Shown here in pieces: positions 1-64,000 of a stretch of 64,000 nt of DNA. Location of the stretch: positions 1,240,001-1,304,000 of the forward strand of contig NZ_CP130613.1 in NCBI RefSeq assembly GCF_030623445.1. Reading direction: 5' to 3'. A program made the position numbers and the translations under genes. Each line of letters opens with the position of its first letter. Positions within the stretch are counted from its first letter, which is position 1. The notes under the pieces are model-generated. The model had not been told where the DNA came from and searched no databases. It saw nothing but the letters and a program-made list of their open reading frames with translations. Source of the DNA: Pseudogemmatithrix spongiicola. GTDB taxonomy: Bacteria; Gemmatimonadota; Gemmatimonadetes; Gemmatimonadales; Gemmatimonadaceae.

Positions 1-1
1 G

Positions 2-409
2 CTGATCGCCGTGACGCCGACGCTCCGGTTGGTGAAGGGCGCGTACGCAGAGCCGGCCAGTGTCGCCTTCCCGAAGAAGGCCGACACCGACCGCGCCTAC
101 GAGGCGATCGCCGGGCAGATGCTCGAGGCCGCCGCGCGCGGTGCCTGCCTGCCGATCTTCGGCACGCACGATGTCCCGTTGCTGCGCCGCATCATCGCGA
201 AAGCCCGCGCGCTCGGCGTGCAGCCGAGGCAGTACGAGATCCACATGCTCTACGGCATCCGCGACGGCGAACAGCAGCGGCTCCGCGCCGAAGGCGAGAC
301 GATCGCGACGCTCATCTCCTACGGCGAGGCCTGGTACCGCTGGTACATGCGCCGGCTCGCGGAGCGGCCGGCGAACGTGGGCTTCGTCGTGCGCTCGATG
401 TTCGGCTGA
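2..409 (+). CDS. Proline dehydrogenase, C-terminal part (cut by window edge)
   Basis: The frame is open from the left edge, so the true start lies outside the window. The visible 135 or so residues carry the end of the proline dehydrogenase TIM barrel: RLVKGAY near the start, YEIHMLYGIR in the middle, and YGEAWYRWYMRRLAERPAN near the end, which contains the arginine pair that holds the proline carboxylate. The enzyme oxidises proline to pyrroline-5-carboxylate with FAD and passes electrons to quinones at the inner membrane. The protein stops just after this motif, so it is a stand-alone dehydrogenase and not a PutA fusion. Family is clear; whether the N-terminus is intact cannot be seen. Confidence 0.93.
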   Translation: MIAVTPTLRLVKGAYAEPASVAFPKKADTDRAYEAIAGQMLEAAARGACLPIFGTHDVPLLRRIIAKARALGVQPRQYEIHMLYGIRDGEQQRLRAEGETIATLISYGEAWYRWYMRRLAERPANVGFVVRSMFG

Positions 410-424
410 CGGCCGCGCGCGCCG

Positions 425-871
425 CTACGGAAACACGAAGGTGCGATAGCTGAGCTTGCGGTCGGCGACGGCCTTCACGATGTCCGTCGTCGTGATGATG
501 CCGACGAGTCGGCCATCCTCGACGACCGGCAGGCGGTGGATGCGCTCCGCCTGCATCAGCTCCGCCGCACGGCTGGCTGGCGTCTCCGGCGACACGGTCG
601 TCAGCGGACCGCGCGTCATCGCTTCCTCGACGGTGTGATCATCGAGGATCCCGTGCTCCATCCCCCCACTCACGGCCTCTGGGTCGGCGGGGAGCGCCGC
701 GATGAACTCGAGCAGGTCACGCGCACTGACCATGCCCAGGGGCTTCCCGGCATGGACGACCGGCGCGCCGCTCACGTGTTCGGTGGCGAGGATTTCCGCC
801 GCCTCGCGGATGCTGGTGTTGGGCGCGAGCGTGAGCAGCTCGCGCGTCATGAGATCCTTGACCTTGAGCAT
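425..871 (-). CDS. CBS-domain pair protein
   Basis: 148 residues made of two CBS domains, roughly residues 5-60 (starting VKDLMTRELLTL) and 80-140 (EEAMTRGPLTTVSP to GIITTTDIVKAV). Such stand-alone CBS pairs bind adenosyl nucleotides and usually act as small cytosolic energy sensors; the partner is not visible here. The start was set at the ATG preceded by AGGAGG four bases upstream, not at a start nine codons earlier. It is divergent from the sulfur-oxidation operon and shares its 178-bp upstream region. The far end runs towards the proline dehydrogenase gene, with a 15-bp gap. A function beyond nucleotide binding is not deducible. Confidence 0.85.
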   Translation of the reverse strand: MLKVKDLMTRELLTLAPNTSIREAAEILATEHVSGAPVVHAGKPLGMVSARDLLEFIAALPADPEAVSGGMEHGILDDHTVEEAMTRGPLTTVSPETPASRAAELMQAERIHRLPVVEDGRLVGIITTTDIVKAVADRKLSYRTFVFP

Positions 872-990
872 CGTTCCTCCTGAGGGCCTGTGTCTCAAGG
901 TGCGGCGGGGACCGCCGCGCGGACATCGGGCAGGGGCAGGACGTGCTGTAGGGGATTCTCCGCCGTGGTGCTTGCGCGGCGAGGTTGGAG

Positions 991-1004
991 GATATTACCG
1001 TATC
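991..1004. promoter_or_regulatory. Possible operator, GATA-N6-TATC dyad
   Basis: A short inverted repeat, GATA then six bases then TATC, sits 46 bases before the first cytochrome gene of the sulfur operon. It could be a site for the ArsR-family protein encoded last in that operon, whose family binds short AT-rich dyads in otherwise GC-rich DNA. The dyad is only four bases per arm, so this is weak evidence. Confidence 0.25.
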
Positions 1005-1049
1005 GGAGTACGCTCTTGAGGCGTCCATCCCCCAGCCCGAGGATTCGGA

Positions 1050-2039
1050 ATGTCGCGGTCCCTCCCCGCCGTCCGTTCACCGCGTGGGCGCGCGCTTGCC
1101 GCCGTCACGCTCGTTGCGTCCCTCGCCGCCTGCGGCGGTGAGGCGCCGGCTCCCGCTGCGACCGCCGCCGGCGGATCCGCGGTCCAGTTCACGGAAGCCA
1201 ACTGGAAGCCGAAGACGGAAGCCGATATCCCCAACGACTCGATGGGCGCGTCCGTTCGCCGCGGGCTCTACCTGCTGCGCTTCACGCCGGAGTCGCTGCC
1301 CCAGTACGCCACCTCGGGGCTGCGTTGCACCTCCTGCCACCAGAACGACGGCTTGAAGCTCGAGGCCGCGCCGCTGACCGGCTCGCATGCGCGCTTCCCC
1401 AAGTACATGCCGCGCACGGGGACGACGATCACGCTGGCCGATCGCGTCAACTACTGCTTCACGCGCTCGCTGGCTGGCAACGTGTTGCCGGTGGACAGCC
1501 GCGAGATGACGGACCTGCTCGCGTACATGCAGTTCATCTCGCAGGACGTGCCCACTGGGTACAAGCTTGCCGGCCATGACGGCCTGATCTCGATGCCCGA
1601 TACGCTGGAGGGCGACGTGGCGCGCGGCCAGGCGCTCTACACCGAGAAGACCTGCGTGGCCTGCCACGGTGCGGACGGGGCGGGGATGGGCGTGCTGCCG
1701 CCGCTCTGGGGGGCGAGGTCGTATTCGATCGGCGCGTCGATGTCGCGCATCGAGCGCGCGGCGAGCTTCATCTACCACAACATGCCGCAGACGGCGCCCG
1801 GATCGCTGACGCACCAGGAGGCCTTCGATCTCGCGGCCTTCATCAACAGCAAGCCGCGTCCGGACTCGCCCTCGAAGGAGCTCGACTGGCCCTTGGGCGG
1901 TGTGCCGGCGGATGTGCCCTACGACACGCGCTCGGGGCACAAGGCGTATCGTCCGCCGCCGCTGCTTCCGCGCGCCACGCCGGAACGTGCCGTCGTCCCC
2001 GTGCCGCCGCGTGCGGCCAGCATCCGCGGCACGCGCTGA
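1050..2039 (+). CDS. Dihaem c-type cytochrome lipoprotein, TsdA-like (thiosulfate dehydrogenase / tetrathionate reductase family)
   Basis: 329 residues. A lipoprotein signal ends LAAC (Cys28). The first haem motif CTSCH is at 93-97, followed by FPKYMPRTGTTITLADRVNYC. Cys136 in that stretch aligns with the Cys ligand of the active-site haem in TsdA enzymes, which join two thiosulfates to tetrathionate. The second haem motif CVACH is at 202-206 with a later NMPQTAPGS that can supply a Met ligand. It would work on the outer face of a membrane and pass electrons to cytochromes. It heads an operon with SoxC, SoxD and sulfur-transport genes. GAGG lies seven bases before the ATG. Haems and lipobox are seen; the TsdA substrate is inferred from the Cys ligand and the context. 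Confidence 0.8.
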   Translation: MSRSLPAVRSPRGRALAAVTLVASLAACGGEAPAPAATAAGGSAVQFTEANWKPKTEADIPNDSMGASVRRGLYLLRFTPESLPQYATSGLRCTSCHQNDGLKLEAAPLTGSHARFPKYMPRTGTTITLADRVNYCFTRSLAGNVLPVDSREMTDLLAYMQFISQDVPTGYKLAGHDGLISMPDTLEGDVARGQALYTEKTCVACHGADGAGMGVLPPLWGARSYSIGASMSRIERAASFIYHNMPQTAPGSLTHQEAFDLAAFINSKPRPDSPSKELDWPLGGVPADVPYDTRSGHKAYRPPPLLPRATPERAVVPVPPRAASIRGTR

Positions 2040-2080
2040 GCCGTGCATTCGTCGCACACCCCCATCACCAGGTGCCACGC

Positions 2081-3346
2081 ATGACACGGAAACTCAGCCG
2101 TCGCGAGATGCTGGCCGGCACGGCGACCGCGCTCGGGGCCTCGGCGCTCGGGGCGACGGCGCTTGGTGCCGCCGGAGCCGACGCCGCGTCGACGGCCGCC
2201 GCACAGGACGCCGCCGTCACCGTGCCGGCGGATCCCACCAAGTTGCAGGGCTTGCCGACCTCGCCACTCGGCGCGCGCTCGCCGTTCGTGAAGCCGGTGC
2301 GCGGGCCGCAGACGGGCATGACCGTCGGAAGCTCGCTCACGCCGCTGCAGGACCTCACCGGCCCGATCACCCCGGCCGACCTGCACTTCGAGCGTCATCA
2401 CGCGGGCATCCCGGTGATCGACCCGGCCAAGCATCGCTTGATGATCCACGGCCTCGTCGAGCGCGAGGTCGTCCTCACATTGGACGAGTTCAAGCGCCTG
2501 CCGCAGGTCACGCGCACGTATTTCATCGAGTGCTCGGGGAATGGCCGGAACGCCTTCCGCGATCCGAAGCCGGACATGACGGCGCAAAAGGTCGCCGGGA
2601 TGATCTCGACCTCGGAATGGACCGGCGTCCCGCTGTCCACGTTGTTCCGCGAGGTGGGGGCGAAGCCCGAGGCGACATGGTTCCTCGCCGAAGGCGGCGA
2701 CGCCTGCCTGATGACGCGCTCGGTGCCGATGGCGAAGGCCTGGGACGACGCGCTCGTCGTGTGGGCGCAGAACGGCGAGCCGCTGCGGCCGGCGCAGGGC
2801 TATCCGCTGCGCCTGGTGCTGCCCGGCTGGGAAGGCAACATCAACGTGAAGTGGCTGCGCCGCCTCGAGCTCGGCACGCGCCCGTGGCGCACGCGCTGGG
2901 AAACGGCCAAGTACACGGATCCGATGCCCGGCGGCAAGGCACGCGAGTTCACGTTCGAGAACGATGTGAAGTCGATCATCACGACGCCGTCTCATCCGGC
3001 GCGGATCGCGGCGCGCGGGTGGCACTCAGTGCAGGGCCTGGCGTGGAGCGGCCGCGGCCGCGTGACACGCGTCGAGGTGAGTGCGGACGGCGGGCGCAGC
3101 TGGCAGGATGCTGAGCTCATGGGACTCTCGCTGCCGAAGGCGGCCGTGCGCTTCCAGTGGATGTTCGAGTGGAAAGGCGGGGAGCACGTGCTCCTTTCGC
3201 GCGCCACGGACGAGGCGGGTTACGTGCAGCCGACGCGCGCGGCGCTGCTGGAGGCGCGCGGGCTGGGGACGGACTACCACTTCAACCAGATCGTGGGGTG
3301 GAAGGTCGCGCGCGATGGCGCGGTGACCTTCCATGGACTCACATGA
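2081..3346 (+). CDS. soxC: SoxC-type molybdopterin sulfane/sulfite dehydrogenase subunit
   Basis: 421 residues from the ATG used here; a GTG three codons earlier is possible. The N-terminus has a twin-arginine export signal, SRREMLAG, so the folded molybdo-enzyme is exported by Tat. The sulfite-oxidase fold follows, with FIECSGNGRN holding the Mo-ligating cysteine (Cys151) and the dimerisation domain beginning near KAREFTFENDVKSIITTPS, a segment typical of SoxC. SoxC works with the cytochrome SoxD, here encoded next with an ATGA overlap, to oxidise sulfane sulfur or sulfite in the periplasm. The soxXYZAB carrier genes are absent from this window, so the pair may serve sulfite or tetrathionate-linked chemistry instead of a full Sox cycle. 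Confidence 0.85.
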   Translation: MTRKLSRREMLAGTATALGASALGATALGAAGADAASTAAAQDAAVTVPADPTKLQGLPTSPLGARSPFVKPVRGPQTGMTVGSSLTPLQDLTGPITPADLHFERHHAGIPVIDPAKHRLMIHGLVEREVVLTLDEFKRLPQVTRTYFIECSGNGRNAFRDPKPDMTAQKVAGMISTSEWTGVPLSTLFREVGAKPEATWFLAEGGDACLMTRSVPMAKAWDDALVVWAQNGEPLRPAQGYPLRLVLPGWEGNINVKWLRRLELGTRPWRTRWETAKYTDPMPGGKAREFTFENDVKSIITTPSHPARIAARGWHSVQGLAWSGRGRVTRVEVSADGGRSWQDAELMGLSLPKAAVRFQWMFEWKGGEHVLLSRATDEAGYVQPTRAALLEARGLGTDYHFNQIVGWKVARDGAVTFHGLT

Positions 3347-3945
3347 AGCGTCTCGTGTGGGTCATCGCGCTGGCCGCGTGCGGCGGCGAGTCCGCTGTGC
3401 CGGCGGCTGCGCCGTCGGCGGAGTCGTCTCCCCCCGTGCGTGAGTATCGTGCCGGGCAGTTCGGGGTCGGCAGCGCCGCGACGACCGCGCAGCTCGCGGC
3501 GTGGAATACCGACATCGGTCCCGAGGGCGCCGAACTGCCCGACGGTCGCGGCAACGCCCGCGACGGGGCGCGCATCTACGCGCAGCAGTGCGCGGCCTGT
3601 CACGGCGCGGAAGGGCAGGGGCTGGAGCCGCTGTACCCGTTGCTCATCAGCCGCGACCCGCGCGGTGAGGGGTTCGACTTCGCCTCCGACCCCAAGATCC
3701 CGCGCAGCATCGGCAACTACTGGGCGCATGCGACCACGCTCTACGACTACATCCGGCGCGCGATGCCGCTGTACACGCCGGGATCCTTGAGCTCCGACGA
3801 GACCTATGCGGTGGTGGCGTACCTGCTCGCTGCCAACCGCGTGATTCCCGATACCGCGACGCTCGACGCCGCGGCGCTGCGCGCGGTGCAGATGCCGGCG
3901 CGCGACAAGTTCGTTCCCGATGACCGTTCTCCTTCGAGGCCCTGA
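3343..3945 (+). CDS. soxD: SoxD-like monohaem cytochrome c lipoprotein
   Basis: 200 residues. The ATG overlaps the soxC stop by four bases (ATGA). The signal ends ALAAC, so Cys13 is the lipidated residue. The stretch GVGSAATTAQLAAWNTDIGP followed by LPDGRGNARDG is the characteristic SoxD lead-in to the haem motif CAACH (83-87). RAMPLYTPGSLSSDETYAVVAYLL supplies the probable Met ligand. It is the electron acceptor of SoxC. Family SoxD proteins often carry two haems; this one has the single-haem version. Longer starts inside soxC are out of keeping with the signal peptide. Confidence 0.83.
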   Translation: MKRLVWVIALAACGGESAVPAAAPSAESSPPVREYRAGQFGVGSAATTAQLAAWNTDIGPEGAELPDGRGNARDGARIYAQQCAACHGAEGQGLEPLYPLLISRDPRGEGFDFASDPKIPRSIGNYWAHATTLYDYIRRAMPLYTPGSLSSDETYAVVAYLLAANRVIPDTATLDAAALRAVQMPARDKFVPDDRSPSRP

Positions 3946-3946
3946 C

Positions 3947-4474
3947 ATGACATCTCCCGTTCCCGCCACGCGCAGCGGCATGCCCGCGTGGGCATCGCTG
4001 GGCATCATCTTCGGTCTGGTCGGCGCCGCGAGCATCCTGCTCTTCGGCCCGATCGGTGTCTCGGGCACGTATCCGCGCCTGATCGGCGAAGCGGCGCGCG
4101 CCGTGGATCCCGCGTACGCCGCGTCGAATCCCTATCTCGTGAAGATGGGGTCGCTGTTCCGCGCTGAGACGTTCCTGGTGCTCGGGCTCGTCATCGGCGG
4201 CTTCCTCGGCGCGCGGCGTGACCGCGTGCCGGCGCCGAAGGTCGAGTTGCCGCATCCGGGGCATGAGACCAACGCGAAGCGCTACACGGAGGCCTTCCTT
4301 GCGGGCTTCCTGATTCTCTTCGGCGCGCGCTTGGCCGGCGGCTGCACCAGCGGGCTGATCATCTCCGGCATGACGCAGTTGAGCATCGCCGGCTTCGTCT
4401 TCGCGGCCGGCGTGTTCGCGACCGGCATCGGCACGGCGAAGTTCATGCAGGCCATCCGCATGGGAGGGAACTGA
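3947..4474 (+). CDS. YeeE/YedE family half-transporter, first half
   Basis: 175 residues with about four or five membrane helices. The signature GARLAGGCTSGLIISGM, with its conserved cysteine, is the hallmark of the YeeE/YedE fold, which passes thiosulfate or sulfide-derived sulfur across the inner membrane by cysteine relay. In many bacteria the protein is one chain of about 350 residues; here it is split into two genes. The ATG at 3947 follows the soxD stop by one base and is preferred over one 27 bases earlier inside soxD. Confidence 0.85.
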   Translation: MTSPVPATRSGMPAWASLGIIFGLVGAASILLFGPIGVSGTYPRLIGEAARAVDPAYAASNPYLVKMGSLFRAETFLVLGLVIGGFLGARRDRVPAPKVELPHPGHETNAKRYTEAFLAGFLILFGARLAGGCTSGLIISGMTQLSIAGFVFAAGVFATGIGTAKFMQAIRMGGN

Positions 4475-4476
4475 CC

Positions 4477-5013
4477 ATGGAGAACCTCTTCGGCCTCCTC
4501 GTCGGCATCGCGATGGGCTTCCTGATCCAGCGCGTCCGCGCCTCCAGCCCGGTCGTCATCCTGCAGAACCTGCGCCTGGAGAACCTCGGCATCATCAAGT
4601 TCATGGCGACGACCATCGCCGTGGGCATGATCACGGTGTACACGCTCAACCTGTTCATCCCGGACCTGCTGCACTTCGACATCAAGCCGACATACCTCGT
4701 CGGCGTGCTCGTCGGTGGCCTGATCTTCGGCGTCGGCTTCGGGCTCGGCGGCTATTGCCCCGGTACCTGCGTGGTGGGCATTGGCGAAGGCCGCCGCGAC
4801 GCCTGGTTCGCGCTCGCCGGCGGTATCGTCGGCGCGCTGGTGTTCACGCTGGTCTACGAATCGCTGATCGCGCCGCTCGTCGCGCTGATGGACTTCGGCA
4901 AGATCACCGTGCAGGACGTGCTGCACGTGCCGGCGATCGCCGCGGCGCTGGTGATCGGGACGATCTTCCTCGTCGTCGTGAAGCTGCTGCCGACGCAGGT
5001 CAAGCGCGCGTGA
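4477..5013 (+). CDS. YeeE/YedE family half-transporter, second half
   Basis: 178 residues, the companion of the preceding gene, two bases apart. It contains GLGGYCPGTCVVGIGEGR, the second conserved cysteine motif of YeeE/YedE proteins, within four or five predicted membrane helices. The two halves probably pair to form one sulfur-compound channel. The location between SoxCD and an ArsR regulator fits uptake or release of thiosulfate or sulfide. The exact transported species is not shown by the sequence. Confidence 0.85.
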   Translation: MENLFGLLVGIAMGFLIQRVRASSPVVILQNLRLENLGIIKFMATTIAVGMITVYTLNLFIPDLLHFDIKPTYLVGVLVGGLIFGVGFGLGGYCPGTCVVGIGEGRRDAWFALAGGIVGALVFTLVYESLIAPLVALMDFGKITVQDVLHVPAIAAALVIGTIFLVVVKLLPTQVKRA

Positions 5014-5366
5014 CCGCAAAGCGCGCCGCGGTGCGGCAGGCCACGCCTGAACTGCTCGAGCGCGTGGCCGGTCGCTTCCGCGCCCTCGCAGAGCCGGCGC
5101 GGCTCGCCGTCCTCCACGCCCTGGAGGACGGCGAGCGCACGGTGAGCGAACTCGTGGAGCTCACGGGGTTGGCGCAGGGCAACCTGAGCAAGCACCTGCA
5201 GCAACTGTACGCCGCAGGCTTCGTGACGCGGCGACGCGATGGGTTGTTCGTCCAGTACGCGCTTGCCGACGATGGCGTGCTGCAACTCTGCGCGCTGATG
5301 TGCGACCGGCTGGACGAGGACGTGGAAGCGGCGCGCGCGGTGCTAGCGGGGGCCAAGCGGCGCTAG
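5010..5366 (+). CDS. ArsR/SmtB family transcriptional regulator of the sulfur operon
   Basis: 118 residues starting at a GTG that overlaps the previous stop (GTGA). Winged-helix features are clear: FRALAEPARLAVLHALEDGERTVSELVELTGL, then the recognition helix around GNLSKHLQQLYAAGFV. Near the C-terminus QLCALMC gives a Cys-x3-Cys pair that could sense thiols, persulfides or metals, as in the SqrR/BigR and ArsR relatives. It closes the operon it probably represses. Fold is certain; the signal is inferred. Confidence 0.88.
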   Translation: MTAKRAAVRQATPELLERVAGRFRALAEPARLAVLHALEDGERTVSELVELTGLAQGNLSKHLQQLYAAGFVTRRRDGLFVQYALADDGVLQLCALMCDRLDEDVEAARAVLAGAKRR

Positions 5367-5378
5367 GCGCGCCGTCGT

Positions 5379-5948
5379 TCAGCCCGGCGGAATCTGTCCC
5401 TGGACGCTGCCGATTGGCATCGCGTCCCAGAGCCCGCGGTCGCAGCGGAAGGCGATCTCGCGGGCAAGTGCGTAGATGCGGCCGGCGTCCGCGCTGTCCA
5501 ACGGGGACGTGACCGGCGGTGTGCGACGGTCGGCCGTGACCGCGCGAAATCCGTCCTGAGCCTCACCGCCGGGCAGGAAGCGGACGCGCACGCTTTCGTG
5601 GGCGCCGGTCGTGCCCGCGCCGCGCCCGGCGTCCACCACGACATCCCGCGGCACGTAGTTGCGCTCCAGGGCGATCGTGATGGTGCGCTGCGATTCGATC
5701 AGCACGACGCGCCAGCGAATGCGCAGGCTGCCCTCGCGCGCGAACGGAAACAGTTCGCGCCCCGGATAACTCACGTCGCGCTGCTCGTCCGCCCGCTGAC
5801 GCCGGCAGTCGAGGCGCTCGCCCTCCGCAGGCTCGAACAGGATGGGCGCGACAGGGACGATGGCGCGCGCCCCGCTCTGGGCTCGCGCCTCGGGCGACGT
5901 GAGCAAGAGCGCGAGGAGCACGCAGGGCGCGGACAGGCGGGCACGCAT
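5379..5948 (-). CDS. Secreted protein of unknown function
   Basis: 189 residues with a signal peptide (hydrophobic stretch to PEARAQ, cleavage after A-Q). The mature part has a single pair of cysteines (DCRR near residue 48 and FRCDRG near 168) that could form a disulfide, and beta-rich segments such as SLRIRWRVVLIES. It is convergent with the ArsR gene and no family was recognised. Possibly periplasmic or surface exposed. Confidence 0.6.
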   Translation of the reverse strand: MRARLSAPCVLLALLLTSPEARAQSGARAIVPVAPILFEPAEGERLDCRRQRADEQRDVSYPGRELFPFAREGSLRIRWRVVLIESQRTITIALERNYVPRDVVVDAGRGAGTTGAHESVRVRFLPGGEAQDGFRAVTADRRTPPVTSPLDSADAGRIYALAREIAFRCDRGLWDAMPIGSVQGQIPPG

Positions 5949-6005
5949 GCCTAGATACTACCCCGCTGGATTGCCTCGCGCCGCGCCAGCCGCGAGCTTC
6001 CGGCC

Positions 6006-6956
6006 ATGGATCCCATCACGCACACGATGACCGGCGCGGTGCTCGCCCGCGCCGGGGGCGATCGCTACACGCCGCTGGCGACGGCCGCACTCATCCTCGG
6101 CGCCAACGCGCCGGATATCGACATCTACACGGTCTGGACAGAGTCCAGTTTCGGGAGCATCGCGTTCCGCCGCGGATGGACCCACGGCCCGATCTTCCTC
6201 GCGCTGCTGCCGGTGGTCATCACGGGGCTGCTCCTGTTCTGGGATCGCGCGGTGCGCCGCCGTCGCGACCCGTCGCTCGCACCGGTACGCCCAGGATGGC
6301 TCTTCGCACTGGCGCTGCTTGGGACGCTGTCCCACCCGCTGCTCGACTGGCTCAACACCTATGGCATCCGCTTCCTGATGCCATTCAGCGGCACGTGGTT
6401 CGCGGGCGACTCGGTGTTCATCATCGATCCGTACTGGTGGGCGTTGCTGGGGACGACGCTATGGTTGGCCAAGCGCGGCCGGCCGCTGCCGACGGTGCGG
6501 TTTGCCGCCGCGGTCGCGTTCGCGTATCCCGCGCTGCTCGTGGCGCTGAGCGCCGCCGGGCACCGCATCGCACGGGCCGAGGCGGTGGTGCAGGGCATCA
6601 CCGATGTGACGGACATCGTCTACCAACCGCAGCCCGCGCGTCCGCTGGCCGCGGAGCTGATTGCGGTCACTCCGGAGGCGTATCACGTCGGGCACTTCAC
6701 GTGGACCGGCCCGTTGCGCGCAGTCTTCGGCGACACCGCCATCGCGCGCGGGCCGTGGGACGATCCGCGGGTGCGCGGCGCCATGCAGGACCCCGACGTG
6801 CGCGACTACCTCGTGTGGGCGCGGTACGCGTGGGTCCGAATCGACACGACCGCCGCGGGCGTGCCCGCGGCGGTCGTGTTCGGCGATGCCCGGTTCCCGG
6901 AGGGTGGGCTCGCCGGGGGGCTCGGCGGGTTGCGCGTGCCTATTCCTGGAGGGTGA
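6006..6956 (+). CDS. YdjM/YbcI-type membrane-bound metal-dependent hydrolase family protein
   Basis: 316 residues. The start MDPITHTMTGAVLARAGG and the later GANAPDID and RRGWTHGPI supply the conserved His and Asp residues of the DUF457 (YdjM) family of inner-membrane proteins. Four or so hydrophobic helices lie between residues 60 and 190, with a soluble C-terminal domain facing one side. The biochemical role of the family is poorly known. The 3' end overlaps the convergent DUF3332 gene by 17 bases. Confidence 0.75.
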   Translation: MDPITHTMTGAVLARAGGDRYTPLATAALILGANAPDIDIYTVWTESSFGSIAFRRGWTHGPIFLALLPVVITGLLLFWDRAVRRRRDPSLAPVRPGWLFALALLGTLSHPLLDWLNTYGIRFLMPFSGTWFAGDSVFIIDPYWWALLGTTLWLAKRGRPLPTVRFAAAVAFAYPALLVALSAAGHRIARAEAVVQGITDVTDIVYQPQPARPLAAELIAVTPEAYHVGHFTWTGPLRAVFGDTAIARGPWDDPRVRGAMQDPDVRDYLVWARYAWVRIDTTAAGVPAAVVFGDARFPEGGLAGGLGGLRVPIPGG

Positions 6957-7428
6957 TGTTCCCGTCGGCGCCGAGCACGTAGGTCTTCGTCACGACGCGC
7001 CCGTCCTTGTAGCGCGTCGCGAGCCGCGCGGTGTTCCAGTCGTGCGGGACGTGAATCGTGGTCGTTGCCACCGTCTCGCCGCCCTTCACTTCATCGATCG
7101 TCAGCGTCTTGCCATCGGACGTCGTGACGCCGCGCTGGATGAGCGTCGTTCCGTCAGCGCGCACGACGCGCGAGCTCGAGAACGGGTTCGATCCCGTCCA
7201 GAACTCGATGGTGTTCGCGAAAATCCCGTCGACGACCAACGCACCTCCGTAGACAGGTATCAGGAGATAGAAGATGATCTCTGGTACGAATCGCTGACTC
7301 GACACCCCTTTATTCACGGTGTACAGCTTCTGCGTGAGCCGGAAGGGGCCGAAGCACCCCGTCGACGCAACGAGCCCGGCGGCAACGGTGGCGAGCACAA
7401 CACGGCGGCGCAACATGGCGAGACGCAT
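6940..7428 (-). CDS. DUF3332 family lipoprotein
   Basis: 162 residues from an ATG with CAGGAG eight bases upstream. The signal ends VASTGC, so a lipoprotein is likely. FGPFRLTQKLYTVNK, then IPVYGGALVVDGIFANTIEFWTGSNPF, are the features of DUF3332, a family of small envelope proteins without known function. It is the last gene of the leftward run that includes the ABC exporter, 40 bases after it, and may be co-transcribed. Confidence 0.75.
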   Translation of the reverse strand: MRLAMLRRRVVLATVAAGLVASTGCFGPFRLTQKLYTVNKGVSSQRFVPEIIFYLLIPVYGGALVVDGIFANTIEFWTGSNPFSSSRVVRADGTTLIQRGVTTSDGKTLTIDEVKGGETVATTTIHVPHDWNTARLATRYKDGRVVTKTYVLGADGNITLQE

Positions 7429-7468
7429 GACGAGCTCCTGTTGAAGGGAAGTCCGACTGCGCCCCAAC

Positions 7469-8239
7469 CTACGTCGCGGTGCGAGGTTTCCGCGAGGGCC
7501 GCGCGGGGACACGCCGGTCGGCGGCGCCGAGCGCGATCGTGAGAAGGATTCCGCACCAGGTCACGAGCCGGAGGAGCGCGCGCAGCGCGTCCCCCCAGTC
7601 GCCATCGACGACGCCGTCGCGAACCGCGGCGATCGCCGTCATTGGCGGCAGAATGAGCCCCAGCGCACCGCGAACGATCGTCGGCAGGCGCTCCCCGAGC
7701 AGCGGCACCGAGAACGTGAGAATCAGCACCAGCAGCATCGCCTCGGCCGTCTGCTGGATCCCCAGCGCGCCGAAGGCGAGGAGCAGCAGCGTCAGCACGA
7801 TCGCGGTGAGTGCGAGGTGCGCGGCGAGCCCAAGCGTGCCGTGCCACGGCACACCCGGTCCCTGCAGGATACGACTGACGACGCTGATCACGAACGCCCA
7901 TGTGCCGGCGAGTGCGAACAATGGCAGCGTGTTGGCCGCCCAGCGGGCCAGCGCCCAGTCAGCACCCGAGCCTCCTTGAAGCGCCAGCCACGGCTCGGCG
8001 TCATCGCTGCGGCCGGCGTCGCGCCCGAACATCACGGCCGCGAGCGTGACGCCGAGGTTCACGAGGACGTTCGCCTGCGTGCTCCACGCCATGTCCGCGC
8101 CGAGTCGCTCGAGCGGCACGCACAGGAACAGCGTGAGCGCCGCGAGAGCCAGCAGTCCGCCGCGGCCCGGTGCCTCGATGCGCCAGCGCGCGACGTGCCA
8201 CTGCAGGGGCACCGTGCCCCGAGGCTTAGGCATGCGCAT
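7469..8239 (-). CDS. ABC-2 type exporter permease
   Basis: 256 residues with about six hydrophobic helices, for example [13 protein letters not shown] and [18 protein letters not shown]. Start ATG (MRMPKPRG) overlaps the 3' end of the ATPase gene by 14 bases, which indicates a translationally coupled transporter. No extracytoplasmic domain is seen, so it is the plain membrane half of an exporter. The two four-cysteine secreted proteins and the propeller protein upstream in the same run are obvious candidate clients or partners, which is inference. Confidence 0.75.
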
Positions 8240-8945
8240 GGCCTGCCGTCGCGAGGAACACCGCCTCGAGCGAACTCCCGATGGCGAGCAGCGTGCTTGC
8301 CGATTCGCTGGCGACCACACGTCCCTCGTGCATCACCACGATCCACTCGGCGATGCGCTGGAGTTCGTCCAGATGGTGCGAGCTCACGACGATGAGCCGT
8401 CCGGGGCGCCGGGCGGCGAGCAAGCCGCTGCGAAGCGCGGTCATGGCGAGCGGGTCGAGGCCGTTCGTGGGCTCGTCGAGCAGGAGCAGGTCGGGATCTC
8501 CGATGAGCGCGGCGGCGAGTTCGACGCGGCGGCGTTGGCCGAGCGAGAGCGCGGCGAGCGGGCGCTCGCCGAGGTCCGAGATGCAGAGTGCGCGCCGGAT
8601 CTCGCCTTCGCTGGCGGTCTCGGCCGGGGACCCGGCTGCGCGGCGCAGCCCGTCGAGAAATGCGTCGACCCGGAGATACTGCGGCAATCGCGCGCCGTCG
8701 GGAATGCTTCCGACGCCGACCGCGACGCGATGCGCGATGGCACTCCGGCCGCCCACGAGCACGCTGCCGGAACTCGGGGCGAGCATGCCGGCCATCACGC
8801 GCAGCAGCGTGGTCTTGCCGGCCCCGTTGGCCCCGACGAGACCGACGATGCCATCGCCCAGCGCGAGATCGACGCCACGGAGCGCGGCGGTGCCGTCGGC
8901 GAACACGACATGCAGATCCTGGCACACGAGTTGGTCATGAATCAT
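8226..8945 (-). CDS. ABC exporter ATP-binding protein
   Basis: 239 residues. Walker A is GANGAGKTT, the signature is [15 protein letters not shown], Walker B is [12 protein letters not shown], and the switch His is in VSSHHLDEL, so the nucleotide site is complete. Resembles the CcmA/multidrug exporter ATPases. The ATG overlaps the stop of the preceding propeller gene (ATGA) and the stop overlaps the permease gene, so the three form one translational unit. Confidence 0.9.
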
Positions 8946-10033
8946 GGCGGCGTCGACTCCACGGGCTGCGATGGCCGCGGCGTCATGCGGTCGATGACGT
9001 AGCGCGCGTCGTCTTCGCGCAGCCGGTACACACGTCCGCGCACCAGGAAGAGCTGTGCCGACTCGGCGGCGTCCCACAGTCGGCCGATGGGGCGTGCGTC
9101 ACGGTCGAGCAGTTCGACGTGCATCGCATCGTCGAGGTCCCCGGTGAGCACGAGCAGGCGGCCGTCCTCGCTGGCGCTGAGGGCGCGGGCCGAGGGACCG
9201 TAATCGCCGACATCGAGGGCCCGACGCAGCGCCTCCGGCATCGTGGCCGACATCTCGCGCAGTCGCCGGCGGCTGCGTTCGGGCACGCGATACCTGGGAT
9301 GGTCCGGACGGGCGGTGGAGTCGAGGCGATGCCCGTCCTTGCCGAGCGTGAACACCGTGCCGCGCAGCGCGTCGAGCAGGCGGAGCGTGTCGCGGAGAGC
9401 GGCGACCATGGGAATGCGAAACGCCGCGCCGGCCTCGCCCGCCGCGTGGCGGGCCAGCAGCGTGTCGATCGCCGTCGGCGCGACGCGCCAGATCCACCAG
9501 CCGGGACCATCGTCGCTGTGCAGGAATGCCGTGACCAGCACGGCACGGTCCAGGGCCGTGACGGCTGCGTATTGCGCGCCCTGTCGCGACGACGGCAGCA
9601 CGACGCGGGCGATCCGCGTGCCGTCGGGCCGCCAGAAATCCACGCGGTGCTGGGGCGGATCGAGGACGGCGATGCCGTGGTCGGTCATGCCGATGCCGGC
9701 GCCGCGGGCGATGAACTCGGGCGCCCCCACGACGTCGCTGCCGAAGCGATGGACCAGCCGGCCAGCGACGAGCACCGACACGGCGTGGGGATGGGCGAGC
9801 ACCAGCGTGTCGCCGCGGGCGTCGAGCGCGAGGATGCGCCCGCCCTCGAGCGCGTCGCCGTCGAGCGTTGCGACAGGCTCCCATTCGGTGGCGAGCGAGG
9901 CATCGAAGGGGGCGAGTCGCCCTCTCATGGTGGCGTCCGCTGCCGGGGCGGGACGCGTCAGGTACGACGCGCCCCACCCGACCAGCAGCAGGCCGCCCAG
10001 CGCGGGAAGGATGCGATGGACGGCGCCTCGCAC
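8942..10033 (-). CDS. Six-bladed beta-propeller protein, membrane anchored
   Basis: 363 residues beginning at a GTG that overlaps the stop of the upstream mini-protein gene by one base. One N-terminal hydrophobic helix ([18 protein letters not shown]) is followed by repeated beta strands with the DxxGxx style of NHL/six-bladed propellers, for example [39 protein letters not shown] and [14 protein letters not shown]. Such proteins usually bind peptides, sugars or other proteins. Placed between the secreted four-cysteine protein and the exporter ATPase, it could help with handling of the exported product. Confidence 0.7.
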
Positions 10034-10257
10034 TAGAACACCCGGACGGTGACGTTCACCCCGCCGCAGGCGAGGTACATCCCCGTGCAGACGATGCCGA
10101 CGGCCACTTTCTCGAGCCAGTTGGAGTCGGCGAGTGCCCGGTCACAGTCCCGCGTGACGCGGTCGACGCAGTCTCCCACGGAGTCGGCCATCGCCGGGGA
10201 TGCCGTGGAGAGGGAGAGGGTGAGAGCGCCGAGCGCGATCAACGTTGTCTTTCGCAT
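10033..10257 (-). CDS. Small secreted four-cysteine protein (paralogue 1)
   Basis: 74 residues with a signal peptide ending SPAMA. The mature 50 or so residues carry four cysteines in the pattern C-x7-C-x18-C-x6-C, beginning DCVDRVTRDCD and ending CTGMYLAC. GGGAGG lies four bases before the ATG, a strong ribosome site. The leader contains the same 15 bases, TTCGCGGCTCACCCC, as the next gene upstream, and the proteins are related. No family was recognised. It could be a secreted structural peptide, a toxin-like effector or an exported signal; none of these is proven. Confidence 0.7.
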   Translation of the reverse strand: MRKTTLIALGALTLSLSTASPAMADSVGDCVDRVTRDCDRALADSNWLEKVAVGIVCTGMYLACGGVNVTVRVF

Positions 10258-10272
10258 GCTGCCTCCCGAGTT

Positions 10273-10287
10273 GGGGTGAGCCGCGAA
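10273..10287 (-). repeat. Leader repeat copy before mini-protein 1
   Basis: TTCGCGGCTCACCCC on the minus strand, 16 bases upstream of the start codon. An identical copy precedes mini-protein 2. It may be a remnant of the gene duplication or a shared leader signal. Confidence 0.6.
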
Positions 10288-10364
10288 CCTACGGAGCACG
10301 GGCGCCGGAGCATCATCGAATCCTTGCCCGTGGCGTCATCGCAGCGTCATCGGCCGGCGAGTGC

Positions 10365-10586
10365 TCAGGCTTCGAACGCGCACGCGAGGTACTTGAGGGC
10401 GCAGAGGAACTCGACACCCATGTACTCGAAGAAGTTGTTCACATCATCGCGCGCGAGGTCGCACCAGATCGTGGTGAACTTGACGCAGTCGACGAACTCC
10501 TTCCAACCGTCCTCGGCCGCTGCGCTGCGTGGGGCGGCGGTGAGCAGGAGCAGGCCGGTGAGGACGGGGAGCATGAAGCGACGCAT
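10365..10586 (-). CDS. Small secreted four-cysteine protein (paralogue 2)
   Basis: 73 residues with signal peptide ending SAAA and a mature part with cysteines in the pattern C-x7-C-x19-C-x6-C, starting DCVKFTTIWCD and ending CALKYLAC. GGAGG sits six bases before the ATG. Spacing and the DCV, CD and YLAC matches show it is a paralogue of the next gene, 107 bases downstream. It is the first gene of the leftward run leading to the propeller protein and ABC exporter. Too short for most automatic gene callers, yet start, ribosome site and signal peptide all agree. Confidence 0.68.
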   Translation of the reverse strand: MRRFMLPVLTGLLLLTAAPRSAAAEDGWKEFVDCVKFTTIWCDLARDDVNNFFEYMGVEFLCALKYLACAFEA

Positions 10587-10601
10587 GGCAAACCTCCGGA
10601 T

Positions 10602-10616
10602 GGGGTGAGCCGCGAA
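10602..10616 (-). repeat. Leader repeat copy before mini-protein 2
   Basis: Second identical 15-base copy, 15 bases before the start codon of paralogue 2 and just outside its GGAGG ribosome site. Confidence 0.6.
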
Positions 10617-10730
10617 GCTGGTGTGGCGGCTGTCCGGAGCCGCCATCGGGGCATTGCGTAGGGAGGCATCGTCACCCGCGACGGTGCGCCGGGTCACATC
10701 GGACCCGCCGGTCCTACTCCTCAGGTACGT

Positions 10731-10742
10731 GACGGTACCGTC
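10731..10742. promoter_or_regulatory. Perfect 12-bp palindrome between divergent operons
   Basis: GACGGTACCGTC lies in the 232-bp space between the leftward mini-protein operon and the rightward methyltransferase operon. It could be an operator for either. A related GTGAC is repeated nearby. No regulator gene adjoins, so the role is open. Confidence 0.3.
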
Positions 10743-10818
10743 GGATTCGTGACACGGTATTGCCCCAGTCGGGTAAAGAGGCGCATATTCGCAAATCCTC
10801 ACCCCACGAGGCAGTCTG

Positions 10819-10983
10819 ATGGAGCATCCGGAGCTCGTCCTGGCATATCTCGACCCGATGTCCGGGTCGCTGATCCTGCAAGCCGTCATCGCCGGCGTAT
10901 TGGGCGGCATCGTGACGATGAAGCGTGCCGGCCTGACCGTGCGCGACGCCTTTTCCCGGGCCTGGAAGCGCATCAAGGGATGA
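10819..10983 (+). CDS. Small one-helix membrane protein (YLDP-x-SGS-L type)
   Basis: 54 residues: AYLDPMSGSLILQAVIAGV, one membrane helix, then a basic tail ending WKRIKG. Proteins of this shape (YLDPGTGS...LQ...GG) are common as tiny first genes next to methyltransferase and sulfatase/phosphoglycerol-transferase-like genes, and that is the arrangement here. Its stop overlaps the next start by ATGA. It probably anchors or organises the downstream pair at the inner membrane; no activity is known. Confidence 0.7.
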   Translation: MEHPELVLAYLDPMSGSLILQAVIAGVLGGIVTMKRAGLTVRDAFSRAWKRIKG

Positions 10984-12386
10984 CGCACGATCCCTCGCGG
11001 ATCGGCAGTTCGTTCCGGGATCCGAGCGGCTTTCTCTTTCGCCGCGATGGGGTGCTCCTGCGCCAGGTGCAGGAGCGGTATCGCCCCCACTACGAGCAAC
11101 TGAAGTCCAGCGGTCTCTATGCCGCCCTCACGGCGGAGGGGCTGCTCGTGCCGCACGAGGAGCGGCCCCTGCGCGAGGCGGCGGCCCCGGGGGCCGCCTT
11201 CGTCCTGCAGCCGGAACTGCTGCCGTTCATCTCGCTGCCTTATGAATGGTGCTTTGCGCAGCGGCAAGCGGCGGCACTGCTCACGCTGCGCGTGCAGGAG
11301 ATGGCACTCGCGCACGGCATGACGCTCAAGGATGCCAGCGCCTTCAACGTGCAGTTCCGCGGCGTGCAGCCCGTGCTCATTGATACCCTCTCGTTCGAGC
11401 GCTACGACGAGGGCAGGCCGTGGGTGGCGTACCGACAGTTTTGCCAGCACTTCCTCGCGCCGCTGGTCCTGCAGGCCCGGCTCGACGTGCGGCTCGGCGC
11501 TCTGCTGCGGCAGTACCTCGACGGCATCCCGCTCGACCTGGCCTCGACGCTGCTCCCGCGGCGCAGCTGGATGAGCCCGGCGGTGCTCATGCACATTCAT
11601 CTCCATGCCCAGAGCATCGCCAAGCACGCGGCCACGGAGGGCGCGCGCTCCGGCACCCGCCCGGGCGCAGCTCCCGCGACGGCGCGCGTCAGCAAGATCG
11701 GGTTGGAGGGGCTGCTCGCGTCGCTGAAGGGCGCCGTCTCGAGCCTCAGGTGGCAGGCGGGGACCGAATGGGGCGCGTACGAGGAGACGCACAACTATGA
11801 CGCGGCCGGTCGGGCGTCGAAGCAGGGGCTCGTCGCCGACTTCGTGCGTGCGGCCAACGCCCAGCGCGTGATCGACCTCGGCGCCAACGCCGGCGAGTAT
11901 TCCCGCGTGGCCCGCGATGCCGGCGCGACGCTGGTGGTGGCGGCCGACGGCGACCCGATGGCCGTGGAGCGCGGGTTCCGTCGCCTGCGCGAGGCCGGCG
12001 AGTCCGGCGTGCATCCGTTGCTGGTCGACCTGACGAATCCCGCCCCTGCGCAAGGCTGGGATCACGCGGAGTGGCCCGCGCTGGCGGAGCGCGGACCGTT
12101 CGACGCGGTGCTCGCCTTGGCGCTCGTGCATCACCTGGCGATCGGCAACAACGTACCGCTCGGTGGCGTGGCGCAGTTGTTGGCACACCTTGGCACGCAG
12201 GTGATCATCGAGTGGGTGCCGAAGCCGGACCCGCAAGTGCAACGGCTGCTCTCGGCGCGCGAGGACATTTTCGACGGCTATACGGAGGAAGGCCTCGTCG
12301 CCGCGTTCGCCGCGGTGGGCCTGCACCCGCGCCAGCGAGTGGCGGTGGGGACGTCGGGGCGCACGCTCTTCCGGTTCGCCGCGTGA
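10980..12386 (+). CDS. NoeA-like SAM-dependent methyltransferase
   Basis: 468 residues, starting at the ATG that overlaps the small membrane protein's stop. The N-terminal 200 residues contain LKDASAFNVQFRGVQPVLIDTLSFE, shared with the nodulation protein NoeA and its many non-symbiotic relatives. The C-terminal Rossmann domain has VIDLGANAGEYSR (SAM site) and AADGDPMAVE, with ALALVHHLAI near the catalytic loop. The methyl acceptor is not known; the neighbours suggest a cell-surface glycan or lipid. It overlaps the next gene by GTGA. Confidence 0.78.
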   Translation: MTHDPSRIGSSFRDPSGFLFRRDGVLLRQVQERYRPHYEQLKSSGLYAALTAEGLLVPHEERPLREAAAPGAAFVLQPELLPFISLPYEWCFAQRQAAALLTLRVQEMALAHGMTLKDASAFNVQFRGVQPVLIDTLSFERYDEGRPWVAYRQFCQHFLAPLVLQARLDVRLGALLRQYLDGIPLDLASTLLPRRSWMSPAVLMHIHLHAQSIAKHAATEGARSGTRPGAAPATARVSKIGLEGLLASLKGAVSSLRWQAGTEWGAYEETHNYDAAGRASKQGLVADFVRAANAQRVIDLGANAGEYSRVARDAGATLVVAADGDPMAVERGFRRLREAGESGVHPLLVDLTNPAPAQGWDHAEWPALAERGPFDAVLALALVHHLAIGNNVPLGGVAQLLAHLGTQVIIEWVPKPDPQVQRLLSAREDIFDGYTEEGLVAAFAAVGLHPRQRVAVGTSGRTLFRFAA

Positions 12387-13924
12387 ACACGCCACGCCTG
12401 CCCCTGCCGCGCGGGCGTGACCTGCTGATCGGCCTCTCGCTGGCCAACCTCTGGTTCATCCGGCTCTGGGGCGAGGTCCTCGCCGTGGCGGGGCCCGATG
12501 CGTACTTCAGCAGCATCCACAACGCGGACATCTACGCGTTGATGCTGAACGTGGCGCTGCTCGGGGGCGCGCTCGCGTTCGGCGCGACGTGGCTGCGCCG
12601 GCGCGGCGCCATCGGCCGCCGTGTGATGGTGACGGGATTCACCGTCGTGCTGCTTGCGCAGCTCAACCATCTCGGACCGGAGCTGAACCCCGGGGTGCTC
12701 TCGCTAGTGGACCTCTGGAAGAGCGGCAAGCACCTCGACGTCATCCTGCCGCTCGTCGTGGTGGTGACTCTGGTGACCGCCTGCGTGCGCTGGCCGCAGC
12801 GCGCCCTGCGCCTCGCGGTGGGCTTCGTGCTGGTGCTTTCGCCGTTCGTCGCAGTGACCTTCGGTCGCGCCGCGCTGATCCTGCTGCAGGTCAATCCCAG
12901 CGAGGCGTTGGCGTCGAAGGCTCCATCGGTCGATGCAGACGTGCCGCGGCGCGCGGGACCGCGCGTCGTGCTGGTGGTCATGGACGCGATGGGACGGCGG
13001 CACGCCATCGACGCACGGCCGGATTCCATCGAGATGCCGGCCTTGGACCGCCTGCGCGCCGAGGGGCTCGATGCCACGCAGGTGACGCAGATCGGGCGGC
13101 AGACGAAGATCTCCGTGCCGGGCATGCTGAGCGGCCTGGAGGTGGAGGCATCGGAGCCGGAGGGTGCGGACGAGTTGATCCTGACGCTCGAGGACGGCCG
13201 TACCGTGCCGTGGAGCGAGACGGACAACCTGATCGACGAGGCGCAGTCGCTTGGTGGCGTGGGCGTGATCGCCGGCTGGTATCACCCGTATTGCCGCATC
13301 TTCGAGCACTCCGACGCCTGCGAGACGTATCCGGCTCGCACGGTGGGCTCGCGGGCCCGCGACACGGGATTCTGGCGCGCGGTCGCCGAGCAGCAGTTGG
13401 CGCTGGTGCCGTACCTGAGCCTATGGCTGCGCCAGGTCGAGATCGTCGAGACGCAGCGCGAAGACCTCGCCCAGGCCGCGGTGCTCGGCGAGCGCGGCTT
13501 CGTGTTCCTGCACGTGATCGCACCGCACACGCCGTGGATCTGGGACCATGAGGAGCAGGACTACACGCTCACCGAGTTCAGTCCCGACGGCATGTTCTTC
13601 AATCTGGAGCTCGCCGACGTCATGCTCGGCGAGATCCGGGAGGCGATGGAGCGCGCGGGGCAGTGGGACAGCACCGCCGTCATCGTGACGTCCGACCACG
13701 TGGCGCAGTATCGGCCGCGCTGGATCGAAGAGCCGGAAGACACGCGCGTGCCGTTCATCGTGAAGCTGGCGGGCGCGCGCGGCGGCCTGTCGTATGCGCG
13801 CGCCCTGGATGGCATCGTCGTGCACGAACTCGCATCCGCGCTCCTCCGCGACGAGATCCCGGACTACGCGAGCCTCGTGGCGTGGCTCGACGCGCACGCC
13901 GCGCCCCGAGACAGCACTCAGTAG
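12383..13924 (+). CDS. Membrane sulfatase/phosphatase-superfamily protein
   Basis: 513 residues from a GTG overlapping the methyltransferase stop. About five N-terminal helices (residues 10-175) are followed by an alkaline-phosphatase-superfamily domain: VVLVVMDAMGRRH (metal Asp), GRQTKISVPGMLSG (likely nucleophile Thr/Ser region), HVIAPHTPW and VIVTSDHVAQYRP (metal His/Asp). The layout matches EptA/LtaS-like enzymes that transfer phosphate-linked groups onto surface polymers, or hydrolyse them. Together with the small membrane protein and methyltransferase it likely modifies an envelope glycan. The 3' end overlaps the convergent gene by seven bases. Confidence 0.72.
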   Translation: MNTPRLPLPRGRDLLIGLSLANLWFIRLWGEVLAVAGPDAYFSSIHNADIYALMLNVALLGGALAFGATWLRRRGAIGRRVMVTGFTVVLLAQLNHLGPELNPGVLSLVDLWKSGKHLDVILPLVVVVTLVTACVRWPQRALRLAVGFVLVLSPFVAVTFGRAALILLQVNPSEALASKAPSVDADVPRRAGPRVVLVVMDAMGRRHAIDARPDSIEMPALDRLRAEGLDATQVTQIGRQTKISVPGMLSGLEVEASEPEGADELILTLEDGRTVPWSETDNLIDEAQSLGGVGVIAGWYHPYCRIFEHSDACETYPARTVGSRARDTGFWRAVAEQQLALVPYLSLWLRQVEIVETQREDLAQAAVLGERGFVFLHVIAPHTPWIWDHEEQDYTLTEFSPDGMFFNLELADVMLGEIREAMERAGQWDSTAVIVTSDHVAQYRPRWIEEPEDTRVPFIVKLAGARGGLSYARALDGIVVHELASALLRDEIPDYASLVAWLDAHAAPRDSTQ

Positions 13925-14532
13925 CCGAGCCCGAGCCGGAACTCGACGCGATTCGCATCGCGCGCGGCGTCTTCCTGATACTGCGTGACGCCGAGGCCAA
14001 GGCGCGCCAAGCGCCCGAGTCGGAACGTGACGCCGGCCGAGAGATAGCCGAACTGCTCGCCGTCGAGTCCGGGATAGTAGAACGTGTCGCCGTTGTCGAG
14101 CAGCATCGACGCGTCCATCGTCGAACTCCCGGCGCCCATCCAGAAGCCCATCGACTTGTCGAAATGGAAGACGGCTTCGACGCCGACATCCGCCATGCCG
14201 ATGGTGACGCTCCGCGTCGCGCTGTTCGGCTTCTGCGAGTAGTCCGCCGTCCACATCTGGTAGCTGATGTGCGGCCCGACGAGCAGCACGAGCTCGTCCC
14301 AGCGCCAGCCGAGCCCCAGCATCCCGCCGAAACCGACGCCGAACTTGGGATCGTCGTCCGCCCCGATGTCCGGCCACACCTGCGGCGTGAGGTACAGGTT
14401 ATAGCCGAGGAAGAATGCCGAACCCGAGGCATCCGTCGAGGGTTGGGGCTTGTCGGGGCCGGGCTTGTCTTGGGCCCCGAGCGTGCCTGCCGCGAATCCC
14501 ACTGCGGCAAGCAGCATCAGCACGCGTCGCAT
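13918..14532 (-). CDS. Outer-membrane beta-barrel-like secreted protein
   Basis: 204 residues with signal peptide ending TLGAQ. The mature part has alternating hydrophobic strands rich in Gly and aromatics (FLGYNLYLTPQVWPDIG, WRWDELVLLVGPHISYQ) and ends VEFRLGLGY, with the aromatic last residue usual for barrel insertion. ATG preceded by GGAGG at five bases. No specific family recognised; OmpW/opacity-like small barrels are the nearest shape. Confidence 0.65.
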   Translation of the reverse strand: MRRVLMLLAAVGFAAGTLGAQDKPGPDKPQPSTDASGSAFFLGYNLYLTPQVWPDIGADDDPKFGVGFGGMLGLGWRWDELVLLVGPHISYQMWTADYSQKPNSATRSVTIGMADVGVEAVFHFDKSMGFWMGAGSSTMDASMLLDNGDTFYYPGLDGEQFGYLSAGVTFRLGRLARLGLGVTQYQEDAARDANRVEFRLGLGY

Positions 14533-14560
14533 ACGGACCTCCATCGGGAGGTAAGGGTGA

Positions 14561-17014
<2,454 letters not shown>

Positions 17015-17025
17015 GCGAAGCGGGG

Positions 17026-17074
17026 AACGTGACGAGGGCCGCCTCCGTGATGCGGGGGCGGCCCTCGTCACGTT
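17026..17074 (+). terminator. Transcription terminator after katG
   Basis: A perfect 18-bp inverted repeat (left arm AACGTGACGAGGGCCGCC) around a 13-base loop starts 12 bases after the katG stop. The right arm ends in GTT and then C-T-rich sequence with no long T tract. It lies between convergent genes and can stop transcription from both sides. Confidence 0.8.
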
Positions 17075-17120
17075 CTGGGATGCCGTTCAGCTCTCGGAGC
17101 GCGGAATCCGCGGGCCGACC

Positions 17121-18098
17121 TTAGCGACCCTCTCCCGCCACATCGATGACCACCGAGCCACGCTTGCGCCCGGTGTCTACATACCGGTGCGCCGCCGGCA
17201 GCTCCTCGAACGCGAACCACCGGTCAATGACGGGGCGGAGTGTGCCGCTTGCCGCGAGCTCTGCGATCCGCTGCACATCGCTGGCGCGCTCGCTGACGGG
17301 CCCGGCAATCACGCTATAGTTGCCGAGCGACTGCCAGGGCGCGGAGAGGATTGCCGGGAGGTCGGCGAGCACCGCGAGCAGGCGACCGCCCGGACGCAGC
17401 GCCAGGCGACTGCGGGCGAAGGGCGCGGTGCCGACTGCATCGACGATGATGTCATAGCGTGGCCCGCCCAGCGTGAAGTCTTCGCGCGAGTAGTCGATCA
17501 CGTGCCGCGCGCCGAGCGATCGCACGAGCTCCGCGTTGGCGCCACTGCACACCGCCGTGACCGCTGCGCCCTCAGCGACCGCGAGCTGGATGGCGGCGAC
17601 ACCGACCGCACCAGACGCGCCGTTCACCAGCACCTGCTCGCCCGGCGCCAGGCGCCCGCGTCGGTAGAAGTCGAGCATGGTCGTCGCGCCGAAGGGAAGC
17701 GACGCCGCCTCTGCGAAGCTCAAGCTCGCCGGCTTCAGCGCGAGCGCTGCCGTCTCGCGGACCACGAGCAGCTCGGCGTGCGCCCCAAGGTTCGCGCTCA
17801 TGCCGAACACTTCGTCGCCCAGCGCGAATCGCGTCACGCCCGCCCCGACGCCAATCACCTCGCCGGCGAATTCGGAGCCCAGCACCGGCTGACGCGGTGC
17901 CTGGCCTCCGAGGGCAAGGCGCATCACCTGTCTGAAGCCGCGGGGCACATTGAGGCCACGGATACGGCAGTCTGCCGAGGTCACCGTGCAGGCGCGCACA
18001 CGCACGAGCAGGCTGCCGGGCTTCGGTACGGGGTAGGGCAGCTCACGCAGAGCCAGGACATCTGGCGAGCCGTACTTGGTCACGACAAACGCGCGCAT
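17121..18098 (-). CDS. Zinc-free MDR family NAD(P)H oxidoreductase (quinone reductase-like)
   Basis: 325 residues: GroES-like domain (RAFVVTKYGSPDVLALREL at the start, VLGSEFAGEVIGVGAGVTRF), then a Rossmann domain with VLVNGASGAVGVAAIQLA binding NADPH, and the C-terminal PVIDRWFAFEELPAAHRY. Structural zinc cysteines are absent, which places it with quinone oxidoreductase-type MDR enzymes. The substrate is unknown. Not clearly linked to neighbours, though it reads in the same direction as the DUF4386-like gene upstream. Confidence 0.85.
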   Translation of the reverse strand: MRAFVVTKYGSPDVLALRELPYPVPKPGSLLVRVRACTVTSADCRIRGLNVPRGFRQVMRLALGGQAPRQPVLGSEFAGEVIGVGAGVTRFALGDEVFGMSANLGAHAELLVVRETAALALKPASLSFAEAASLPFGATTMLDFYRRGRLAPGEQVLVNGASGAVGVAAIQLAVAEGAAVTAVCSGANAELVRSLGARHVIDYSREDFTLGGPRYDIIVDAVGTAPFARSRLALRPGGRLLAVLADLPAILSAPWQSLGNYSVIAGPVSERASDVQRIAELAASGTLRPVIDRWFAFEELPAAHRYVDTGRKRGSVVIDVAGEGR

Positions 18099-18148
18099 GC
18101 GGGTCCTACGCAGGCGCGCGTCTGTGGGATTCGCCATCCGGAACCGCG

Positions 18149-18787
18149 TCAGGCGCCGTCTTTTCGTAGGGTCACGGCCACACCGACCATCCAGATCGAC
18201 TGCACCAGCACGATGAGCCCGTAACGATGGATGTCGAGCGGCAGCAGGTTGAACAGCGCGCCGAACGTGCCGATGGCGCCGATGACGAGTCCAAACGTGG
18301 CGAGCCCCCGCGGAAAGGCGCCCGCCGTGCGCATCGCCGCCGACCAGCTCAGGATCGCGACGCCGGTGAAGATCACGGAGATCTGCGCGAACACCTGGTT
18401 GTAGGTGTGCGAGAGGTACCACTGCTGCATCACGCCCGGCTTGTCGGCCGCTGCGACCTCGACGAGGATCTCCGCGAGGCGCGGCGCGACGAGCCCGCTC
18501 ATCGCCGCCGCGATGATGATCGCGAACGCCGACAGTGCGTAGGACGCGAAGCCGAGTCCCGCCAGCGCGGGGCGGTCGCGGAGGCGCCAGCTCAGGATGC
18601 CCATCGCGGTCAACAGCAGCGGCTGCGCGAGAAGCGCCAGCAGGTGTGTGCCGCAGGCAATCACGTTGCCCCCGCCTGCCTCGGCGTCGGCGAGTACCGA
18701 CGATCCCGTCGGATGAAAGGCCATCGTCAGGAGTGAGGCGACGATGCCGGCGTAGATCATCGTGCTGGCGTGGCGGCTGGCGGTCAT
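18149..18787 (-). CDS. Polytopic membrane protein of unknown function
   Basis: 212 residues with about six hydrophobic helices, e.g. THLLALLAQPLLLTAMGIL, FASYALSAFAIIIAAAMSGL and VLVQSIWMVGVAVTL. It resembles the DUF4386-type small integral membrane proteins but no decisive motif is visible. The ATG with GAGGA at eight bases is preferred to one seven codons earlier. It lies 31 bases after the beta-lactamase-like gene and may be the end of that operon. Confidence 0.6.
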   Translation of the reverse strand: MTASRHASTMIYAGIVASLLTMAFHPTGSSVLADAEAGGGNVIACGTHLLALLAQPLLLTAMGILSWRLRDRPALAGLGFASYALSAFAIIIAAAMSGLVAPRLAEILVEVAAADKPGVMQQWYLSHTYNQVFAQISVIFTGVAILSWSAAMRTAGAFPRGLATFGLVIGAIGTFGALFNLLPLDIHRYGLIVLVQSIWMVGVAVTLRKDGA

Positions 18788-18818
18788 TCGGGAGTCCTCG
18801 AGATGCATGGATGAGCGT

Positions 18819-20441
18819 CTAGTTCTGGCGTCGGCAGGTCGCAGCCGGCCGTAGCTCCGACTCGGGTCGGATCGCCTGCACGTTGAGCAACTGCACGGTC
18901 GCCGGTTCGGTGGGTGCGAGCGTGATACCCACCAGCAGATCGCCACGCGCGCAACGCATCCGCCAGCGGCCGCGCAGCGCGTTCTCCACCACGAAGGGCC
19001 CCTCGTTACGGCACTCACCGCCCGCCTCACGCACGCGCGTCGCGATCAGCGCCTGCCGCCGCTCCGCCGATTCATCGCGGAACAGGTTCATCGCCGCCAA
19101 CGAGTCGGCTAGGGGCGTGGACCACTGCTGCACCAGGCGCGTGACCTGCGCGCGGCGCGTCTCGAGCACCGGCGCCGGCTGCAGCTCGCGCCGCACTAGG
19201 CCACCCGTCTCACGCAGCATCGTAATGGCCTGCTCCACGATCGGCGTCCACGGCGTGTAGGTCAGGCTGCCCAAGGCGATGATGCCCACGCCTTCCTCCG
19301 GCAACCAGCGCATGATGGAGCCGTAGCCCGGCAGGCCACCGGTGTGCGACACATTCACGCGGATATCGCAGTTCTCGCTCACGCGGAGACCATAACCATA
19401 GCCGCCCGCATTCGACGCGATGGACCCGGCGTTCACGAAGGTCGAGAGCCCGCTGTAGCGCTGGATCTGCTGCATCTCGCGCCTCGAACTGCGTGACAGC
19501 GGTCCGGCATCAGCGCCATCACGCGAGGGCCAAGCGTCCAGCATGAACGCCACCCAGCGCGAGAGATCCGCCGGCGTCGTCAGCATACCGCCCATCACGC
19601 CAAATGCCCCGTCGGGCAGCGGCGGCTCAAGCTTCCAGCTGCCGTCCTCCAGGCGATATCCATACGCCAGCCGCTCTGCCGGCACATCGGCGGATTCCAA
19701 ATACGTGTGCCGCATGCCCAACGGCAGCAGGATGCGCTCACGCAGGTACTGCGCGTACGGCATGCCAGCCACGTTGCGCACGACGCGCCCGAGGATCGCG
19801 AAGCCGTAGTTCGAGTACTCGTAGGCCGTGCCAGGCGTCGTCGAGAAGGGAATCCCGCTGCGCATCATGGCGCTGAAGGCCTCCTCGCTGGCATCCAGCT
19901 GCTGGTCACCCCAAGGATTGTCCTCGGGGAAGCCCGCGGAATGCGTGAGCAAGTGCCGGATCGTGATCTTCGGTGCATCGCCGCTCGCGTAGCGCAGGCT
20001 TCCCAGCTCGGGCACGTAGCGCTCGGCGGGGTCATCCAGCGAGAGCTTGCCGGCATCGCGCAGCTGCAGGATGGCCACGGCCGCGAAGCTCTTGCTCATC
20101 GAGGCAATGCGGAACACCGTCGCCGTGTCCGTCGCGGCACGCTGCTCCACGTTGCGAAGCCCACCGGCGACCACGTGTTCGAGGCGGCCATCAATCACGA
20201 TGCCATAGGCCCAGCCCGGCACGCGCTGCTGCTCGGCGAAGCGCCGCATGAGCGAGTCGATGCGCGGGATCGCCGTGCGCAGCTTTTCGCGCCGCGCAGG
20301 GTCCGCAAAGCGCGCAGGCGGCGCGATGGAACTCATCGCGCCGCCCGGGAGGGACGTCTGGGACTGCGCCGCGCTCAGCCGCGCGGTGGAGAGTTCGGCG
20401 ACGCCGAGCCCGAGGAGGAGCAATAGTGGATGCTTGCGCAT
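18819..20441 (-). CDS. Class C beta-lactamase-fold serine hydrolase
   Basis: 540 residues with signal peptide ending SAAQS. Serine hydrolase motifs are complete: SMSKS (SxxK, nucleophile Ser), YSNYG (YxN), and HTGG in place of KTG. The catalytic domain fills residues 60-400; the C-terminal 120 residues form an accessory domain with a Cys pair (GGEC...MRCARGD). Periplasmic esterase or D-aminopeptidase activity is more likely than antibiotic hydrolysis. It starts three bases after the DUF4173 gene, so it is in the same transcript. Confidence 0.87.
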   Translation of the reverse strand: MRKHPLLLLLGLGVAELSTARLSAAQSQTSLPGGAMSSIAPPARFADPARREKLRTAIPRIDSLMRRFAEQQRVPGWAYGIVIDGRLEHVVAGGLRNVEQRAATDTATVFRIASMSKSFAAVAILQLRDAGKLSLDDPAERYVPELGSLRYASGDAPKITIRHLLTHSAGFPEDNPWGDQQLDASEEAFSAMMRSGIPFSTTPGTAYEYSNYGFAILGRVVRNVAGMPYAQYLRERILLPLGMRHTYLESADVPAERLAYGYRLEDGSWKLEPPLPDGAFGVMGGMLTTPADLSRWVAFMLDAWPSRDGADAGPLSRSSRREMQQIQRYSGLSTFVNAGSIASNAGGYGYGLRVSENCDIRVNVSHTGGLPGYGSIMRWLPEEGVGIIALGSLTYTPWTPIVEQAITMLRETGGLVRRELQPAPVLETRRAQVTRLVQQWSTPLADSLAAMNLFRDESAERRQALIATRVREAGGECRNEGPFVVENALRGRWRMRCARGDLLVGITLAPTEPATVQLLNVQAIRPESELRPAATCRRQN

Positions 20442-20444
20442 CCC

Positions 20445-21859
20445 CTATTGTGTACGTCCGTGGAGCAGGTAGGGAAGGGTCCACTCACGCCAGTCGTTGG
20501 CGCGGCGGGCGTTCCGCTCCGTCCAGCGCGCGGCAACCGCCGTGCGCAGCTCCGTCGCCCGCGGCTCGCCAAGTCGCTCGGCGGCGCGCTCAAGCGCCGG
20601 GAGCGCATCGGCGGACAGCGTGGCGTGATACGCGATGTCGAAGTCCAATCCGCGTTCGGCGCGGCGCACATTGGTCTCCACGACCCAGCGCTCGGGGTTC
20701 GCGAGGTTCAGCAGGCCCAGCCAGACGGCCGAGATCGCCAGCACGCCACGCGCAAAGCGCAGCCGCTCACCGCGCAGCACCGTGAACGCGAACCAGCCGA
20801 GCACGGCCGCGACCCACACGAGCACGGCCAGCGCCATCACGCGGTCTTCCGTGAGTCCGTAGAAGCCCAAGTACAGCGACAGGCGCATGAGGGCCGAGAC
20901 GAGCACCGCGGCGACGAGTGCAATCAGAATGCCGCCCAGCGTGCGGAAGCTGCGGCGCGCTGACTCCGCGCCGCGCACGAGCAAATCGTCGGTCACCAAG
21001 AGCACGGCCAAGACCATGCCGGCGATCACGATCAACTCGAAGAATCCGTTGCGCGCATACTCCGCGACCGTCACGCCAGAGGTCGCGGCGACGTAGGCCG
21101 CGCCGCCGAACATCGCACGCACCTGCAGGCCGATCCACGCGCTGAGTAGCAGCGTGAGACCGCCGAGCGCGGGGAGGAAGGTCGAGAGCGGAAGTTCCCA
21201 CGTCTTCCGGAAGCGAGTGCCGTCAATCGCCAGCGGCACGAGGGAGCCACGCAGTGCGCCGGCCGAGATCCACGCCGTGGCCAGCGTCACGCCGATGTGC
21301 TCGGCCAGCGTGGTATCGAGCAGCGCGCCGGCTTCGTCGAGGAAGCCGGCGAACAGCGGATCTGCCGAGGCCAACAGGCCGGTGACCATGAGCAGCACGG
21401 GCAGTGCGACGATCGCGCCGATGCCAAAGGTCTTGTAGTTGCCCTTCACCTGCTCGCCGAGCGCGCTGGCGTTGGCGTCGCGCATCAGCAGCGTCGGCGT
21501 GCCGCCGGCCAGGCTGGCCACGGCCGCCACGCCACCGATCAGCGCATCGCGCGGTTCGAGCTGCGCGACGGAGCGGCCCAGCGCACGCCAGGCCACCAGC
21601 AGCAGCGTGATGAACAGCGCGAATCCATTCAGGGCATAGAGTATGGGCGCCTCGCGCAGCACGAGCAGGAGAACCAGTGCGGCCGCGGCGCCGATGATGA
21701 GTGTCCGCTCACGCTCGCGCTGCAATAGAAGCGCGGCGCCCAGCGCCACGAGGCACCACACGGCGAAACCGGCGCGCGGTTGGTGCGCGCGGAAGAGATA
21801 GTCCGCGAGCAAGCCGAGCGCGAGCGCGGTCGGCAGGATGAGGCGGGCGAGTGCGGGGG

Positions 21860-21863
<4 letters not shown>
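20445..21863 (-). CDS. DUF4173/DUF4153 multi-pass membrane protein
   Basis: 472 residues with about twelve hydrophobic helices. VAEYARNGFFELIVIAGMVLA is the conserved core of DUF4173, and LRLSLYLGFYGLTEDRVMALAVLVW follows as expected. The C-terminal 90 residues are soluble (FDIAYHATLSADALPALERA). Function of the family is unknown. Its ATG overlaps the uppS stop by four bases. Confidence 0.8.
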
Positions 21864-22500
<637 letters not shown>

Positions 22501-22504
<4 letters not shown>

Positions 22505-22890
22505 GCGCCTCCCACGCGCTTGATCAGCGCTTCCATGTGCCCGAGATAGCGCTCGAGTGCCTTGCGGCCCGCGGCCGTCAGGCGGTACTCGGTGCGCGGG
22601 ATGCGGCCATCGAAGCCCTTCTTGCAGGCGATGTAGCCCGCTTCCTCGAGCTTGCGCGCGTGCACCGAGACATTGCCGTCCGAGGCGTCGAGCATGGCCT
22701 TGAGGTCGTTGAAGGTCAGCGACTCGTGCACGGCGAGGGCGCTCACGATCGCCAGGCGTAGGCGCTCGTGAATGACCTTGTCGAGCGCGATGGGAATCGA
22801 GGAATCACCGTCCACGGCGGTCAACGTCGTACCCTCCTCGCGCGGCGCCTTGGCCCGCGCCCGTACCGCACTGCCGTCACGCTTAGCCAC
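22501..22890 (-). CDS. Winged-helix transcriptional regulator
   Basis: 129 residues. After a 35-residue polar tail comes a winged helix: HERLRLAIVSALAVHESLTFNDLKAMLDASDGNVSVHARKLEEAGYI, with the wing KKGFDGRIPRTEYRLTAAG. This is the HTH_34/MarR-like type that usually controls its own operon. It overlaps the membrane gene before it by eight bases and uppS after it by four. The perfect palindrome at the head of the operon is its likely binding site. Confidence 0.85.
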
Positions 22891-23512
22891 CGTGCCTCCG
22901 TGCGATCAGCAGGCCGAAACCGACCTGCAGTCCTCCGAAGCCGAGCGCCATCATCAGGTCGCCGTCGAGGGCGGGGATGAAGAGCGCAACGGCGCCGAGG
23001 ATGATGAAGCCGAGCCCCATGATGGGCACGGCGCGAATGGAAAACGCCCCGGCGGTCGTGATGCCGAGGCCGTAGAGCAAGAGCCACATCCCGGGCAGCA
23101 CGCGCTCGGCGATGCGCGGGTCGATGCCGGGCACCGAGACGTCCGCCAGCGCGAGCGTGAGCACCGCGCCCACCAAGAGCGCCGGCAGCAGGCTGAGCAG
23201 GAACTTCCGCGCCGGCACGTTGAGCAGCGCGCGGCGTTCGTCGCCGGCGTCGACCACGCGGCGACGCATCTTCCGCCACATCAGGGCGCCGCTCAGCGAG
23301 GCGGCCGCCGCGGCTGCGGCGAGCCACATCGCCAACCAGCGCTCGGGTGTCGGCTGTCGGTCGGCGAGGAAGGCGGTCGCGAAGGCAATCACGCCCGCGA
23401 CCACCAGACCCCAGCCGGGCACGTCGGTGAACGACGCCGCGCCTTCCATGGTCCGGCGGATGAACGAGAGGTCCTGCAGCGCCTTGTCGTGAAGGGCGGG
23501 GGGCTGGCTCAT
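22883..23512 (-). CDS. Membrane protein of unknown function next to regulator
   Basis: 209 residues with six predicted helices, starting with a soluble segment DLSFIRRTMEGAASFTDVPGWG that is shared by proteins commonly encoded beside HTH_34 regulators. The C-terminus GGLQVGFGLLIARRHGG ends in the membrane. It probably acts with, or is controlled by, the next gene's regulator. No known activity. ATGA overlap with the gene before. Confidence 0.7.
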   Translation of the reverse strand: MSQPPALHDKALQDLSFIRRTMEGAASFTDVPGWGLVVAGVIAFATAFLADRQPTPERWLAMWLAAAAAAASLSGALMWRKMRRRVVDAGDERRALLNVPARKFLLSLLPALLVGAVLTLALADVSVPGIDPRIAERVLPGMWLLLYGLGITTAGAFSIRAVPIMGLGFIILGAVALFIPALDGDLMMALGFGGLQVGFGLLIARRHGG

Positions 23513-24072
23513 CGCGCGGCCTCCCGCGTGCTTGTCCGGGCGCGCTCAAGCTCGGCGGCCGCGATGGCGGCGTCGGCGTTGCGGAGCAGGAGCTCTTCCT
23601 CGCTGCGCACGCCTGGGGGCAGCACGCGGTCGGCGATTTGTGCCAGCGTCAGCGTGAGGCCGCCGGCGATGCCGCCGAAGAGTCCGGTGAAGATCGCGTC
23701 GTCGGTGATGTCGCTCCACGGGAGCAGCCCCTCGCCGCCGAGGAGTCGCAGGGTCTGCAGGGCCAGCGGCACGAAGAGGCCGATGCCGACCGCCGAGCCC
23801 AGCGTGAAGGGCAGGCGCCGGATCTCGGCGAGTCGGCGGCCGGTGAAGCGGAGGCCCACGGCGATGGAGAACGCGGTCCCGCAGATGCCGCCCCAGACGC
23901 CGATGCGGATGGCCATGCCCACGCCATCGAGGAATCCGATGCCCTCGGGCGAGAAGCCGAGGAAGAGGCGGGCGGTCATCAAGGCGAGGCTCGCCGTGAA
24001 GAAGCCGGCGCCCCAGAGGACGGCGTTCTGGGCGGCGGCGCGGAGTCGTTTGCGGAACGGGATCGAGGGCAT
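23509..24072 (-). CDS. Membrane protein, first gene of the palindrome-controlled operon
   Basis: 187 residues from the ATG used; a GTG two codons earlier is possible. Four or five hydrophobic helices (NAVLWGAGFFTASLALMTARLFL, GVWGGICGTAFSIAVGL, GLFGGIAGGLTLTLAQIA) precede a charged C-terminal helix SEEELLLRNADAAIAAAELERARTS. No family recognised. It starts 29 bases after the palindromic operator. Confidence 0.65.
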   Translation of the reverse strand: MPSIPFRKRLRAAAQNAVLWGAGFFTASLALMTARLFLGFSPEGIGFLDGVGMAIRIGVWGGICGTAFSIAVGLRFTGRRLAEIRRLPFTLGSAVGIGLFVPLALQTLRLLGGEGLLPWSDITDDAIFTGLFGGIAGGLTLTLAQIADRVLPPGVRSEEELLLRNADAAIAAAELERARTSTREAAR

Positions 24073-24100
24073 CGGCACGCGGGGGCGGGGAGTCCGTCAA

Positions 24101-24121
24101 GCACTTTGTACTACAAAGTGC
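24101..24121. promoter_or_regulatory. Operator: perfect 10-bp inverted repeat around one base
   Basis: Arms GCACTTTGTA and TACAAAGTGC flank a single C, giving an AT-rich perfect dyad in a GC-rich region. It lies between the rsmD stop and the first gene of the leftward operon that encodes a winged-helix regulator, so it is the natural candidate for autoregulation. Confidence 0.75.
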
Positions 24122-24139
24122 AGCGTCCCGCCCGGCGTG

Positions 24140-24658
24140 TCAAGGCAGCCGATACACCGACACCACGGTCTCCCCGAAATCCAGCCGCTTCGCCCCAGGC
24201 GGCAACGAGTGCCCCCGCTCGTGCTCACAGACCAGGATCGGCGCGAAGCGCTTCGCCTGCCAGGACTCGATCACGCGGTCGAGCATGCGCGAGCCATAGG
24301 GCGGATCCACGAAAACGACGTCATACGCGCCTTCGTCCAGCACCGCGGCGAAGGGCAGGGCGTCCTTCTTGAAGACGCGCGTGCGCTCGCGGAGCTTGAG
24401 CTTGATGATGTTCGACTTGAGCGCGCTTAGGGATGTCGGACGCGTCTCGACGAAATCGCAGCGCCGCGCCCCGCGCGAGATCGCCTCGAGACCGAGGGCG
24501 CCCGTGCCCGCAAAGAGGTCGAGGCAGGACTTGCCCTCGAGCTCGCCCGCCAGATGCTCCATCAGCCCCGCCCGCACGTGCTCCGCCGTCGGCCGCACCC
24601 GGAAGTCTGCAGGGGACGTGAGGTCACGATTCGCGAACTTGCCGCCGACGATGCGCAT
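24140..24658 (-). CDS. rsmD: 16S rRNA (guanine-966-N2)-methyltransferase RsmD
   Basis: 172 residues. RIVGGKFANRDL at the start, RVRPTAEHVRAGLME, the SAM motif CLDLFAGTGALGLEAISRGA, and the catalytic VFVDPPYGS identify RsmD, which methylates G966 of 16S rRNA in the 30S subunit. Usual length is 180-200, so it is compact yet complete. It is divergent from the recombinase-family gene with 38 bases between them. Confidence 0.93.
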   Translation of the reverse strand: MRIVGGKFANRDLTSPADFRVRPTAEHVRAGLMEHLAGELEGKSCLDLFAGTGALGLEAISRGARRCDFVETRPTSLSALKSNIIKLKLRERTRVFKKDALPFAAVLDEGAYDVVFVDPPYGSRMLDRVIESWQAKRFAPILVCEHERGHSLPPGAKRLDFGETVVSVYRLP

Positions 24659-24696
24659 GGGTGGAACCTAGCGGGTCCACGGCCCAGATTGCCCGC

Positions 24697-26721
24697 ATGA
24701 GCCTGCGCACCCCGCCCGCCAACCTCCCGGAAATCGAAGCCCTGCTCGGGGAGATCGCGCGCGCCCCGCAGGAGGTCTCGGGCGACTACCTGGGTCGCCT
24801 GGTGGCCTTGCTGCGGCCCGGCCGCGTGCAGGGCGCGGCGGAGGCGGCCGCGCCATTCGAAGGCTTCATCGCGCTGCTCGACGAGCGCCCCGCGATGGCC
24901 GAGGCCCTGTCGGCGCACCTGCGCCAGGTGCTGCTCTCGCGCATGCACCGCACCTTGTATGCCGAGTCGGGCATCCTCACGAGCACGGGCTTCCTCACGG
25001 GCTTCTGGCAGCGGCTGCTGGGCCGTCTGCTGCCCCCGGCCGTGGACCACGACTTCCTGCGGGACTTGGTCGCCGAGGTGTTCGACGAGCCGCACGACGG
25101 CGAGTGGATCGCGCAGGTGCCGTACGAGACCTGGGACCATCTCCTCGAGCGCTTGGGCTGTTTCGGCGAGGCCTTTGCCCCGGTGCGTCGCCATATCCGG
25201 CAGGAGTTGTTGGAGGCCATGCGTCTCGTCGGCCACCGGCTGGCGGCACTCGGCATGGATCCCGCCTTGGTGCGCTACGCGCCGGCGCTCGCGCGGCACG
25301 AGTCGCCGTTCCTCGCGCAGAGCGATGAAGTGAAGGACCTCATCGCGCTGCAGGCGAATCCCGCCACCGCGCCGGCGTACGACGGGCACCTCGAGGTACT
25401 CCTCGGCCACTGCACCGACTTCGTGGCGCAGATCCGCCGCAAGTCGCACGAGACGGGCGTGGGCGTCACGCTGGTGTTCGTGCTCGCGCGCATCGAACAG
25501 CTGGTGGCGCGCATGCGCCTGCTCCGACTCCTCGCCGTGCCCGACGCCAAGGAGACGGCGACGGGGACGCGGACGCGGGCCGTCCAGTTCATGGCCACGC
25601 TGATCCGCGCCGAGAACCGGCGCAATCGCTTCGGGGAGATCTTCGACGGCACCACGCAGCTCCTCGCGCGCCGCGTGACGGAACACGCCAGCAAGTCCGG
25701 CGAGCACTACGTCACCGAGACGCGCGCCGAGTACAAGGAGATGTTCCGCGCGGCGGCGGGCGCAGGGCTCATCGTCGCGGTGATGGCGCTGACCAAGATC
25801 CTCACGTCCAAGCTCGGGCTGCCCGGCTTCTGGCAGGCCGTGGCGTTCTCGCTCATCTATGGATTGGGCTTCGTGCTCGTGCACGTGCTGCACCTCACGA
25901 TCGCCACCAAGCAGCCGGCCATGACCGCGGCGACGATTGCTGCCGCGCTGGACGGGACGCCGGACAAGGACGCACGGTTGGACCGCATCGCCGGGCTGGC
26001 GGCGCAGGTCAGCCGCACGCAGTGGGTGAGCATCGCCGGCAACGTGGCCATCGGCTTCCTCACCTCACTGGCCATCGCGATGGTCGGCGCGGAGTTCCTC
26101 GACTGGAATCCGATCGGACAGGCGAAGGCCGAGCACCTGCTGCACGAGCTGCATCCGTGGCGGAGCCTCGCCCTGTTCCACGCGGGAATCGCCGGCGTGT
26201 ATCTGTTCATGAGCGGCCTGATCAGCGGCTACTACGACAACCAGTCGCTCTTCCACCGCGTGCCGGAGCGCATCCGCCGGGTGAAGTGGATGAAGCGCCT
26301 CTTGGGTGCGAAGCGCGTGGACAAGATCGCGCGCTACGTCGAGTACAACCTTGGCGCGCTGGCCGGCAACTTCCTCTTCGGCTGCATGCTTGGCGCCACC
26401 GGGACGGTGGGGGCGTTCTTCGGCTTGCCCGTCGACATCCGCCACGTGTCGTTCTCGTCGGCGAACCTCGCGTACGCGCTCACGGCGCTCGACTTCCAGG
26501 TGGGCTGGCAGGTGATCGTCGTGAGTGCGGCCGGCGTGTTGCTGATCGCGCTCGTGAACCTCGTGGTGAGCTTCATCCTCGCGCTGCGGGTCGCGCTCAA
26601 GTCGCGCGGGATCGGTGCCGAGGGAACGGCCGGCCTGACGCGGCGCGTGTACGAGCGGTTCCGGGCATCACCGCGGGAGTTCTTGTTGCCGCCGCGGGCA
26701 CGCGAGGGCGGGGCACCCTAG
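24697..26721 (+). CDS. Site-specific-recombinase-family (Gcr-type) membrane protein
   Basis: 674 residues. The N-terminal 340 residues are helical and soluble; GVTLVFVLARIEQLVARMRLL and AENRRNRFGEIFDGTTQLLARRVTEHASKSGEHYV are the signature of the family named SpecificRecomb (PF10136). The C-terminal half holds about seven membrane helices. Despite the name, which comes from a gonococcal gene, a membrane role is more likely than recombination. It stands alone between rsmD and the hybrid kinase. Confidence 0.8.
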   Translation: MSLRTPPANLPEIEALLGEIARAPQEVSGDYLGRLVALLRPGRVQGAAEAAAPFEGFIALLDERPAMAEALSAHLRQVLLSRMHRTLYAESGILTSTGFLTGFWQRLLGRLLPPAVDHDFLRDLVAEVFDEPHDGEWIAQVPYETWDHLLERLGCFGEAFAPVRRHIRQELLEAMRLVGHRLAALGMDPALVRYAPALARHESPFLAQSDEVKDLIALQANPATAPAYDGHLEVLLGHCTDFVAQIRRKSHETGVGVTLVFVLARIEQLVARMRLLRLLAVPDAKETATGTRTRAVQFMATLIRAENRRNRFGEIFDGTTQLLARRVTEHASKSGEHYVTETRAEYKEMFRAAAGAGLIVAVMALTKILTSKLGLPGFWQAVAFSLIYGLGFVLVHVLHLTIATKQPAMTAATIAAALDGTPDKDARLDRIAGLAAQVSRTQWVSIAGNVAIGFLTSLAIAMVGAEFLDWNPIGQAKAEHLLHELHPWRSLALFHAGIAGVYLFMSGLISGYYDNQSLFHRVPERIRRVKWMKRLLGAKRVDKIARYVEYNLGALAGNFLFGCMLGATGTVGAFFGLPVDIRHVSFSSANLAYALTALDFQVGWQVIVVSAAGVLLIALVNLVVSFILALRVALKSRGIGAEGTAGLTRRVYERFRASPREFLLPPRAREGGAP

Positions 26722-26788
26722 CGGGTCCTCGGGGCGCCCCGCATATTCGCGTCGGTCGTCGCCAGCCGTCGCCCCTCCTCCGCCCCTG

Positions 26789-29700
26789 ATGCCCGCCTCA
26801 TCCGTCGCTGCTGGCTCGTCCGATCGACAGCGTGAGGGGGCGCTCCTGCGCCTGTCGACGGGAATCGCGGCGGCGGACTCCGAGGCGGCGATTTGCCGGG
26901 CCGTCGTGGACGGCCTGCACGATGCCGCGCTCGGATTCGACTTCGTCGCCGTGCTGCTGGTCGATCGCGCAACGGGCGACCGCGTGGTGGCTGCCTCGCG
27001 GGGGTCCTCGGACACGCCGGTCGGATTGCGCGTCCCACCGGGCTCCGGCCTGAGCGAGCTGCCGCTGCTTGATGGGCGCCTGCACTACACCCCGCAGGTC
27101 ACCACGGACACGCGCTACCTGCCGACGCGCAACGAGGGGTCGGAAGTGGACGTGCCCCTGCTCGTGAACAAACAGTTGGTCGGCGTGCTGGTCGTGGAGA
27201 GCAACCGGCACCACGCCTTCGGGACCGACGACTTCGAAGTATTGCGGGCCGCCGCGCACCAGACGGGCATCGCCATCGGCCGCGAACGCCTGCTGCGTGA
27301 CGAGCGCCGCCGCGCCGACGAGCAGGAGGCCCTGCGGGCGACCATTGCCGACCTCTCGGCGCGGCTCGAGCTCGCCGACCTGCTGCAGGCCGTGCTGGAA
27401 CGCGCGATCCAACTGCTGAAGGTCAGCCACGGCGAACTGGCGATCTTTGACCGCGATCGCGATGAGCTCGAGATCGTCGCGAGTTACCATCCCGGGCGGC
27501 GCGACACCACGGGCACACGCATGAAGGTCGGCGAAGGCGCGATGGGGCACGTCGCGCTCACGCGCGAACCGTACATCATCCCGGATTACCAGGCGTGGGT
27601 CTCGCGCTCGGAGCAGTATGCGCAGGCGGACTTCCACGGCGTGATGGTCGCGCCGCTGCTGATGGGGCGGCAGTTGGTCGGCGCCATCGCGTTCATGGAC
27701 CAGGACGCCGCGCGCCGCTTCGGCGCCGACGATCTCCGCCTGCTCGACCTCTTCGCCCCTCAGGCGGCGGTGGCGATCGAGAATGCCCGCCTCTTCTCCG
27801 CGGAGCGGCGGCGGGCGGAGGAACAGCAGGCACTGCTCGACACCATGCAGGACCTCGCCGGGCAACTCGAGCTCTCGCGCGTGCTGCAGCGCGTGCTCGA
27901 CCGCGCTGTAGGCTTGCTCCACGTCACCGGTGGCGAGCTCGCCACCTTTGATGACGCGACCGGCGACCTCGTGATCGTCGCCAGCCACAACATGGGGGCG
28001 AACGCCGTCGGGACTCGCATTGCCCTGGGCGAGGGCGCGATGGGCCGGGTGGCGCAGACCCGCGAGCCCCTCATCATCCCGCGCTACCAGGAGTGGGAGG
28101 GACGGTCCGCGCAGTATGGGCAGACGACCGTACAATCCGTGATCGCCGCGCCGCTGCTCATCGGGAACCGACTCCTCGGCGTGATCGCCAGCGTGCATTC
28201 GGATCCCGGTCGCAACATCGGCGAGCCCGACCTACGCCTCCTCGAGCTGTTCGCACCGCAGGCGGCCATCGCGATCGAGAATGCGCGCCTCTTCACGCAA
28301 GCCCAGCATCAACAGCAGTACTTCAGCGATCTCGTCGCCAACAGCCCCGTGGCGATCGTGACGCTGGATCGCGCGCACAACGTGGTCAGCTGCAATCCCG
28401 CCTTCGTGGAGCTCTACGGCTACAGCGAGGCGGAAGTCATCGGGCGTCAGCTCGATGAACTCATCACGTCCGAGCAGGACCGCGCCGAAGCCATCAAGTA
28501 CACCGACGAGGCCTTGGCGAGCCGGCCGGTGCGGGCGATCGCCCGGCGTACGCGCAAGGACGGCAGCCTCGTCGACGTCGAGGTGCTGGGGGTGCCGGTC
28601 GTCGTGGACGGGGAGCTGGTGGGGCTTATGGCGCTCTACCATGACGTCACTGCGCTGCTGAAGGCGCGGCGCGACGCCGAAGCCGCCAACTCGGCCAAGA
28701 GCGACTTCCTGGCGAACATGAGCCACGAGCTGCGCACGCCGTTGAATGCGATCATCGGCTACAGCGAGATGCTGGAAGAGGACGCCGTCGACCGCGGCGC
28801 CGCCGACGCCGTCACGGACCTGCGCCGCATCCACGCTGCCGGCCACCACCTGCTGGCGCTCATCAATGACGTGCTGGATCTCTCGAAGATCGAGGCCGGC
28901 AAGATGGAGCTGCACCTCGAGACCTTCGACCTCCGGCCGGCCATCGACGCCGTCGCGTCCACGGTCGGGCCGCTGGTGGAGAAGAACGGCAATCGCCTGG
29001 TGCTCGACCTCGCTCCGACCCTCGGCGAGATGCACGCCGATGTCACCCGCGTACGCCAAGTGCTGTTCAACTTGCTGTCGAACGCCAGCAAGTTCACCGA
29101 GCGCGGCACCATCACGCTCTCCGGCGCACGCCAGAACGTCGCGGGGCGCGACTGGATCGAGCTGCAGGTGCGCGATACCGGGATCGGGATGACGCCCGAG
29201 CAGCTCGGGCGCCTCTTCAACGCCTTCGCGCAGGCGGAGTCCTCGACGGCCAAGAAGTACGGCGGCACCGGGCTCGGCTTGGTCATCAGCCGCATGTTCT
29301 GCGAGATGATGGGCGGCACCATCCACGTCGAGAGCACCGCAGGGGTCGGGACCACGTTCCATGTCCGTTTGCCGGCGATGGTGGAAGATCCGGCCGCGGC
29401 GCCGGTCCCGGTGGTGGCGCACGAGGGCACGGGCGACGCGGGCACCGTCCTCGTGGTCGACGACGACGCCGCGACCCGCGACTTGCTCGTGCGCACGCTC
29501 GCCCGCGAAGGGTACCGCGTGCTGCAAGCCGCGGATGGCAGCACCGGACTTGCCCTCGCCCGCAGCCACCGGCCAGACGTGATCACGCTCGATGTCGTCA
29601 TGCCGGGGCTCGACGGCTGGGAGCTGCTGTCCGCGCTCAAGGAAGATCCCGAGATCGCGGGCATTCCCGTCGTGATGCTGACCATCACCGATGATCGCAA

Positions 29701-30163
29701 CCTGGGCTTCGCGCTTGGCGCGTCCGAGTACCTGACCAAGCCGCTCGAGCGCGACAAGCTCACCGCCGTGCTGGCGCGCTACCGCAAGACGTCGGGTGCG
29801 CGGGTACTGGTCGTGGAGGACGATGCCGACACGCGCGCCATGGTGCGGCGCTCGCTGGAGAAGGACGGATGGTCCATCGCGGAGGCGTCGAACGGCCGCG
29901 TCGGGCTTGAGCAGGTCCACGCCATGCGCCCGTCCCTCGTGCTTCTCGATCTCATGATGCCCGAGATGGACGGGTTCCAGTTCCTCGAGGCGCTGCGCGC
30001 CGACGCCGCCAACGCCAACATCGAGGTCGTGGTCATGACGGCCAAGGTGCTGACCGCCGAGGACCGGCGGCTACTCGCCGGGGGTGTGCAGCGCGTGCTG
30101 GAGAAGGGCGAGCACAACGAGGCCTCGTTCCTCGCGGCGATCCGCGCACACATCGCGGCCTAG
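26789..30163 (+). CDS. Hybrid sensor histidine kinase: three GAF, PAS, HisKA, HATPase, two receiver domains
   Basis: 1124 residues with no membrane helices, so cytosolic. Three GAF domains run at about 15-165, 190-340 and 355-505; GAF2 and GAF3 are close copies (EGAMGHVALTREPYIIP versus EGAMGRVAQTREPLIIP). A PAS domain is at 510-625. The dimerisation helix has SHELRTPLNAIIGYS with the phospho-His near 645. The ATPase domain has DTGIGM and GGTGLGLVIS. Receiver 1 (about 885-1000) has its Asp in LDVVMPGLDGW; receiver 2 (1007-1122) in LDLMMPEMDGF. A multi-step phosphorelay is implied. The ligand of the GAF domains is unknown and no target gene adjoins. Confidence 0.93.
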   Translation: MPASSVAAGSSDRQREGALLRLSTGIAAADSEAAICRAVVDGLHDAALGFDFVAVLLVDRATGDRVVAASRGSSDTPVGLRVPPGSGLSELPLLDGRLHYTPQVTTDTRYLPTRNEGSEVDVPLLVNKQLVGVLVVESNRHHAFGTDDFEVLRAAAHQTGIAIGRERLLRDERRRADEQEALRATIADLSARLELADLLQAVLERAIQLLKVSHGELAIFDRDRDELEIVASYHPGRRDTTGTRMKVGEGAMGHVALTREPYIIPDYQAWVSRSEQYAQADFHGVMVAPLLMGRQLVGAIAFMDQDAARRFGADDLRLLDLFAPQAAVAIENARLFSAERRRAEEQQALLDTMQDLAGQLELSRVLQRVLDRAVGLLHVTGGELATFDDATGDLVIVASHNMGANAVGTRIALGEGAMGRVAQTREPLIIPRYQEWEGRSAQYGQTTVQSVIAAPLLIGNRLLGVIASVHSDPGRNIGEPDLRLLELFAPQAAIAIENARLFTQAQHQQQYFSDLVANSPVAIVTLDRAHNVVSCNPAFVELYGYSEAEVIGRQLDELITSEQDRAEAIKYTDEALASRPVRAIARRTRKDGSLVDVEVLGVPVVVDGELVGLMALYHDVTALLKARRDAEAANSAKSDFLANMSHELRTPLNAIIGYSEMLEEDAVDRGAADAVTDLRRIHAAGHHLLALINDVLDLSKIEAGKMELHLETFDLRPAIDAVASTVGPLVEKNGNRLVLDLAPTLGEMHADVTRVRQVLFNLLSNASKFTERGTITLSGARQNVAGRDWIELQVRDTGIGMTPEQLGRLFNAFAQAESSTAKKYGGTGLGLVISRMFCEMMGGTIHVESTAGVGTTFHVRLPAMVEDPAAAPVPVVAHEGTGDAGTVLVVDDDAATRDLLVRTLAREGYRVLQAADGSTGLALARSHRPDVITLDVVMPGLDGWELLSALKEDPEIAGIPVVMLTITDDRNLGFALGASEYLTKPLERDKLTAVLARYRKTSGARVLVVEDDADTRAMVRRSLEKDGWSIAEASNGRVGLEQVHAMRPSLVLLDLMMPEMDGFQFLEALRADAANANIEVVVMTAKVLTAEDRRLLAGGVQRVLEKGEHNEASFLAAIRAHIAA

Positions 30164-30179
30164 CGTCGCTTCGCGACGC
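30163..30179. terminator. Short hairpin between convergent genes
   Basis: GCGTCGC-TTC-GCGACGC overlaps the kinase stop codon region and lies just before the end of the convergent membrane-protein gene. It has a 7-bp GC stem and no T tract, so it may act as a weak bidirectional terminator. Confidence 0.4.
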
Positions 30180-30186
30180 GCGGGCA

Positions 30187-30564
30187 TCAGGTCGGCTTGT
30201 ACACGGCCATGCCCGCTGCCGCCATCGCCAGCAGCGGCAGCATGAGCAGCAGCGGACGCGTCGCCGCGCGCATGCGATAGGGAAGTGCGGCGGCGACCGC
30301 GAACACCGTCCACAGCCCAAGCTTCACCCACAGCCACAGCGGGAACCCGCTGCCATGCGCAAAGCCGATGCGCGCCAGCAGCCCGAAACCGCCGAGCAGG
30401 ATGAGGAACACGCCGAAGCCGTGCATGCCGATCAACAGCTTGCGGGCGGCGTTCTCCGCCTTCATGCCGCCGTTGAGCGCGTGCACGGTCATGCCGCCCA
30501 GCGCCGTGAGGGTGAGGGCGATGCCAAGCACATGCACGAGCTTGTAGAACGCGTACGGCAGCAT
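30187..30564 (-). CDS. Small four-helix membrane protein
   Basis: 125 residues: YKLVHVLGIALTLTALGGM, then LIGMHGFGVFLILLGGFGLLARIG, WVKLGLWTVFAVAAAL and LLLMLPLLAMAAAGMAVY. Paired histidines in helices 1 and 2 (LVHVLG, GMHGFG) are reminiscent of haem-b-binding membrane proteins, which is only a suggestion. It lies 18 bases after the beta-barrel gene, in the same direction. Confidence 0.6.
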   Translation of the reverse strand: MLPYAFYKLVHVLGIALTLTALGGMTVHALNGGMKAENAARKLLIGMHGFGVFLILLGGFGLLARIGFAHGSGFPLWLWVKLGLWTVFAVAAALPYRMRAATRPLLLMLPLLAMAAAGMAVYKPT

Positions 30565-30582
30565 CGCCCTGGCTCCTGGGGA

Positions 30583-31977
30583 TTAGAAGAAGAACGCGAA
30601 GCGCCCGCCGCTCGACCCGAGCGAGCTGAAGCGCTGGTTCACGATGGTGTTGTAGATAGACCCAAAGGTATAGCGCACGCCGATGTTCGCGCGGATGCGG
30701 AAGCCCGTCTGCAGCGCTTGGCGCTGGAGGAGGATCTCCTCCTCGGTGTTGCCGGCCGCCGGAAGGTAGATCTGGTCGCGCACGCGGGCGGCTTCGCCGT
30801 TGACGTTCAGCGAGAAGCCGCGGCCGAGGCGCAGGTCGGCGTTCGTCGTGAAGGTCAGCGCGTGGCGGTTGAAGTCGTGCAGGTAGTTCAGCCAGTCCAG
30901 CGACATGTTCAGCGTGCCCCACTGCTGCCGCGAGACCACCGAGGCCGTCAGTTGCTGCGAGTAGCGCAGCTCGGAGGTTTCGTCGAAGACCGTCTCGCGC
31001 TGATAGTCGTAGTAGTTGGGGCCCACGTTGTAGAGGAGGGTCAGCTGGCGACGCGTCTGCTCCGTCCACGGGAAGTAGTTGTACTCGATGGCGGGCTGGA
31101 GGCGGATCGCCGCGTCCTGGTTGAGGAAGTCCGAATAGCCGGCGCCGACCTTCATGCCGGCCGACCAGTGGCTGGACAGCGACTTCACGATCAGCGAGTT
31201 CAGGTTGTACGTGCGCTGCTCGTTGGTGACCGTGAACGCGGGACGCGTGGTGGTGGCGGGAATCTTGAACTTCTGCTCGTTAATGTTGCCGCTCACCGAG
31301 AAGTTGAGCTTCCAGTCGGCGGTGCTGCGATTGGCGGAGAGCGAGAGGGATCCGATGACGCGCTGCTGCCGGTCTTCCGCGTTGACGTTTCCGTTGAAGT
31401 TCGTGCTGTACGTCCAGAGGTTCCACGGATCGCGCAGGCTGGCGGCACTCGGGCTTTGGCCCCGCTGGCCGTTGGCCGGCGCGGCGTAGGCCACCTGCAC
31501 CCGCGCGGCGATGGGCGACCGCGCCACATAGCGCGTGAGGCCGAGCTTGAGCACCCGCGCCAGTTCGCGGCGCATGCGGTCGTCCGCGTCGTTCGGCAGC
31601 GTGTTCAGCGTGAGCGTGTCGCTCATGCCCTGGAAGCGGTTGCGGCCGATGAACGTGATGGTGTATTCGATGCCGCCGCCGCCGTTCGTGAGCGCCTGCG
31701 CGAGCACCAGCACATCGGCGTCGAAGCGGTCGCGCATCCAGTTCACGAAGTTGATCTCTTCGGTGAGGAAGGCGCGGTCGCAGCCGCGGGCGCGTCCTTG
31801 ACAGTCCAAGAAGACGCGGATGGCCTGGGACTGCAGGGTGGACGAGTCCGGTCCGGCAGCAGGACGCCGGCCGGCGCCGGGCGGCGGGCCCATCGGGCGG
31901 GTCGGGGCTTGGGCGGCGAGACTGACGGGCAACACGACGGCCGCGGCCAGGCGGGCGCGGCGAAGGGTGGCGAGCAT
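30583..31977 (-). CDS. Predicted outer-membrane beta-barrel protein
   Basis: 464 residues with signal peptide ending SLAAQ. Residues 45-150 form a soluble domain (VFLDCQGRARGCDRAFLTEEI, FDADVLVLAQAL, with a Cys pair). The rest is a series of amphipathic strands (WKLNFSVSGNINEQKF, QLTLLYNVGPNYYDYQ, RGFSLNVNGEAARV) that ends in GGRFAFFF, the aromatic end required for barrel assembly. The family is not named; similar proteins look like porins or TonB-free barrels. The start is at the ATG beside the hydrophobic segment. Confidence 0.65.
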   Translation of the reverse strand: MLATLRRARLAAAVVLPVSLAAQAPTRPMGPPPGAGRRPAAGPDSSTLQSQAIRVFLDCQGRARGCDRAFLTEEINFVNWMRDRFDADVLVLAQALTNGGGGIEYTITFIGRNRFQGMSDTLTLNTLPNDADDRMRRELARVLKLGLTRYVARSPIAARVQVAYAAPANGQRGQSPSAASLRDPWNLWTYSTNFNGNVNAEDRQQRVIGSLSLSANRSTADWKLNFSVSGNINEQKFKIPATTTRPAFTVTNEQRTYNLNSLIVKSLSSHWSAGMKVGAGYSDFLNQDAAIRLQPAIEYNYFPWTEQTRRQLTLLYNVGPNYYDYQRETVFDETSELRYSQQLTASVVSRQQWGTLNMSLDWLNYLHDFNRHALTFTTNADLRLGRGFSLNVNGEAARVRDQIYLPAAGNTEEEILLQRQALQTGFRIRANIGVRYTFGSIYNTIVNQRFSSLGSSGGRFAFFF

Positions 31978-32066
31978 CGGTGGCGAAGGCTGTGGAGGAC
32001 TGCGAAGGTGGGACCCACAGCCGCTCTCAACGCCGGAGCCCGTCCGGCGGTGCCCAGCCCGTTGGC

Positions 32067-32480
32067 CTACCGCAGGTCGATCGCGTGCGAGGTGATGTCG
32101 CCGTCCTCGGACTCGATGCGCAACCGGTACCGGGCCGGGCCCGCGAAGTTCAGCCGGAAGAAGCCTTCTCGCTCCGCGCCCGCCGCGAAGTCCGTGAACG
32201 CCAACGCCTCGGGACAGAGGACTTCCGTGAGCTGCATCCATTCCTCGCCGCCCCAGAGGTCCACGTACACGACAAGGCTCTCGCCGCAGTGCTGCAGCGC
32301 GACGGCACGGCGGCCGGTATTGCGCACCACGAAGGCGACGTCGGTCGGGCCCGGTTCAACGAAGGTGACCGTGCTGGGGACCTCGATGCGGATGCTGCGC
32401 AGCGGATCGAGGGGGTCGTCGGCGCAGCCGGCGAGGAGCAGGGCGCTGAGGAGGACGGAGACGAGTGTGCGGGGCATCAT
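32067..32480 (-). CDS. Small lipoprotein with immunoglobulin-like fold
   Basis: 137 residues. The signal ends LLLAGC, giving a lipidated Cys. The mature part, VPSTVTFVEPGPTDVAFVVRNTGRRAVALQHCG and FRLNFAGPARYRLRIESEDG, reads as a single beta sandwich of the kind that decorates cell-surface proteins. No function is known. It lies just upstream of the barrel gene. Confidence 0.6.
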   Translation of the reverse strand: MMPRTLVSVLLSALLLAGCADDPLDPLRSIRIEVPSTVTFVEPGPTDVAFVVRNTGRRAVALQHCGESLVVYVDLWGGEEWMQLTEVLCPEALAFTDFAAGAEREGFFRLNFAGPARYRLRIESEDGDITSHAIDLR

Positions 32481-32549
32481 GGGAGCGTTGGGGGGACGCC
32501 GCATGATATGCCCCGGGGACGGCCGATGGGAAGCGCTTGGCGGGCTGGC

Positions 32550-33473
32550 CTACGGCGCCCACTCGTACACGCGCATCCAGTCGTCGCTGGGCAGCGCGAG
32601 GAACCCGAAGACTGCGCCCGCTATGGTACCATAGCCCGCGCCGAGTATTCCGATGAAGAAGGCCATGCCGGCGCCATCAGCCGCGCCGAGCAGCGCGAAC
32701 GCGCCGAATCCCATCACGGCGCCAAAACCAGCGCCACGTCCCGCACCCCTGAGGCGGTTTGCGCCGGTACTGAGGTCCACGCTGCGAATGTCCGAGCGCA
32801 GCCGCCGCGCCGCCGGGCGATTCCGATTGGTCTCGACTACGAGCGTGTCGCCGAGGCGACCCATGAAGCGTCCGACGACTTCCGGCTGCCCTCCACCGCC
32901 CGTACGCACGCGCACCCGGGCGCCCCAGGGAATGTCCAGCCATGGCGCCGCGTCCATCGTATCCGTTCGCGCCGTCGCGGCGATGCTGCCGCCCTCCGTG
33001 GTGCTGTCGCGGCTTGCGTCACGGCTTGCGTCACGGCTTGCGTCGCGGCTTGCGTCGCGGCTTGCGTCGCGCGGCAACGACGCAGCCGCCGAACCGTCGG
33101 CAGACCGAGCAAGGTCAAAGTGAAGCACCGGCTCTGGGAACGCACGGCTCGCGCCGGTCATGACGTCGAGCGGCATGGAGATCAGCGCGTACGGGCCGAA
33201 GATCAGGTTCCAATAGAACGCCGCCGCGGTCTCCGTCGGATACACGGCGAGCGTCTCGGCGGCCATGCCCGGACGCGTGACCGTCAGGACGTGGGGCGAC
33301 TTACGCGCGAGCTTCGTGGTGATTGGGGTGACGCCGATCGAATCGTTGTCCACCACGACCGTCGCGCCCGTGGGGTTGCTGGTGACCACGATGCCCTGCG
33401 TGGTACCGCTAGTGAGCGTCGCACAACCGGGCAACAGCACGACAGCGGCGACTGACAATCCATGCATGCACAT
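32550..33473 (-). CDS. PEGA-domain lipoprotein with DASR tandem repeat
   Basis: 307 residues. The signal ends VVLLPGC. GIVVTSNPTGATVVVDNDSIG is a PEGA domain, a surface beta fold. Then come two hydrophobic segments (AAAFYWNLIFGPYALISMP) and a disordered region with five (DASR) units. A second domain, IPWGARVRVRTGGGGQPEVVGRFMGRLGDTLVVETNR, precedes two glycine-rich hydrophobic helices and a soluble tail. It is likely an envelope protein. The start was set at the ATG next to the lipoprotein signal; longer versions lack one. Confidence 0.6.
   Translation of the reverse strand: MCMHGLSVAAVVLLPGCATLTSGTTQGIVVTSNPTGATVVVDNDSIGVTPITTKLARKSPHVLTVTRPGMAAETLAVYPTETAAAFYWNLIFGPYALISMPLDVMTGASRAFPEPVLHFDLARSADGSAAASLPRDASRDASRDASRDASRDASRDSTTEGGSIAATARTDTMDAAPWLDIPWGARVRVRTGGGGQPEVVGRFMGRLGDTLVVETNRNRPAARRLRSDIRSVDLSTGANRLRGAGRGAGFGAVMGFGAFALLGAADGAGMAFFIGILGAGYGTIAGAVFGFLALPSDDWMRVYEWAP
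33010..33069. repeat. Five-copy 12-bp coding minisatellite
   Basis: The unit CGGCTTGCGTC(A/G) occurs five times head to tail. It encodes Asp-Ala-Ser-Arg repeats on the minus strand without breaking frame. The first two copies end in A and the last three in G. Copy number can vary by slippage without loss of the reading frame. Confidence 0.9.
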
Positions 33474-33642
33474 GCGTCGGAGGACGACGCGCGCTGACCT
33501 GCGTGCTCGGGAGGGATGACTGGCATGGATGGGCACGTGGGGCACAGGGGGAAATCCTCGGCGCCGCGGACGAATCCGCAATAGGCCGCTCGCTACGAGC
33601 CCTAGGTCGTTTGCTGGCCCAGACCGTGACATATTGGGAAGG

Positions 33643-35436
33643 ATGCGCATCGCTCGGCTCCTCCTGACCCTGGCGTTCATCGCCCCAGCCCTCGGCGCCC
33701 AGTCGCCAGGGGCCGAGTCGTTCGTGCGTCAGACGCTGCAGGTGATGCCCTTCTACCACGAGACGGACCGCCGCGAAGGCTTGCGCCTTGCTGGCGAAAT
33801 GCGCGGCGCCCTGCTGCGCTTGGCGGACCGACGGCAGCTCAATGTGGTGGACTCCGACTCCGCGGTGCGCATCCTCGCGGTGGGGGGCCTGCAGCGTCCG
33901 GAGCTCGCGCGCGCCCAGGAAGTCGGATGGGTGACGCGCATCTCCCGTGCTGACGAAGTACTCCGAGCTTACGTCCGCTCCCGGGGTGACACGTTGGTCG
34001 TGCGCGCGGAACTCAGCCTCGTGCGCGATCCGCGCATGCGCGAACCACTGCCCACGGTCCGCGGGGTGGGTCGCGAAGCCACGGCGACAGCCCTCGCCCG
34101 CGCGGTCGTGCAGGCCCGCGCCCAGATGGACCTGCTGCGCAGCTGCGAGAACCATGCGCGCGAAGGGCGGTTCGATGCCGCCGCGCGCGCGGCGACGCAG
34201 GCCATCGCGCGCTCCCCCAATGCGGTGCTCGCCCGCACCTGCCTCATGCGCGTCGCCGCGACGCAGTCGGTGCCGGCGGATTCCGTGATCCGGCTGGCCG
34301 AGTGGATCATGGCGCGGGACTCGGTGAGCATCATCGCGACCACTCTGCGGGCGCAGGCCATCACGGCCATCGCACGCGCCGCTCGCGGGGATGCCGCCGC
34401 CGCACGCAGCCGCGCCGTCGCGGCGTGGGGTCGCGTGCTCGCGCTGCGGCCCGATTCCGCGGATCTGGGCGCCGAGGCTGTCGAGTCGTTCCTCACGCTC
34501 TCGCGCCCACGCGATGCGCTGGCCGCGCTGGATAGCGTGGACCATCTGAACCCGTCGGAGATTCGGTATCCCCGCCTGCGCTTCCGCGCGCTGCACACCT
34601 TGGCGCGCTGGCCGGAGGCCGCGGCGCTCGGCGACTCGCTCGAGCGCGTGGATGTGGGGTTCGCCGGAGATCCCAACTACGCGCTCCGGTATATAGAAGC
34701 GCTGGCCATGCGCGGGGATACCATCCGCGCCGTGGCCAAGAGCGCGCGCTCCGTCACCGAGCATCCGGAGGACGGGCGACTCTACGTCCAGTACGTCGAG
34801 TTGATCTCGGGCGAGAACGCCGCGGCGCTCACCCGCGGCCTGGCGCGCTTCCCGTCGCTGGCCCCGCTCCGCGTCGTGGCGGCGCAGCGCGCCCGCGCGC
34901 GCGGCGACGCCGGCGCGGAGCGCAGTGCACTCTCGCAGGCGCTGGTCGCCGACGCCACGCTCGGCCCCGCGTATCTGCGGCTCGCGGAGCTCTGGTACCA
35001 GGAGGGGCGGCCCGACAGCGCGCTGGTCGTCTTGGCGCAGGCACCGCGCAGCGGCGAGGGCACGATGATGCTGCGCACCTACCTCGTCGGACGCGGCCTC
35101 GAGGCGTTGCGCAGCGCGGTGGACAGCGTGCCGGACACCTACACGCATGCCGTGGCCTTCCTCGCCTTGGCCGACAGCGTCGATTCCGGCGAGGACTCGC
35201 GCAGCCTCTTGGTCGCGGCCACGCTGCAGCAGGCGCGGGCGCACCTCGTGGTGGGCGCGTCTGGTCGTCAGTGCGATCCGATTCGCGTCGCGGATTCCGA
35301 TCTCGCGCTGGCCAGCCGGTTCTTGGAGCGCGGGGTCGGGCAGGGCAGCGCGGCGACCGAACTGCACGAGGCGCACGCGGGGCTGCGTTCAGCCGTCGAT
35401 GAGGCCGCACGCGTGCTCTGTTCGTCCGCGGGCTAG
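33643..35436 (+). CDS. Secreted TPR-like protein
   Basis: 597 residues from the ATG with AAGG upstream; signal peptide ends LGAQ. Residues 30-170 form an N-terminal domain (FVRQTLQVMPFYHETDRREGLRLA, then LVVRAELSLVRDPRMREPLPTVRG) resembling the FlgO/CsgG-like domain used in outer-membrane systems. From about residue 175 there are TPR-type helical repeats, e.g. AREGRFDAAARAATQAIARSPN, and further copies to the C-terminus. It probably serves as a periplasmic scaffold. Divergent from the PEGA lipoprotein. Confidence 0.65.
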   Translation: MRIARLLLTLAFIAPALGAQSPGAESFVRQTLQVMPFYHETDRREGLRLAGEMRGALLRLADRRQLNVVDSDSAVRILAVGGLQRPELARAQEVGWVTRISRADEVLRAYVRSRGDTLVVRAELSLVRDPRMREPLPTVRGVGREATATALARAVVQARAQMDLLRSCENHAREGRFDAAARAATQAIARSPNAVLARTCLMRVAATQSVPADSVIRLAEWIMARDSVSIIATTLRAQAITAIARAARGDAAAARSRAVAAWGRVLALRPDSADLGAEAVESFLTLSRPRDALAALDSVDHLNPSEIRYPRLRFRALHTLARWPEAAALGDSLERVDVGFAGDPNYALRYIEALAMRGDTIRAVAKSARSVTEHPEDGRLYVQYVELISGENAAALTRGLARFPSLAPLRVVAAQRARARGDAGAERSALSQALVADATLGPAYLRLAELWYQEGRPDSALVVLAQAPRSGEGTMMLRTYLVGRGLEALRSAVDSVPDTYTHAVAFLALADSVDSGEDSRSLLVAATLQQARAHLVVGASGRQCDPIRVADSDLALASRFLERGVGQGSAATELHEAHAGLRSAVDEAARVLCSSAG

Positions 35437-35512
35437 CGCCCGCCGCCCACCGGGAAACCTGTTGGGGGTCTCCGGCGTATCAGGGGGCACACACCCTCCC
35501 TGAGGATCCCGG

Positions 35513-36127
35513 ATGCGCTTCTCTGCCGTACGCCAGTCGCTTGCCACGCTCGCCATCGCTGCCGCTCTCCCGCTTGCTGCGCAGGCACAACAGGACGAGT
35601 ACCTCCTCGGCGGCGGCCCCCGCGACTTCGGTGGCTTCGGCGGCCCGCTCTACCGCGTGACCGGCGTGGCTGGCGAGACCATGTCCCTGGGCGGTGGCGG
35701 TGGCGCGTTCCTCGTCAACCGCCGCTTCGCCATCGGCGGCATGGGTGTCGGGGGCACCACGAACGTGGATGCGATCATCGGCGGGCTGCCCGTGCGCGGC
35801 GAGATGGATTTCGGCTACGGTGGCCTGACGCTTGAGGTCATCACGCGGCCGTCCAAGCTGGTGCACGCGACCTACGGCGTGATGCTGGGCGGCGGTGGCG
35901 TGTCGGTGTGGCCCGATGACCGGCGCCCGCGCAATGTCTCGGATGAGACCGAGACCTTCGGCGTGGCGGAACCGCAGATCGGTCTCGAGATGAATGTCAT
36001 CCGCTGGATGCGCATCGGCGTGACGGGCGGCTATCGCTTCGTGTTCGGCGCCGAGGATGCGCGGCTGGTGAACGACAACTTGAGCGGCGCCAGCGGCTCG
36101 CTGGTCTTCCGCTTCGGCAAGTTCTAG
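35513..36127 (+). CDS. Secreted glycine-rich protein of unknown function
   Basis: 204 residues with signal peptide ending AAQAQ. Gly-rich strands such as DYGGLTL-type patterns, GGGGGAFLVNRRFAIGGMGVGG and GSLVFRFGKF suggest a small barrel or beta-solenoid; the last residue is Phe, as in barrel proteins. It is the only gene between the TPR protein and the convergent zincin-like lipoprotein. Confidence 0.6.
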   Translation: MRFSAVRQSLATLAIAAALPLAAQAQQDEYLLGGGPRDFGGFGGPLYRVTGVAGETMSLGGGGGAFLVNRRFAIGGMGVGGTTNVDAIIGGLPVRGEMDFGYGGLTLEVITRPSKLVHATYGVMLGGGGVSVWPDDRRPRNVSDETETFGVAEPQIGLEMNVIRWMRIGVTGGYRFVFGAEDARLVNDNLSGASGSLVFRFGKF

Positions 36128-36134
36128 ACGCGCA

Positions 36135-37727
36135 TCACGGCAGCGCCATGCGAAGGCGCGCCCGGCCACCCGTCGCGGTGAAGAAGCCGGGCGCGTCGGC
36201 GTTGGAGAATCCGATCTGCGCCGGCAGCGGGACTTCCGTTTCACCACGCGCCGCCGCCGCATCGAAGAACGCCATCTCCGCCGGGCTCAGCAACCGGAAC
36301 GGCGAGAGGATGACCGTGACCACCCGGAACTCGCGCGGAGCCGTGGCGTGTGATGGCACGCGCGGGCCGTGCGCCGTCACGTAATCACTGATCGTGAACG
36401 GCGTCACCGGGAACACCGCCCCCGTCGTCAGCGCCGAGAATGCAGTAGTTGTCGGGAGAATCATGCCGGGCGGCACCGAGTCGGGCGGCAGCAGGCCCAT
36501 CGCGTAGAGATCGAAGGGGTCGAAGTACGCAGGCGCCGGCAGCGGCAACTGCGTGACGCGCGCGGTGCCGTTGCCGAGGTCCGTCAGTTGAATGGGAAAG
36601 TCGCCGCCGACCCCGCCGGCCATGGAGAACCCCATGAGGCCGCCGGCCATCGTGGACATCGGCCAGTGCGGGCGCCCGGACGCGAGCGCGGGATGCGTGC
36701 CGAAGTTGATCCAGCGATGGCCGATCTCGTGCAGCGTCGCCTTCTCGGCGGCGTCGAAGTACGAGTCGATCGGATACGAGATCGCCCCGAGGACGCGCGG
36801 ACCCGTGCCCCAGGTCGACGAGAAGTCGAAGACCGAGTGCCCGAGGCCGGTGATGTCGTTGCGGATCGACTGGTAGTTGCGGTTGTTCGCCGTCGAGACG
36901 TTGGCGATGACCGCGATGAAGTCGAAGTCGGAGGACCCGAGGCGCGCGATGGCTCGCGCCACGACGTTCGGCGTGGCGTTCACGGAGACTTCGTCGTGGC
37001 GCAGGTTCAGGAGGTGCGCCGAGCGCTGGGCATCGGCCCCGAGCGCCGTGATGCTCACGTCCGGATGCGCCGCTTCGCGGAAGTTGACCGTGAAGTTGAC
37101 GCGGCGCAGCCGCAGGCCCCCCGCGTCAAATTCGTCGAAGAATCCAATGAACGAACGCAGGCTGCGGGGGCGATACCCCGCGATCAGCTCGGCGTGCGGC
37201 ACGGCGATGGTGAAGGCGCCGAAGCCCAGCGGGTACATCGGACGTACTTCGTTGAGGCGCGTGACGTAGTCCATGCGCTGCACGTTCGCGGGCCGCCGGA
37301 CGATGATGCGCAGGGGTCGCGGGACGGCGATCTCGACCGCCCGCGGCAGGGCCATCTGGTAGCTGTCGGGAAGTCCATCTGGCAGGAAGAACACCACGCT
37401 GCGCCGCACGCTGTCCGGCCGCGCGATCAATGACGCCGTGACGACGACCGAGTCGCCCGACGGTGCGGCAGGCGCGGTGTACCGTCCGGGCGCGGTAATG
37501 CGGCCGACGACGTCGTTGCCGCCGACCACGCCGTTCACGGACCAGACGTAGGCGGCGGGGTTGCCGTTCATGAGGGTCTGCGTCCCGCCGGGGATGACGC
37601 CCGCGTGTGCCGGCATGAAGACGAGGGTATCGTCCCCGGTCGGCGGCGACACCTCCAGCAACGCGTCCGCGCAGCCGCTCGCAACGAGCAGCAGGAGGTT
37701 CAGCGCGAGAAAGCGGCGGGAGCGCAT
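36135..37727 (-). CDS. Large lipoprotein with HExxH zincin-like motif
   Basis: 530 residues. Signal ends LLVASGC. Residues 35-120 resemble a bacterial Ig domain (YVWSVNGVVGGNDVVGRITAPGRYTAP). The C-terminal 330 residues hold LHEIGHRWINFGTHPAL, an HExxH motif with a further His nine residues on, then a Met-rich GLMGFSMAGG that could be a met-turn. This is the geometry of a metzincin-like peptidase, though the family is not named here. It would sit at the surface. Enzyme activity is inferred. Confidence 0.55.
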   Translation of the reverse strand: MRSRRFLALNLLLLVASGCADALLEVSPPTGDDTLVFMPAHAGVIPGGTQTLMNGNPAAYVWSVNGVVGGNDVVGRITAPGRYTAPAAPSGDSVVVTASLIARPDSVRRSVVFFLPDGLPDSYQMALPRAVEIAVPRPLRIIVRRPANVQRMDYVTRLNEVRPMYPLGFGAFTIAVPHAELIAGYRPRSLRSFIGFFDEFDAGGLRLRRVNFTVNFREAAHPDVSITALGADAQRSAHLLNLRHDEVSVNATPNVVARAIARLGSSDFDFIAVIANVSTANNRNYQSIRNDITGLGHSVFDFSSTWGTGPRVLGAISYPIDSYFDAAEKATLHEIGHRWINFGTHPALASGRPHWPMSTMAGGLMGFSMAGGVGGDFPIQLTDLGNGTARVTQLPLPAPAYFDPFDLYAMGLLPPDSVPPGMILPTTTAFSALTTGAVFPVTPFTISDYVTAHGPRVPSHATAPREFRVVTVILSPFRLLSPAEMAFFDAAAARGETEVPLPAQIGFSNADAPGFFTATGGRARLRMALP

Positions 37728-37801
37728 ATGTGTCGTCGATACGATTTGCGGGCGTATCGCGCAAGAGTGCCTAGGGCGGCGACCCTGGCTAAGTTCCTGC
37801 C

Positions 37802-39010
37802 ATGCGCATCCGCATCCTCGCCCTCGCCGCCGCCGGCACCCTCACCCTGGGCGGCGGTCTCCTGTTCGCCAGCCTCGACAAGGAAACCCGCGGCCTCCTG
37901 GCGTCGCTCCCCACGGACCGCGACGTGCTGCTCTGGAAGCAGGACCAGCGCACTGCCGCCTTCCGCGCGATGGATCGCCTGCCGATCCTCGCCAAGGCCG
38001 CGCACATCTCGCCCTCGCCGACACCGCTCGCGCTGCCGATGGGTGAGCCGCTGGAGATTCCCGGCATCGATGCGTTCATGGCCGACCAGCGCAGCGCCGG
38101 CATCGTCATCCTGCAGGACGGCAAGGTCCGCTTCGAGCGCTACGGCCTCGACTTCGACGCCGAGGGCCGCTGGACCAGCTTCTCGGTCGCGAAGAGCTTC
38201 ACGTCCACGCTCGTCGGCGCGGCCATCCAGGACGGCTTCATCACGAGCCTCGACGATACCGTGAGCCGTTACATCCCCGACCTTCGCGGCTCGGCCTACG
38301 ACGCCGTCACCATCCGCCAACTGCTCACCATGAGCTCGGGCGTGCGGTGGAACGAGGACTACGAGGATCCCAACGCCGACGTCGCGCAGTTCAACAAGGA
38401 GAAGCCCGAGGGCGGCATGGACGCCACGGTGAGCTACATGCGCCGCTTGCCGCGCGCGCATCCGGCGGGCACGGTGTGGCAGTACAATACCGGCGAGACG
38501 AATCTCATCGGCGTGCTCGTGTCGTCGGCCACCGGCAAGTCGTTGAGCGAGTACCTGCAAGAGAAGATCTGGCATCCCGCCGGCATGGAAGCCGAGGCCA
38601 CTTGGCTGCTCGGCGGTTCGGGGCACGAGATCGCCGGCTGCTGCATCCAGGCCGCGACGCGCGACTTCGCGCGCATGGGACTGCTCGTGCTCGCCAACGG
38701 CAGGGTGGGTGACCGGCAACTCGTGCCGGAGACGTGGTTCGCCGAGGCGACCACCAAGCGGATGGAGATCGGGGAGCCAGGCCGCGGGTACGGCTACCAG
38801 TGGTGGACGTACGACGACGGTGCCGTCGCCGCGCGCGGCATCTTCGGGCAGGGCATCTTCATCGACCCCGCGCGGCGCTTGGTCATCGCCATGAACGCCA
38901 ACTGGCCGCGGGCGACGATCGGGCCGCAGGCGCCGGCGCGTGAAGCGTTCTACCAACAGGTGCGGGCGCTAATCGACGCGGAAGGCGGGTCCCGCCAACC
39001 GGCGCCGTAG
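37802..39010 (+). CDS. Beta-lactamase-fold serine hydrolase, secreted
   Basis: 402 residues with an uncleaved-looking N-terminal helix. SVAKS is the SxxK motif with the nucleophile Ser; YNTGE replaces YxN; the third motif is near RGIFGQG. MSSGVRWNEDYEDPNAD and HPAGTVWQYNTGETNL are characteristic of the 6-aminohexanoate-dimer-hydrolase-like branch (PF00144). Likely a periplasmic esterase or amidase. The next gene starts one base after its stop. Confidence 0.85.
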   Translation: MRIRILALAAAGTLTLGGGLLFASLDKETRGLLASLPTDRDVLLWKQDQRTAAFRAMDRLPILAKAAHISPSPTPLALPMGEPLEIPGIDAFMADQRSAGIVILQDGKVRFERYGLDFDAEGRWTSFSVAKSFTSTLVGAAIQDGFITSLDDTVSRYIPDLRGSAYDAVTIRQLLTMSSGVRWNEDYEDPNADVAQFNKEKPEGGMDATVSYMRRLPRAHPAGTVWQYNTGETNLIGVLVSSATGKSLSEYLQEKIWHPAGMEAEATWLLGGSGHEIAGCCIQAATRDFARMGLLVLANGRVGDRQLVPETWFAEATTKRMEIGEPGRGYGYQWWTYDDGAVAARGIFGQGIFIDPARRLVIAMNANWPRATIGPQAPAREAFYQQVRALIDAEGGSRQPAP

Positions 39011-39011
39011 C

Positions 39012-39998
39012 ATGCGCGCGCTCTTGGTGGCGCTGCTCCTCAGCGTCGTCGCTCTGCCGGCCGCTGCGCAGCGCAGCGGCGCGCGCAAGGCCGTCTTCAT
39101 CATCCTCGACGGCATCCCAGCCGACGTGATCGAGCGCGTGGAGACTCCGGCGCTCGACGCCATCGCCGCCGCGGGCGGCTACGCGCGCGCCTGGGTCGGC
39201 GGCGAACTCGGTGGCCCCACGCAGACGCCGACGATCTCGGCCCCCGGGTACATGAGCCTCATCACCGGCACCTGGGCCAACAAGCACAACGTGTGGAACA
39301 ACAGTCGGCAGAATCCAAACTATGCCTACTGGAACCTGTTTCGCATCGTCGAGACCGTCGAGCCCGCGCGTCGGACGGCGCTATTCTCGACATGGACGGA
39401 CAATCGCACGGTGCTCATCGGCATCGGCAAGCCACAGGCGGGCGCCTTCCAACTCGATCACGTGGCGGACGGTTACGAGTTGGACACCATCGCGTATCCG
39501 CATGACCGCCGGTCACAGTACATCCGCGCCATCGATGCGCGCGTGACCGACGAGACGGCCGCGCACATCGCCGGTGTGGGGCCGGATCTCTCGTGGGTCT
39601 ACCTGCAGTACACAGACGACGCCGCGCATGCGAACGGCGACCGCGAGGCATCGGACGCGGCGGTGCGCGAGGCGGACGCGCATGTAGGGCGCATCTGGGC
39701 CGCGGTGCAGCGGCGGCAGGCGCTCGGCGAACAGTGGATGATCGTCGTGACGACCGACCACGGCCGCGACGCCGCGACGGGCAAGGGGCATGGGGGGCAG
39801 AGCGAGCGCGAGCGCCGAACGTGGATCGTGACGAATCAGCCGGAGCTGACGGAGCGGTTCACGAGCGGAGCGGCGGCGGTGGTGGACATTGCGCCGTCGA
39901 TCCTGCAGTTCATGGGTGTCGCGGTGCCGGCGGATGTGGCGGCGCGGATGGATGGGGTGTCGTTCCTTGCTTCGCTGCTCAGGACACCGGAAGAGTAA
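39012..39998 (+). CDS. Secreted alkaline-phosphatase-superfamily phosphodiesterase
   Basis: 328 residues, signal peptide ending PAAAQ. FIILDGIPADVIE carries the metal-binding Asp; the segment TPTISAPGYMSLITGTWANKHNV contains the nucleophile region; YTDDAAHANGDREASDAAVREAD and VTTDHGRDAATGKGHGGQ supply further metal ligands. These match nucleotide pyrophosphatase/phosphodiesterase-type enzymes. It is co-transcribed with the serine hydrolase. The substrate is unknown. Confidence 0.83.
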   Translation: MRALLVALLLSVVALPAAAQRSGARKAVFIILDGIPADVIERVETPALDAIAAAGGYARAWVGGELGGPTQTPTISAPGYMSLITGTWANKHNVWNNSRQNPNYAYWNLFRIVETVEPARRTALFSTWTDNRTVLIGIGKPQAGAFQLDHVADGYELDTIAYPHDRRSQYIRAIDARVTDETAAHIAGVGPDLSWVYLQYTDDAAHANGDREASDAAVREADAHVGRIWAAVQRRQALGEQWMIVVTTDHGRDAATGKGHGGQSERERRTWIVTNQPELTERFTSGAAAVVDIAPSILQFMGVAVPADVAARMDGVSFLASLLRTPEE

Positions 39999-40413
39999 TC
40001 TCGACCGCCACGGTATCCGGCACGCTGTTGGGCGGCGCCACGCGAGCGCGCACGAACACGCTGTCCCCCACACTCGGCTCACCCGGCGCGAGCGGGACCT
40101 GATTCGCGCGGATCCACAGCGACACGCTATCGCTCTCGCCCCGGCTGTACCGGGTGAGACGCAGCGCAAAGCGGCCGTCGGCGCCCGTGCGGTCGTAGGG
40201 CGTGTTGAACTGCGAACCGTCAAGGCTTGGCCGCGGACCGACGCTCACGTTGACCAGCGGCGCTCCATCGCTCCCGAGCACGCGCCCGATGATGACCGTG
40301 CAGCCGAAGTTGCCGAACCCGGACGTCGCCTGCACGCAGCGCGTGGTGTCCACGGGCTCCGTGGGTGCGCAGGCCAGCAACATGGTGAAGGCGGTCCAAC
40401 GCAGCAGTCGCAT
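39979..40413 (-). CDS. Lipoprotein with carboxypeptidase-regulatory-like domain
   Basis: 144 residues. LLAC at residues 12-15 can be a lipobox. RVLGSDGAPLVNVSVGPRPS with GADGRFALRLT is the CarboxypepD_reg (transthyretin-like) fold found on bacterial surface proteins. It overlaps the preceding convergent gene by 20 bases. No specific role. Confidence 0.65.
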   Translation of the reverse strand: MRLLRWTAFTMLLACAPTEPVDTTRCVQATSGFGNFGCTVIIGRVLGSDGAPLVNVSVGPRPSLDGSQFNTPYDRTGADGRFALRLTRYSRGESDSVSLWIRANQVPLAPGEPSVGDSVFVRARVAPPNSVPDTVAVEITLPVS

Positions 40414-40489
40414 GTGGACTCCGGTGCGAGTGGTCCTCGAATGCTATAAGTTGGCGTCGGGCGTACGCAACCGCTTCCCGGAGCGCGCA

Positions 40490-41926
40490 GTGACGACGAC
40501 CATCCTCGTGCACGGCTGGAGCGACACCGGCCGCTCGTTCAAGGCCATGAAGGCCTTCCTGTCGAAGCGCGGCATCGCGGACGTCGAGGACATTTATTTC
40601 GGCGAGTACGAGTCTCGCGAAGACGCGCTCACCTTCGACGACATCGTGGACGGCTTTCACGAGCGCATGATGGAGCGCGGGTTCATCGGTGCCGATGGCC
40701 GGGCCAAGCAGTCCGTCAACGTCGTCGTGCACTCCACGGGCGGCCTGGTGCTGCGGCACTGGATCTGGCGCTACTATCTCCGCGACGCGCGCATCGGCGA
40801 CTGCCCCGTGAAGCGGCTCGTCATGCTGGCCCCCGCCAACTTCGGCTCGCCCTTGGCGCATCGCGGCAAGTCGTTCTTCGGTGCGCTCGCCAAGGGCCGC
40901 AAGGAACTCGGCAACTTCCTCGAGACCGGTCGCACGCTGCTCGACGGGCTCGAACTCGCGAGTCCATATCAGTGGCGGCTCGCCGAGCGCGACACGCTGG
41001 GGCAGGGCAGCCACTTCACGCCGACGGGCATCCAGCTGACGATCCTCACGGGCGTCGAGCCCTACGGCGACCTTCGGCGCATGGTCTCCAAGCCGGGTAC
41101 CGACGGGACCATCGTGATCGCCGGCGCGCCGCTGAATTCCATCTTGCTCCGCGTCACGCCCACACGATACGCGGGCGATGACCCCTCGACGCCGCCGTAC
41201 CGATGGAGCGGCCACACGTCGACGCACGACTTCGCGTTCGGGGTGCTCCCCGGACTGGACCACGGGTCGATCGTCTCGTCGTTCGATGCGACGGGCAAGC
41301 AGACGTCACTGGTCAGCGGACTCGTGCTCAAGGCCTTGCAGACCAAGTCCGCGCGGGAGTTCGCGGCGCTCAAGGCCGAGGTCGCCCAGGTCACGGCGGA
41401 CACGTATCGCGCGACGGGGTACCCGCAGTACCAGCAGTTCCTCGTGCGCGTGCGGGACGATCACGACGTGCCGGTGCGCGACTTCACGCTTGCCTTCGGC
41501 CTCGCGAAGGTCTCGCGGCTGCAGGGAGCCGGCTGGCGCAGCGGGTCGGGGGAGACGGCGAAGGAGCGCACGTACGGCGCGCGCGTACAGGAGGAGATGG
41601 TACGCGAAGCGCACGCCAACCGCAGCGATGCGGCGTATCGACGCTTCCTCGTCAATCCTGCCGCGGTGCAGCGGCTGATCGCCGACGCGTCGACGGACAT
41701 CGGCGAGGATGTGGCGCTGACCATGCGGGTCTACGTGCCGCCGGTGGATGGAGGCATCCGCTACGCGAACGAGCAGTTGCAGGCGGTGGCGCTGGCGTAC
41801 TCCAATCCGAAGGCCACGGCCGGGGCGCCGACGCTGTTGTATCCGAACACGACGACCCTGGTCGATATCGGGGTGGACCGGAAGACCGACTACGTGTGGA
41901 TCGAGCGGACGGTGCGGACGCGCTGA
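40490..41926 (+). CDS. Alpha/beta-hydrolase lipase-like protein
   Basis: 478 residues from GTG with GGAG eight bases upstream; longer in-frame starts exist. TTILVHGWSDTGRSF opens the hydrolase fold, VVVHSTGGLVLRHW is the nucleophile elbow (Ser in HSTGG), and later DHGSIVS may hold the acid or base residues. The C-terminal 180 residues are a beta-rich domain of unknown type. PGAP1/lipase class esterase activity on lipids is likely. No signal peptide, so probably cytosolic or membrane-associated. Confidence 0.72.
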   Translation: MTTTILVHGWSDTGRSFKAMKAFLSKRGIADVEDIYFGEYESREDALTFDDIVDGFHERMMERGFIGADGRAKQSVNVVVHSTGGLVLRHWIWRYYLRDARIGDCPVKRLVMLAPANFGSPLAHRGKSFFGALAKGRKELGNFLETGRTLLDGLELASPYQWRLAERDTLGQGSHFTPTGIQLTILTGVEPYGDLRRMVSKPGTDGTIVIAGAPLNSILLRVTPTRYAGDDPSTPPYRWSGHTSTHDFAFGVLPGLDHGSIVSSFDATGKQTSLVSGLVLKALQTKSAREFAALKAEVAQVTADTYRATGYPQYQQFLVRVRDDHDVPVRDFTLAFGLAKVSRLQGAGWRSGSGETAKERTYGARVQEEMVREAHANRSDAAYRRFLVNPAAVQRLIADASTDIGEDVALTMRVYVPPVDGGIRYANEQLQAVALAYSNPKATAGAPTLLYPNTTTLVDIGVDRKTDYVWIERTVRTR

Positions 41927-41930
41927 CGTC

Positions 41931-44378
41931 CTACTCGGCGCGCAGCGTCAAGCCGGGGTCGACCTCCGCCGCGCGGCGAGATGGAATCCAAGTCGCCAGC
42001 GCCGCGACGGTCAGCAGCAGTGCCGCGACCACAGCGCCGACCGCCAGCGGCAGCGTCGCCGACATGCGCATCTCGCCCTGCGCGATCAGCACCTGCAGCG
42101 CGGCCAGCGTGATGGGAAGCCCGATCGCCAACGCGATCATCGCCGACTTCATGCCAGACGCGAGGAACATGCGCGCGACCTGCAGGGGCTCGGCGCCTAC
42201 CGCGATCCGCACCCCGATCTCGCGGGTGCGCTGCCGCACCGACAGCGCGATCACGCCGTAGAGCCCGAGTGATGCGAGCAGCAGCGCAAGCACGGCGCCG
42301 AGGGCTGCTCCGAGCGAGAGCCGCTGCGTGAACTGGCGCTCGTCTGCATCGCGCTGCTCAAGGGTCCGGATGGCAGAGATCGGCAACTGCGGCGCTTCAG
42401 CCATCACGAAGCGCTGAAGCGCCGGGAGGTACGCCTCCGCCGGCCCGCGCGTGCGGACCAGCACTTGGTTCGTGGACCACGCCATGCCGTGCGCCGTGTA
42501 GATCCGGAACGGTCCTTTCCCCGCCACCTGGCTGCCCGCCGGCGGCATGTCCGGCACGGTCACGCGGGAATCGTACACCCCGACGACGGTCATCAAGAGC
42601 TGCTCTTCACTCGCGCCGCTGGCCGGTGGCAGCGCAGTGCGCTGCCCGATCGGATTGGCGTCGCCGTACAGCGCCTGTGCGAGATCGACGCCGATCACGA
42701 CGGGAAGGTCGGTCGAGTTGCTGTCGGCCAGCAAGACGTCACGCCCGAGCACGATCGGCACATCGAGCAGGTCGAACCACCCCGGTGCGGCGCCCGTGAG
42801 ATGCATGTTCCCGCGGACCTCGAACTCCTGTGCGGCCGGCACGACCGCGCGGACCTCCGGACGCGCGGCGATCCGCGGGATGAGCTGCGTCACCTGGAGG
42901 GGACCGAGTTCGACCAGCGCTGGATCGCCGCTAGGGTTGAACGTCGCCTCGATGACCTCGCGGCTCGTCTCGACGGCCATCGGGCGATGGTTGGCGCGCA
43001 CGGTGTGCAGCATGACGAGCAGGCCCACCAGCAGCGGCTGCGAGAGCGCGATTTGTGCGACGACCAGGGCCCGCTGGAGTCGCGAGCGTCGCGTGGCGCC
43101 GTGCCCAGAGTCGCGGAGCGCACCCGCCAGCCCGCGCGTCGCGTGCAGCGCGGGCGAGAGGCCGAATAGGATGCCCGTCGCCATCGCGAGCACAAAGACG
43201 AACGCGAAGGTCTGCAGGTCGGGGGAGAGGTCTGCCCCGATCACCACGCGCGCGCTGACGAACGAGAGGAGCCAGAACGCCCCGATTGCGCCGGCCGCCG
43301 CGCCCACCAGCGAGGCGATCGTCGACTCGGTGGCGAGTTGTCGGATGATGCGCTGGCGCGTGGCGCCAAGGGCGAGGCGCACGGCAATCTCTTGGCGTCG
43401 CGAGACCGCAGCCGCGACCATGAGCGCGCTGACGTTCATCCAGCCGACCAGCAGGATGAGCAGGCCAAGGGCCGCGAGCAGCGAGATGACGAGCAGCAGC
43501 TCCTCGCCTTCGTCCCATGGTGGCACGGCGCCGAGGTGTCGCACGTCCGCCCTCCGCGCCATGCCGACCCGGTCCGCCGAGTCGGGGAGCGTGATCGTCG
43601 CGACCTGCTCGGCCACGGCAGCGGCCTGCGCGAAGCTCGCGCCCGGTGCGAGTCGCGCCAGCACGCGCAGGGCAGGGTCGTCGTCGAACCAGCGGGCCGG
43701 CGCCGCGGTGAGGGTGCTGCGCGCGCTGAGCGGGATGAAGAGCATCGGCTCCACGTCGTCGCGCATCGCACCGCGAAAGCGGCGCGGCGCGATGCCGACG
43801 ATCTCCACGGGCACCTTATTGACGAGCAGCCGCCGTCCCAGCGCCGCCTCGGGCGATCCGAACATCCGTTCCGCGTGGATCGCGGCCATCACGGCGCTCA
43901 GGTCGGCGCTGCCGTCGTCGCGCTGGAACAGGTCACGCCCACCGATGAGGGGGACGCCCAGCGTCGTGAAGAAGTTCGGGGCGACGAAGGTGATGGGGAC
44001 GTTCTGCGCGCCGGCGCTGTCTCCGGCGGCGACGATCGCGTCGTCCTCGATCCACGCCGTGACGGAGGCAAACACCTCGCGGCGCGCGGAGAGTTGGTCG
44101 AGCTGCGTCCCCGTGAGATCCGTCAGCTTCCACGCGGCGGTCCTTGTGGGCCGTTCCTGGATCCAGACGAGGGCGTGTGCGGGGTCCTGCGGGACCTGCG
44201 GCGCCGGCCGCAGGAACATGGCCTGAAAGAACGAGAAGATCAGGGTATTGGCGCCGGTGGCGAGGGCGATGACCGCAAGCGTGATCGCGGTCGTGGCCTT
44301 GTGGCGCGAGAGATAGCGTAGGGCGAACCGCATGTCGCTGCCGAGCGACTGCAGCAGCGCGGCGGGGGGCGTCGGCAT
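41931..44378 (-). CDS. ADOP-type duplicated MacB/FtsX permease
   Basis: 815 residues: an N-terminal helix, a large MacB-type periplasmic domain (residues 60-270), three membrane helices, a second periplasmic domain, and three more helices at the C-terminus. This duplicated permease without its own ATPase is the type abundant in Acidobacteria and Gemmatimonadota. GALGIQL-type loops (VRQRTREIGVRIAVGAEPLQV) are the FtsX signature. Probably exports or signals for an unknown molecule. Confidence 0.88.
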   Translation of the reverse strand: MPTPPAALLQSLGSDMRFALRYLSRHKATTAITLAVIALATGANTLIFSFFQAMFLRPAPQVPQDPAHALVWIQERPTRTAAWKLTDLTGTQLDQLSARREVFASVTAWIEDDAIVAAGDSAGAQNVPITFVAPNFFTTLGVPLIGGRDLFQRDDGSADLSAVMAAIHAERMFGSPEAALGRRLLVNKVPVEIVGIAPRRFRGAMRDDVEPMLFIPLSARSTLTAAPARWFDDDPALRVLARLAPGASFAQAAAVAEQVATITLPDSADRVGMARRADVRHLGAVPPWDEGEELLLVISLLAALGLLILLVGWMNVSALMVAAAVSRRQEIAVRLALGATRQRIIRQLATESTIASLVGAAAGAIGAFWLLSFVSARVVIGADLSPDLQTFAFVFVLAMATGILFGLSPALHATRGLAGALRDSGHGATRRSRLQRALVVAQIALSQPLLVGLLVMLHTVRANHRPMAVETSREVIEATFNPSGDPALVELGPLQVTQLIPRIAARPEVRAVVPAAQEFEVRGNMHLTGAAPGWFDLLDVPIVLGRDVLLADSNSTDLPVVIGVDLAQALYGDANPIGQRTALPPASGASEEQLLMTVVGVYDSRVTVPDMPPAGSQVAGKGPFRIYTAHGMAWSTNQVLVRTRGPAEAYLPALQRFVMAEAPQLPISAIRTLEQRDADERQFTQRLSLGAALGAVLALLLASLGLYGVIALSVRQRTREIGVRIAVGAEPLQVARMFLASGMKSAMIALAIGLPITLAALQVLIAQGEMRMSATLPLAVGAVVAALLLTVAALATWIPSRRAAEVDPGLTLRAE

Positions 44379-44438
44379 ATGGGGCAGACGTATGCGCGGC
44401 CTGTTGGGTTTCAGCCGGACGGCGGGCTGCAGGACGGC

Positions 44439-44849
44439 TCAGGCGTCGGTCAGCAGGGCATCGAGAAAGCGCCACTCGAGGAGGCCGAGGCCTCCGACAT
44501 ACGCGCCCTCGAGGAGCAGGAGGCCGAGACCGTACGCAGAGGCCTGCGCGGCGAGGACGGCGCTGGCGATGACGCAGAACACCGCCCAGGCCAGGTTGGC
44601 GCCGATGAGGAGCTGCAGGAGCGCTCGGGGGCGGACGGCGCGTCGGGCGAGCGACAGCGAGAACGCACCATACGCGAGATTCGCGGCGCCCAGCGCGATG
44701 ACGAAGCTCTCCGGCATCGCGTAGAGCCTGCTGAGCCACGGGGAGAGCGCGAGGACCAGGACGCCGACCGCCAAGCCGCCCAAGCAGTCGATCCAGAGCA
44801 GGGAACTCGCCTTGCGCAGGTAGGGAATCTGTCGGTGTGTGGACGTCAT
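44439..44849 (-). CDS. Small four-helix membrane protein
   Basis: 136 residues with four helices (LWIDCLGGLAVGVLVLAL, FVIALGAANLAYGAFSLSLA, LIGANLAWAVFCVIASAVLAA, LGLLLLEGAYVGGLGLLEW). No family motif. Starts shortly after the lipoprotein gene (10 bases) and lies next to the proposed cassette cluster. Confidence 0.6.
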   Translation of the reverse strand: MTSTHRQIPYLRKASSLLWIDCLGGLAVGVLVLALSPWLSRLYAMPESFVIALGAANLAYGAFSLSLARRAVRPRALLQLLIGANLAWAVFCVIASAVLAAQASAYGLGLLLLEGAYVGGLGLLEWRFLDALLTDA

Positions 44850-44859
44850 TGCGCGCGAC

Positions 44860-45498
44860 TCACTGCAACGCGGAGCCGTCAAACGGAACCGTGATGCTCA
44901 AGCTGAGCGGTATGGCATGCTGTCGAAAGACGAAACAGCTCGGCGCGGATTCGCCGTCGGCCGGCGGTATGCAGGTGCGGCGCGTGCTGTGGCCGTAGAG
45001 GGCGTATAGGGGCGCTTCGACTTGGATGCGGAGACGCCCCCCAGCCTGGTCGAAGAACGAGACGCCACTGAACAGCGATGAGGCCGGCGTCAGCACTTCG
45101 AACCTCCAGTTCGGCACGGCAAGGCGGTGCGGCAGCTCTTCGAGGACGATATGGCTGAAGGCGTCGGCCAGTTCCGCCGCGGTGCTGGCCGAGGCGATGG
45201 GGCAGCGAAAGAAGACAGTCACCCGCGTATTCGCAGTTTGCACGTTCAGCGCCACGAATCCTGACGGTGGATTGGCCGAACAGGGCTGTGACCAGCTCGT
45301 GCGCCGCGGCGCTTGGGTCCCCGACGTCACCACGCTCCAGGAGAGCGGGTTGGCAGCTGTCCAGTCCTCGACGGCGGCCAGCGCCATGCGATACTCGTCG
45401 TCCGGAGAGACGGGGTCGCTGCAGCTGGCGATGAGCAACGCCATCGAGCAAGCGATGAGGCGCCGAGCAAGAACGGTGACTGTCCGGCTGGATCGCAT
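44860..45498 (-). CDS. Lipoprotein of unknown function
   Basis: 212 residues; signal ends LLIASC. The mature part has a Cys pair (QPCSANPP and FFRCPIA) and beta segments such as VTVFFRCPIASASTAAEL and FDQAGGRLRIQVEAPLYALYG. No homology recognised. It is the last clearly non-cassette gene before the attC cluster. Confidence 0.55.
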   Translation of the reverse strand: MRSSRTVTVLARRLIACSMALLIASCSDPVSPDDEYRMALAAVEDWTAANPLSWSVVTSGTQAPRRTSWSQPCSANPPSGFVALNVQTANTRVTVFFRCPIASASTAAELADAFSHIVLEELPHRLAVPNWRFEVLTPASSLFSGVSFFDQAGGRLRIQVEAPLYALYGHSTRRTCIPPADGESAPSCFVFRQHAIPLSLSITVPFDGSALQ

Positions 45499-45635
45499 GC
45501 GCAACAATACCTTCGCGGTATGCGCCGTCGTCACGTGAGAACGACCCAGCACCAAGAGTCCGCAATCAGCTAGAGCTCGTGGCCACGCTTCGCGAGTCGG
45601 TACTTGAAGCCACCGTACATGCCCGGGACCGGGAA

Positions 45636-45712
45636 CCATAAGGCGCCATCTGCTGTGGACGTCCCACCACTGCACCCACACCGTGTTGATCGGCAGCGAT
45701 CGTCGTTCGCCT
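45636..45712 (-). other. attC-like site 1 (integron recombination site)
   Basis: Left end CCATAAGGCGCC-ATCTGCTG, right end GGCAGCGATCGTCGTTCGCC. Fits the local consensus of AAC-type R box, a mismatched spacer and a GCxGC L box, with the inner hairpin GTGG-acgtc-CCAC. It lies 21 bases after the stop of the cupredoxin-like gene, as attC does after its cassette gene. The core triplets are degraded. Confidence 0.6.
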
Positions 45713-45732
45713 GGCGCCTGCCGCGGTCGAGG

Positions 45733-46191
45733 TTACTCGGAGGACTCGCGGACGGTGATGAGCTTGAACATGCCGAGATGCATGTGCGCGGGCGCCGCCT
45801 CGGCGTCACGGAAGTTGCACACGAGCAGATACCGCTCGCCGGCCTGCAAGTTGATGAGGAGCTGGCCGGGCGTAGTGACGCCGGGTTCGGCCGTGAGGAT
45901 TCCGCTGGGCTGGTCGCGGAGCGCACTCCAGGAACTGTCAGCGCGATCGAGGCGGAGGATTTCCTGAATATCGGCATTCGGCCGCAGGCGCACGACGATG
46001 ACTTCGTGCGCGACCTTGCCACCGTTCGCGAGGCCGAAGGCGGTGGCTCCAGCCGGGAGACTGTCGGGCGCAGTGAAGGCATACTCGTTAGCCTGCACGA
46101 CGACGGGGTTTGGGGCCTTTGCCGTCGTGCACGCGGACACCGTGAGCGTCGTAACGGCGACAAGGAGGGAGAGCACGCGTCTGGGTGTCAT
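45733..46191 (-). CDS. Cupredoxin-like lipoprotein (cassette gene)
   Basis: 152 residues. Signal ends VSAC. The body is a beta sandwich with candidate type-1 copper ligands in order: VAHEVIV (His), YLLVCNF (Cys), HMHLGMF (His and Met). QANEYAFTAPDSLPAGATAF is typical of the plastocyanin-like fold. A periplasmic electron carrier or copper-binding role is likely, and a copper island lies 7 kb away. An attC-like site follows its stop. Confidence 0.65.
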   Translation of the reverse strand: MTPRRVLSLLVAVTTLTVSACTTAKAPNPVVVQANEYAFTAPDSLPAGATAFGLANGGKVAHEVIVVRLRPNADIQEILRLDRADSSWSALRDQPSGILTAEPGVTTPGQLLINLQAGERYLLVCNFRDAEAAPAHMHLGMFKLITVRESSE

Positions 46192-46223
46192 CGTAGGAGG
46201 AAGCGGCGATTTGTGTTGCTCAG

Positions 46224-46360
46224 GTGAATGTGTGCTTCTGCTGCAGCCTTCCCAGGTAAGAAGGGTTGGGCGGTGCGTTCGCAACCAACCCTAGGCCATC
46301 ACGGACGCCCCGCGAAGCTCACCTACGACCTGCGGCACTCGGCGGCACGCGTCGTCAGGC
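46224..46360 (-). other. attC-like site 2
   Basis: Left end GTGAATGTGTGCTTCTGCTG, right end GGCGGCACGCGTCGTCAGGC. The inner stem AGGGTTGG/CCAACCCT (46262-46269 with 46285-46292) forms a hairpin as in long attC sites. It contains the stop codon of the methyltransferase gene in its R box. Confidence 0.7.
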
Positions 46361-46957
46361 CGCCGCGGCCACCAGTGCCACGCGCCCCTTGTCCCGCGCG
46401 CCGTCCGGATGATTGAGGAAGGACTCGTGCACGACCCGAAATCCGGACGACGTGAGCAGTGCGGTCACCTGCGCCGGCGGCAACGAATCGTAGAAGAATG
46501 TGTGCCCGAACATCACATCGGTAAATGCGGGATGCTCGGACCCGCCGACGGTGAGGGCGAAGCGCCCGCCGAGGGGTAGCGTCGCGCGCACCCGCCGAAT
46601 GATGTGTGCGTGCTGCTCGCGGGGGACGTGAAAGAGGGAGTCCCACGCGACGACCGCGGCGACGTGGCTGATGGCCGGGAAGTCCTCTAGGGTGCCGAGT
46701 AGCCACCGGTGTGCCGGGAGGGCCTGCCGTGCGCGGGCCAGCATCGCAGGCGACTGATCGACGCCAACAATCCGGAATCCTGCGTCCGCGAAGTAGGCGG
46801 CAATGGGCTGGCCCGTGCCGCACCCGAGGTCGAGCACCGTGGAACCGGGCGGAAGATCTTCGACGAGCATAGGCAACACCGCGGCCTCACCCGGCGAGAG
46901 TGCCACCCGGTGTCGCGCCCACTGCTCGGCGATTGCGTTGTACGACTCGAGGTTCAT
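46355..46957 (-). CDS. SAM-dependent methyltransferase (cassette gene)
   Basis: 200 residues of class I methyltransferase: MNLESYNAIAEQWARHR, then VLDLGCGTGQPIAAYFA (SAM site), VGVDQSPAMLARARQ and AVVAWDSLFHVP. Acceptor unknown; small-molecule or UbiE-like. It ends inside attC-like site 2, the usual arrangement of a one-gene cassette. Confidence 0.85.
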   Translation of the reverse strand: MNLESYNAIAEQWARHRVALSPGEAAVLPMLVEDLPPGSTVLDLGCGTGQPIAAYFADAGFRIVGVDQSPAMLARARQALPAHRWLLGTLEDFPAISHVAAVVAWDSLFHVPREQHAHIIRRVRATLPLGGRFALTVGGSEHPAFTDVMFGHTFFYDSLPPAQVTALLTSSGFRVVHESFLNHPDGARDKGRVALVAAAA

Positions 46958-46960
46958 GTC

Positions 46961-47020
46961 GGCCTCACGTCCAAGCTAAGCTGCACAGCGGCCCACGGCA
47001 GCCGGCGACGTCGAATGCCT
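46961..47020 (-). other. attC-like site 3
   Basis: 60 bases, the length of a standard attC. GCCTCACGTCC at one end pairs with GACGTCGAATGCC at the other, and an inner GCTGC/GCAGC stem encloses an 11-base loop. It lies in the upstream space of the methyltransferase gene. Confidence 0.55.
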
Positions 47021-47119
47021 TAGCGGCGCGGCGGCCAAACCACCGGGAGCTTCGTCTGCTCGGAGAGCATCCGCACGTACTCGGCCATCGGTGGCAAGCC
47101 GACGCTCGCACGCCGCCCG

Positions 47120-47300
47120 TCAATCCCGGTGCGGTGCGGGCGCCTCACGGTACTTCCTGTACTTCCCCAGTAGCATGCCGAGCCCAACCACCAGCGGGAA
47201 CACGAATCGCTGCACCAGCGGCGGAACGTCGAGCATCGTGTACTCGTTTCGGTATGGCCGCATCAGTAACGCGGCATCGAAGAGGCCTGGCCGCCCCCCG
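47120..47300 (-). pseudogene. Remnant of a cassette gene, C-terminal fragment
   Basis: A minus-strand frame reads DAALLMRPYRNEYTMLDV, then one hydrophobic helix VQRFVFPLVVGLGMLL and a basic tail GKYRKYREAPAPHRD before a stop. There is no start codon or ribosome site, and the 5' side runs into attC-like site 4. It is the tail of a lost gene of unknown family. The 441-bp stretch 46958-47398 otherwise holds only the two attC-like sites. Confidence 0.4.
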
Positions 47301-47332
47301 CCGCGCCGCCGCGAGGACTCGAAGATCTCCGT

Positions 47333-47397
47333 TCGACATGTGTCTGTTGTGAGAATGCATCACCGCGCTCATGGGCAGCAAGCGTCGTGAAATCGCA
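47333..47397 (-). other. attC-like site 4
   Basis: Left end TTCGACATGTGTCTGTTGTG, right end GGGCAGCAAGCGTCGTGAAA. The right end fits the local consensus GGCAGCAAGCGTCGTTATGC except for the last bases. It follows directly the stop of the propeller gene, as attC should. Confidence 0.6.
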
Positions 47398-47398
47398 T

Positions 47399-48454
47399 CT
47401 ATCGGCGAAGCGAGTCGGGCAGCGCCACGCGATAGACTTCGGAAGTGGTTGCAGAGCTAAGATACAGCCAGCCCGCGCGCCGCGCGGGGGCGATGCGCCA
47501 AACATCCTTTGCACCAGCGATGACATAGTTGCCCTTCAGCGCGCCAAGCTGGTCCAGGACGAGTACCCGTGCGTCGAGATCCGGCGGATTGCGCAGCAAT
47601 ACCCAGACAAGTGCGTCGTCGAACCGGATGTCCGCGAAGAACGACAGCTGATGGAAGCGCAGGGTGCCTGCAGCCTCCCGATTGCGAGTCCGGTAGTCCT
47701 CGAGAATCGGCGTTGAGAGGGAATCGGGCAGGCGGAAGGTCGCGACGACGCTGCCATCCCGGTGGTACGCGGCCACTTCCGGAATCGCGCCGAACGCGAG
47801 CCAGAAGACGGAGTCCGGAGACATCGCGGCAAGCACGTCATTGCCGTAGTAGTCGGGAACCTCAAGCCGTTCCGCCTGCGCGCGGAACGCGTCGAGATTG
47901 TACTGGCGCGTGAAGGGCACGCGCGGTCGGCCGGTGCGATGGGACAGCGTCCCGTTGGGGGCGAGCACGCGGAGGAGCGTGCTGTCGGCGCCGGCGGTCG
48001 GCAGCAGCATCCCGCCGTCCGGATTGAAGGCGAAGCGCCCGAGATGCGCGCCGATGGGGGCGGGCCGCGACTCCAACACGGTGCCATCCACAAGGAAGCG
48101 CTCGACGCGACCGTTGCCGGCGTTGAGCGTCACGAGCGTGTCGCCGCTCAGCCGCAGGCCCAGCGGCTGCTCGAGCTCGCCTGGACCTTTGCCGGGTCCG
48201 CCAATGCGCCGCACTCTGGCTCCTGACGAGGAGTCAATGACGACGATGGCGGACGGCGTGTACTCCAAGACCGCAAGCTCACCGGACGGTAGCAGCACGA
48301 TGTCCGCGGGACGGAAGAAGGCGCCATCATCGGCGGATGCGAGCGTGTCCGCGATCAGCGAGTGCGGTGTACGCTCGATCACGGGGACTTCGGCCGCGCA
48401 ACCCACGATGCCGCAGACGCACAGGACTCGAAGCGCTCGCTGCAGCTGTGTCAC
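47399..48454 (-). CDS. Six-bladed beta-propeller lipoprotein (cassette gene)
   Basis: 351 residues from a GTG; a longer ATG start 28 codons upstream is possible. VLCVCGIVGC ends in a lipobox-like Cys. Repeats such as PADIVLLPSGELAVLEY, RRIGGPGKGPGELEQPLGLRLSG (the hallmark of this propeller family) and RFLVDGTVLESR show a six-bladed propeller. It starts 86 bases after the barrel gene. Surface role unknown. Confidence 0.75.
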   Translation of the reverse strand: MTQLQRALRVLCVCGIVGCAAEVPVIERTPHSLIADTLASADDGAFFRPADIVLLPSGELAVLEYTPSAIVVIDSSSGARVRRIGGPGKGPGELEQPLGLRLSGDTLVTLNAGNGRVERFLVDGTVLESRPAPIGAHLGRFAFNPDGGMLLPTAGADSTLLRVLAPNGTLSHRTGRPRVPFTRQYNLDAFRAQAERLEVPDYYGNDVLAAMSPDSVFWLAFGAIPEVAAYHRDGSVVATFRLPDSLSTPILEDYRTRNREAAGTLRFHQLSFFADIRFDDALVWVLLRNPPDLDARVLVLDQLGALKGNYVIAGAKDVWRIAPARRAGWLYLSSATTSEVYRVALPDSLRR

Positions 48455-48540
48455 GTACCATGTCCTCGCGCTCAGCTGCACGCGGCTTGGGCGCGAGGTG
48501 TTGGTGGTGGAGCGCTCGGGGCCACCGACGCTGCCCATGC

Positions 48541-49104
48541 TCAGAAGAACAGACGGAGTCGGATACCGGAGGCAGCAGTGCCGATCTCGGAACCCGTGGC
48601 CACCGGATCGGGGCCACCCAGCGGGGCTGAACTCTCACGCCGCAGCGCCAGCAGTTCCACGCCGATGTTCCCGCCAACGCTTACTCGTTGGGTGGGAAAC
48701 CACTCCAAGCCGAGGCCGGCAGTGGCGCCAATCCGCTGAGTGGCGAGTGACGATCCCCCAAAGTCACTCTTCGTCCATTCCGCCTTCATGCCGACCAGCA
48801 GATACGGGGCAACGCTGCCATCGGTGGCGCCCAGGTATCGCTTGATCGCGGGCCGCATGACGAACATGCGAGTGCCCGTTCCGTCGATGTCGGACAGTCG
48901 CCCACCACCGTCAAGGATCAAGTCCGTTCGGGTGCCGACACGAAGGCCAACGCCGATCAACAAGCTCGACCCCATCTCGGTCACGATGGAGCGGTCTGCT
49001 CTGCCGTCAACGCTCGGCGTGGCCTGGGCTTGTGCCATCGGTGCGGCAACCAGACTTGCAAGCCCAGCTGCGAAAGCCAGTGGTCCGAGACGCGCGAAGC
49101 GCAT
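48541..49104 (-). CDS. Outer-membrane barrel-like protein
   Basis: 187 residues with signal peptide ending MAQAQA. Strand pattern (SLLIGVGLRVGTRTDLILDGGG, YLLVGMKAEW, IGATAGLGLEWFP) and terminal SGIRLRLFF fit a small outer-membrane barrel. No attC-like site follows it before the propeller gene, so the two may share a cassette. Confidence 0.65.
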   Translation of the reverse strand: MRFARLGPLAFAAGLASLVAAPMAQAQATPSVDGRADRSIVTEMGSSLLIGVGLRVGTRTDLILDGGGRLSDIDGTGTRMFVMRPAIKRYLGATDGSVAPYLLVGMKAEWTKSDFGGSSLATQRIGATAGLGLEWFPTQRVSVGGNIGVELLALRRESSAPLGGPDPVATGSEIGTAASGIRLRLFF

Positions 49105-49140
49105 ATGAGGCCTCATCGTGGGGGTGGAATCTCCGGTGCG

Positions 49141-49284
49141 GCAAAACGTGTGCTGCTGCTTTGAACGCTTCAATAGAACCTTGGGGTGGGGCGGTCGCCA
49201 GACCGCGCCGTCCCCGCTCGCCCTAGGGCGAGCGCCCCACCCCCGCTACCGCTCCGCGCTTATTGGCAGCAAGCGGCGTTATGC
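49141..49284 (-). other. attC-like site 5, long VCR-type
   Basis: Left end GCAAAACGTGTGCTGCTGC, right end GGCAGCAAGCGGCGTTATGC. Inside, an 11-bp stem (GGGGTGGGGCG at 49183, CGCCCCACCCC at 49233) holds two hairpins: GCGGTC-gcca-GACCGC and a 20-bp palindrome at 49215-49234. The fold resembles long integron recombination sites. It follows the stop of the next gene by 15 bases. Confidence 0.75.
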
Positions 49285-49299
49285 CGTGCGCGCGCGATC

Positions 49300-50016
49300 T
49301 CACGGGCGCTGCCTCCGCGCCTCGCGCTCGCGCCGCTCAGCTCTCTCGCGCACCTCACGGAGCATGGCTTGGTGCTGGCGGGTGCGGGGGTCGGCGTCGC
49401 GCAGCGATTGGACCGTGACCGGAAGCGGGATGGTGAAGCGGCCTAGGTGGAGGCGTCCCGGCGTGAGGCCGAAGCGCGCGTCTCCGCTCCCGATGGTCCA
49501 ATCACTGGCGCCATCCGCGGCGCGCTCACGCGCGAGGGCTTCGGTGAACGCGCGGGCGAGGTGATCACGCAGAGGCTGGAGCGAATCCGATTCGCTGATC
49601 GGAGGCACCCCGAGCCGAGCATCGCGCGACGGCATGAAGGGGTTGTCGAATAGGCTGTAGGGCCGCTCAGCAGCGGGCGCGGGCGCAGCGGTCGCGGTTC
49701 CGGAGGGCGCGGCATCGGCGTCGAGTACGCCCGTCGTGCTCGAATCAACCGCGGGCGCACGAGCGGTCCCGCCTCGCGCATCGCCAGCAGTCGTTGGGTC
49801 GCCAAGTCCTGAGTCGCGAGGGCGCTCGATGGGGATGTAGATAAGTCGTCGAGTGGTCTCCGCCGCGCGAGGGCTGCGTACGGGCTGGATTGGAGCGGGC
49901 GATGGCTGCCAGAGGACGAGGACAGCCAACGTCGCCTGTACGAGGAGCGCGACGGCTCCGGCGACGAGCGAGGGCAGGCGGTGGCGCCGGTGGGGACGGA
50001 GCGCGCGGAACCTCAT
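49300..50016 (-). CDS. Membrane-anchored protein of unknown function (cassette gene)
   Basis: 238 residues. One N-terminal helix (LPSLVAGAVALLVQATLAVLVLW), a disordered Ala/Thr/Pro-rich linker to about residue 115, and a soluble domain ending in a charged helix LREVRERAERREREARR. No family recognised. Bounded on both sides by attC-like sites, so it is the clearest single-gene cassette. Confidence 0.65.
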   Translation of the reverse strand: MRFRALRPHRRHRLPSLVAGAVALLVQATLAVLVLWQPSPAPIQPVRSPRAAETTRRLIYIPIERPRDSGLGDPTTAGDARGGTARAPAVDSSTTGVLDADAAPSGTATAAPAPAAERPYSLFDNPFMPSRDARLGVPPISESDSLQPLRDHLARAFTEALARERAADGASDWTIGSGDARFGLTPGRLHLGRFTIPLPVTVQSLRDADPRTRQHQAMLREVRERAERREREARRQRP

Positions 50017-50023
50017 CCCCTAT

Positions 50024-50118
50024 TCGTACCGCGGCGCCCGGCAGACGGTTGCCTGCGCTACGAGGATGCCCCACAACTGTATCCGCACCGCATTCATCGG
50101 CGGCAAGCGTCGTTATGC
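50024..50118 (-). other. attC-like site 6
   Basis: Right end CGGCGGCAAGCGTCGTTATGC is an excellent match to the local consensus, with the intact GTTATGC core. The left end (GTACCGCGGCGCCCGGCAG) is poor. The IS30 element begins ten bases beyond the right end, so the cassette it belonged to is broken. Confidence 0.6.
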
Positions 50119-50127
50119 TGCGCGCAT

Positions 50128-51206
50128 TCACATACTAAGTGCACAGCTTATCGCACGCCCAGATGTGGGTGAGGTGACCTGGGGCAGGCTAGGCTTCAGT
50201 TCTCCTCCAAGAGAAAGGACGCCATGACCTACACCCAGATCACCCACGAAGAAAGGTACGCCATTTCCGCGCTGCGGAAGCTGGGGTACTCCAGCGCGGC
50301 GATTGCGCGCGAGCTCGGACGCGCCCCGAGCACCATCAGTCGCGAGGTGCGTCGCAATGCGTGGCGCACGCTTGGCCGCACGTACTGGGTCGACCGCGCG
50401 CAGTCCTATACGAACGAGCGCCGGCGCACGTCGCGCCGGAATACGCAGTTCACGGCGGACGAATGGGCCTTCGTCGAATACTGGATCCGCCAGGACTGGA
50501 GCCCGGAGCAGATCGTGGGCTTCCACGCGCGCTTCGGCATCCGCACGCCGAGCCACGAGTCGATCTATCGGTACATCCACGCCGATCGCGAGCGCGGCGG
50601 GACGTTGTACACCCACCTGCGCGTGATGACGAAGAACCTGCGGAAGCGCTACGGCACCTACGACAGCCGCGGACGCCTCGCGGGGAAGCGGCACATCTCG
50701 ACGCGGCCGCCGGGCGCGGAGCATCGCTCGCGCTTCGGACACTGGGAGGGCGACACGGTGATGGGAAGCACGACGGACACCGCATGCATCCTGACGCTCG
50801 TCGAGCGGAAGTCCGGCTTCATCGCGATCGGGCAGCTCGACTCGCGCCAGGCGCCGGAGACGAACGCCCGCCTCCGTCAGCTCATCCTGGCGCAACCGCG
50901 GCCGGTGCGGACCATCACGCTCGACAACGGGACCGAGTTCCACTCCTACGAGAAGCTCGAGGCGGTCGTCGACGCCAAGTGCTACTTCGCCACGCCGCAT
51001 CACTCGTGGGAGCGTGGCAGCAACGAGAATGCCAACGGATTGATCCGGCAGTACCTGCCGAAGCGACGTTCGATGAGGGGGCTCACGCAGCGCGACTGCC
51101 AGCGCATTGCGGACAAGCTCAACCGTCGACCACGCAAGCGACTCGGCTTCAGAACGCCGGCGGAAGTCTATGCGGCCTAACCCTCACCGGTGCACTTCAA
51201 AGTTGA
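50128..51206 (+). mobile_element. IS30-family element A
   Basis: Contains one IS30-type transposase gene. Candidate ends share AAGTGCAC (TCACATACTAAGTGCAC at left, and the inverted TCAACTTTGAAGTGCAC at right), 12 of 17 matches. No target duplication is clear, and the left end may be eroded, so the boundaries are approximate. Confidence 0.6.
50224..51180 (+). CDS. IS30-family transposase A
   Basis: 318 residues. N-terminal helix-turn-helix (YAISALRKLGYSSAAIARELG, then GRAPSTISREV), then the DDE catalytic domain: HWEGDTVMG (first Asp), TLDNGTEFH (second Asp), and SWERGSNENANGLIRQYLPK (Glu). All three residues are present, so it is probably active. GAAAGGA is upstream of the ATG. It reads against the surrounding cassette genes. 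Confidence 0.93.
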   Translation: MTYTQITHEERYAISALRKLGYSSAAIARELGRAPSTISREVRRNAWRTLGRTYWVDRAQSYTNERRRTSRRNTQFTADEWAFVEYWIRQDWSPEQIVGFHARFGIRTPSHESIYRYIHADRERGGTLYTHLRVMTKNLRKRYGTYDSRGRLAGKRHISTRPPGAEHRSRFGHWEGDTVMGSTTDTACILTLVERKSGFIAIGQLDSRQAPETNARLRQLILAQPRPVRTITLDNGTEFHSYEKLEAVVDAKCYFATPHHSWERGSNENANGLIRQYLPKRRSMRGLTQRDCQRIADKLNRRPRKRLGFRTPAEVYAA

Positions 51207-51230
51207 CTCTACACAGCGCAGGACACGAAC

Positions 51231-51551
51231 TCAGCCGACGCCCTCTCGGCGCAAACGGACGAAGGAGCGCGAACAGATGAACGCCATACTGCTGAACCCT
51301 ACAAAGGCCGACGCTGCATCGTGCCAGTGATACAGATCAAGCGGACCGACGCGGACGAGCAAGAGATAGGCAAACGCGAGGTTGGCCAGCGCCCACGCAA
51401 CGTTCACGCGCGGCGACGACATCCCTCGAAACGGCGGAGACGCGAAAGGGCTCTGCAATGGCTTGCCAGCAATGCCGGCCGTGAGATGAGGCAGCGCGTT
51501 CGCGACGAACGCTGCGCCGAAGAAGTGCGCGATGTAAATCGACCACGGCAT
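51231..51551 (-). CDS. Small membrane protein (cassette gene next to IS30 A)
   Basis: 106 residues with three helices (IYIAHFFGAAFVANALPHL, VNVAWALANLAFAYLLLV, ASAFVGFSSMAFICSRS). No known family. IS30 element A begins 25 bases after its stop and separates it from attC-like site 6, while IS30 element B lies 50 bases upstream. Its promoter region is nearly removed, so it may be silent. Confidence 0.55.
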   Translation of the reverse strand: MPWSIYIAHFFGAAFVANALPHLTAGIAGKPLQSPFASPPFRGMSSPRVNVAWALANLAFAYLLLVRVGPLDLYHWHDAASAFVGFSSMAFICSRSFVRLRREGVG

Positions 51552-51600
51552 CGCAAGTTCCGTTCTTGTGGTTGCGCAAGACGACGCCAGTAGCGTCTGA

Positions 51601-52825
51601 TGAATTCAAGCAATCAATGCAACAGCTTCGTCGAAGACTTCCGCGGGAGTGCGGAAGTCGAGCGTCTTGCGAGGCCGCCCATTGAGCTGAGCGGCGACGG
51701 CATCGAGCTGCCGCTGCGTAACGTTGGCGAGACTCGCGCCCGTGGGGAAGTACTGCCGTAAGAGGCCGTTCGTGTTCTCGTTGGTGCCGCGCTGCCACGG
51801 ACTGTACGGATCGCAGAAGTAGACCTGCACGCCGGTGGCGACGGTGAAGCGCTGGTGGTGCGCGAGTTCCTTGCCGCGATCCCACGTGAGCGAGCGCGTG
51901 ACGTGCAGCGGCAGGCGCCGCATCTGGCGGATGAGCGCGGGCACCACGCGGCTCGGCTCCTTGCTGGCGACCTTCACCAGGATGGCGAAGCGCGACGTGC
52001 GCTCGACGAGCGTGGCGATGTGCGTGTTGTCGCCGCCGGCGAGGAGGTCGCCCTCCCAGTGGCCGGGGACCGCGCGGTCCTCCACCTCGGCCGGGCGCGC
52101 ACTGATGGAGATGGCGTCGACGATCTGCCCGCGGCCTTGGCCCTTGCGCGTGGACGCGCGCGAGCGCCGCACGACGCGTCCCGTGCGCAGGTGCTTCAGC
52201 AGTTCCTTCTTCAGCACGCCGCGCGCCTGGACGTACAGCGAGCGGTAGATCGTCTCGTGCGACACGTGCAGCTCCGGCTCGTGCGGGTAGGTGTTGCGGA
52301 GCCACGCGCTGATCTGTTCCGGTGACCAGCGCCGCTTGAGCTTCGCTGCAATGAGATAGCGCAGTCGCGGCCGGGACGCGAGGCGGCAGGCCTTCGGCCG
52401 GCGCGCGGACTTCCACGCGACCGCGTCGGCCCGGACGGCCCGATACTTCGTCGGGCCCCCATGACGTGCGACCTCACGACTGATGGTCGATGCCGCACGG
52501 CCCAAGGCGCGGCCGATCGCTCGGTAGGATTCGCCGGCGGCGAGCCCGCGCGAGATGCGCTCTCGTTCGTCGAGCGAGAGCGCCAACGCGGAGCGCGCAC
52601 GCAGGCGTGGCGAGATGCCCCCTTGCTTGCGAATCACGCCGTGGAGGGCGCCGGGATCCTTGGCGAGGTCACGGGCGATCTCGCGGACCGAGTCGCCGGC
52701 GCGATAGCGCGCCCAGAGTTCAGCGCGCTGCTGCCACGTGTAGCCGTGCGGGCTGGGGATGAACATCGCAACTACCTCCATATAGAAGGAACTATGGAAG
52801 GTGTTGCATCGACCCTCTGAATCCA
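51601..52825 (-). mobile_element. IS30-family element B
   Basis: Terminal inverted repeats: TGAATTCAAGCAATCAATGC at 51601 and, inverted, TGGATTCAGAGGGTCGATGC at 52825; both continue AACA-CTTC. GTCTG occurs at 51595-51599 and again at 52826-52830 and is a possible target duplication. The element abuts attC-like site 7 on its right side. Confidence 0.85.
51606..52766 (-). CDS. IS30-family transposase B
   Basis: 386 residues from the ATG with GGAGG eight bases upstream. Two helix-turn-helix regions (WARYRAGDSVREIARDLAK and SRGLAAGESYRAIGRALG) are followed by the DDE domain: HWEGDLLAG, TWDRGKELAHH, and WQRGTNENTNGLLRQYFP. It is related to transposase A but from a different IS30 subgroup, being longer and with different ends. 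Confidence 0.93.
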   Translation of the reverse strand: MFIPSPHGYTWQQRAELWARYRAGDSVREIARDLAKDPGALHGVIRKQGGISPRLRARSALALSLDERERISRGLAAGESYRAIGRALGRAASTISREVARHGGPTKYRAVRADAVAWKSARRPKACRLASRPRLRYLIAAKLKRRWSPEQISAWLRNTYPHEPELHVSHETIYRSLYVQARGVLKKELLKHLRTGRVVRRSRASTRKGQGRGQIVDAISISARPAEVEDRAVPGHWEGDLLAGGDNTHIATLVERTSRFAILVKVASKEPSRVVPALIRQMRRLPLHVTRSLTWDRGKELAHHQRFTVATGVQVYFCDPYSPWQRGTNENTNGLLRQYFPTGASLANVTQRQLDAVAAQLNGRPRKTLDFRTPAEVFDEAVALIA

Positions 52826-52829
52826 GTCT

Positions 52830-52925
52830 GCATAACGTGTGCTTCTGCTGCAGACACTCCATAAAATGCGACCGCGAAGCGGGCGCTACAATAGCGTGGC
52901 TGTCAGCCAGCAAGCTTCGTTATGC
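52830..52925 (-). other. attC-like site 7, best preserved
   Basis: Left end GCATAACGTGTGCTTCTGCT, right end GCCAGCAAGCTTCGTTATGC. Outer GCATAACG and CGTTATGC are exact inverted complements with AAC/GTT cores, followed by a mismatched spacer and an imperfect L-box stem, as in canonical attC. Inner hairpins CCGC-gaa-GCGG and CGCTA-caa-TAGCG fill the loop. It lies 17 bases after the copD stop. Confidence 0.8.
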
Positions 52926-52942
52926 CGGCCCTGTCCCGCGCG

Positions 52943-53887
52943 CTATTCGCCAGGCATCGGAGTAGCCACCAGCACCGCGGTTACCACCAGCACGAGCACT
53001 CCCGCCGCGAGCTCCACGAGTGAAGAGCGTCGAAGCGCCGTACTACCTGATGACTGCCCCAGCGACGGAAGCACACGCCGCCAATTGTATGCGCCCGTCC
53101 CAGCAACAACGACGAGAAGCGCAAGCTTAAGCAGAAGCGTGCGCCCGTACACGCTTTGCCAAAGCGCGGCCGCACTACCGAGGTTGACCCATGCAGTCGC
53201 GAGACCCGTGACCGCAAGCAGCGAGGCAAAGATGAGAGCCGTGGGACTGAACGCACGCACAAGTGCGGCGACTCGCGCATCTGCGCTGCTTGCGTGCTCT
53301 GTGCTCACTCGACCCGCAGCAGGGACCGCTACGAACGTCAGCAGCGCCAGGCTCCCGAGCCATCCACCGGCGCCGACCACATGGACAAACTGCGTCGCAA
53401 TCGCCAGCATCGGCTGCGCCGCAGCTGCTGGATGGCCAGACCACGGTTGCGCCACAGTGAATGCGAACACTGCGCCAGCGAGTGCCGCCCAACTGGCAAT
53501 GGTGTTCCCTCGTAGTCGAGGTGCGATCCAAGTCACTGTGAGGGCACTGACTAGCGCCACCCACCACGTGCGTCCCCAACCCGCGCGAAACAGGAGTGCG
53601 GAGAGCGACTCGCCCGACGGTGCAACGTCACCACCGAACACCGCAGCGTGCTGCGCGCCGAGTCTCGCCAACGTTGCGAGCAGTGCCACCAACCCGAGTG
53701 CGTCGATCCACCGCGGAAGCGTGGAGTCGATGGCATCCCGCAACTCCCGAGCATCCGGCCCTGCATAACGACGCAATACCACGAATCGCAATGCGAGCGT
53801 GCCCAGTAGCAGAACCGTGCAGGCGGACAGTACCGCCCGAATTGCCACGAAGGCCGGAGACTCGACCCCGAAGACGCTCTCCATCAT
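52943..53887 (-). CDS. copD: Copper resistance membrane protein CopD
   Basis: 314 residues with about eight membrane helices. IDALGLVALLATLARLG, WWVALVSALTVTWIAPRL and QFVHVVGAGGWLGSLALL (His in the helix) are CopD features. LKLALLVVVAGTGAYNWRRVLP near the end is the conserved C-terminal motif (YNWRRV). CopD takes copper from CopC across the inner membrane. ATGA overlap with copC. Its stop is followed by attC-like site 7. Confidence 0.88.
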   Translation of the reverse strand: MMESVFGVESPAFVAIRAVLSACTVLLLGTLALRFVVLRRYAGPDARELRDAIDSTLPRWIDALGLVALLATLARLGAQHAAVFGGDVAPSGESLSALLFRAGWGRTWWVALVSALTVTWIAPRLRGNTIASWAALAGAVFAFTVAQPWSGHPAAAAQPMLAIATQFVHVVGAGGWLGSLALLTFVAVPAAGRVSTEHASSADARVAALVRAFSPTALIFASLLAVTGLATAWVNLGSAAALWQSVYGRTLLLKLALLVVVAGTGAYNWRRVLPSLGQSSGSTALRRSSLVELAAGVLVLVVTAVLVATPMPGE

Positions 53888-54303
53888 CGAGCGGTCAGCT
53901 CACGATGCGAGGATGGCGGCGCTGCGGAGCGTGCCGCGAGGACCTCGAACGTGAACGTGCCACGCACTGGATGGCCGTCATCACCCGTGACTTGCCACCG
54001 CACCGTGTAACGACCTGGCGCGAGAGCTCCCACAATGTTCGCGATCACGGTCTTGTCATCGTCCTGGGCGAACTGAAGCGGATCCAAGCGGATGGCCATC
54101 TCGCCGTGGTGCAACGTTACGCGGGTGAGCGAGAGATCAAGTGATTCATTAAACGTGAGCGCAACTTCGCGTGGCGCTTCTGCGGAGCGACTGTCGGCGG
54201 CTGGCGTCGACTTGAGCAGGCGAGGATGGGCGCTCGCGGCGCTCAGCGGGATGGCGAGGGCAAGTACAGCGATGAAGGCAAGCGAACGAAGGGAATTGCG
54301 CAT
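53884..54303 (-). CDS. copC: Copper-binding periplasmic protein CopC
   Basis: 139 residues. Signal peptide ends SAASA and the mature protein starts HPRLLKSTPAADS, placing the copper-binding N-terminal His. The beta barrel continues AIRLDPLQFAQDDDKTVIANIVGALAPGRYTVRWQVTGDDGHPVRG, where the D-x-H supplies the other ligands. It binds Cu(II) in the periplasm and hands it to CopD. The operator TTTAC-N5-GTAAA lies 27 bases upstream of its start. Confidence 0.92.
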   Translation of the reverse strand: MRNSLRSLAFIAVLALAIPLSAASAHPRLLKSTPAADSRSAEAPREVALTFNESLDLSLTRVTLHHGEMAIRLDPLQFAQDDDKTVIANIVGALAPGRYTVRWQVTGDDGHPVRGTFTFEVLAARSAAPPSSHRELTAR

Positions 54304-54329
54304 AGGGGAGCAGGAGTGGGTGAAGGCGC

Positions 54330-54344
54330 TTTACTCTGTGTAAA
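54330..54344 (-). promoter_or_regulatory. Operator copy 1: TTTAC-N5-GTAAA before copC
   Basis: TTTACTCTGTGTAAA, a 5-bp inverted repeat with 5-bp spacer. The same dyad occurs twice between the divergent SnoaL-like and copA genes. It is the presumed site of the BlaI-type repressor of the island. Confidence 0.72.
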
Positions 54345-54407
54345 ATATTACTGTCGGCTGGCCGCGCCGCAAGGGGCACAGCCCTTCGTCGCCTTCCGGT
54401 GCAGGCA

Positions 54408-55445
54408 TTACGGCGCTGAGCGACGCGCGGCCTCGTGCGGGCATCCATCGCCCCCAAACGACCAGCCGCGGCAGAAGAGATGCGTGAGTGGGTTCGCCTC
54501 CGGATGGTCGCAATGCGCTGGCCCGTGGGCTGCGTGCTGGCCCGGGTCGCTGAGTGGATGCAACACCATCACGCCGGAACTCCAAGCAAGGAGCAATGCC
54601 ACCGATGCCGCAATGAGCGAACGCGTGGACGTGTGTGATACCACCAGTGCATCCTCGCCGGCAAGACGCCGAATGCGGCGCGGCAACAAATCGGCGCGCT
54701 GAAATCCCACTGTCGCGGCAACGGGAGTCGATGCCCCCCCGCCGAGCTTGAGCACAGCTGAGGCGAGCGGCAACGCGAGGCACAGCGCCACTTCATCGTC
54801 AGCCGTGATCTCCACCTCGTCCTCCAAGTCAGCGGCGACTCGGCGAAGGACGGGAAGCCAAAACAGCAACGAGGCCAGCGAGCGAAGTGCGAACAGACGC
54901 AGCGGATCGCGTCGCCGCAGGTGCACGGCTTCGTGCGCGAGCACGGCGGTGAGCTCGTCAGGTGTAAGTCGCTCGCTGAGGTCGGTCGCAACGACGACCC
55001 GTGGCCGAACCCAACCCGTCGTAAAGGCAGGCATCGGTAGTCCACGCACGGCCCACACTTGCTCGATGCGAAGTCCTGCCGCGAGCGCGGCACGTCCCAT
55101 CGCAGAGTCTGGGCTCACGCGCGCTTGTGGAAGGTCGCGCATGACGCGTCCGTGTCGCCACAGCACCCGCCCCCGCTCCAATACAACGAACACGACGCCC
55201 GCGTAGAGCAGCCAATGCGCAATGTCGTGCACGGGCTCAAGAAATTGGTGCAACGCGACCAAGCACAGCATCGCGAGATGATGTTGCTCGGCCGAGAGCC
55301 ACGGTACCGCGCCGAGCACGTGATGTCCGACGACTGGCGTGACGCCGAGGAGCAGCAGGGCGACAATTGCGAAGAGCAAGAGGCGCCGGCGTCGCTCCTC
55401 CCGGCGTATGACAGGGGGGCGGACGCCGGCGCTCGCCGACGCCAT
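54408..55445 (-). CDS. M56-family (BlaR1-like) membrane protease with His/Cys-rich tail
   Basis: 345 residues with four or so membrane helices. The zinc-protease site HEAVH is at 171-175, within VLAHEAVHLRRRDPL, and ITADDEVA supplies the downstream acidic ligand. BlaR1 relatives end in a penicillin-binding sensor domain; here the extracytoplasmic end is instead a short tail with several His and Cys residues (QHAAHGPAHCDHPEA and later FCRG, GCPHE). This points to direct metal sensing. Its partner repressor is the next gene, four bases away. Confidence 0.82.
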   Translation of the reverse strand: MASASAGVRPPVIRREERRRRLLLFAIVALLLLGVTPVVGHHVLGAVPWLSAEQHHLAMLCLVALHQFLEPVHDIAHWLLYAGVVFVVLERGRVLWRHGRVMRDLPQARVSPDSAMGRAALAAGLRIEQVWAVRGLPMPAFTTGWVRPRVVVATDLSERLTPDELTAVLAHEAVHLRRRDPLRLFALRSLASLLFWLPVLRRVAADLEDEVEITADDEVALCLALPLASAVLKLGGGASTPVAATVGFQRADLLPRRIRRLAGEDALVVSHTSTRSLIAASVALLLAWSSGVMVLHPLSDPGQHAAHGPAHCDHPEANPLTHLFCRGWSFGGDGCPHEAARRSAP

Positions 55446-55449
55446 CGCG

Positions 55450-55914
55450 TTAACCGTCCTGCTCGCGAAGCTTGCGACGAATCAGGCGTGCGAGTTCGGC
55501 TAGCTGCTCGGGATCGCGTTCGGCGAGCACGTCGACGATCGACGCCGTCACCGCTTCGGCACCGAGCGAGAGGATACCCTCCACCGCCCGCCGCGAAGCT
55601 TGCGAGACAAACTCCGGCTCGTCCACGCGCGCCGTGAAATGCAGCAACCCATCCACGCGCCCGCGCGACAGAAACCCCTTGCGCACGAGGCGATTGAGCA
55701 CCGTCGTACTCGTCAGGGGTGAAACAGGATGCTCAGCCCGCAGACGGTCGTGAATCTCTCGCGCACTCAGTGGCCGCGCGGCGTCCCAGCACAGTCGCAT
55801 CAGTCGGGATTCGAGCTCACCTAAGACGGTGCCAACCCCGCTCCCTGAGAGATTCATCGTCTCCGGGAGCCGGGGTGACTTGGGAGAAAGGATACGACGC
55901 TTGCGAGGTGACAT
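55450..55914 (-). CDS. BlaI/MecI/CopY-family repressor
   Basis: 154 residues, winged helix: GELESRLMRLCWDAARPLSAREIHDRL, then STTVLNRLVRKGFLSRGRVDGLLHF, followed by a dimerisation domain ending LAELARLIRRKLREQ. The family binds dyads over its target promoters and is cleaved by the M56 partner when an inducer is sensed. A half-site TACTCTG overlaps its own start. It is the only regulator within the copper island and the likely user of the TTTAC-N5-GTAAA operators. Confidence 0.88.
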   Translation of the reverse strand: MSPRKRRILSPKSPRLPETMNLSGSGVGTVLGELESRLMRLCWDAARPLSAREIHDRLRAEHPVSPLTSTTVLNRLVRKGFLSRGRVDGLLHFTARVDEPEFVSQASRRAVEGILSLGAEAVTASIVDVLAERDPEQLAELARLIRRKLREQDG

Positions 55915-55960
55915 ACTCTGACTCTAGGGGCGAGAGGGTCGGTGCGGCAACCGCGATGAC

Positions 55961-56476
55961 TCAGGGCATCGGCGGATCACTGGGCCGGCGGGCACGGCTA
56001 GCCGTGTGCGTCAGGCGCACGACCCATCGCGCGCCACGGCGCTCAAGAATCGCTGTGCCGCGCCCAACCACGTCAGCCTTGCCGTTGGGCAGGTCCGCGC
56101 TCAGCGCGTAGCGAAACGTGGCCCACGCAAGATTGCCGGACACGCGCGCTTCAATTTCGAAGGGCCGATACCGGAAGTTGCTGAACTCCTTGAGTTCCGG
56201 CGCGAGGTGATTGTCGCGATAGTCCGTCCACCCGCGATTGATGCCGGAGCCCTCAATGACCAGGAGGCTGTCACCGGCGTAGATCGAATCGAGGGCCGCG
56301 AGGTCGCCGCGCTCCGCGGCAGCGAAGAGCGCCTGGATCGCCTGAATCACGGACGCGACCTCAGCGCTCGGCGTCGCTTGGTGGCCAGCGTGTGCGTGGT
56401 CCTGCGCGTTGGCGCGGCCTGCGAGTGCAACGGTCATCGCGACGGCAACGGCGAGGCGGCGAGAGATACCAGACAT
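55961..56476 (-). CDS. Secreted SnoaL/NTF2-like protein
   Basis: 171 residues from the inner ATG; signal peptide ends RANAQ, with His-rich DHAHAGHQ just after it. IQALFAAAERGDLAALDSIYAGDSLLVIEGSGINRGWTDYRDNHL and KADVVGRGTAILERRGARWVVRLTHTASRARR are the NTF2/SnoaL fold. Such small secreted proteins are common in metal-resistance islands of this type, with no proven activity. It is divergent from copA and shares the operator-bearing gap. Confidence 0.75.
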   Translation of the reverse strand: MSGISRRLAVAVAMTVALAGRANAQDHAHAGHQATPSAEVASVIQAIQALFAAAERGDLAALDSIYAGDSLLVIEGSGINRGWTDYRDNHLAPELKEFSNFRYRPFEIEARVSGNLAWATFRYALSADLPNGKADVVGRGTAILERRGARWVVRLTHTASRARRPSDPPMP

Positions 56477-56529
56477 TAGGGCGAGGAGGTTGGAGAAAAG
56501 GGGAAGGAACGACGAACCTGTCAATAGAG

Positions 56530-56544
56530 TCTACTCTGTGTGAA
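56530..56544. promoter_or_regulatory. Operator copy 2, imperfect dyad
   Basis: TCTACTCTGTGTGAA, same spacing as copy 1 with two mismatches between arms. It lies 60 bp before copy 3, about six turns of DNA, so both may lie on one face. Confidence 0.6.
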
Positions 56545-56589
56545 CTGCAGTCGGCAAGTGCCAAAGGATGCAGGGTGGAGAAGAGGGGC

Positions 56590-56604
56590 TTTACAGAACG
56601 TAAA
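56590..56604. promoter_or_regulatory. Operator copy 3 before copA
   Basis: TTTACAGAACGTAAA, a perfect 5-bp inverted repeat with 5-bp spacer, 41 bases before the copA start. It has the same arms as copy 1 but a different spacer. Confidence 0.7.
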
Positions 56605-56644
56605 ACACGGGCCTAGCTTTCGGTTAGGCGCCGTTCTTAGCCCG

Positions 56645-58555
56645 ATGGCCCATTCTTCTCGTGTCAAGCGAACTATTACCGTGACTCAACCGCGTCAAAA
56701 CTTCCACGTCTCGCGCCGGAGCTTCCTCGAGGCTGGTGCACTCCTCGGCGCTGCGGCTGCGCTACCCGAACCGCTCCGCGCGGGCGTTGCCACAGCACCT
56801 TCTCTGAACCCCGGTCTACCCGCGCTTGCTCCTGCGCCCGGCGGCGTGCGCGAGTACGACCTCACTATCGCCGAAACCATTGTGCGACTCGATGGGCGGA
56901 ACGCCCGCGCGACGACGATCAATGGGACCGTGCCCGGGCCTGTGCTGCGATTCCGCGAGGGCGAAGAAGCCGTCATCAGGGTGCGGAACACGCTGTCGGA
57001 AGACACTTCCATCCACTGGCACGGCATCATTTTGCCGCCCGAGATGGATGGCGTGCCGGGCTTAAGCTTCCCGGGCATTCGACCCGGCGAGACCTTTGAG
57101 TACCGATTCGCGGTGAAGCAGGCTGGCACTTATTGGTATCACAGCCACTCGGGGTTGCAGGAGCAGCTCGGCCACTACGGCGCATTGATCATCGAGCCGG
57201 CCGAGCGCAGCGGCCCCGCTTATGACCGCGAGCACGCGCTGGTGCTGTCCGACTGGACCTTCGAGAACCCGTACCGCGTCCTCTCGCGGCTCAAGAAGCA
57301 GCCGGACGCGTACAACTATCAGCGCCGGACGGTGGCCGACTTCTTCCGAGACGTCGCGCGCGACGGATTCTCGGCCACCATCAGTGATCGCTGGATGTGG
57401 GCCGGAATGCGGATGAATCCGACGGACATCGCGGACGTCACTGGCGCGACGTACAGCTACCTGCTGAACGGCCGCACCGCCGAGGAGCCTTGGACGGCGC
57501 AGTTCGCGCCGGGAGAACGCGTTCTGCTTCGCGTGATCAACGCGGCGGCGGGTTCGTACTTCGATGTACGCGTACCGGGCCTACCGATGACCGTCGTGCA
57601 AGTGAGCGGGCAGCCAGTGGAGCCCGTGGAGACTGAGGAGTTCCGCATCGCGATTGCAGAAACGTATGACGTGATTGTGCAGCTCCCCGACGACCGGGCC
57701 TACGCCGTGTACGCCGAGGCGATGGATCGCAGCGGCTTCACCGCAGCGACGTTGGCGCCTCGCGCCGGAGTGCTCGCCGACCTTCCGTCGCGTCGGCGCC
57801 GTCCGCTGCTCACGATGGCCGATATGGGGATGGATCACTCCGCGATGGGTGGGATGGACGGGATGGACCACGCCGAGATGGGACACGACATGCCGCCCAG
57901 CGCTCCGGCGACAGCCGCAGCCGATGACGAGCACGCGGGGCACGAGATGTCGGAGATGGGCGATGCCGCAGCGTTGCGAGCACCTGGGACGCTACCACCG
58001 GAGACGCCGCACGGCACCGACACGCACGGCAACGGCAACGCGATGGTCCCGATGAGCACGAAGAGTCGACTCGCCGAGCCGGGTGCGGGCCTGGGCGAGG
58101 ATGGCCGTCGCGTGTTGCTGTACTCGCAGCTGCGATCCGCGGCTCCCTACGCGGAGTTTCGCGCGCCGACGCGCGAAATCGAGATTCATCTCACGGGCAA
58201 TATGGAGCGCTTCACGTGGGCCATCGACGGTGTGCCCTATGATGAAGCGGAGCCCATCGAGTTCACCTACGGCGAGCGGATTCGCTTGACGATGGTGAAC
58301 GACACGATGATGAACCACCCGATGCACTTGCACGGGATGTGGATGGAGTTGGAGAACGGACAGGGCGACCGTAGCCCGCGGATCCACACCATCAACGTGA
58401 AGCCGGCGGAGCGCGTGTCGCTGTTGGTCACGGCGGACGCCCCTGGGCGATGGGCGTTTCATTGCCATGTGCTCTACCATATGGAGGTCGGGATGTTTCG
58501 TGAAGTGCGCGTGAGTGCGCCGACCGGCCACGAGGGGCATGGCGATGCCGAGTGA
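56645..58555 (+). CDS. copA: Copper resistance multicopper oxidase CopA
   Basis: 636 residues. The Tat signal is SRRSFLEAG, then three cupredoxin domains. Copper ligands: HWHG and HSHSG in domain 1, HPMHLHG and HCHVLYHMEVGM in domain 3, giving complete type 1, 2 and 3 sites. Between domains 2 and 3 is a Met-rich copper store, MADMGMDHSAMGGMDGMDHAE and MGHDMPP. It oxidises Cu(I) in the periplasm. The start was set at MAHSSRVKR, before the Tat signal. It overlaps copB. Confidence 0.96.
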   Translation: MAHSSRVKRTITVTQPRQNFHVSRRSFLEAGALLGAAAALPEPLRAGVATAPSLNPGLPALAPAPGGVREYDLTIAETIVRLDGRNARATTINGTVPGPVLRFREGEEAVIRVRNTLSEDTSIHWHGIILPPEMDGVPGLSFPGIRPGETFEYRFAVKQAGTYWYHSHSGLQEQLGHYGALIIEPAERSGPAYDREHALVLSDWTFENPYRVLSRLKKQPDAYNYQRRTVADFFRDVARDGFSATISDRWMWAGMRMNPTDIADVTGATYSYLLNGRTAEEPWTAQFAPGERVLLRVINAAAGSYFDVRVPGLPMTVVQVSGQPVEPVETEEFRIAIAETYDVIVQLPDDRAYAVYAEAMDRSGFTAATLAPRAGVLADLPSRRRRPLLTMADMGMDHSAMGGMDGMDHAEMGHDMPPSAPATAAADDEHAGHEMSEMGDAAALRAPGTLPPETPHGTDTHGNGNAMVPMSTKSRLAEPGAGLGEDGRRVLLYSQLRSAAPYAEFRAPTREIEIHLTGNMERFTWAIDGVPYDEAEPIEFTYGERIRLTMVNDTMMNHPMHLHGMWMELENGQGDRSPRIHTINVKPAERVSLLVTADAPGRWAFHCHVLYHMEVGMFREVRVSAPTGHEGHGDAE

Positions 58556-59333
58556 ACGTCGAGGCCGGCGGACGTCGCTGCTGCTGGCGGGACTTCTCAG
58601 CGCGAGCACGGTGCTCTTTTCGTCGGCTGGCCGCGTCCACGCACAAGGGCGCGATAGCGTACCGCACGATGCCTCCCACGGAATGAGGTGGGGGCGAGAG
58701 ACCTTCGTGCTGACGGAAGTGCTGGAGTACGACGCGGCCGGTGCTGCACGTCCCCTGCTTTTCGATGTGCTCGCGTGGACCGGCGGAGCGAGCCGCCGCC
58801 TGTGGTTCAAGGCCGACGGCAGCGCCGCGACCAGTGGGCGCGCGACGCACGGCGAGTACCAAGTGCTCTATGGCCGGATGCTCACGCCGTGGTGGGACGT
58901 GCAGTTGGGCGCCCGCGCCGACGTGCGCACGGCACCGGGCGCGAGCGCGTCGCGAGCGGGCGCCTTGGTCGGTCTGCAGGGATTGGCGCCGGGCTGGTTC
59001 GAGCTCGAGCCGTCGCTGTTCGTCACGACGGACGGCAATCTCTCCTTCGATCTGACCGCCTCGTACGACCTCTTCCTGACGCAACGGCTCGTGCTGCAGC
59101 CGCGCCTGGAGTCCACCCTGTCACTCAAGGACGACGACGCGTTCGGCGTCGGGCGAGGGTTGAGCAGTACTTCGTTCGGGTTGCGTACACGGTTCGAGAT
59201 TCGGCGTGAGTTCGCGCCGTATCTCGGCGTGGTCTGGGAGCGTGGCTATGGGCGGAGCGCGGAGTTGGCGCGGCTTGCTGGTGAATCGGCCAGCGAGACG
59301 CTGATCGTCGCGGGGCTGCGGTTGTGGAGGTAG
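58539..59333 (+). CDS. copB: Outer-membrane copper resistance protein CopB
   Basis: 264 residues overlapping the end of copA by 17 bases. Signal peptide ends RVHAQ. VLTEVLEYDAAGAARPLLFDVLAWTGG, GATHGEYQVLYGRML-type strands, and PHLGVVWER near the end (written PYLGVVWERGYG here) are the CopB barrel motifs, with SLSSTSFGLRTRFEIRREFAPYL before it. It resides in the outer membrane and accompanies CopA. The usual Met/His-rich N-terminal part is reduced. Confidence 0.88.
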   Translation: MAMPSERRGRRTSLLLAGLLSASTVLFSSAGRVHAQGRDSVPHDASHGMRWGRETFVLTEVLEYDAAGAARPLLFDVLAWTGGASRRLWFKADGSAATSGRATHGEYQVLYGRMLTPWWDVQLGARADVRTAPGASASRAGALVGLQGLAPGWFELEPSLFVTTDGNLSFDLTASYDLFLTQRLVLQPRLESTLSLKDDDAFGVGRGLSSTSFGLRTRFEIRREFAPYLGVVWERGYGRSAELARLAGESASETLIVAGLRLWR

Positions 59334-59502
59334 GGCGGACCTGGGAGTGACGTGTTTTCGCGACACCTGACGGGACGGGCCGCGGCTCGCGTGGCGCCGG
59401 GCACGCAGGAGAAGCGAAGGGTTGTCTCGGTTTGTGCATTCATCAGGCTGTGTGCGGCGAACAGTAGACGCCGCCCGGCGGCACCTATTCAAAGGAGGTA
59501 AC

Positions 59503-59612
59503 GTGTTGAGTTCGAACGAAGGCCAGCGGAGATCCGCGGATCAGGTCAGTCAGAGGAAGCAGTCCCCGGGACGCCGATTCGCTCGGCGCACGTGGCTGGC
59601 GGCGGCGCTAGG
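59503..59612 (+). pseudogene. DUF411 gene, 5' part, interrupted by IS481
   Basis: GTG with AAAGGAGG upstream. It encodes VLSSNEGQRRSADQVSQRKQ, a Tat-like RRFARRTWLAAALG and then runs into the IS element. Joining it to the segment after the element, minus one copy of the 6-bp duplication, restores a single open frame into the DUF411 domain. The intact protein would be a secreted metal-binding protein of about 180 residues. Confidence 0.85.
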
Positions 59613-60646
59613 TGTCGGTTCTAAGGACGTTGTTCACGCTGCATGAGGAAGTGGAGCAGCGGCGGGACGCGGCCGAGCGACCGGTGCGGCCGTTCGACGT
59701 TGTAGCAATCTAGGAAGTCGGGCAGCGCCGCGTTGCGGTGCGCCGAGGTCCGGTATGGCTTCTTGTAGGCCCAGCGGCGGAGCGCGGTCTGGATGAAGCG
59801 CTCCGCCTTGCCGTTCGTCTGCGGGCGGTAGGGCTTGGTGCGCAGGTGCCGGATCCCGTGCGCGGCCAGCGCGGCCTGCACCGCGTGGCTCGTGTACGCC
59901 TTGGCGTTGTCGGTCATCACACCGGTGACGGCGATGCCCAGCTGCGCAAACCAGCGGCGCGCCGCCTCGAGGAAGCGGGTGCACGCCGCCGCGTCCTGTG
60001 TCGGCAGCAGCGCCGCGTACGCGAGCCGCGTCGCGTCGTCGACCGCGACGTGGAGATGGTCCTGCCCGAGCCCCCGACGGCGGCCGACCTTCGAGCGGTT
60101 GCCGTGCGCGCGATGGCCCGCCGTGACGAAGCGATCGAGGGCCTTCGTGTCGACATGCACGAGCTCGCCGGGCGTCTCGCGCTGGTAGCGCGGCCCGCCC
60201 GTCGCCCCCGGGCCCTTCAGCCGGCCCTGGCCCGCGCGCGTGAGGACCCGGCCCACGGTCGAGACCGCGAGCCCGAGCCGCTCCGCGATCTCCGGCCCGG
60301 TGAGCCGCGTCGCGCGCAGGCGGAGAATCCGCTCGATGAGCGCCGGCCGCGTGGCGGTCGGCGAGCGATGCGGGCGCGAGGAGCGGTCGGCCAGCGCCGC
60401 CCAGCCCCCGGCCGCGAAGCGGCGCAGCCACTTGTAAGCCGTGCTCGGGCTGATGTGGAGGGCCGCGGCGACGGCGCGCACCGGCTCGCCGTCGAGGACC
60501 ACCCGGCGGACGAGCTCGGCTCGCCCCCAGGCGGTCAATCGCGCATTGTTGTGGATGTTCACTGAGGCCTCTGGCTGAAGGTTGGGTGGCTCGCACCTCC
60601 AGCTTCCTCAGTTATGCCTCAGTGAACAACCTCTTTAGAACCGACA
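59613..60646 (-). mobile_element. IS481-family insertion in the DUF411 gene
   Basis: 1034 bp with terminal inverted repeats starting TGTCGGTTCTAA at both ends. Exact 6-bp target duplication GCTAGG flanks it (59607-59612 and 60647-60652). A single transposase gene fills it. The perfect duplication means a recent insertion. Confidence 0.93.
59621..60562 (-). CDS. IS481-family transposase
   Basis: 313 residues. Two helix-turn-helix regions (RAVAAALHISPSTAYKWLRRF and LTGPEIAERLGLAVSTVGRVL) precede the rve-type DDE domain: VHVDTKALDRF, TGVMTDNAKAYTS and QTNGKAERFIQTALRRWAY. All three acids are present. The C-terminal segment CYNVERPHRSLGRVPPL is typical of IS481. It reads opposite to the gene it disrupts. 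Confidence 0.95.
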   Translation of the reverse strand: MNIHNNARLTAWGRAELVRRVVLDGEPVRAVAAALHISPSTAYKWLRRFAAGGWAALADRSSRPHRSPTATRPALIERILRLRATRLTGPEIAERLGLAVSTVGRVLTRAGQGRLKGPGATGGPRYQRETPGELVHVDTKALDRFVTAGHRAHGNRSKVGRRRGLGQDHLHVAVDDATRLAYAALLPTQDAAACTRFLEAARRWFAQLGIAVTGVMTDNAKAYTSHAVQAALAAHGIRHLRTKPYRPQTNGKAERFIQTALRRWAYKKPYRTSAHRNAALPDFLDCYNVERPHRSLGRVPPLLHFLMQREQRP

Positions 60647-60652
60647 GCTAGG

Positions 60653-61079
60653 CGGCGCTTCGCTGGCCGCCACGGCGTGGTGGTCTCGGCGGTCCGGCGA
60701 GGAGTCCGTCACAACGCCGGTGCTGGTGGCCCTCCACGCGTCGAGTGCCTGCCAGTGCTGCCATCTCTGGGCTCGCCGGATGGAGGAGGCGGGGTTTCGC
60801 ATCGAGACGACCTTCGCGCAGGACATCGGTGCCGTCAAGCGCGAGTTCGGCGTTCCGACGGCGCTGCAGTCGTGCCACACCGCGCTCGTCGAGGGATATG
60901 TGGTCGAGGGGCACGTGCCAGCGTCGGCGCTCGTCCGCTTGCTGACCGAGCGTCCATCGGTCAAGGGGCTCGCGGTGCCTGGAATGCCGGGCGGATCACC
61001 GGGAATGGAAAGCGCTCCGGCCGAGCCCTTCGACGTGATCGCGTTCACGACTGAGGGCGCGACGCACGTCTTCGCCTGA
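60653..61079 (+). pseudogene. DUF411 metal-binding protein, 3' part after IS481
   Basis: Continues the frame of the 5' part. HASSACQCCHLWARRMEEAGF holds the metal-site cysteines (the family has C-x-CC), and VPTALQSCHTALVEGYVVEGHVP and KGLAVPGMPGGSPGME are the DUF411 signature, used for periplasmic copper binding. A GTG at 60720 could start an N-terminally cut protein without a signal, so export is lost. The family is often encoded beside copA and copB, as here. Confidence 0.88.
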
Positions 61080-61092
61080 GCGTAGAGCCTGG

Positions 61093-62073
61093 TTGCCGAC
61101 GCCGGAGGACGGAGGGGATGACTCGCCGTCGCACCGGCGGCGTATCGTCCTGTTGGTCGGACTGATGCTGGCGATCACGACGTTGCACTACGCCATCCCG
61201 ACGGCAACACACGCGCAGCACCAGCTGCATATCGCGGCGCGCAAGCTCTACTTCTTGCCGGTGGGGGTCGCAGCGGCCTGGTTTGGCCTCCGGGGCTCGA
61301 TCCGCGCGACCGCCGTGATGAGCACGATGCTGGCGCTGCACGCCCTGCTACGCTGGCCGTCCGACACCATGGAGCGCGCCAACCAGCTCGCCGAGTTCGT
61401 GACGTTGTGGATCGTCGGAGCCGTGGTGGGCCTCCTCTTCGACCGCGAGCGCGGGCTCCTTGACGAGATCGCGAAGGCGCATGCGGCGGCGGTCACGGGG
61501 CTGGTGGCGGCGCTCGACTTGCGCGAGCACGACACCGGGACGCACTCGCTGCGCGTCCGCGCGTACACGCTGCTCTTGTCCCGTCGGCTCGGGCTCGACG
61601 CCGCGCGGCGCGAGGCCGTTGGACTCGGTGCGCTGCTGCACGACGTGGGGAAGATTGCCGTGCCGGACGGGATCCTGCTCAAGAGCGGACCCCTGACGTC
61701 CGCTGAGCAGGCCGTCATGCGGGAGCATCCGGCCGCGGGGTATCGCATCTTGTGTCGCGTCGGCATCCCGGCGGAGGCGGCCGAGTGCGTCCTAACGCAC
61801 CACGAACGATACGACGGTCGCGGCTATCCGCAGGGGCTCAGCGGCGACGCGATTCCTGTCGGCGCGCGGATCTTCGCCGTGGTCGATGCGTACGATGCCC
61901 TGACGTCGGTCCGTCCGTACCGTGGTGCCGTGTCGCACGCAGAGGCGGTCTCGACGATTCGAGCGGGTGCAGGGACACAGTTCGATCCGCGTGTCGTTGC
62001 GGCGATGATGGATCTTGGTGAAGCGGCCATTCGGCGGACTCGACGCCAGGCCGAGTCGGAACTCCCAACGTGA
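61093..62073 (+). CDS. Membrane HD-GYP domain protein
   Basis: 326 residues from a TTG; a later ATG at about residue 25 is possible. Three or so membrane helices come first (RIVLLVGLMLAITTLHY and later WIVGAVVGLLFDRE). The HD-GYP domain has the metal HD pair in GALLHDVGKIAVPD, the middle helix HHERYDGRGYPQGL (GYP motif written GYP in RGYPQ), and VDAYDALTSVRPYR. It cleaves cyclic di-GMP. No receiver domain. Its link to metal resistance is unclear. Confidence 0.85.
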   Translation: MPTPEDGGDDSPSHRRRIVLLVGLMLAITTLHYAIPTATHAQHQLHIAARKLYFLPVGVAAAWFGLRGSIRATAVMSTMLALHALLRWPSDTMERANQLAEFVTLWIVGAVVGLLFDRERGLLDEIAKAHAAAVTGLVAALDLREHDTGTHSLRVRAYTLLLSRRLGLDAARREAVGLGALLHDVGKIAVPDGILLKSGPLTSAEQAVMREHPAAGYRILCRVGIPAEAAECVLTHHERYDGRGYPQGLSGDAIPVGARIFAVVDAYDALTSVRPYRGAVSHAEAVSTIRAGAGTQFDPRVVAAMMDLGEAAIRRTRRQAESELPT

Positions 62074-62080
62074 GGCCATT

Positions 62081-62764
62081 TTGATCTCGACGGGAACGGA
62101 AGGAGGAAAGCGCGAGGGTTCGACGTATGTTCCGGCGCTGGGCCTGCGGGTCCTGACGCCGCTGTACGACCGTGCTGTCGCATTGACGACGCGCGAGCGC
62201 CGCTTCCGCGGCGCGCTGATTGCGCAGGCCGTGACGCGACCGGAGCTGGACATCCTTGATCTCGGCTGCGGCACGGGCTCGTTGACGATTGGAATCAAGC
62301 GAAGGGAGCCGAGCACTCGCATCGTCGGCGTGGATGGCGATCCCGAGGTCCTCCGGATCGCCACGCGCAAAGCCGCCGCGGCCGAGGTCTTGCTCGCGTT
62401 CGACTGCGCACTCGCACACGAGCTGCCGTATGCAGGTGCGTCGTTCGATCGGGTTGTCTCGAGCTTATTCTTCCACCATCTCACCTGGCAGAGCAAGCAG
62501 CAGGCAGCGGCGGAAGCGTACCGCGTGTTGCGCCCCGGGGGCGAGTTGCACGTGGCCGACTGGGGGCGCCCGAGCGGTCCCACGATGCGTGCACTGTTTC
62601 TCATCGTCCAGGCGCTGGATGGTGTGGCGACCACGCGCGACAACGTCGCGGGTCGGTTGCCGGAGCTGTTCGTGGCGGCTGGATTCGAGCAGGTCGTTCA
62701 AGAGGGACACGTGGACACGTCGTTGGGGACAATCGCGCTCTACAGAGCTCGGCGGCCCGAGTAG
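62081..62764 (+). CDS. UbiE/Coq5-like SAM-dependent methyltransferase
   Basis: 227 residues from TTG with GAGG nearby; no ATG start fits, and longer frames overlap the HD-GYP gene. LDILDLGCGTGSLTIGIKR is the SAM motif, VVGVDGDPEVLRIATRKA-like acidic loop, and SSLFFHHLTWQSKQQAAAEAYRVLRPGGELHVADWG shows the class I fold. Small-molecule acceptor unknown. Lies just after the HD-GYP gene. Confidence 0.83.
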   Translation: MISTGTEGGKREGSTYVPALGLRVLTPLYDRAVALTTRERRFRGALIAQAVTRPELDILDLGCGTGSLTIGIKRREPSTRIVGVDGDPEVLRIATRKAAAAEVLLAFDCALAHELPYAGASFDRVVSSLFFHHLTWQSKQQAAAEAYRVLRPGGELHVADWGRPSGPTMRALFLIVQALDGVATTRDNVAGRLPELFVAAGFEQVVQEGHVDTSLGTIALYRARRPE

Positions 62765-62944
62765 CGCCGGGTTCGGCGACGGCGCCCTCGATGAAGCCGG
62801 ATTGCGCCATCAGACGGAACTCGTCAATCGCCGTCAGGGTTGTCTGAACATCGCAGTCACGCTTCTTCTTCCTTGGCGCTGATGAAGCTCACCATTGCCA
62901 TGTTTGCGCGAGCCACTGCGTCCACCAACACCGGGCGCTCGGCG

Positions 62945-63271
62945 ATGAAGCGGTTTGCGGCGACCCTGCTGATGCTCGCGTATGCGGCCATCCAGGTCGC
63001 GATTCCTGTGCTCGATGCCCAGACCGATCACGCAGAGCGCATCGTAGCTCACTGGCAGGACGCGAGCGAGACCAACTGTCCGTCGCTACACGACCCCGCG
63101 GTGTGCCAAGTCTGTCAGCAGATGGGGCAGGCTGGGTGGGTGGCCCTCAGCGGTCCGCTGCTTCCACCCTCGTACGCTGGAGCGACTGAGCCGACGCTGG
63201 ATCTGTGTCCGCCTCCCCTGCGAGCCTTCTCCTTCCTTCGCCCCCCGACCAGAGCTCCTCCCGTCACCTGA
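62945..63271 (+). CDS. Small secreted cysteine-rich protein
   Basis: 108 residues. Signal-like ATLLMLAYAAIQVAIPVLDA, followed by a mature part with CPSLHDPAVCQVCQQMG, a Cys/His cluster, and a proline-rich end. Proteins of this kind (DUF2946-like) often precede a TonB-dependent receptor, as here. Earlier in-frame ATGs at 62840 and 62882 are possible. The 180 bp before it hold no other gene. Confidence 0.5.
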   Translation: MKRFAATLLMLAYAAIQVAIPVLDAQTDHAERIVAHWQDASETNCPSLHDPAVCQVCQQMGQAGWVALSGPLLPPSYAGATEPTLDLCPPPLRAFSFLRPPTRAPPVT

Positions 63272-63333
63272 GTCTGCGCCGCGCCCACTCCGGGCGCTTG
63301 GCCGCGTCATTTCCCTCAGACTCAGTCCATCCA

Positions 63334-64000
63334 ATGATTTCGTACTCATTGCGTCGTCTCATGCGACGCGCACTCCTGTTGTTCGCCACCGTCCTCCTCG
63401 CTCCAATCGCCGCAACGACTGGCTCGGCCGCCACGCTGGCGGGCAAGGTCCACGGGATTGTCACCGATTCCGCTGGCGTCGCGCTTCCCAATGCTACGGT
63501 GATCGTCGCTGAGCTCGGCCGCGCTACGACGACCGATGCTGAAGGGAAGTTCACCATTCGTGGAGTCCCGGTCGGCGATTATCATCTGAGTGTCATGCTC
63601 CTCGGATACGCGCCGGGACATCTGGTGGTGCGCGTGCCGGCCGAGGATTCTGAGGTGCTCGCGACGATTCGCCTCACCGCCACCCCCCTGCGGCTCACGG
63701 CGATGGTCGTAGCGGCATCACCCACCGGGACCGAGTCGGACCGTCTCACGCAGGCGGCGCTGGAACTCTCGGGGCGTTCGCTGTCGCGTGCGCTCGGCTC
63801 CTCGGTGGCCGCGTCCCTGGCCGGAGAACCCGGTGTGAGTCAGCGCTATTCAGGACCAGTAGCGACGATGCCGGTCATTCGCGGACTCACTGGCGACCGG
63901 ATCCTCATTCTTCAGGATGGTGAGCGAGCGGGCGACCTCGCGTCTTCGGCTGCGGACCACGGCATCTCTGTAGACCCGCTCGCGGCGCAGCGGTTGGAGG
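63334..64000 (+). CDS. TonB-dependent receptor, N-terminal part (cut by window edge)
   Basis: The first 222 residues are visible. Signal peptide to about residue 33; then GKVHGIVTDSAGVALPNATVIVAE, a CarboxypepD_reg domain ending LRLTATPLRLTAMVVAAS; then a plug domain beginning SRALGSSVAASLAGEPGVSQRYSG and MPVIRGLTGDRILILQDGERAGD. The enzyme-less outer-membrane receptor takes up a metal complex or other large nutrient. Its place after the DUF411/CopAB genes hints at a metal. The frame remains open at the window edge. An alternative start is the ATG at 63361. Confidence 0.9.
   Translation, partial: MISYSLRRLMRRALLLFATVLLAPIAATTGSAATLAGKVHGIVTDSAGVALPNATVIVAELGRATTTDAEGKFTIRGVPVGDYHLSVMLLGYAPGHLVVRVPAEDSEVLATIRLTATPLRLTAMVVAASPTGTESDRLTQAALELSGRSLSRALGSSVAASLAGEPGVSQRYSGPVATMPVIRGLTGDRILILQDGERAGDLASSAADHGISVDPLAAQRLE

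Follow-up and report, generated by a model that had tools for sequence, protein, structure and literature searches.

A TTTAY-N5-RTAAA dyad as the probable operator of a BlaI-M56 copper regulon in Gemmatimonadota

We analyzed a 64,000-nucleotide stretch of the Pseudogemmatithrix spongiicola genome (the window), in which a 15-bp dyad, TTTAC-N5-GTAAA, recurs within a copper island. Comparison of related genomes indicates that this dyad is very probably the binding site of the BlaI-family repressor encoded in the island, and the conserved operator of a copper regulon. The main point, which the initial annotation missed, is the partner of this repressor, an M56 membrane protease with a Cys/His tail. 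In the reading that we prefer, to which we assign a probability of roughly 0.7, the dyads are BlaI operators, and the protease would sense copper through its Cys/His residues, inactivate BlaI, and thus derepress the regulon.

Dyads in the copper island and across the genome

The island contains on its minus strand copD (52943-53887; PF05425), copC (53884-54303; PF04234), a BlaR1-like M56 membrane metalloprotease gene (54408-55445), the BlaI-family repressor gene (55450-55914), and a gene for a SnoaL-like (DUF4440) probable exported protein (55961-56476), which is the first gene of the repressor operon. The plus strand carries copA, encoding a Tat-exported multicopper oxidase (56645-58555; PF07731/PF07732/PF00394 and TAT_signal), and copB (58539-59333; PF05275). 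The SnoaL-like gene is kept in many relatives' loci as part of the copper regulon, and its product has a His-rich start, DHAHAGHQ. The island is flanked and interrupted by transposase-like genes or gene fragments that look IS30-like and IS481-like (50224-51180, 51606-52766, and 59621-60562 in the window; 18486-18950 in locus L010).

Three dyad copies lie where the initial annotation had placed them. Dyad 1 (TTTACTCTGTGTAAA, 54330-54344) is an exact match 26 bp upstream of copC, with a counterpart 18-27 bp upstream of copC in relatives' loci L014-L016, L018, and L052. Dyad 2 (TCTACTCTGTGTGAA, 56530-56544), 53 bp upstream of the SnoaL-blaI-M56 operon, is degenerate, with two mismatches; it looks like a drifted site, because the nearest relative (L014) has a perfect dyad, TTTACGCGGAGTAAA, in its place. 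Dyad 3 (TTTACAGAACGTAAA, 56590-56604) is exact and lies 40 bp upstream of the copA ATG at 56645. The starts of copies 2 and 3 are 60 bp apart in the window, as previously described, but this offset is not conserved, ranging from 48 to 62 bp in relatives (60, 48, 62, 54, and 59 bp in five of them). A half site said to overlap the blaI start was dropped, since it amounts to the 7-mer TACTCTG near 55916, a word expected several times per 64 kb; the pattern search of the window detected no dyad with up to two mismatches at that start. The window as a whole holds four matches at up to two mismatches against 1.2 expected, a count reached by 2 of 100 shuffles. This excess is slight and only mildly unusual, and the case therefore rests on genome-wide and comparative tests.

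At copC, a −10-like TAATAT (54345-54350, minus strand) abuts dyad 1 and is separated by a 16-bp spacer from a −35-like TTGCGG (54367-54372), an arrangement repeated in L014, L015, L016, and L052. At the SnoaL-blaI-M56 promoter, a −10-like TAGACT (56528-56533, minus strand) overlaps dyad 2, with a −35-like TTGCCG at 56552-56557. Here the dyad sits between the −35 and −10 elements, and its right half supplies the −10; this −35/−10-like pair recurs at about the same offset in L014, L015, L016, L017, L052, and L069. Both placements are classic repressor positions. A search for −35/−10-like pairs found no clear promoter at copy 3. Among 71 sites oriented to the nearest gene, 22 had such a pair at the dyad, compared with 3.8 ± 1.8 for shuffled flanks, a statistic that is only indicative because related loci are not independent.

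A pattern search of the source genome, a single contig of 3.26 Mb, returned only five exact TTTAC-N5-GTAAA sites, all intergenic by a simple gene call. All five are at copper genes, preceding copC, copA, a copper-type P-type ATPase operon (1324736), and two cusCBA-type operons (1329145 and 582075), which bears out the proposal that the dyad marks a copper regulon. The scatter of hits within genes that the initial annotation had named as a counterindication was not found, and the reversed control pattern had no site in the whole genome. Single-mismatch sites, intergenic by the same gene call, precede a Rieske/cytochrome b cluster, a TonB receptor gene, and a gene whose Met-rich product has a Metal_resist domain; relaxing the genome search to TTTAY-N5-RTAAA added only the Rieske site. 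The two cusCBA operons (L011:7241-13079 and L010:12336-18063; near 582 kb and 1329 kb) each follow a LOG-family gene, carry the same dyad, TTTACCTTACGTAAA, and are nearly identical over stretches of CusA and CusB. Upstream of the 582-kb copy lies what appears to be a P-type ATPase gene reduced to its 3′ part, and the pair resembles the outcome of a partial duplication of the island.

Conservation of the dyad with BlaI and its M56 partner

The repressor has a winged-helix Penicillinase_R domain (PF03965; 63.4 bits against a curated cut-off of 22.6) and is the only PF03965 member in the genome. As is typical of the BlaI/MecI/CopY family, the predicted operator is a TA-step dyad in the promoters of its own and target genes. 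Of 59 family genomes drawn first, 18 encode a close orthologue of this BlaI (44% identity or more) and the others none or only distant ones; exact dyads were found mostly beside a close orthologue. A second draw covered 298 genomes over the phylum, with the M56 partner and the dyad scored separately. Of its 103 family genomes, 24 of 34 M56-positive genomes carried the dyad versus 8 of 69 M56-negative ones (Fisher P = 2.6e-9), and the reversed control pattern had no association with the protease across family genomes. Together with the single PF03965 gene, this co-occurrence upholds the earlier assignment of the dyad to this BlaI. Of the 55 dyads listed, 42 lie within 15 kb of an M56 gene, and in the window's genus the dyad occurs in 6/6 protease-encoding genomes but in 0/6 of those that lack the protease. 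Ten of the 34 M56-positive family genomes have no exact dyad; some of these ten have TTTAT-N5-ATAAA or one-mismatch variants, and some of the contigs are short. The M56-positive loci L057, L084, and L097 have neither dyad nor variant nearby. One genome (G201) has 12 exact dyads together with three or more copies of the copper-type M56 gene.

An unbiased enumeration of all 5-mer half-sites at spacings of 0-15, run on 24 loci from relatives and not on the window's own genome, ranked TTTAC-N5 first: it occurs 27 times, in 17 genomes, where base composition predicts 0.03 copies. The TTTAC dyad had no copy at any other spacing in this range, and TTTAT-N5 ranked third (nine copies, six genomes). The CopY/MecI box, TACA-N2-TGTA, was absent from the same 24 loci, in agreement with the earlier remark that the spacing differs from that of the CopY site. 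Fourteen held-out loci yielded 25 copies of TTTA-N7-TAAA, about 22 of them independent since locus L095 repeats L019, and zero at other spacings. The resulting consensus is YTTTAY-N5-RTAAAR with an open centre. The pattern is thus kept in homologous islands, where its loss had been proposed as a point of refutation. In most loci the dyad lies directly upstream of blaI or the blaI operon, as autoregulation requires, and nearly every recognisable target neighbouring the dyads is a copper gene.

A related dyad, TTTACA-N3-TGTAAA with an AT-rich centre, is frequent in one genus (g69) of family f5 (G248, G072, G131, and others), in genomes without the copper-type M56; G248 has 19 such dyads and none of the control pattern. 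These dyads probably belong to the regulon of a different factor.

The M56 protease as a candidate copper sensor

The protease, encoded next to blaI here and in nearly all loci, has 345 residues and a HEAVH (HExxH) motif. The first PDB match of its model is Staphylococcus aureus BlaR1 (8exs/8exp), a weak match with TM-scores of about 0.4, and HtpX and Ste24 are also among the matches. The protein ends about 50 residues past its last hydrophobic helix in the tail HCxH...HLFC...CPH, which occupies the position of the penicillin-binding domain of BlaR1; a profile scan found no penicillin-binding sensor Pfam domain. In 23 aligned orthologues, tail residues C312, H322, C325, and H337 never vary and C335 and H314 hardly ever do, and H42, C61, H73, and H77 of the N-terminal membrane segments are invariant as well. 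Nearly every orthologue has the tail, even at identities as low as about 40%, and it also occurs in members of two other families (L084, and L085, where the CPH motif is more distant from the called end). The tail of L060 is a variant, and M56 proteins encoded next to distant BlaI genes have no Cys/His tail. AlphaFold models the tail with low confidence (pLDDT about 35-45), which leaves any metal site there putative. From its conserved residues, the tail looks like a soft-metal site and suggests a copper-sensing version of the staphylococcal penicillin-sensing system. In one orthologous pair beside cusCBA (L057, in G037), the Cys/His motif of the M56 tail is missing its second half, and the vicinity has no TTTAY dyad; tail and operator were perhaps lost or changed together, or the gene has a frameshift.

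Sequence comparison establishes the conservation of the operator, its promoter position, the BlaI/M56 linkage, the autoregulatory layout, the lack of a metal motif in BlaI, and the M56 tail. From these we infer that a BlaI dimer would bind YTTTAY-N5-RTAAAR and block transcription, with bound sites overlapping the promoters of copCD, its own SnoaL-blaI-M56 operon, and copAB, and with the copper P-type ATPase operon and the two cusCBA operons as distant targets. The cotranscribed M56 protease would act as the sensor, its tail and the membrane-segment residues His42, Cys61, His73, and His77 binding excess copper on the outer side of the cytoplasmic membrane; binding would activate the HExxH site, BlaI would be inactivated by cleavage, and the regulon derepressed. 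Repressor and protease share one operon under their own operator, and feedback would therefore be expected. We infer copper as the ligand, the topology of the tail, and BlaI cleavage by M56 by analogy with BlaR1, and the metal may be silver or zinc instead. The more general proposal, that Gemmatimonadota have rebuilt a BlaR1-type protease as an extracytoplasmic copper sensor that cleaves BlaI and so derepresses a TTTAY-N5-RTAAA copper regulon, we regard as probable, with somewhat less assurance than the reading for this genome.

The least improbable alternative keeps the dyad as the BlaI operator and has the protease respond to a different envelope stress, to a metal other than copper (silver, for example), or to misfolded proteins, the copper genes being only part of the output. 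M56 and M48 proteases also act in quality control (HtpX and Ste24 among the matches above), and cusCBA-type pumps handle silver too. Nearly every recognisable target is nevertheless a copper gene, and the conserved tail resembles a soft-metal site, so we consider a noncopper signal unlikely. Metal binding by BlaI itself, with M56 as an accessory, would follow the precedent of CopY, which belongs to the same Pfam family and represses copper export genes. However, BlaI orthologues lack both CXC and any conserved cysteine and are thus unlikely to sense copper themselves; with the CopY box absent from the loci and M56 beside blaI in nearly all of them, we rejected direct sensing of the CopY type, and this alternative is very improbable.

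Ownership of the dyad by CsoR, CueR/MerR, or a two-component regulator that co-occurs with the island is hardly more probable. The genome does encode one CsoR-like protein and one weak, subthreshold CueR-like protein, and the g69 dyads, which share the outer dyad and are common without copper-type M56, indicate that another regulator can use a similar word. Yet both candidate genes lie far from the dyads, for which reason CsoR and CueR were rejected as owners; no other regulator was seen to recur beside the dyads, the dyad tracks the BlaI/M56 pair within one genus, and its spacing and half-site fit the BlaI family (actinobacterial loci; PMC8457756). That the dyads are chance AT-rich palindromes without function would accord with the modest count in the window alone, but it is refuted by the number of sites in the genome, their conservation across the clade, the strict spacing, and the position in promoters, and we give it almost no weight.

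If BlaI is controlled by a copper-sensing protease, this would be a mode of copper sensing undescribed in the literature searched and separate from CueR, CsoR, CopY, and CusRS. A search of the literature, mostly outside subscription journals and hence weak evidence, found no copper-responsive BlaI/BlaR1 system. Many BlaI-M56 pairs exist outside Gram-positive bacteria and are usually annotated as penicillin-resistance regulators; one group of them now has a probable signal, operator, and regulon, and with the operator consensus the regulon can be predicted for any genome in the clade. Should the mechanism hold, the BlaR1 protease would be a swappable sensor chassis, and Gemmatimonadota, abundant soil bacteria, would have a copper-sensing system of their own.

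Relation to known BlaI and CopY systems

Like the Gram-positive CopY/CopR repressors, the present BlaI is a PF03965 protein associated with copper export genes. CopY senses metal itself through a C-terminal CXC motif and binds RNYKACANNYGTMRNY (PMC7253601); here BlaI lacks CXC, the dyad is one base pair wider, and a protease partner is present. The cop box of the CopY subfamily (KACANNTGTA) was not found, as TACA-N2-TGTA has no copy in the 24 relatives' loci. The arrangement of adjacent repressor and M56 protease in an autoregulated layout is that of BlaR1-BlaI and MecR1-MecI of S. aureus and Bacillus, and the BlaI profile matches both MecI and BlaI structures. It differs in the short Cys/His tail in place of a penicillin-binding sensor domain, in having 7 rather than 6 bp between TA steps, and in its TTTAY half-sites and copper-gene targets. 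Near distant BlaI genes in the same family lie TACA-N2-TGTA and ACTA-N6-TAGT words, which have the MecI/CopY geometry.

The closest solved structure to the window's BlaI is Mycobacterium tuberculosis BlaI (Rv1846c, 2g9w), whose motif we approached through plasmid relatives. BlaI loci on actinobacterial plasmids contain six ACTA-N7-TAGT sites, with a clear peak at 7, the geometry of the window. These BlaI-M56 pairs often adjoin genes for copper or other heavy metals (copper/heavy-metal P-type ATPases, CopC, and ctaD in L073, L074, L076, and L077), and may represent a further group of metal-linked BlaI systems that parallels this one, but their M56 proteins lack the Cys/His tail and their half-site is ACTA rather than TTTA; a tblastn search of plasmids with the M56 protein returned only two generic M56 hits. 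Clostridium thermocellum BlaI_0696, paired with BlaR1 genes, recognises GTCTAT repeats five nucleotides apart and hence also TA-N7-TA, but with GTC instead of TT in the outer half-site and with a β-lactam response inferred by its authors (PMC8457756). Because BlaI_0696 and the actinobacterial loci share this spacing, TA-N7-TA is an existing BlaI operator subclass, and the initial suggestion of a new operator class stands only in part: the spacing is not new, whereas the TTTAY half-site and the copper regulon appear to be. What is new on the protein side, judged from its sequence, is an M56 protease in which a conserved HCxH...HLFC...CPH tail replaces the penicillin sensor of BlaR1.
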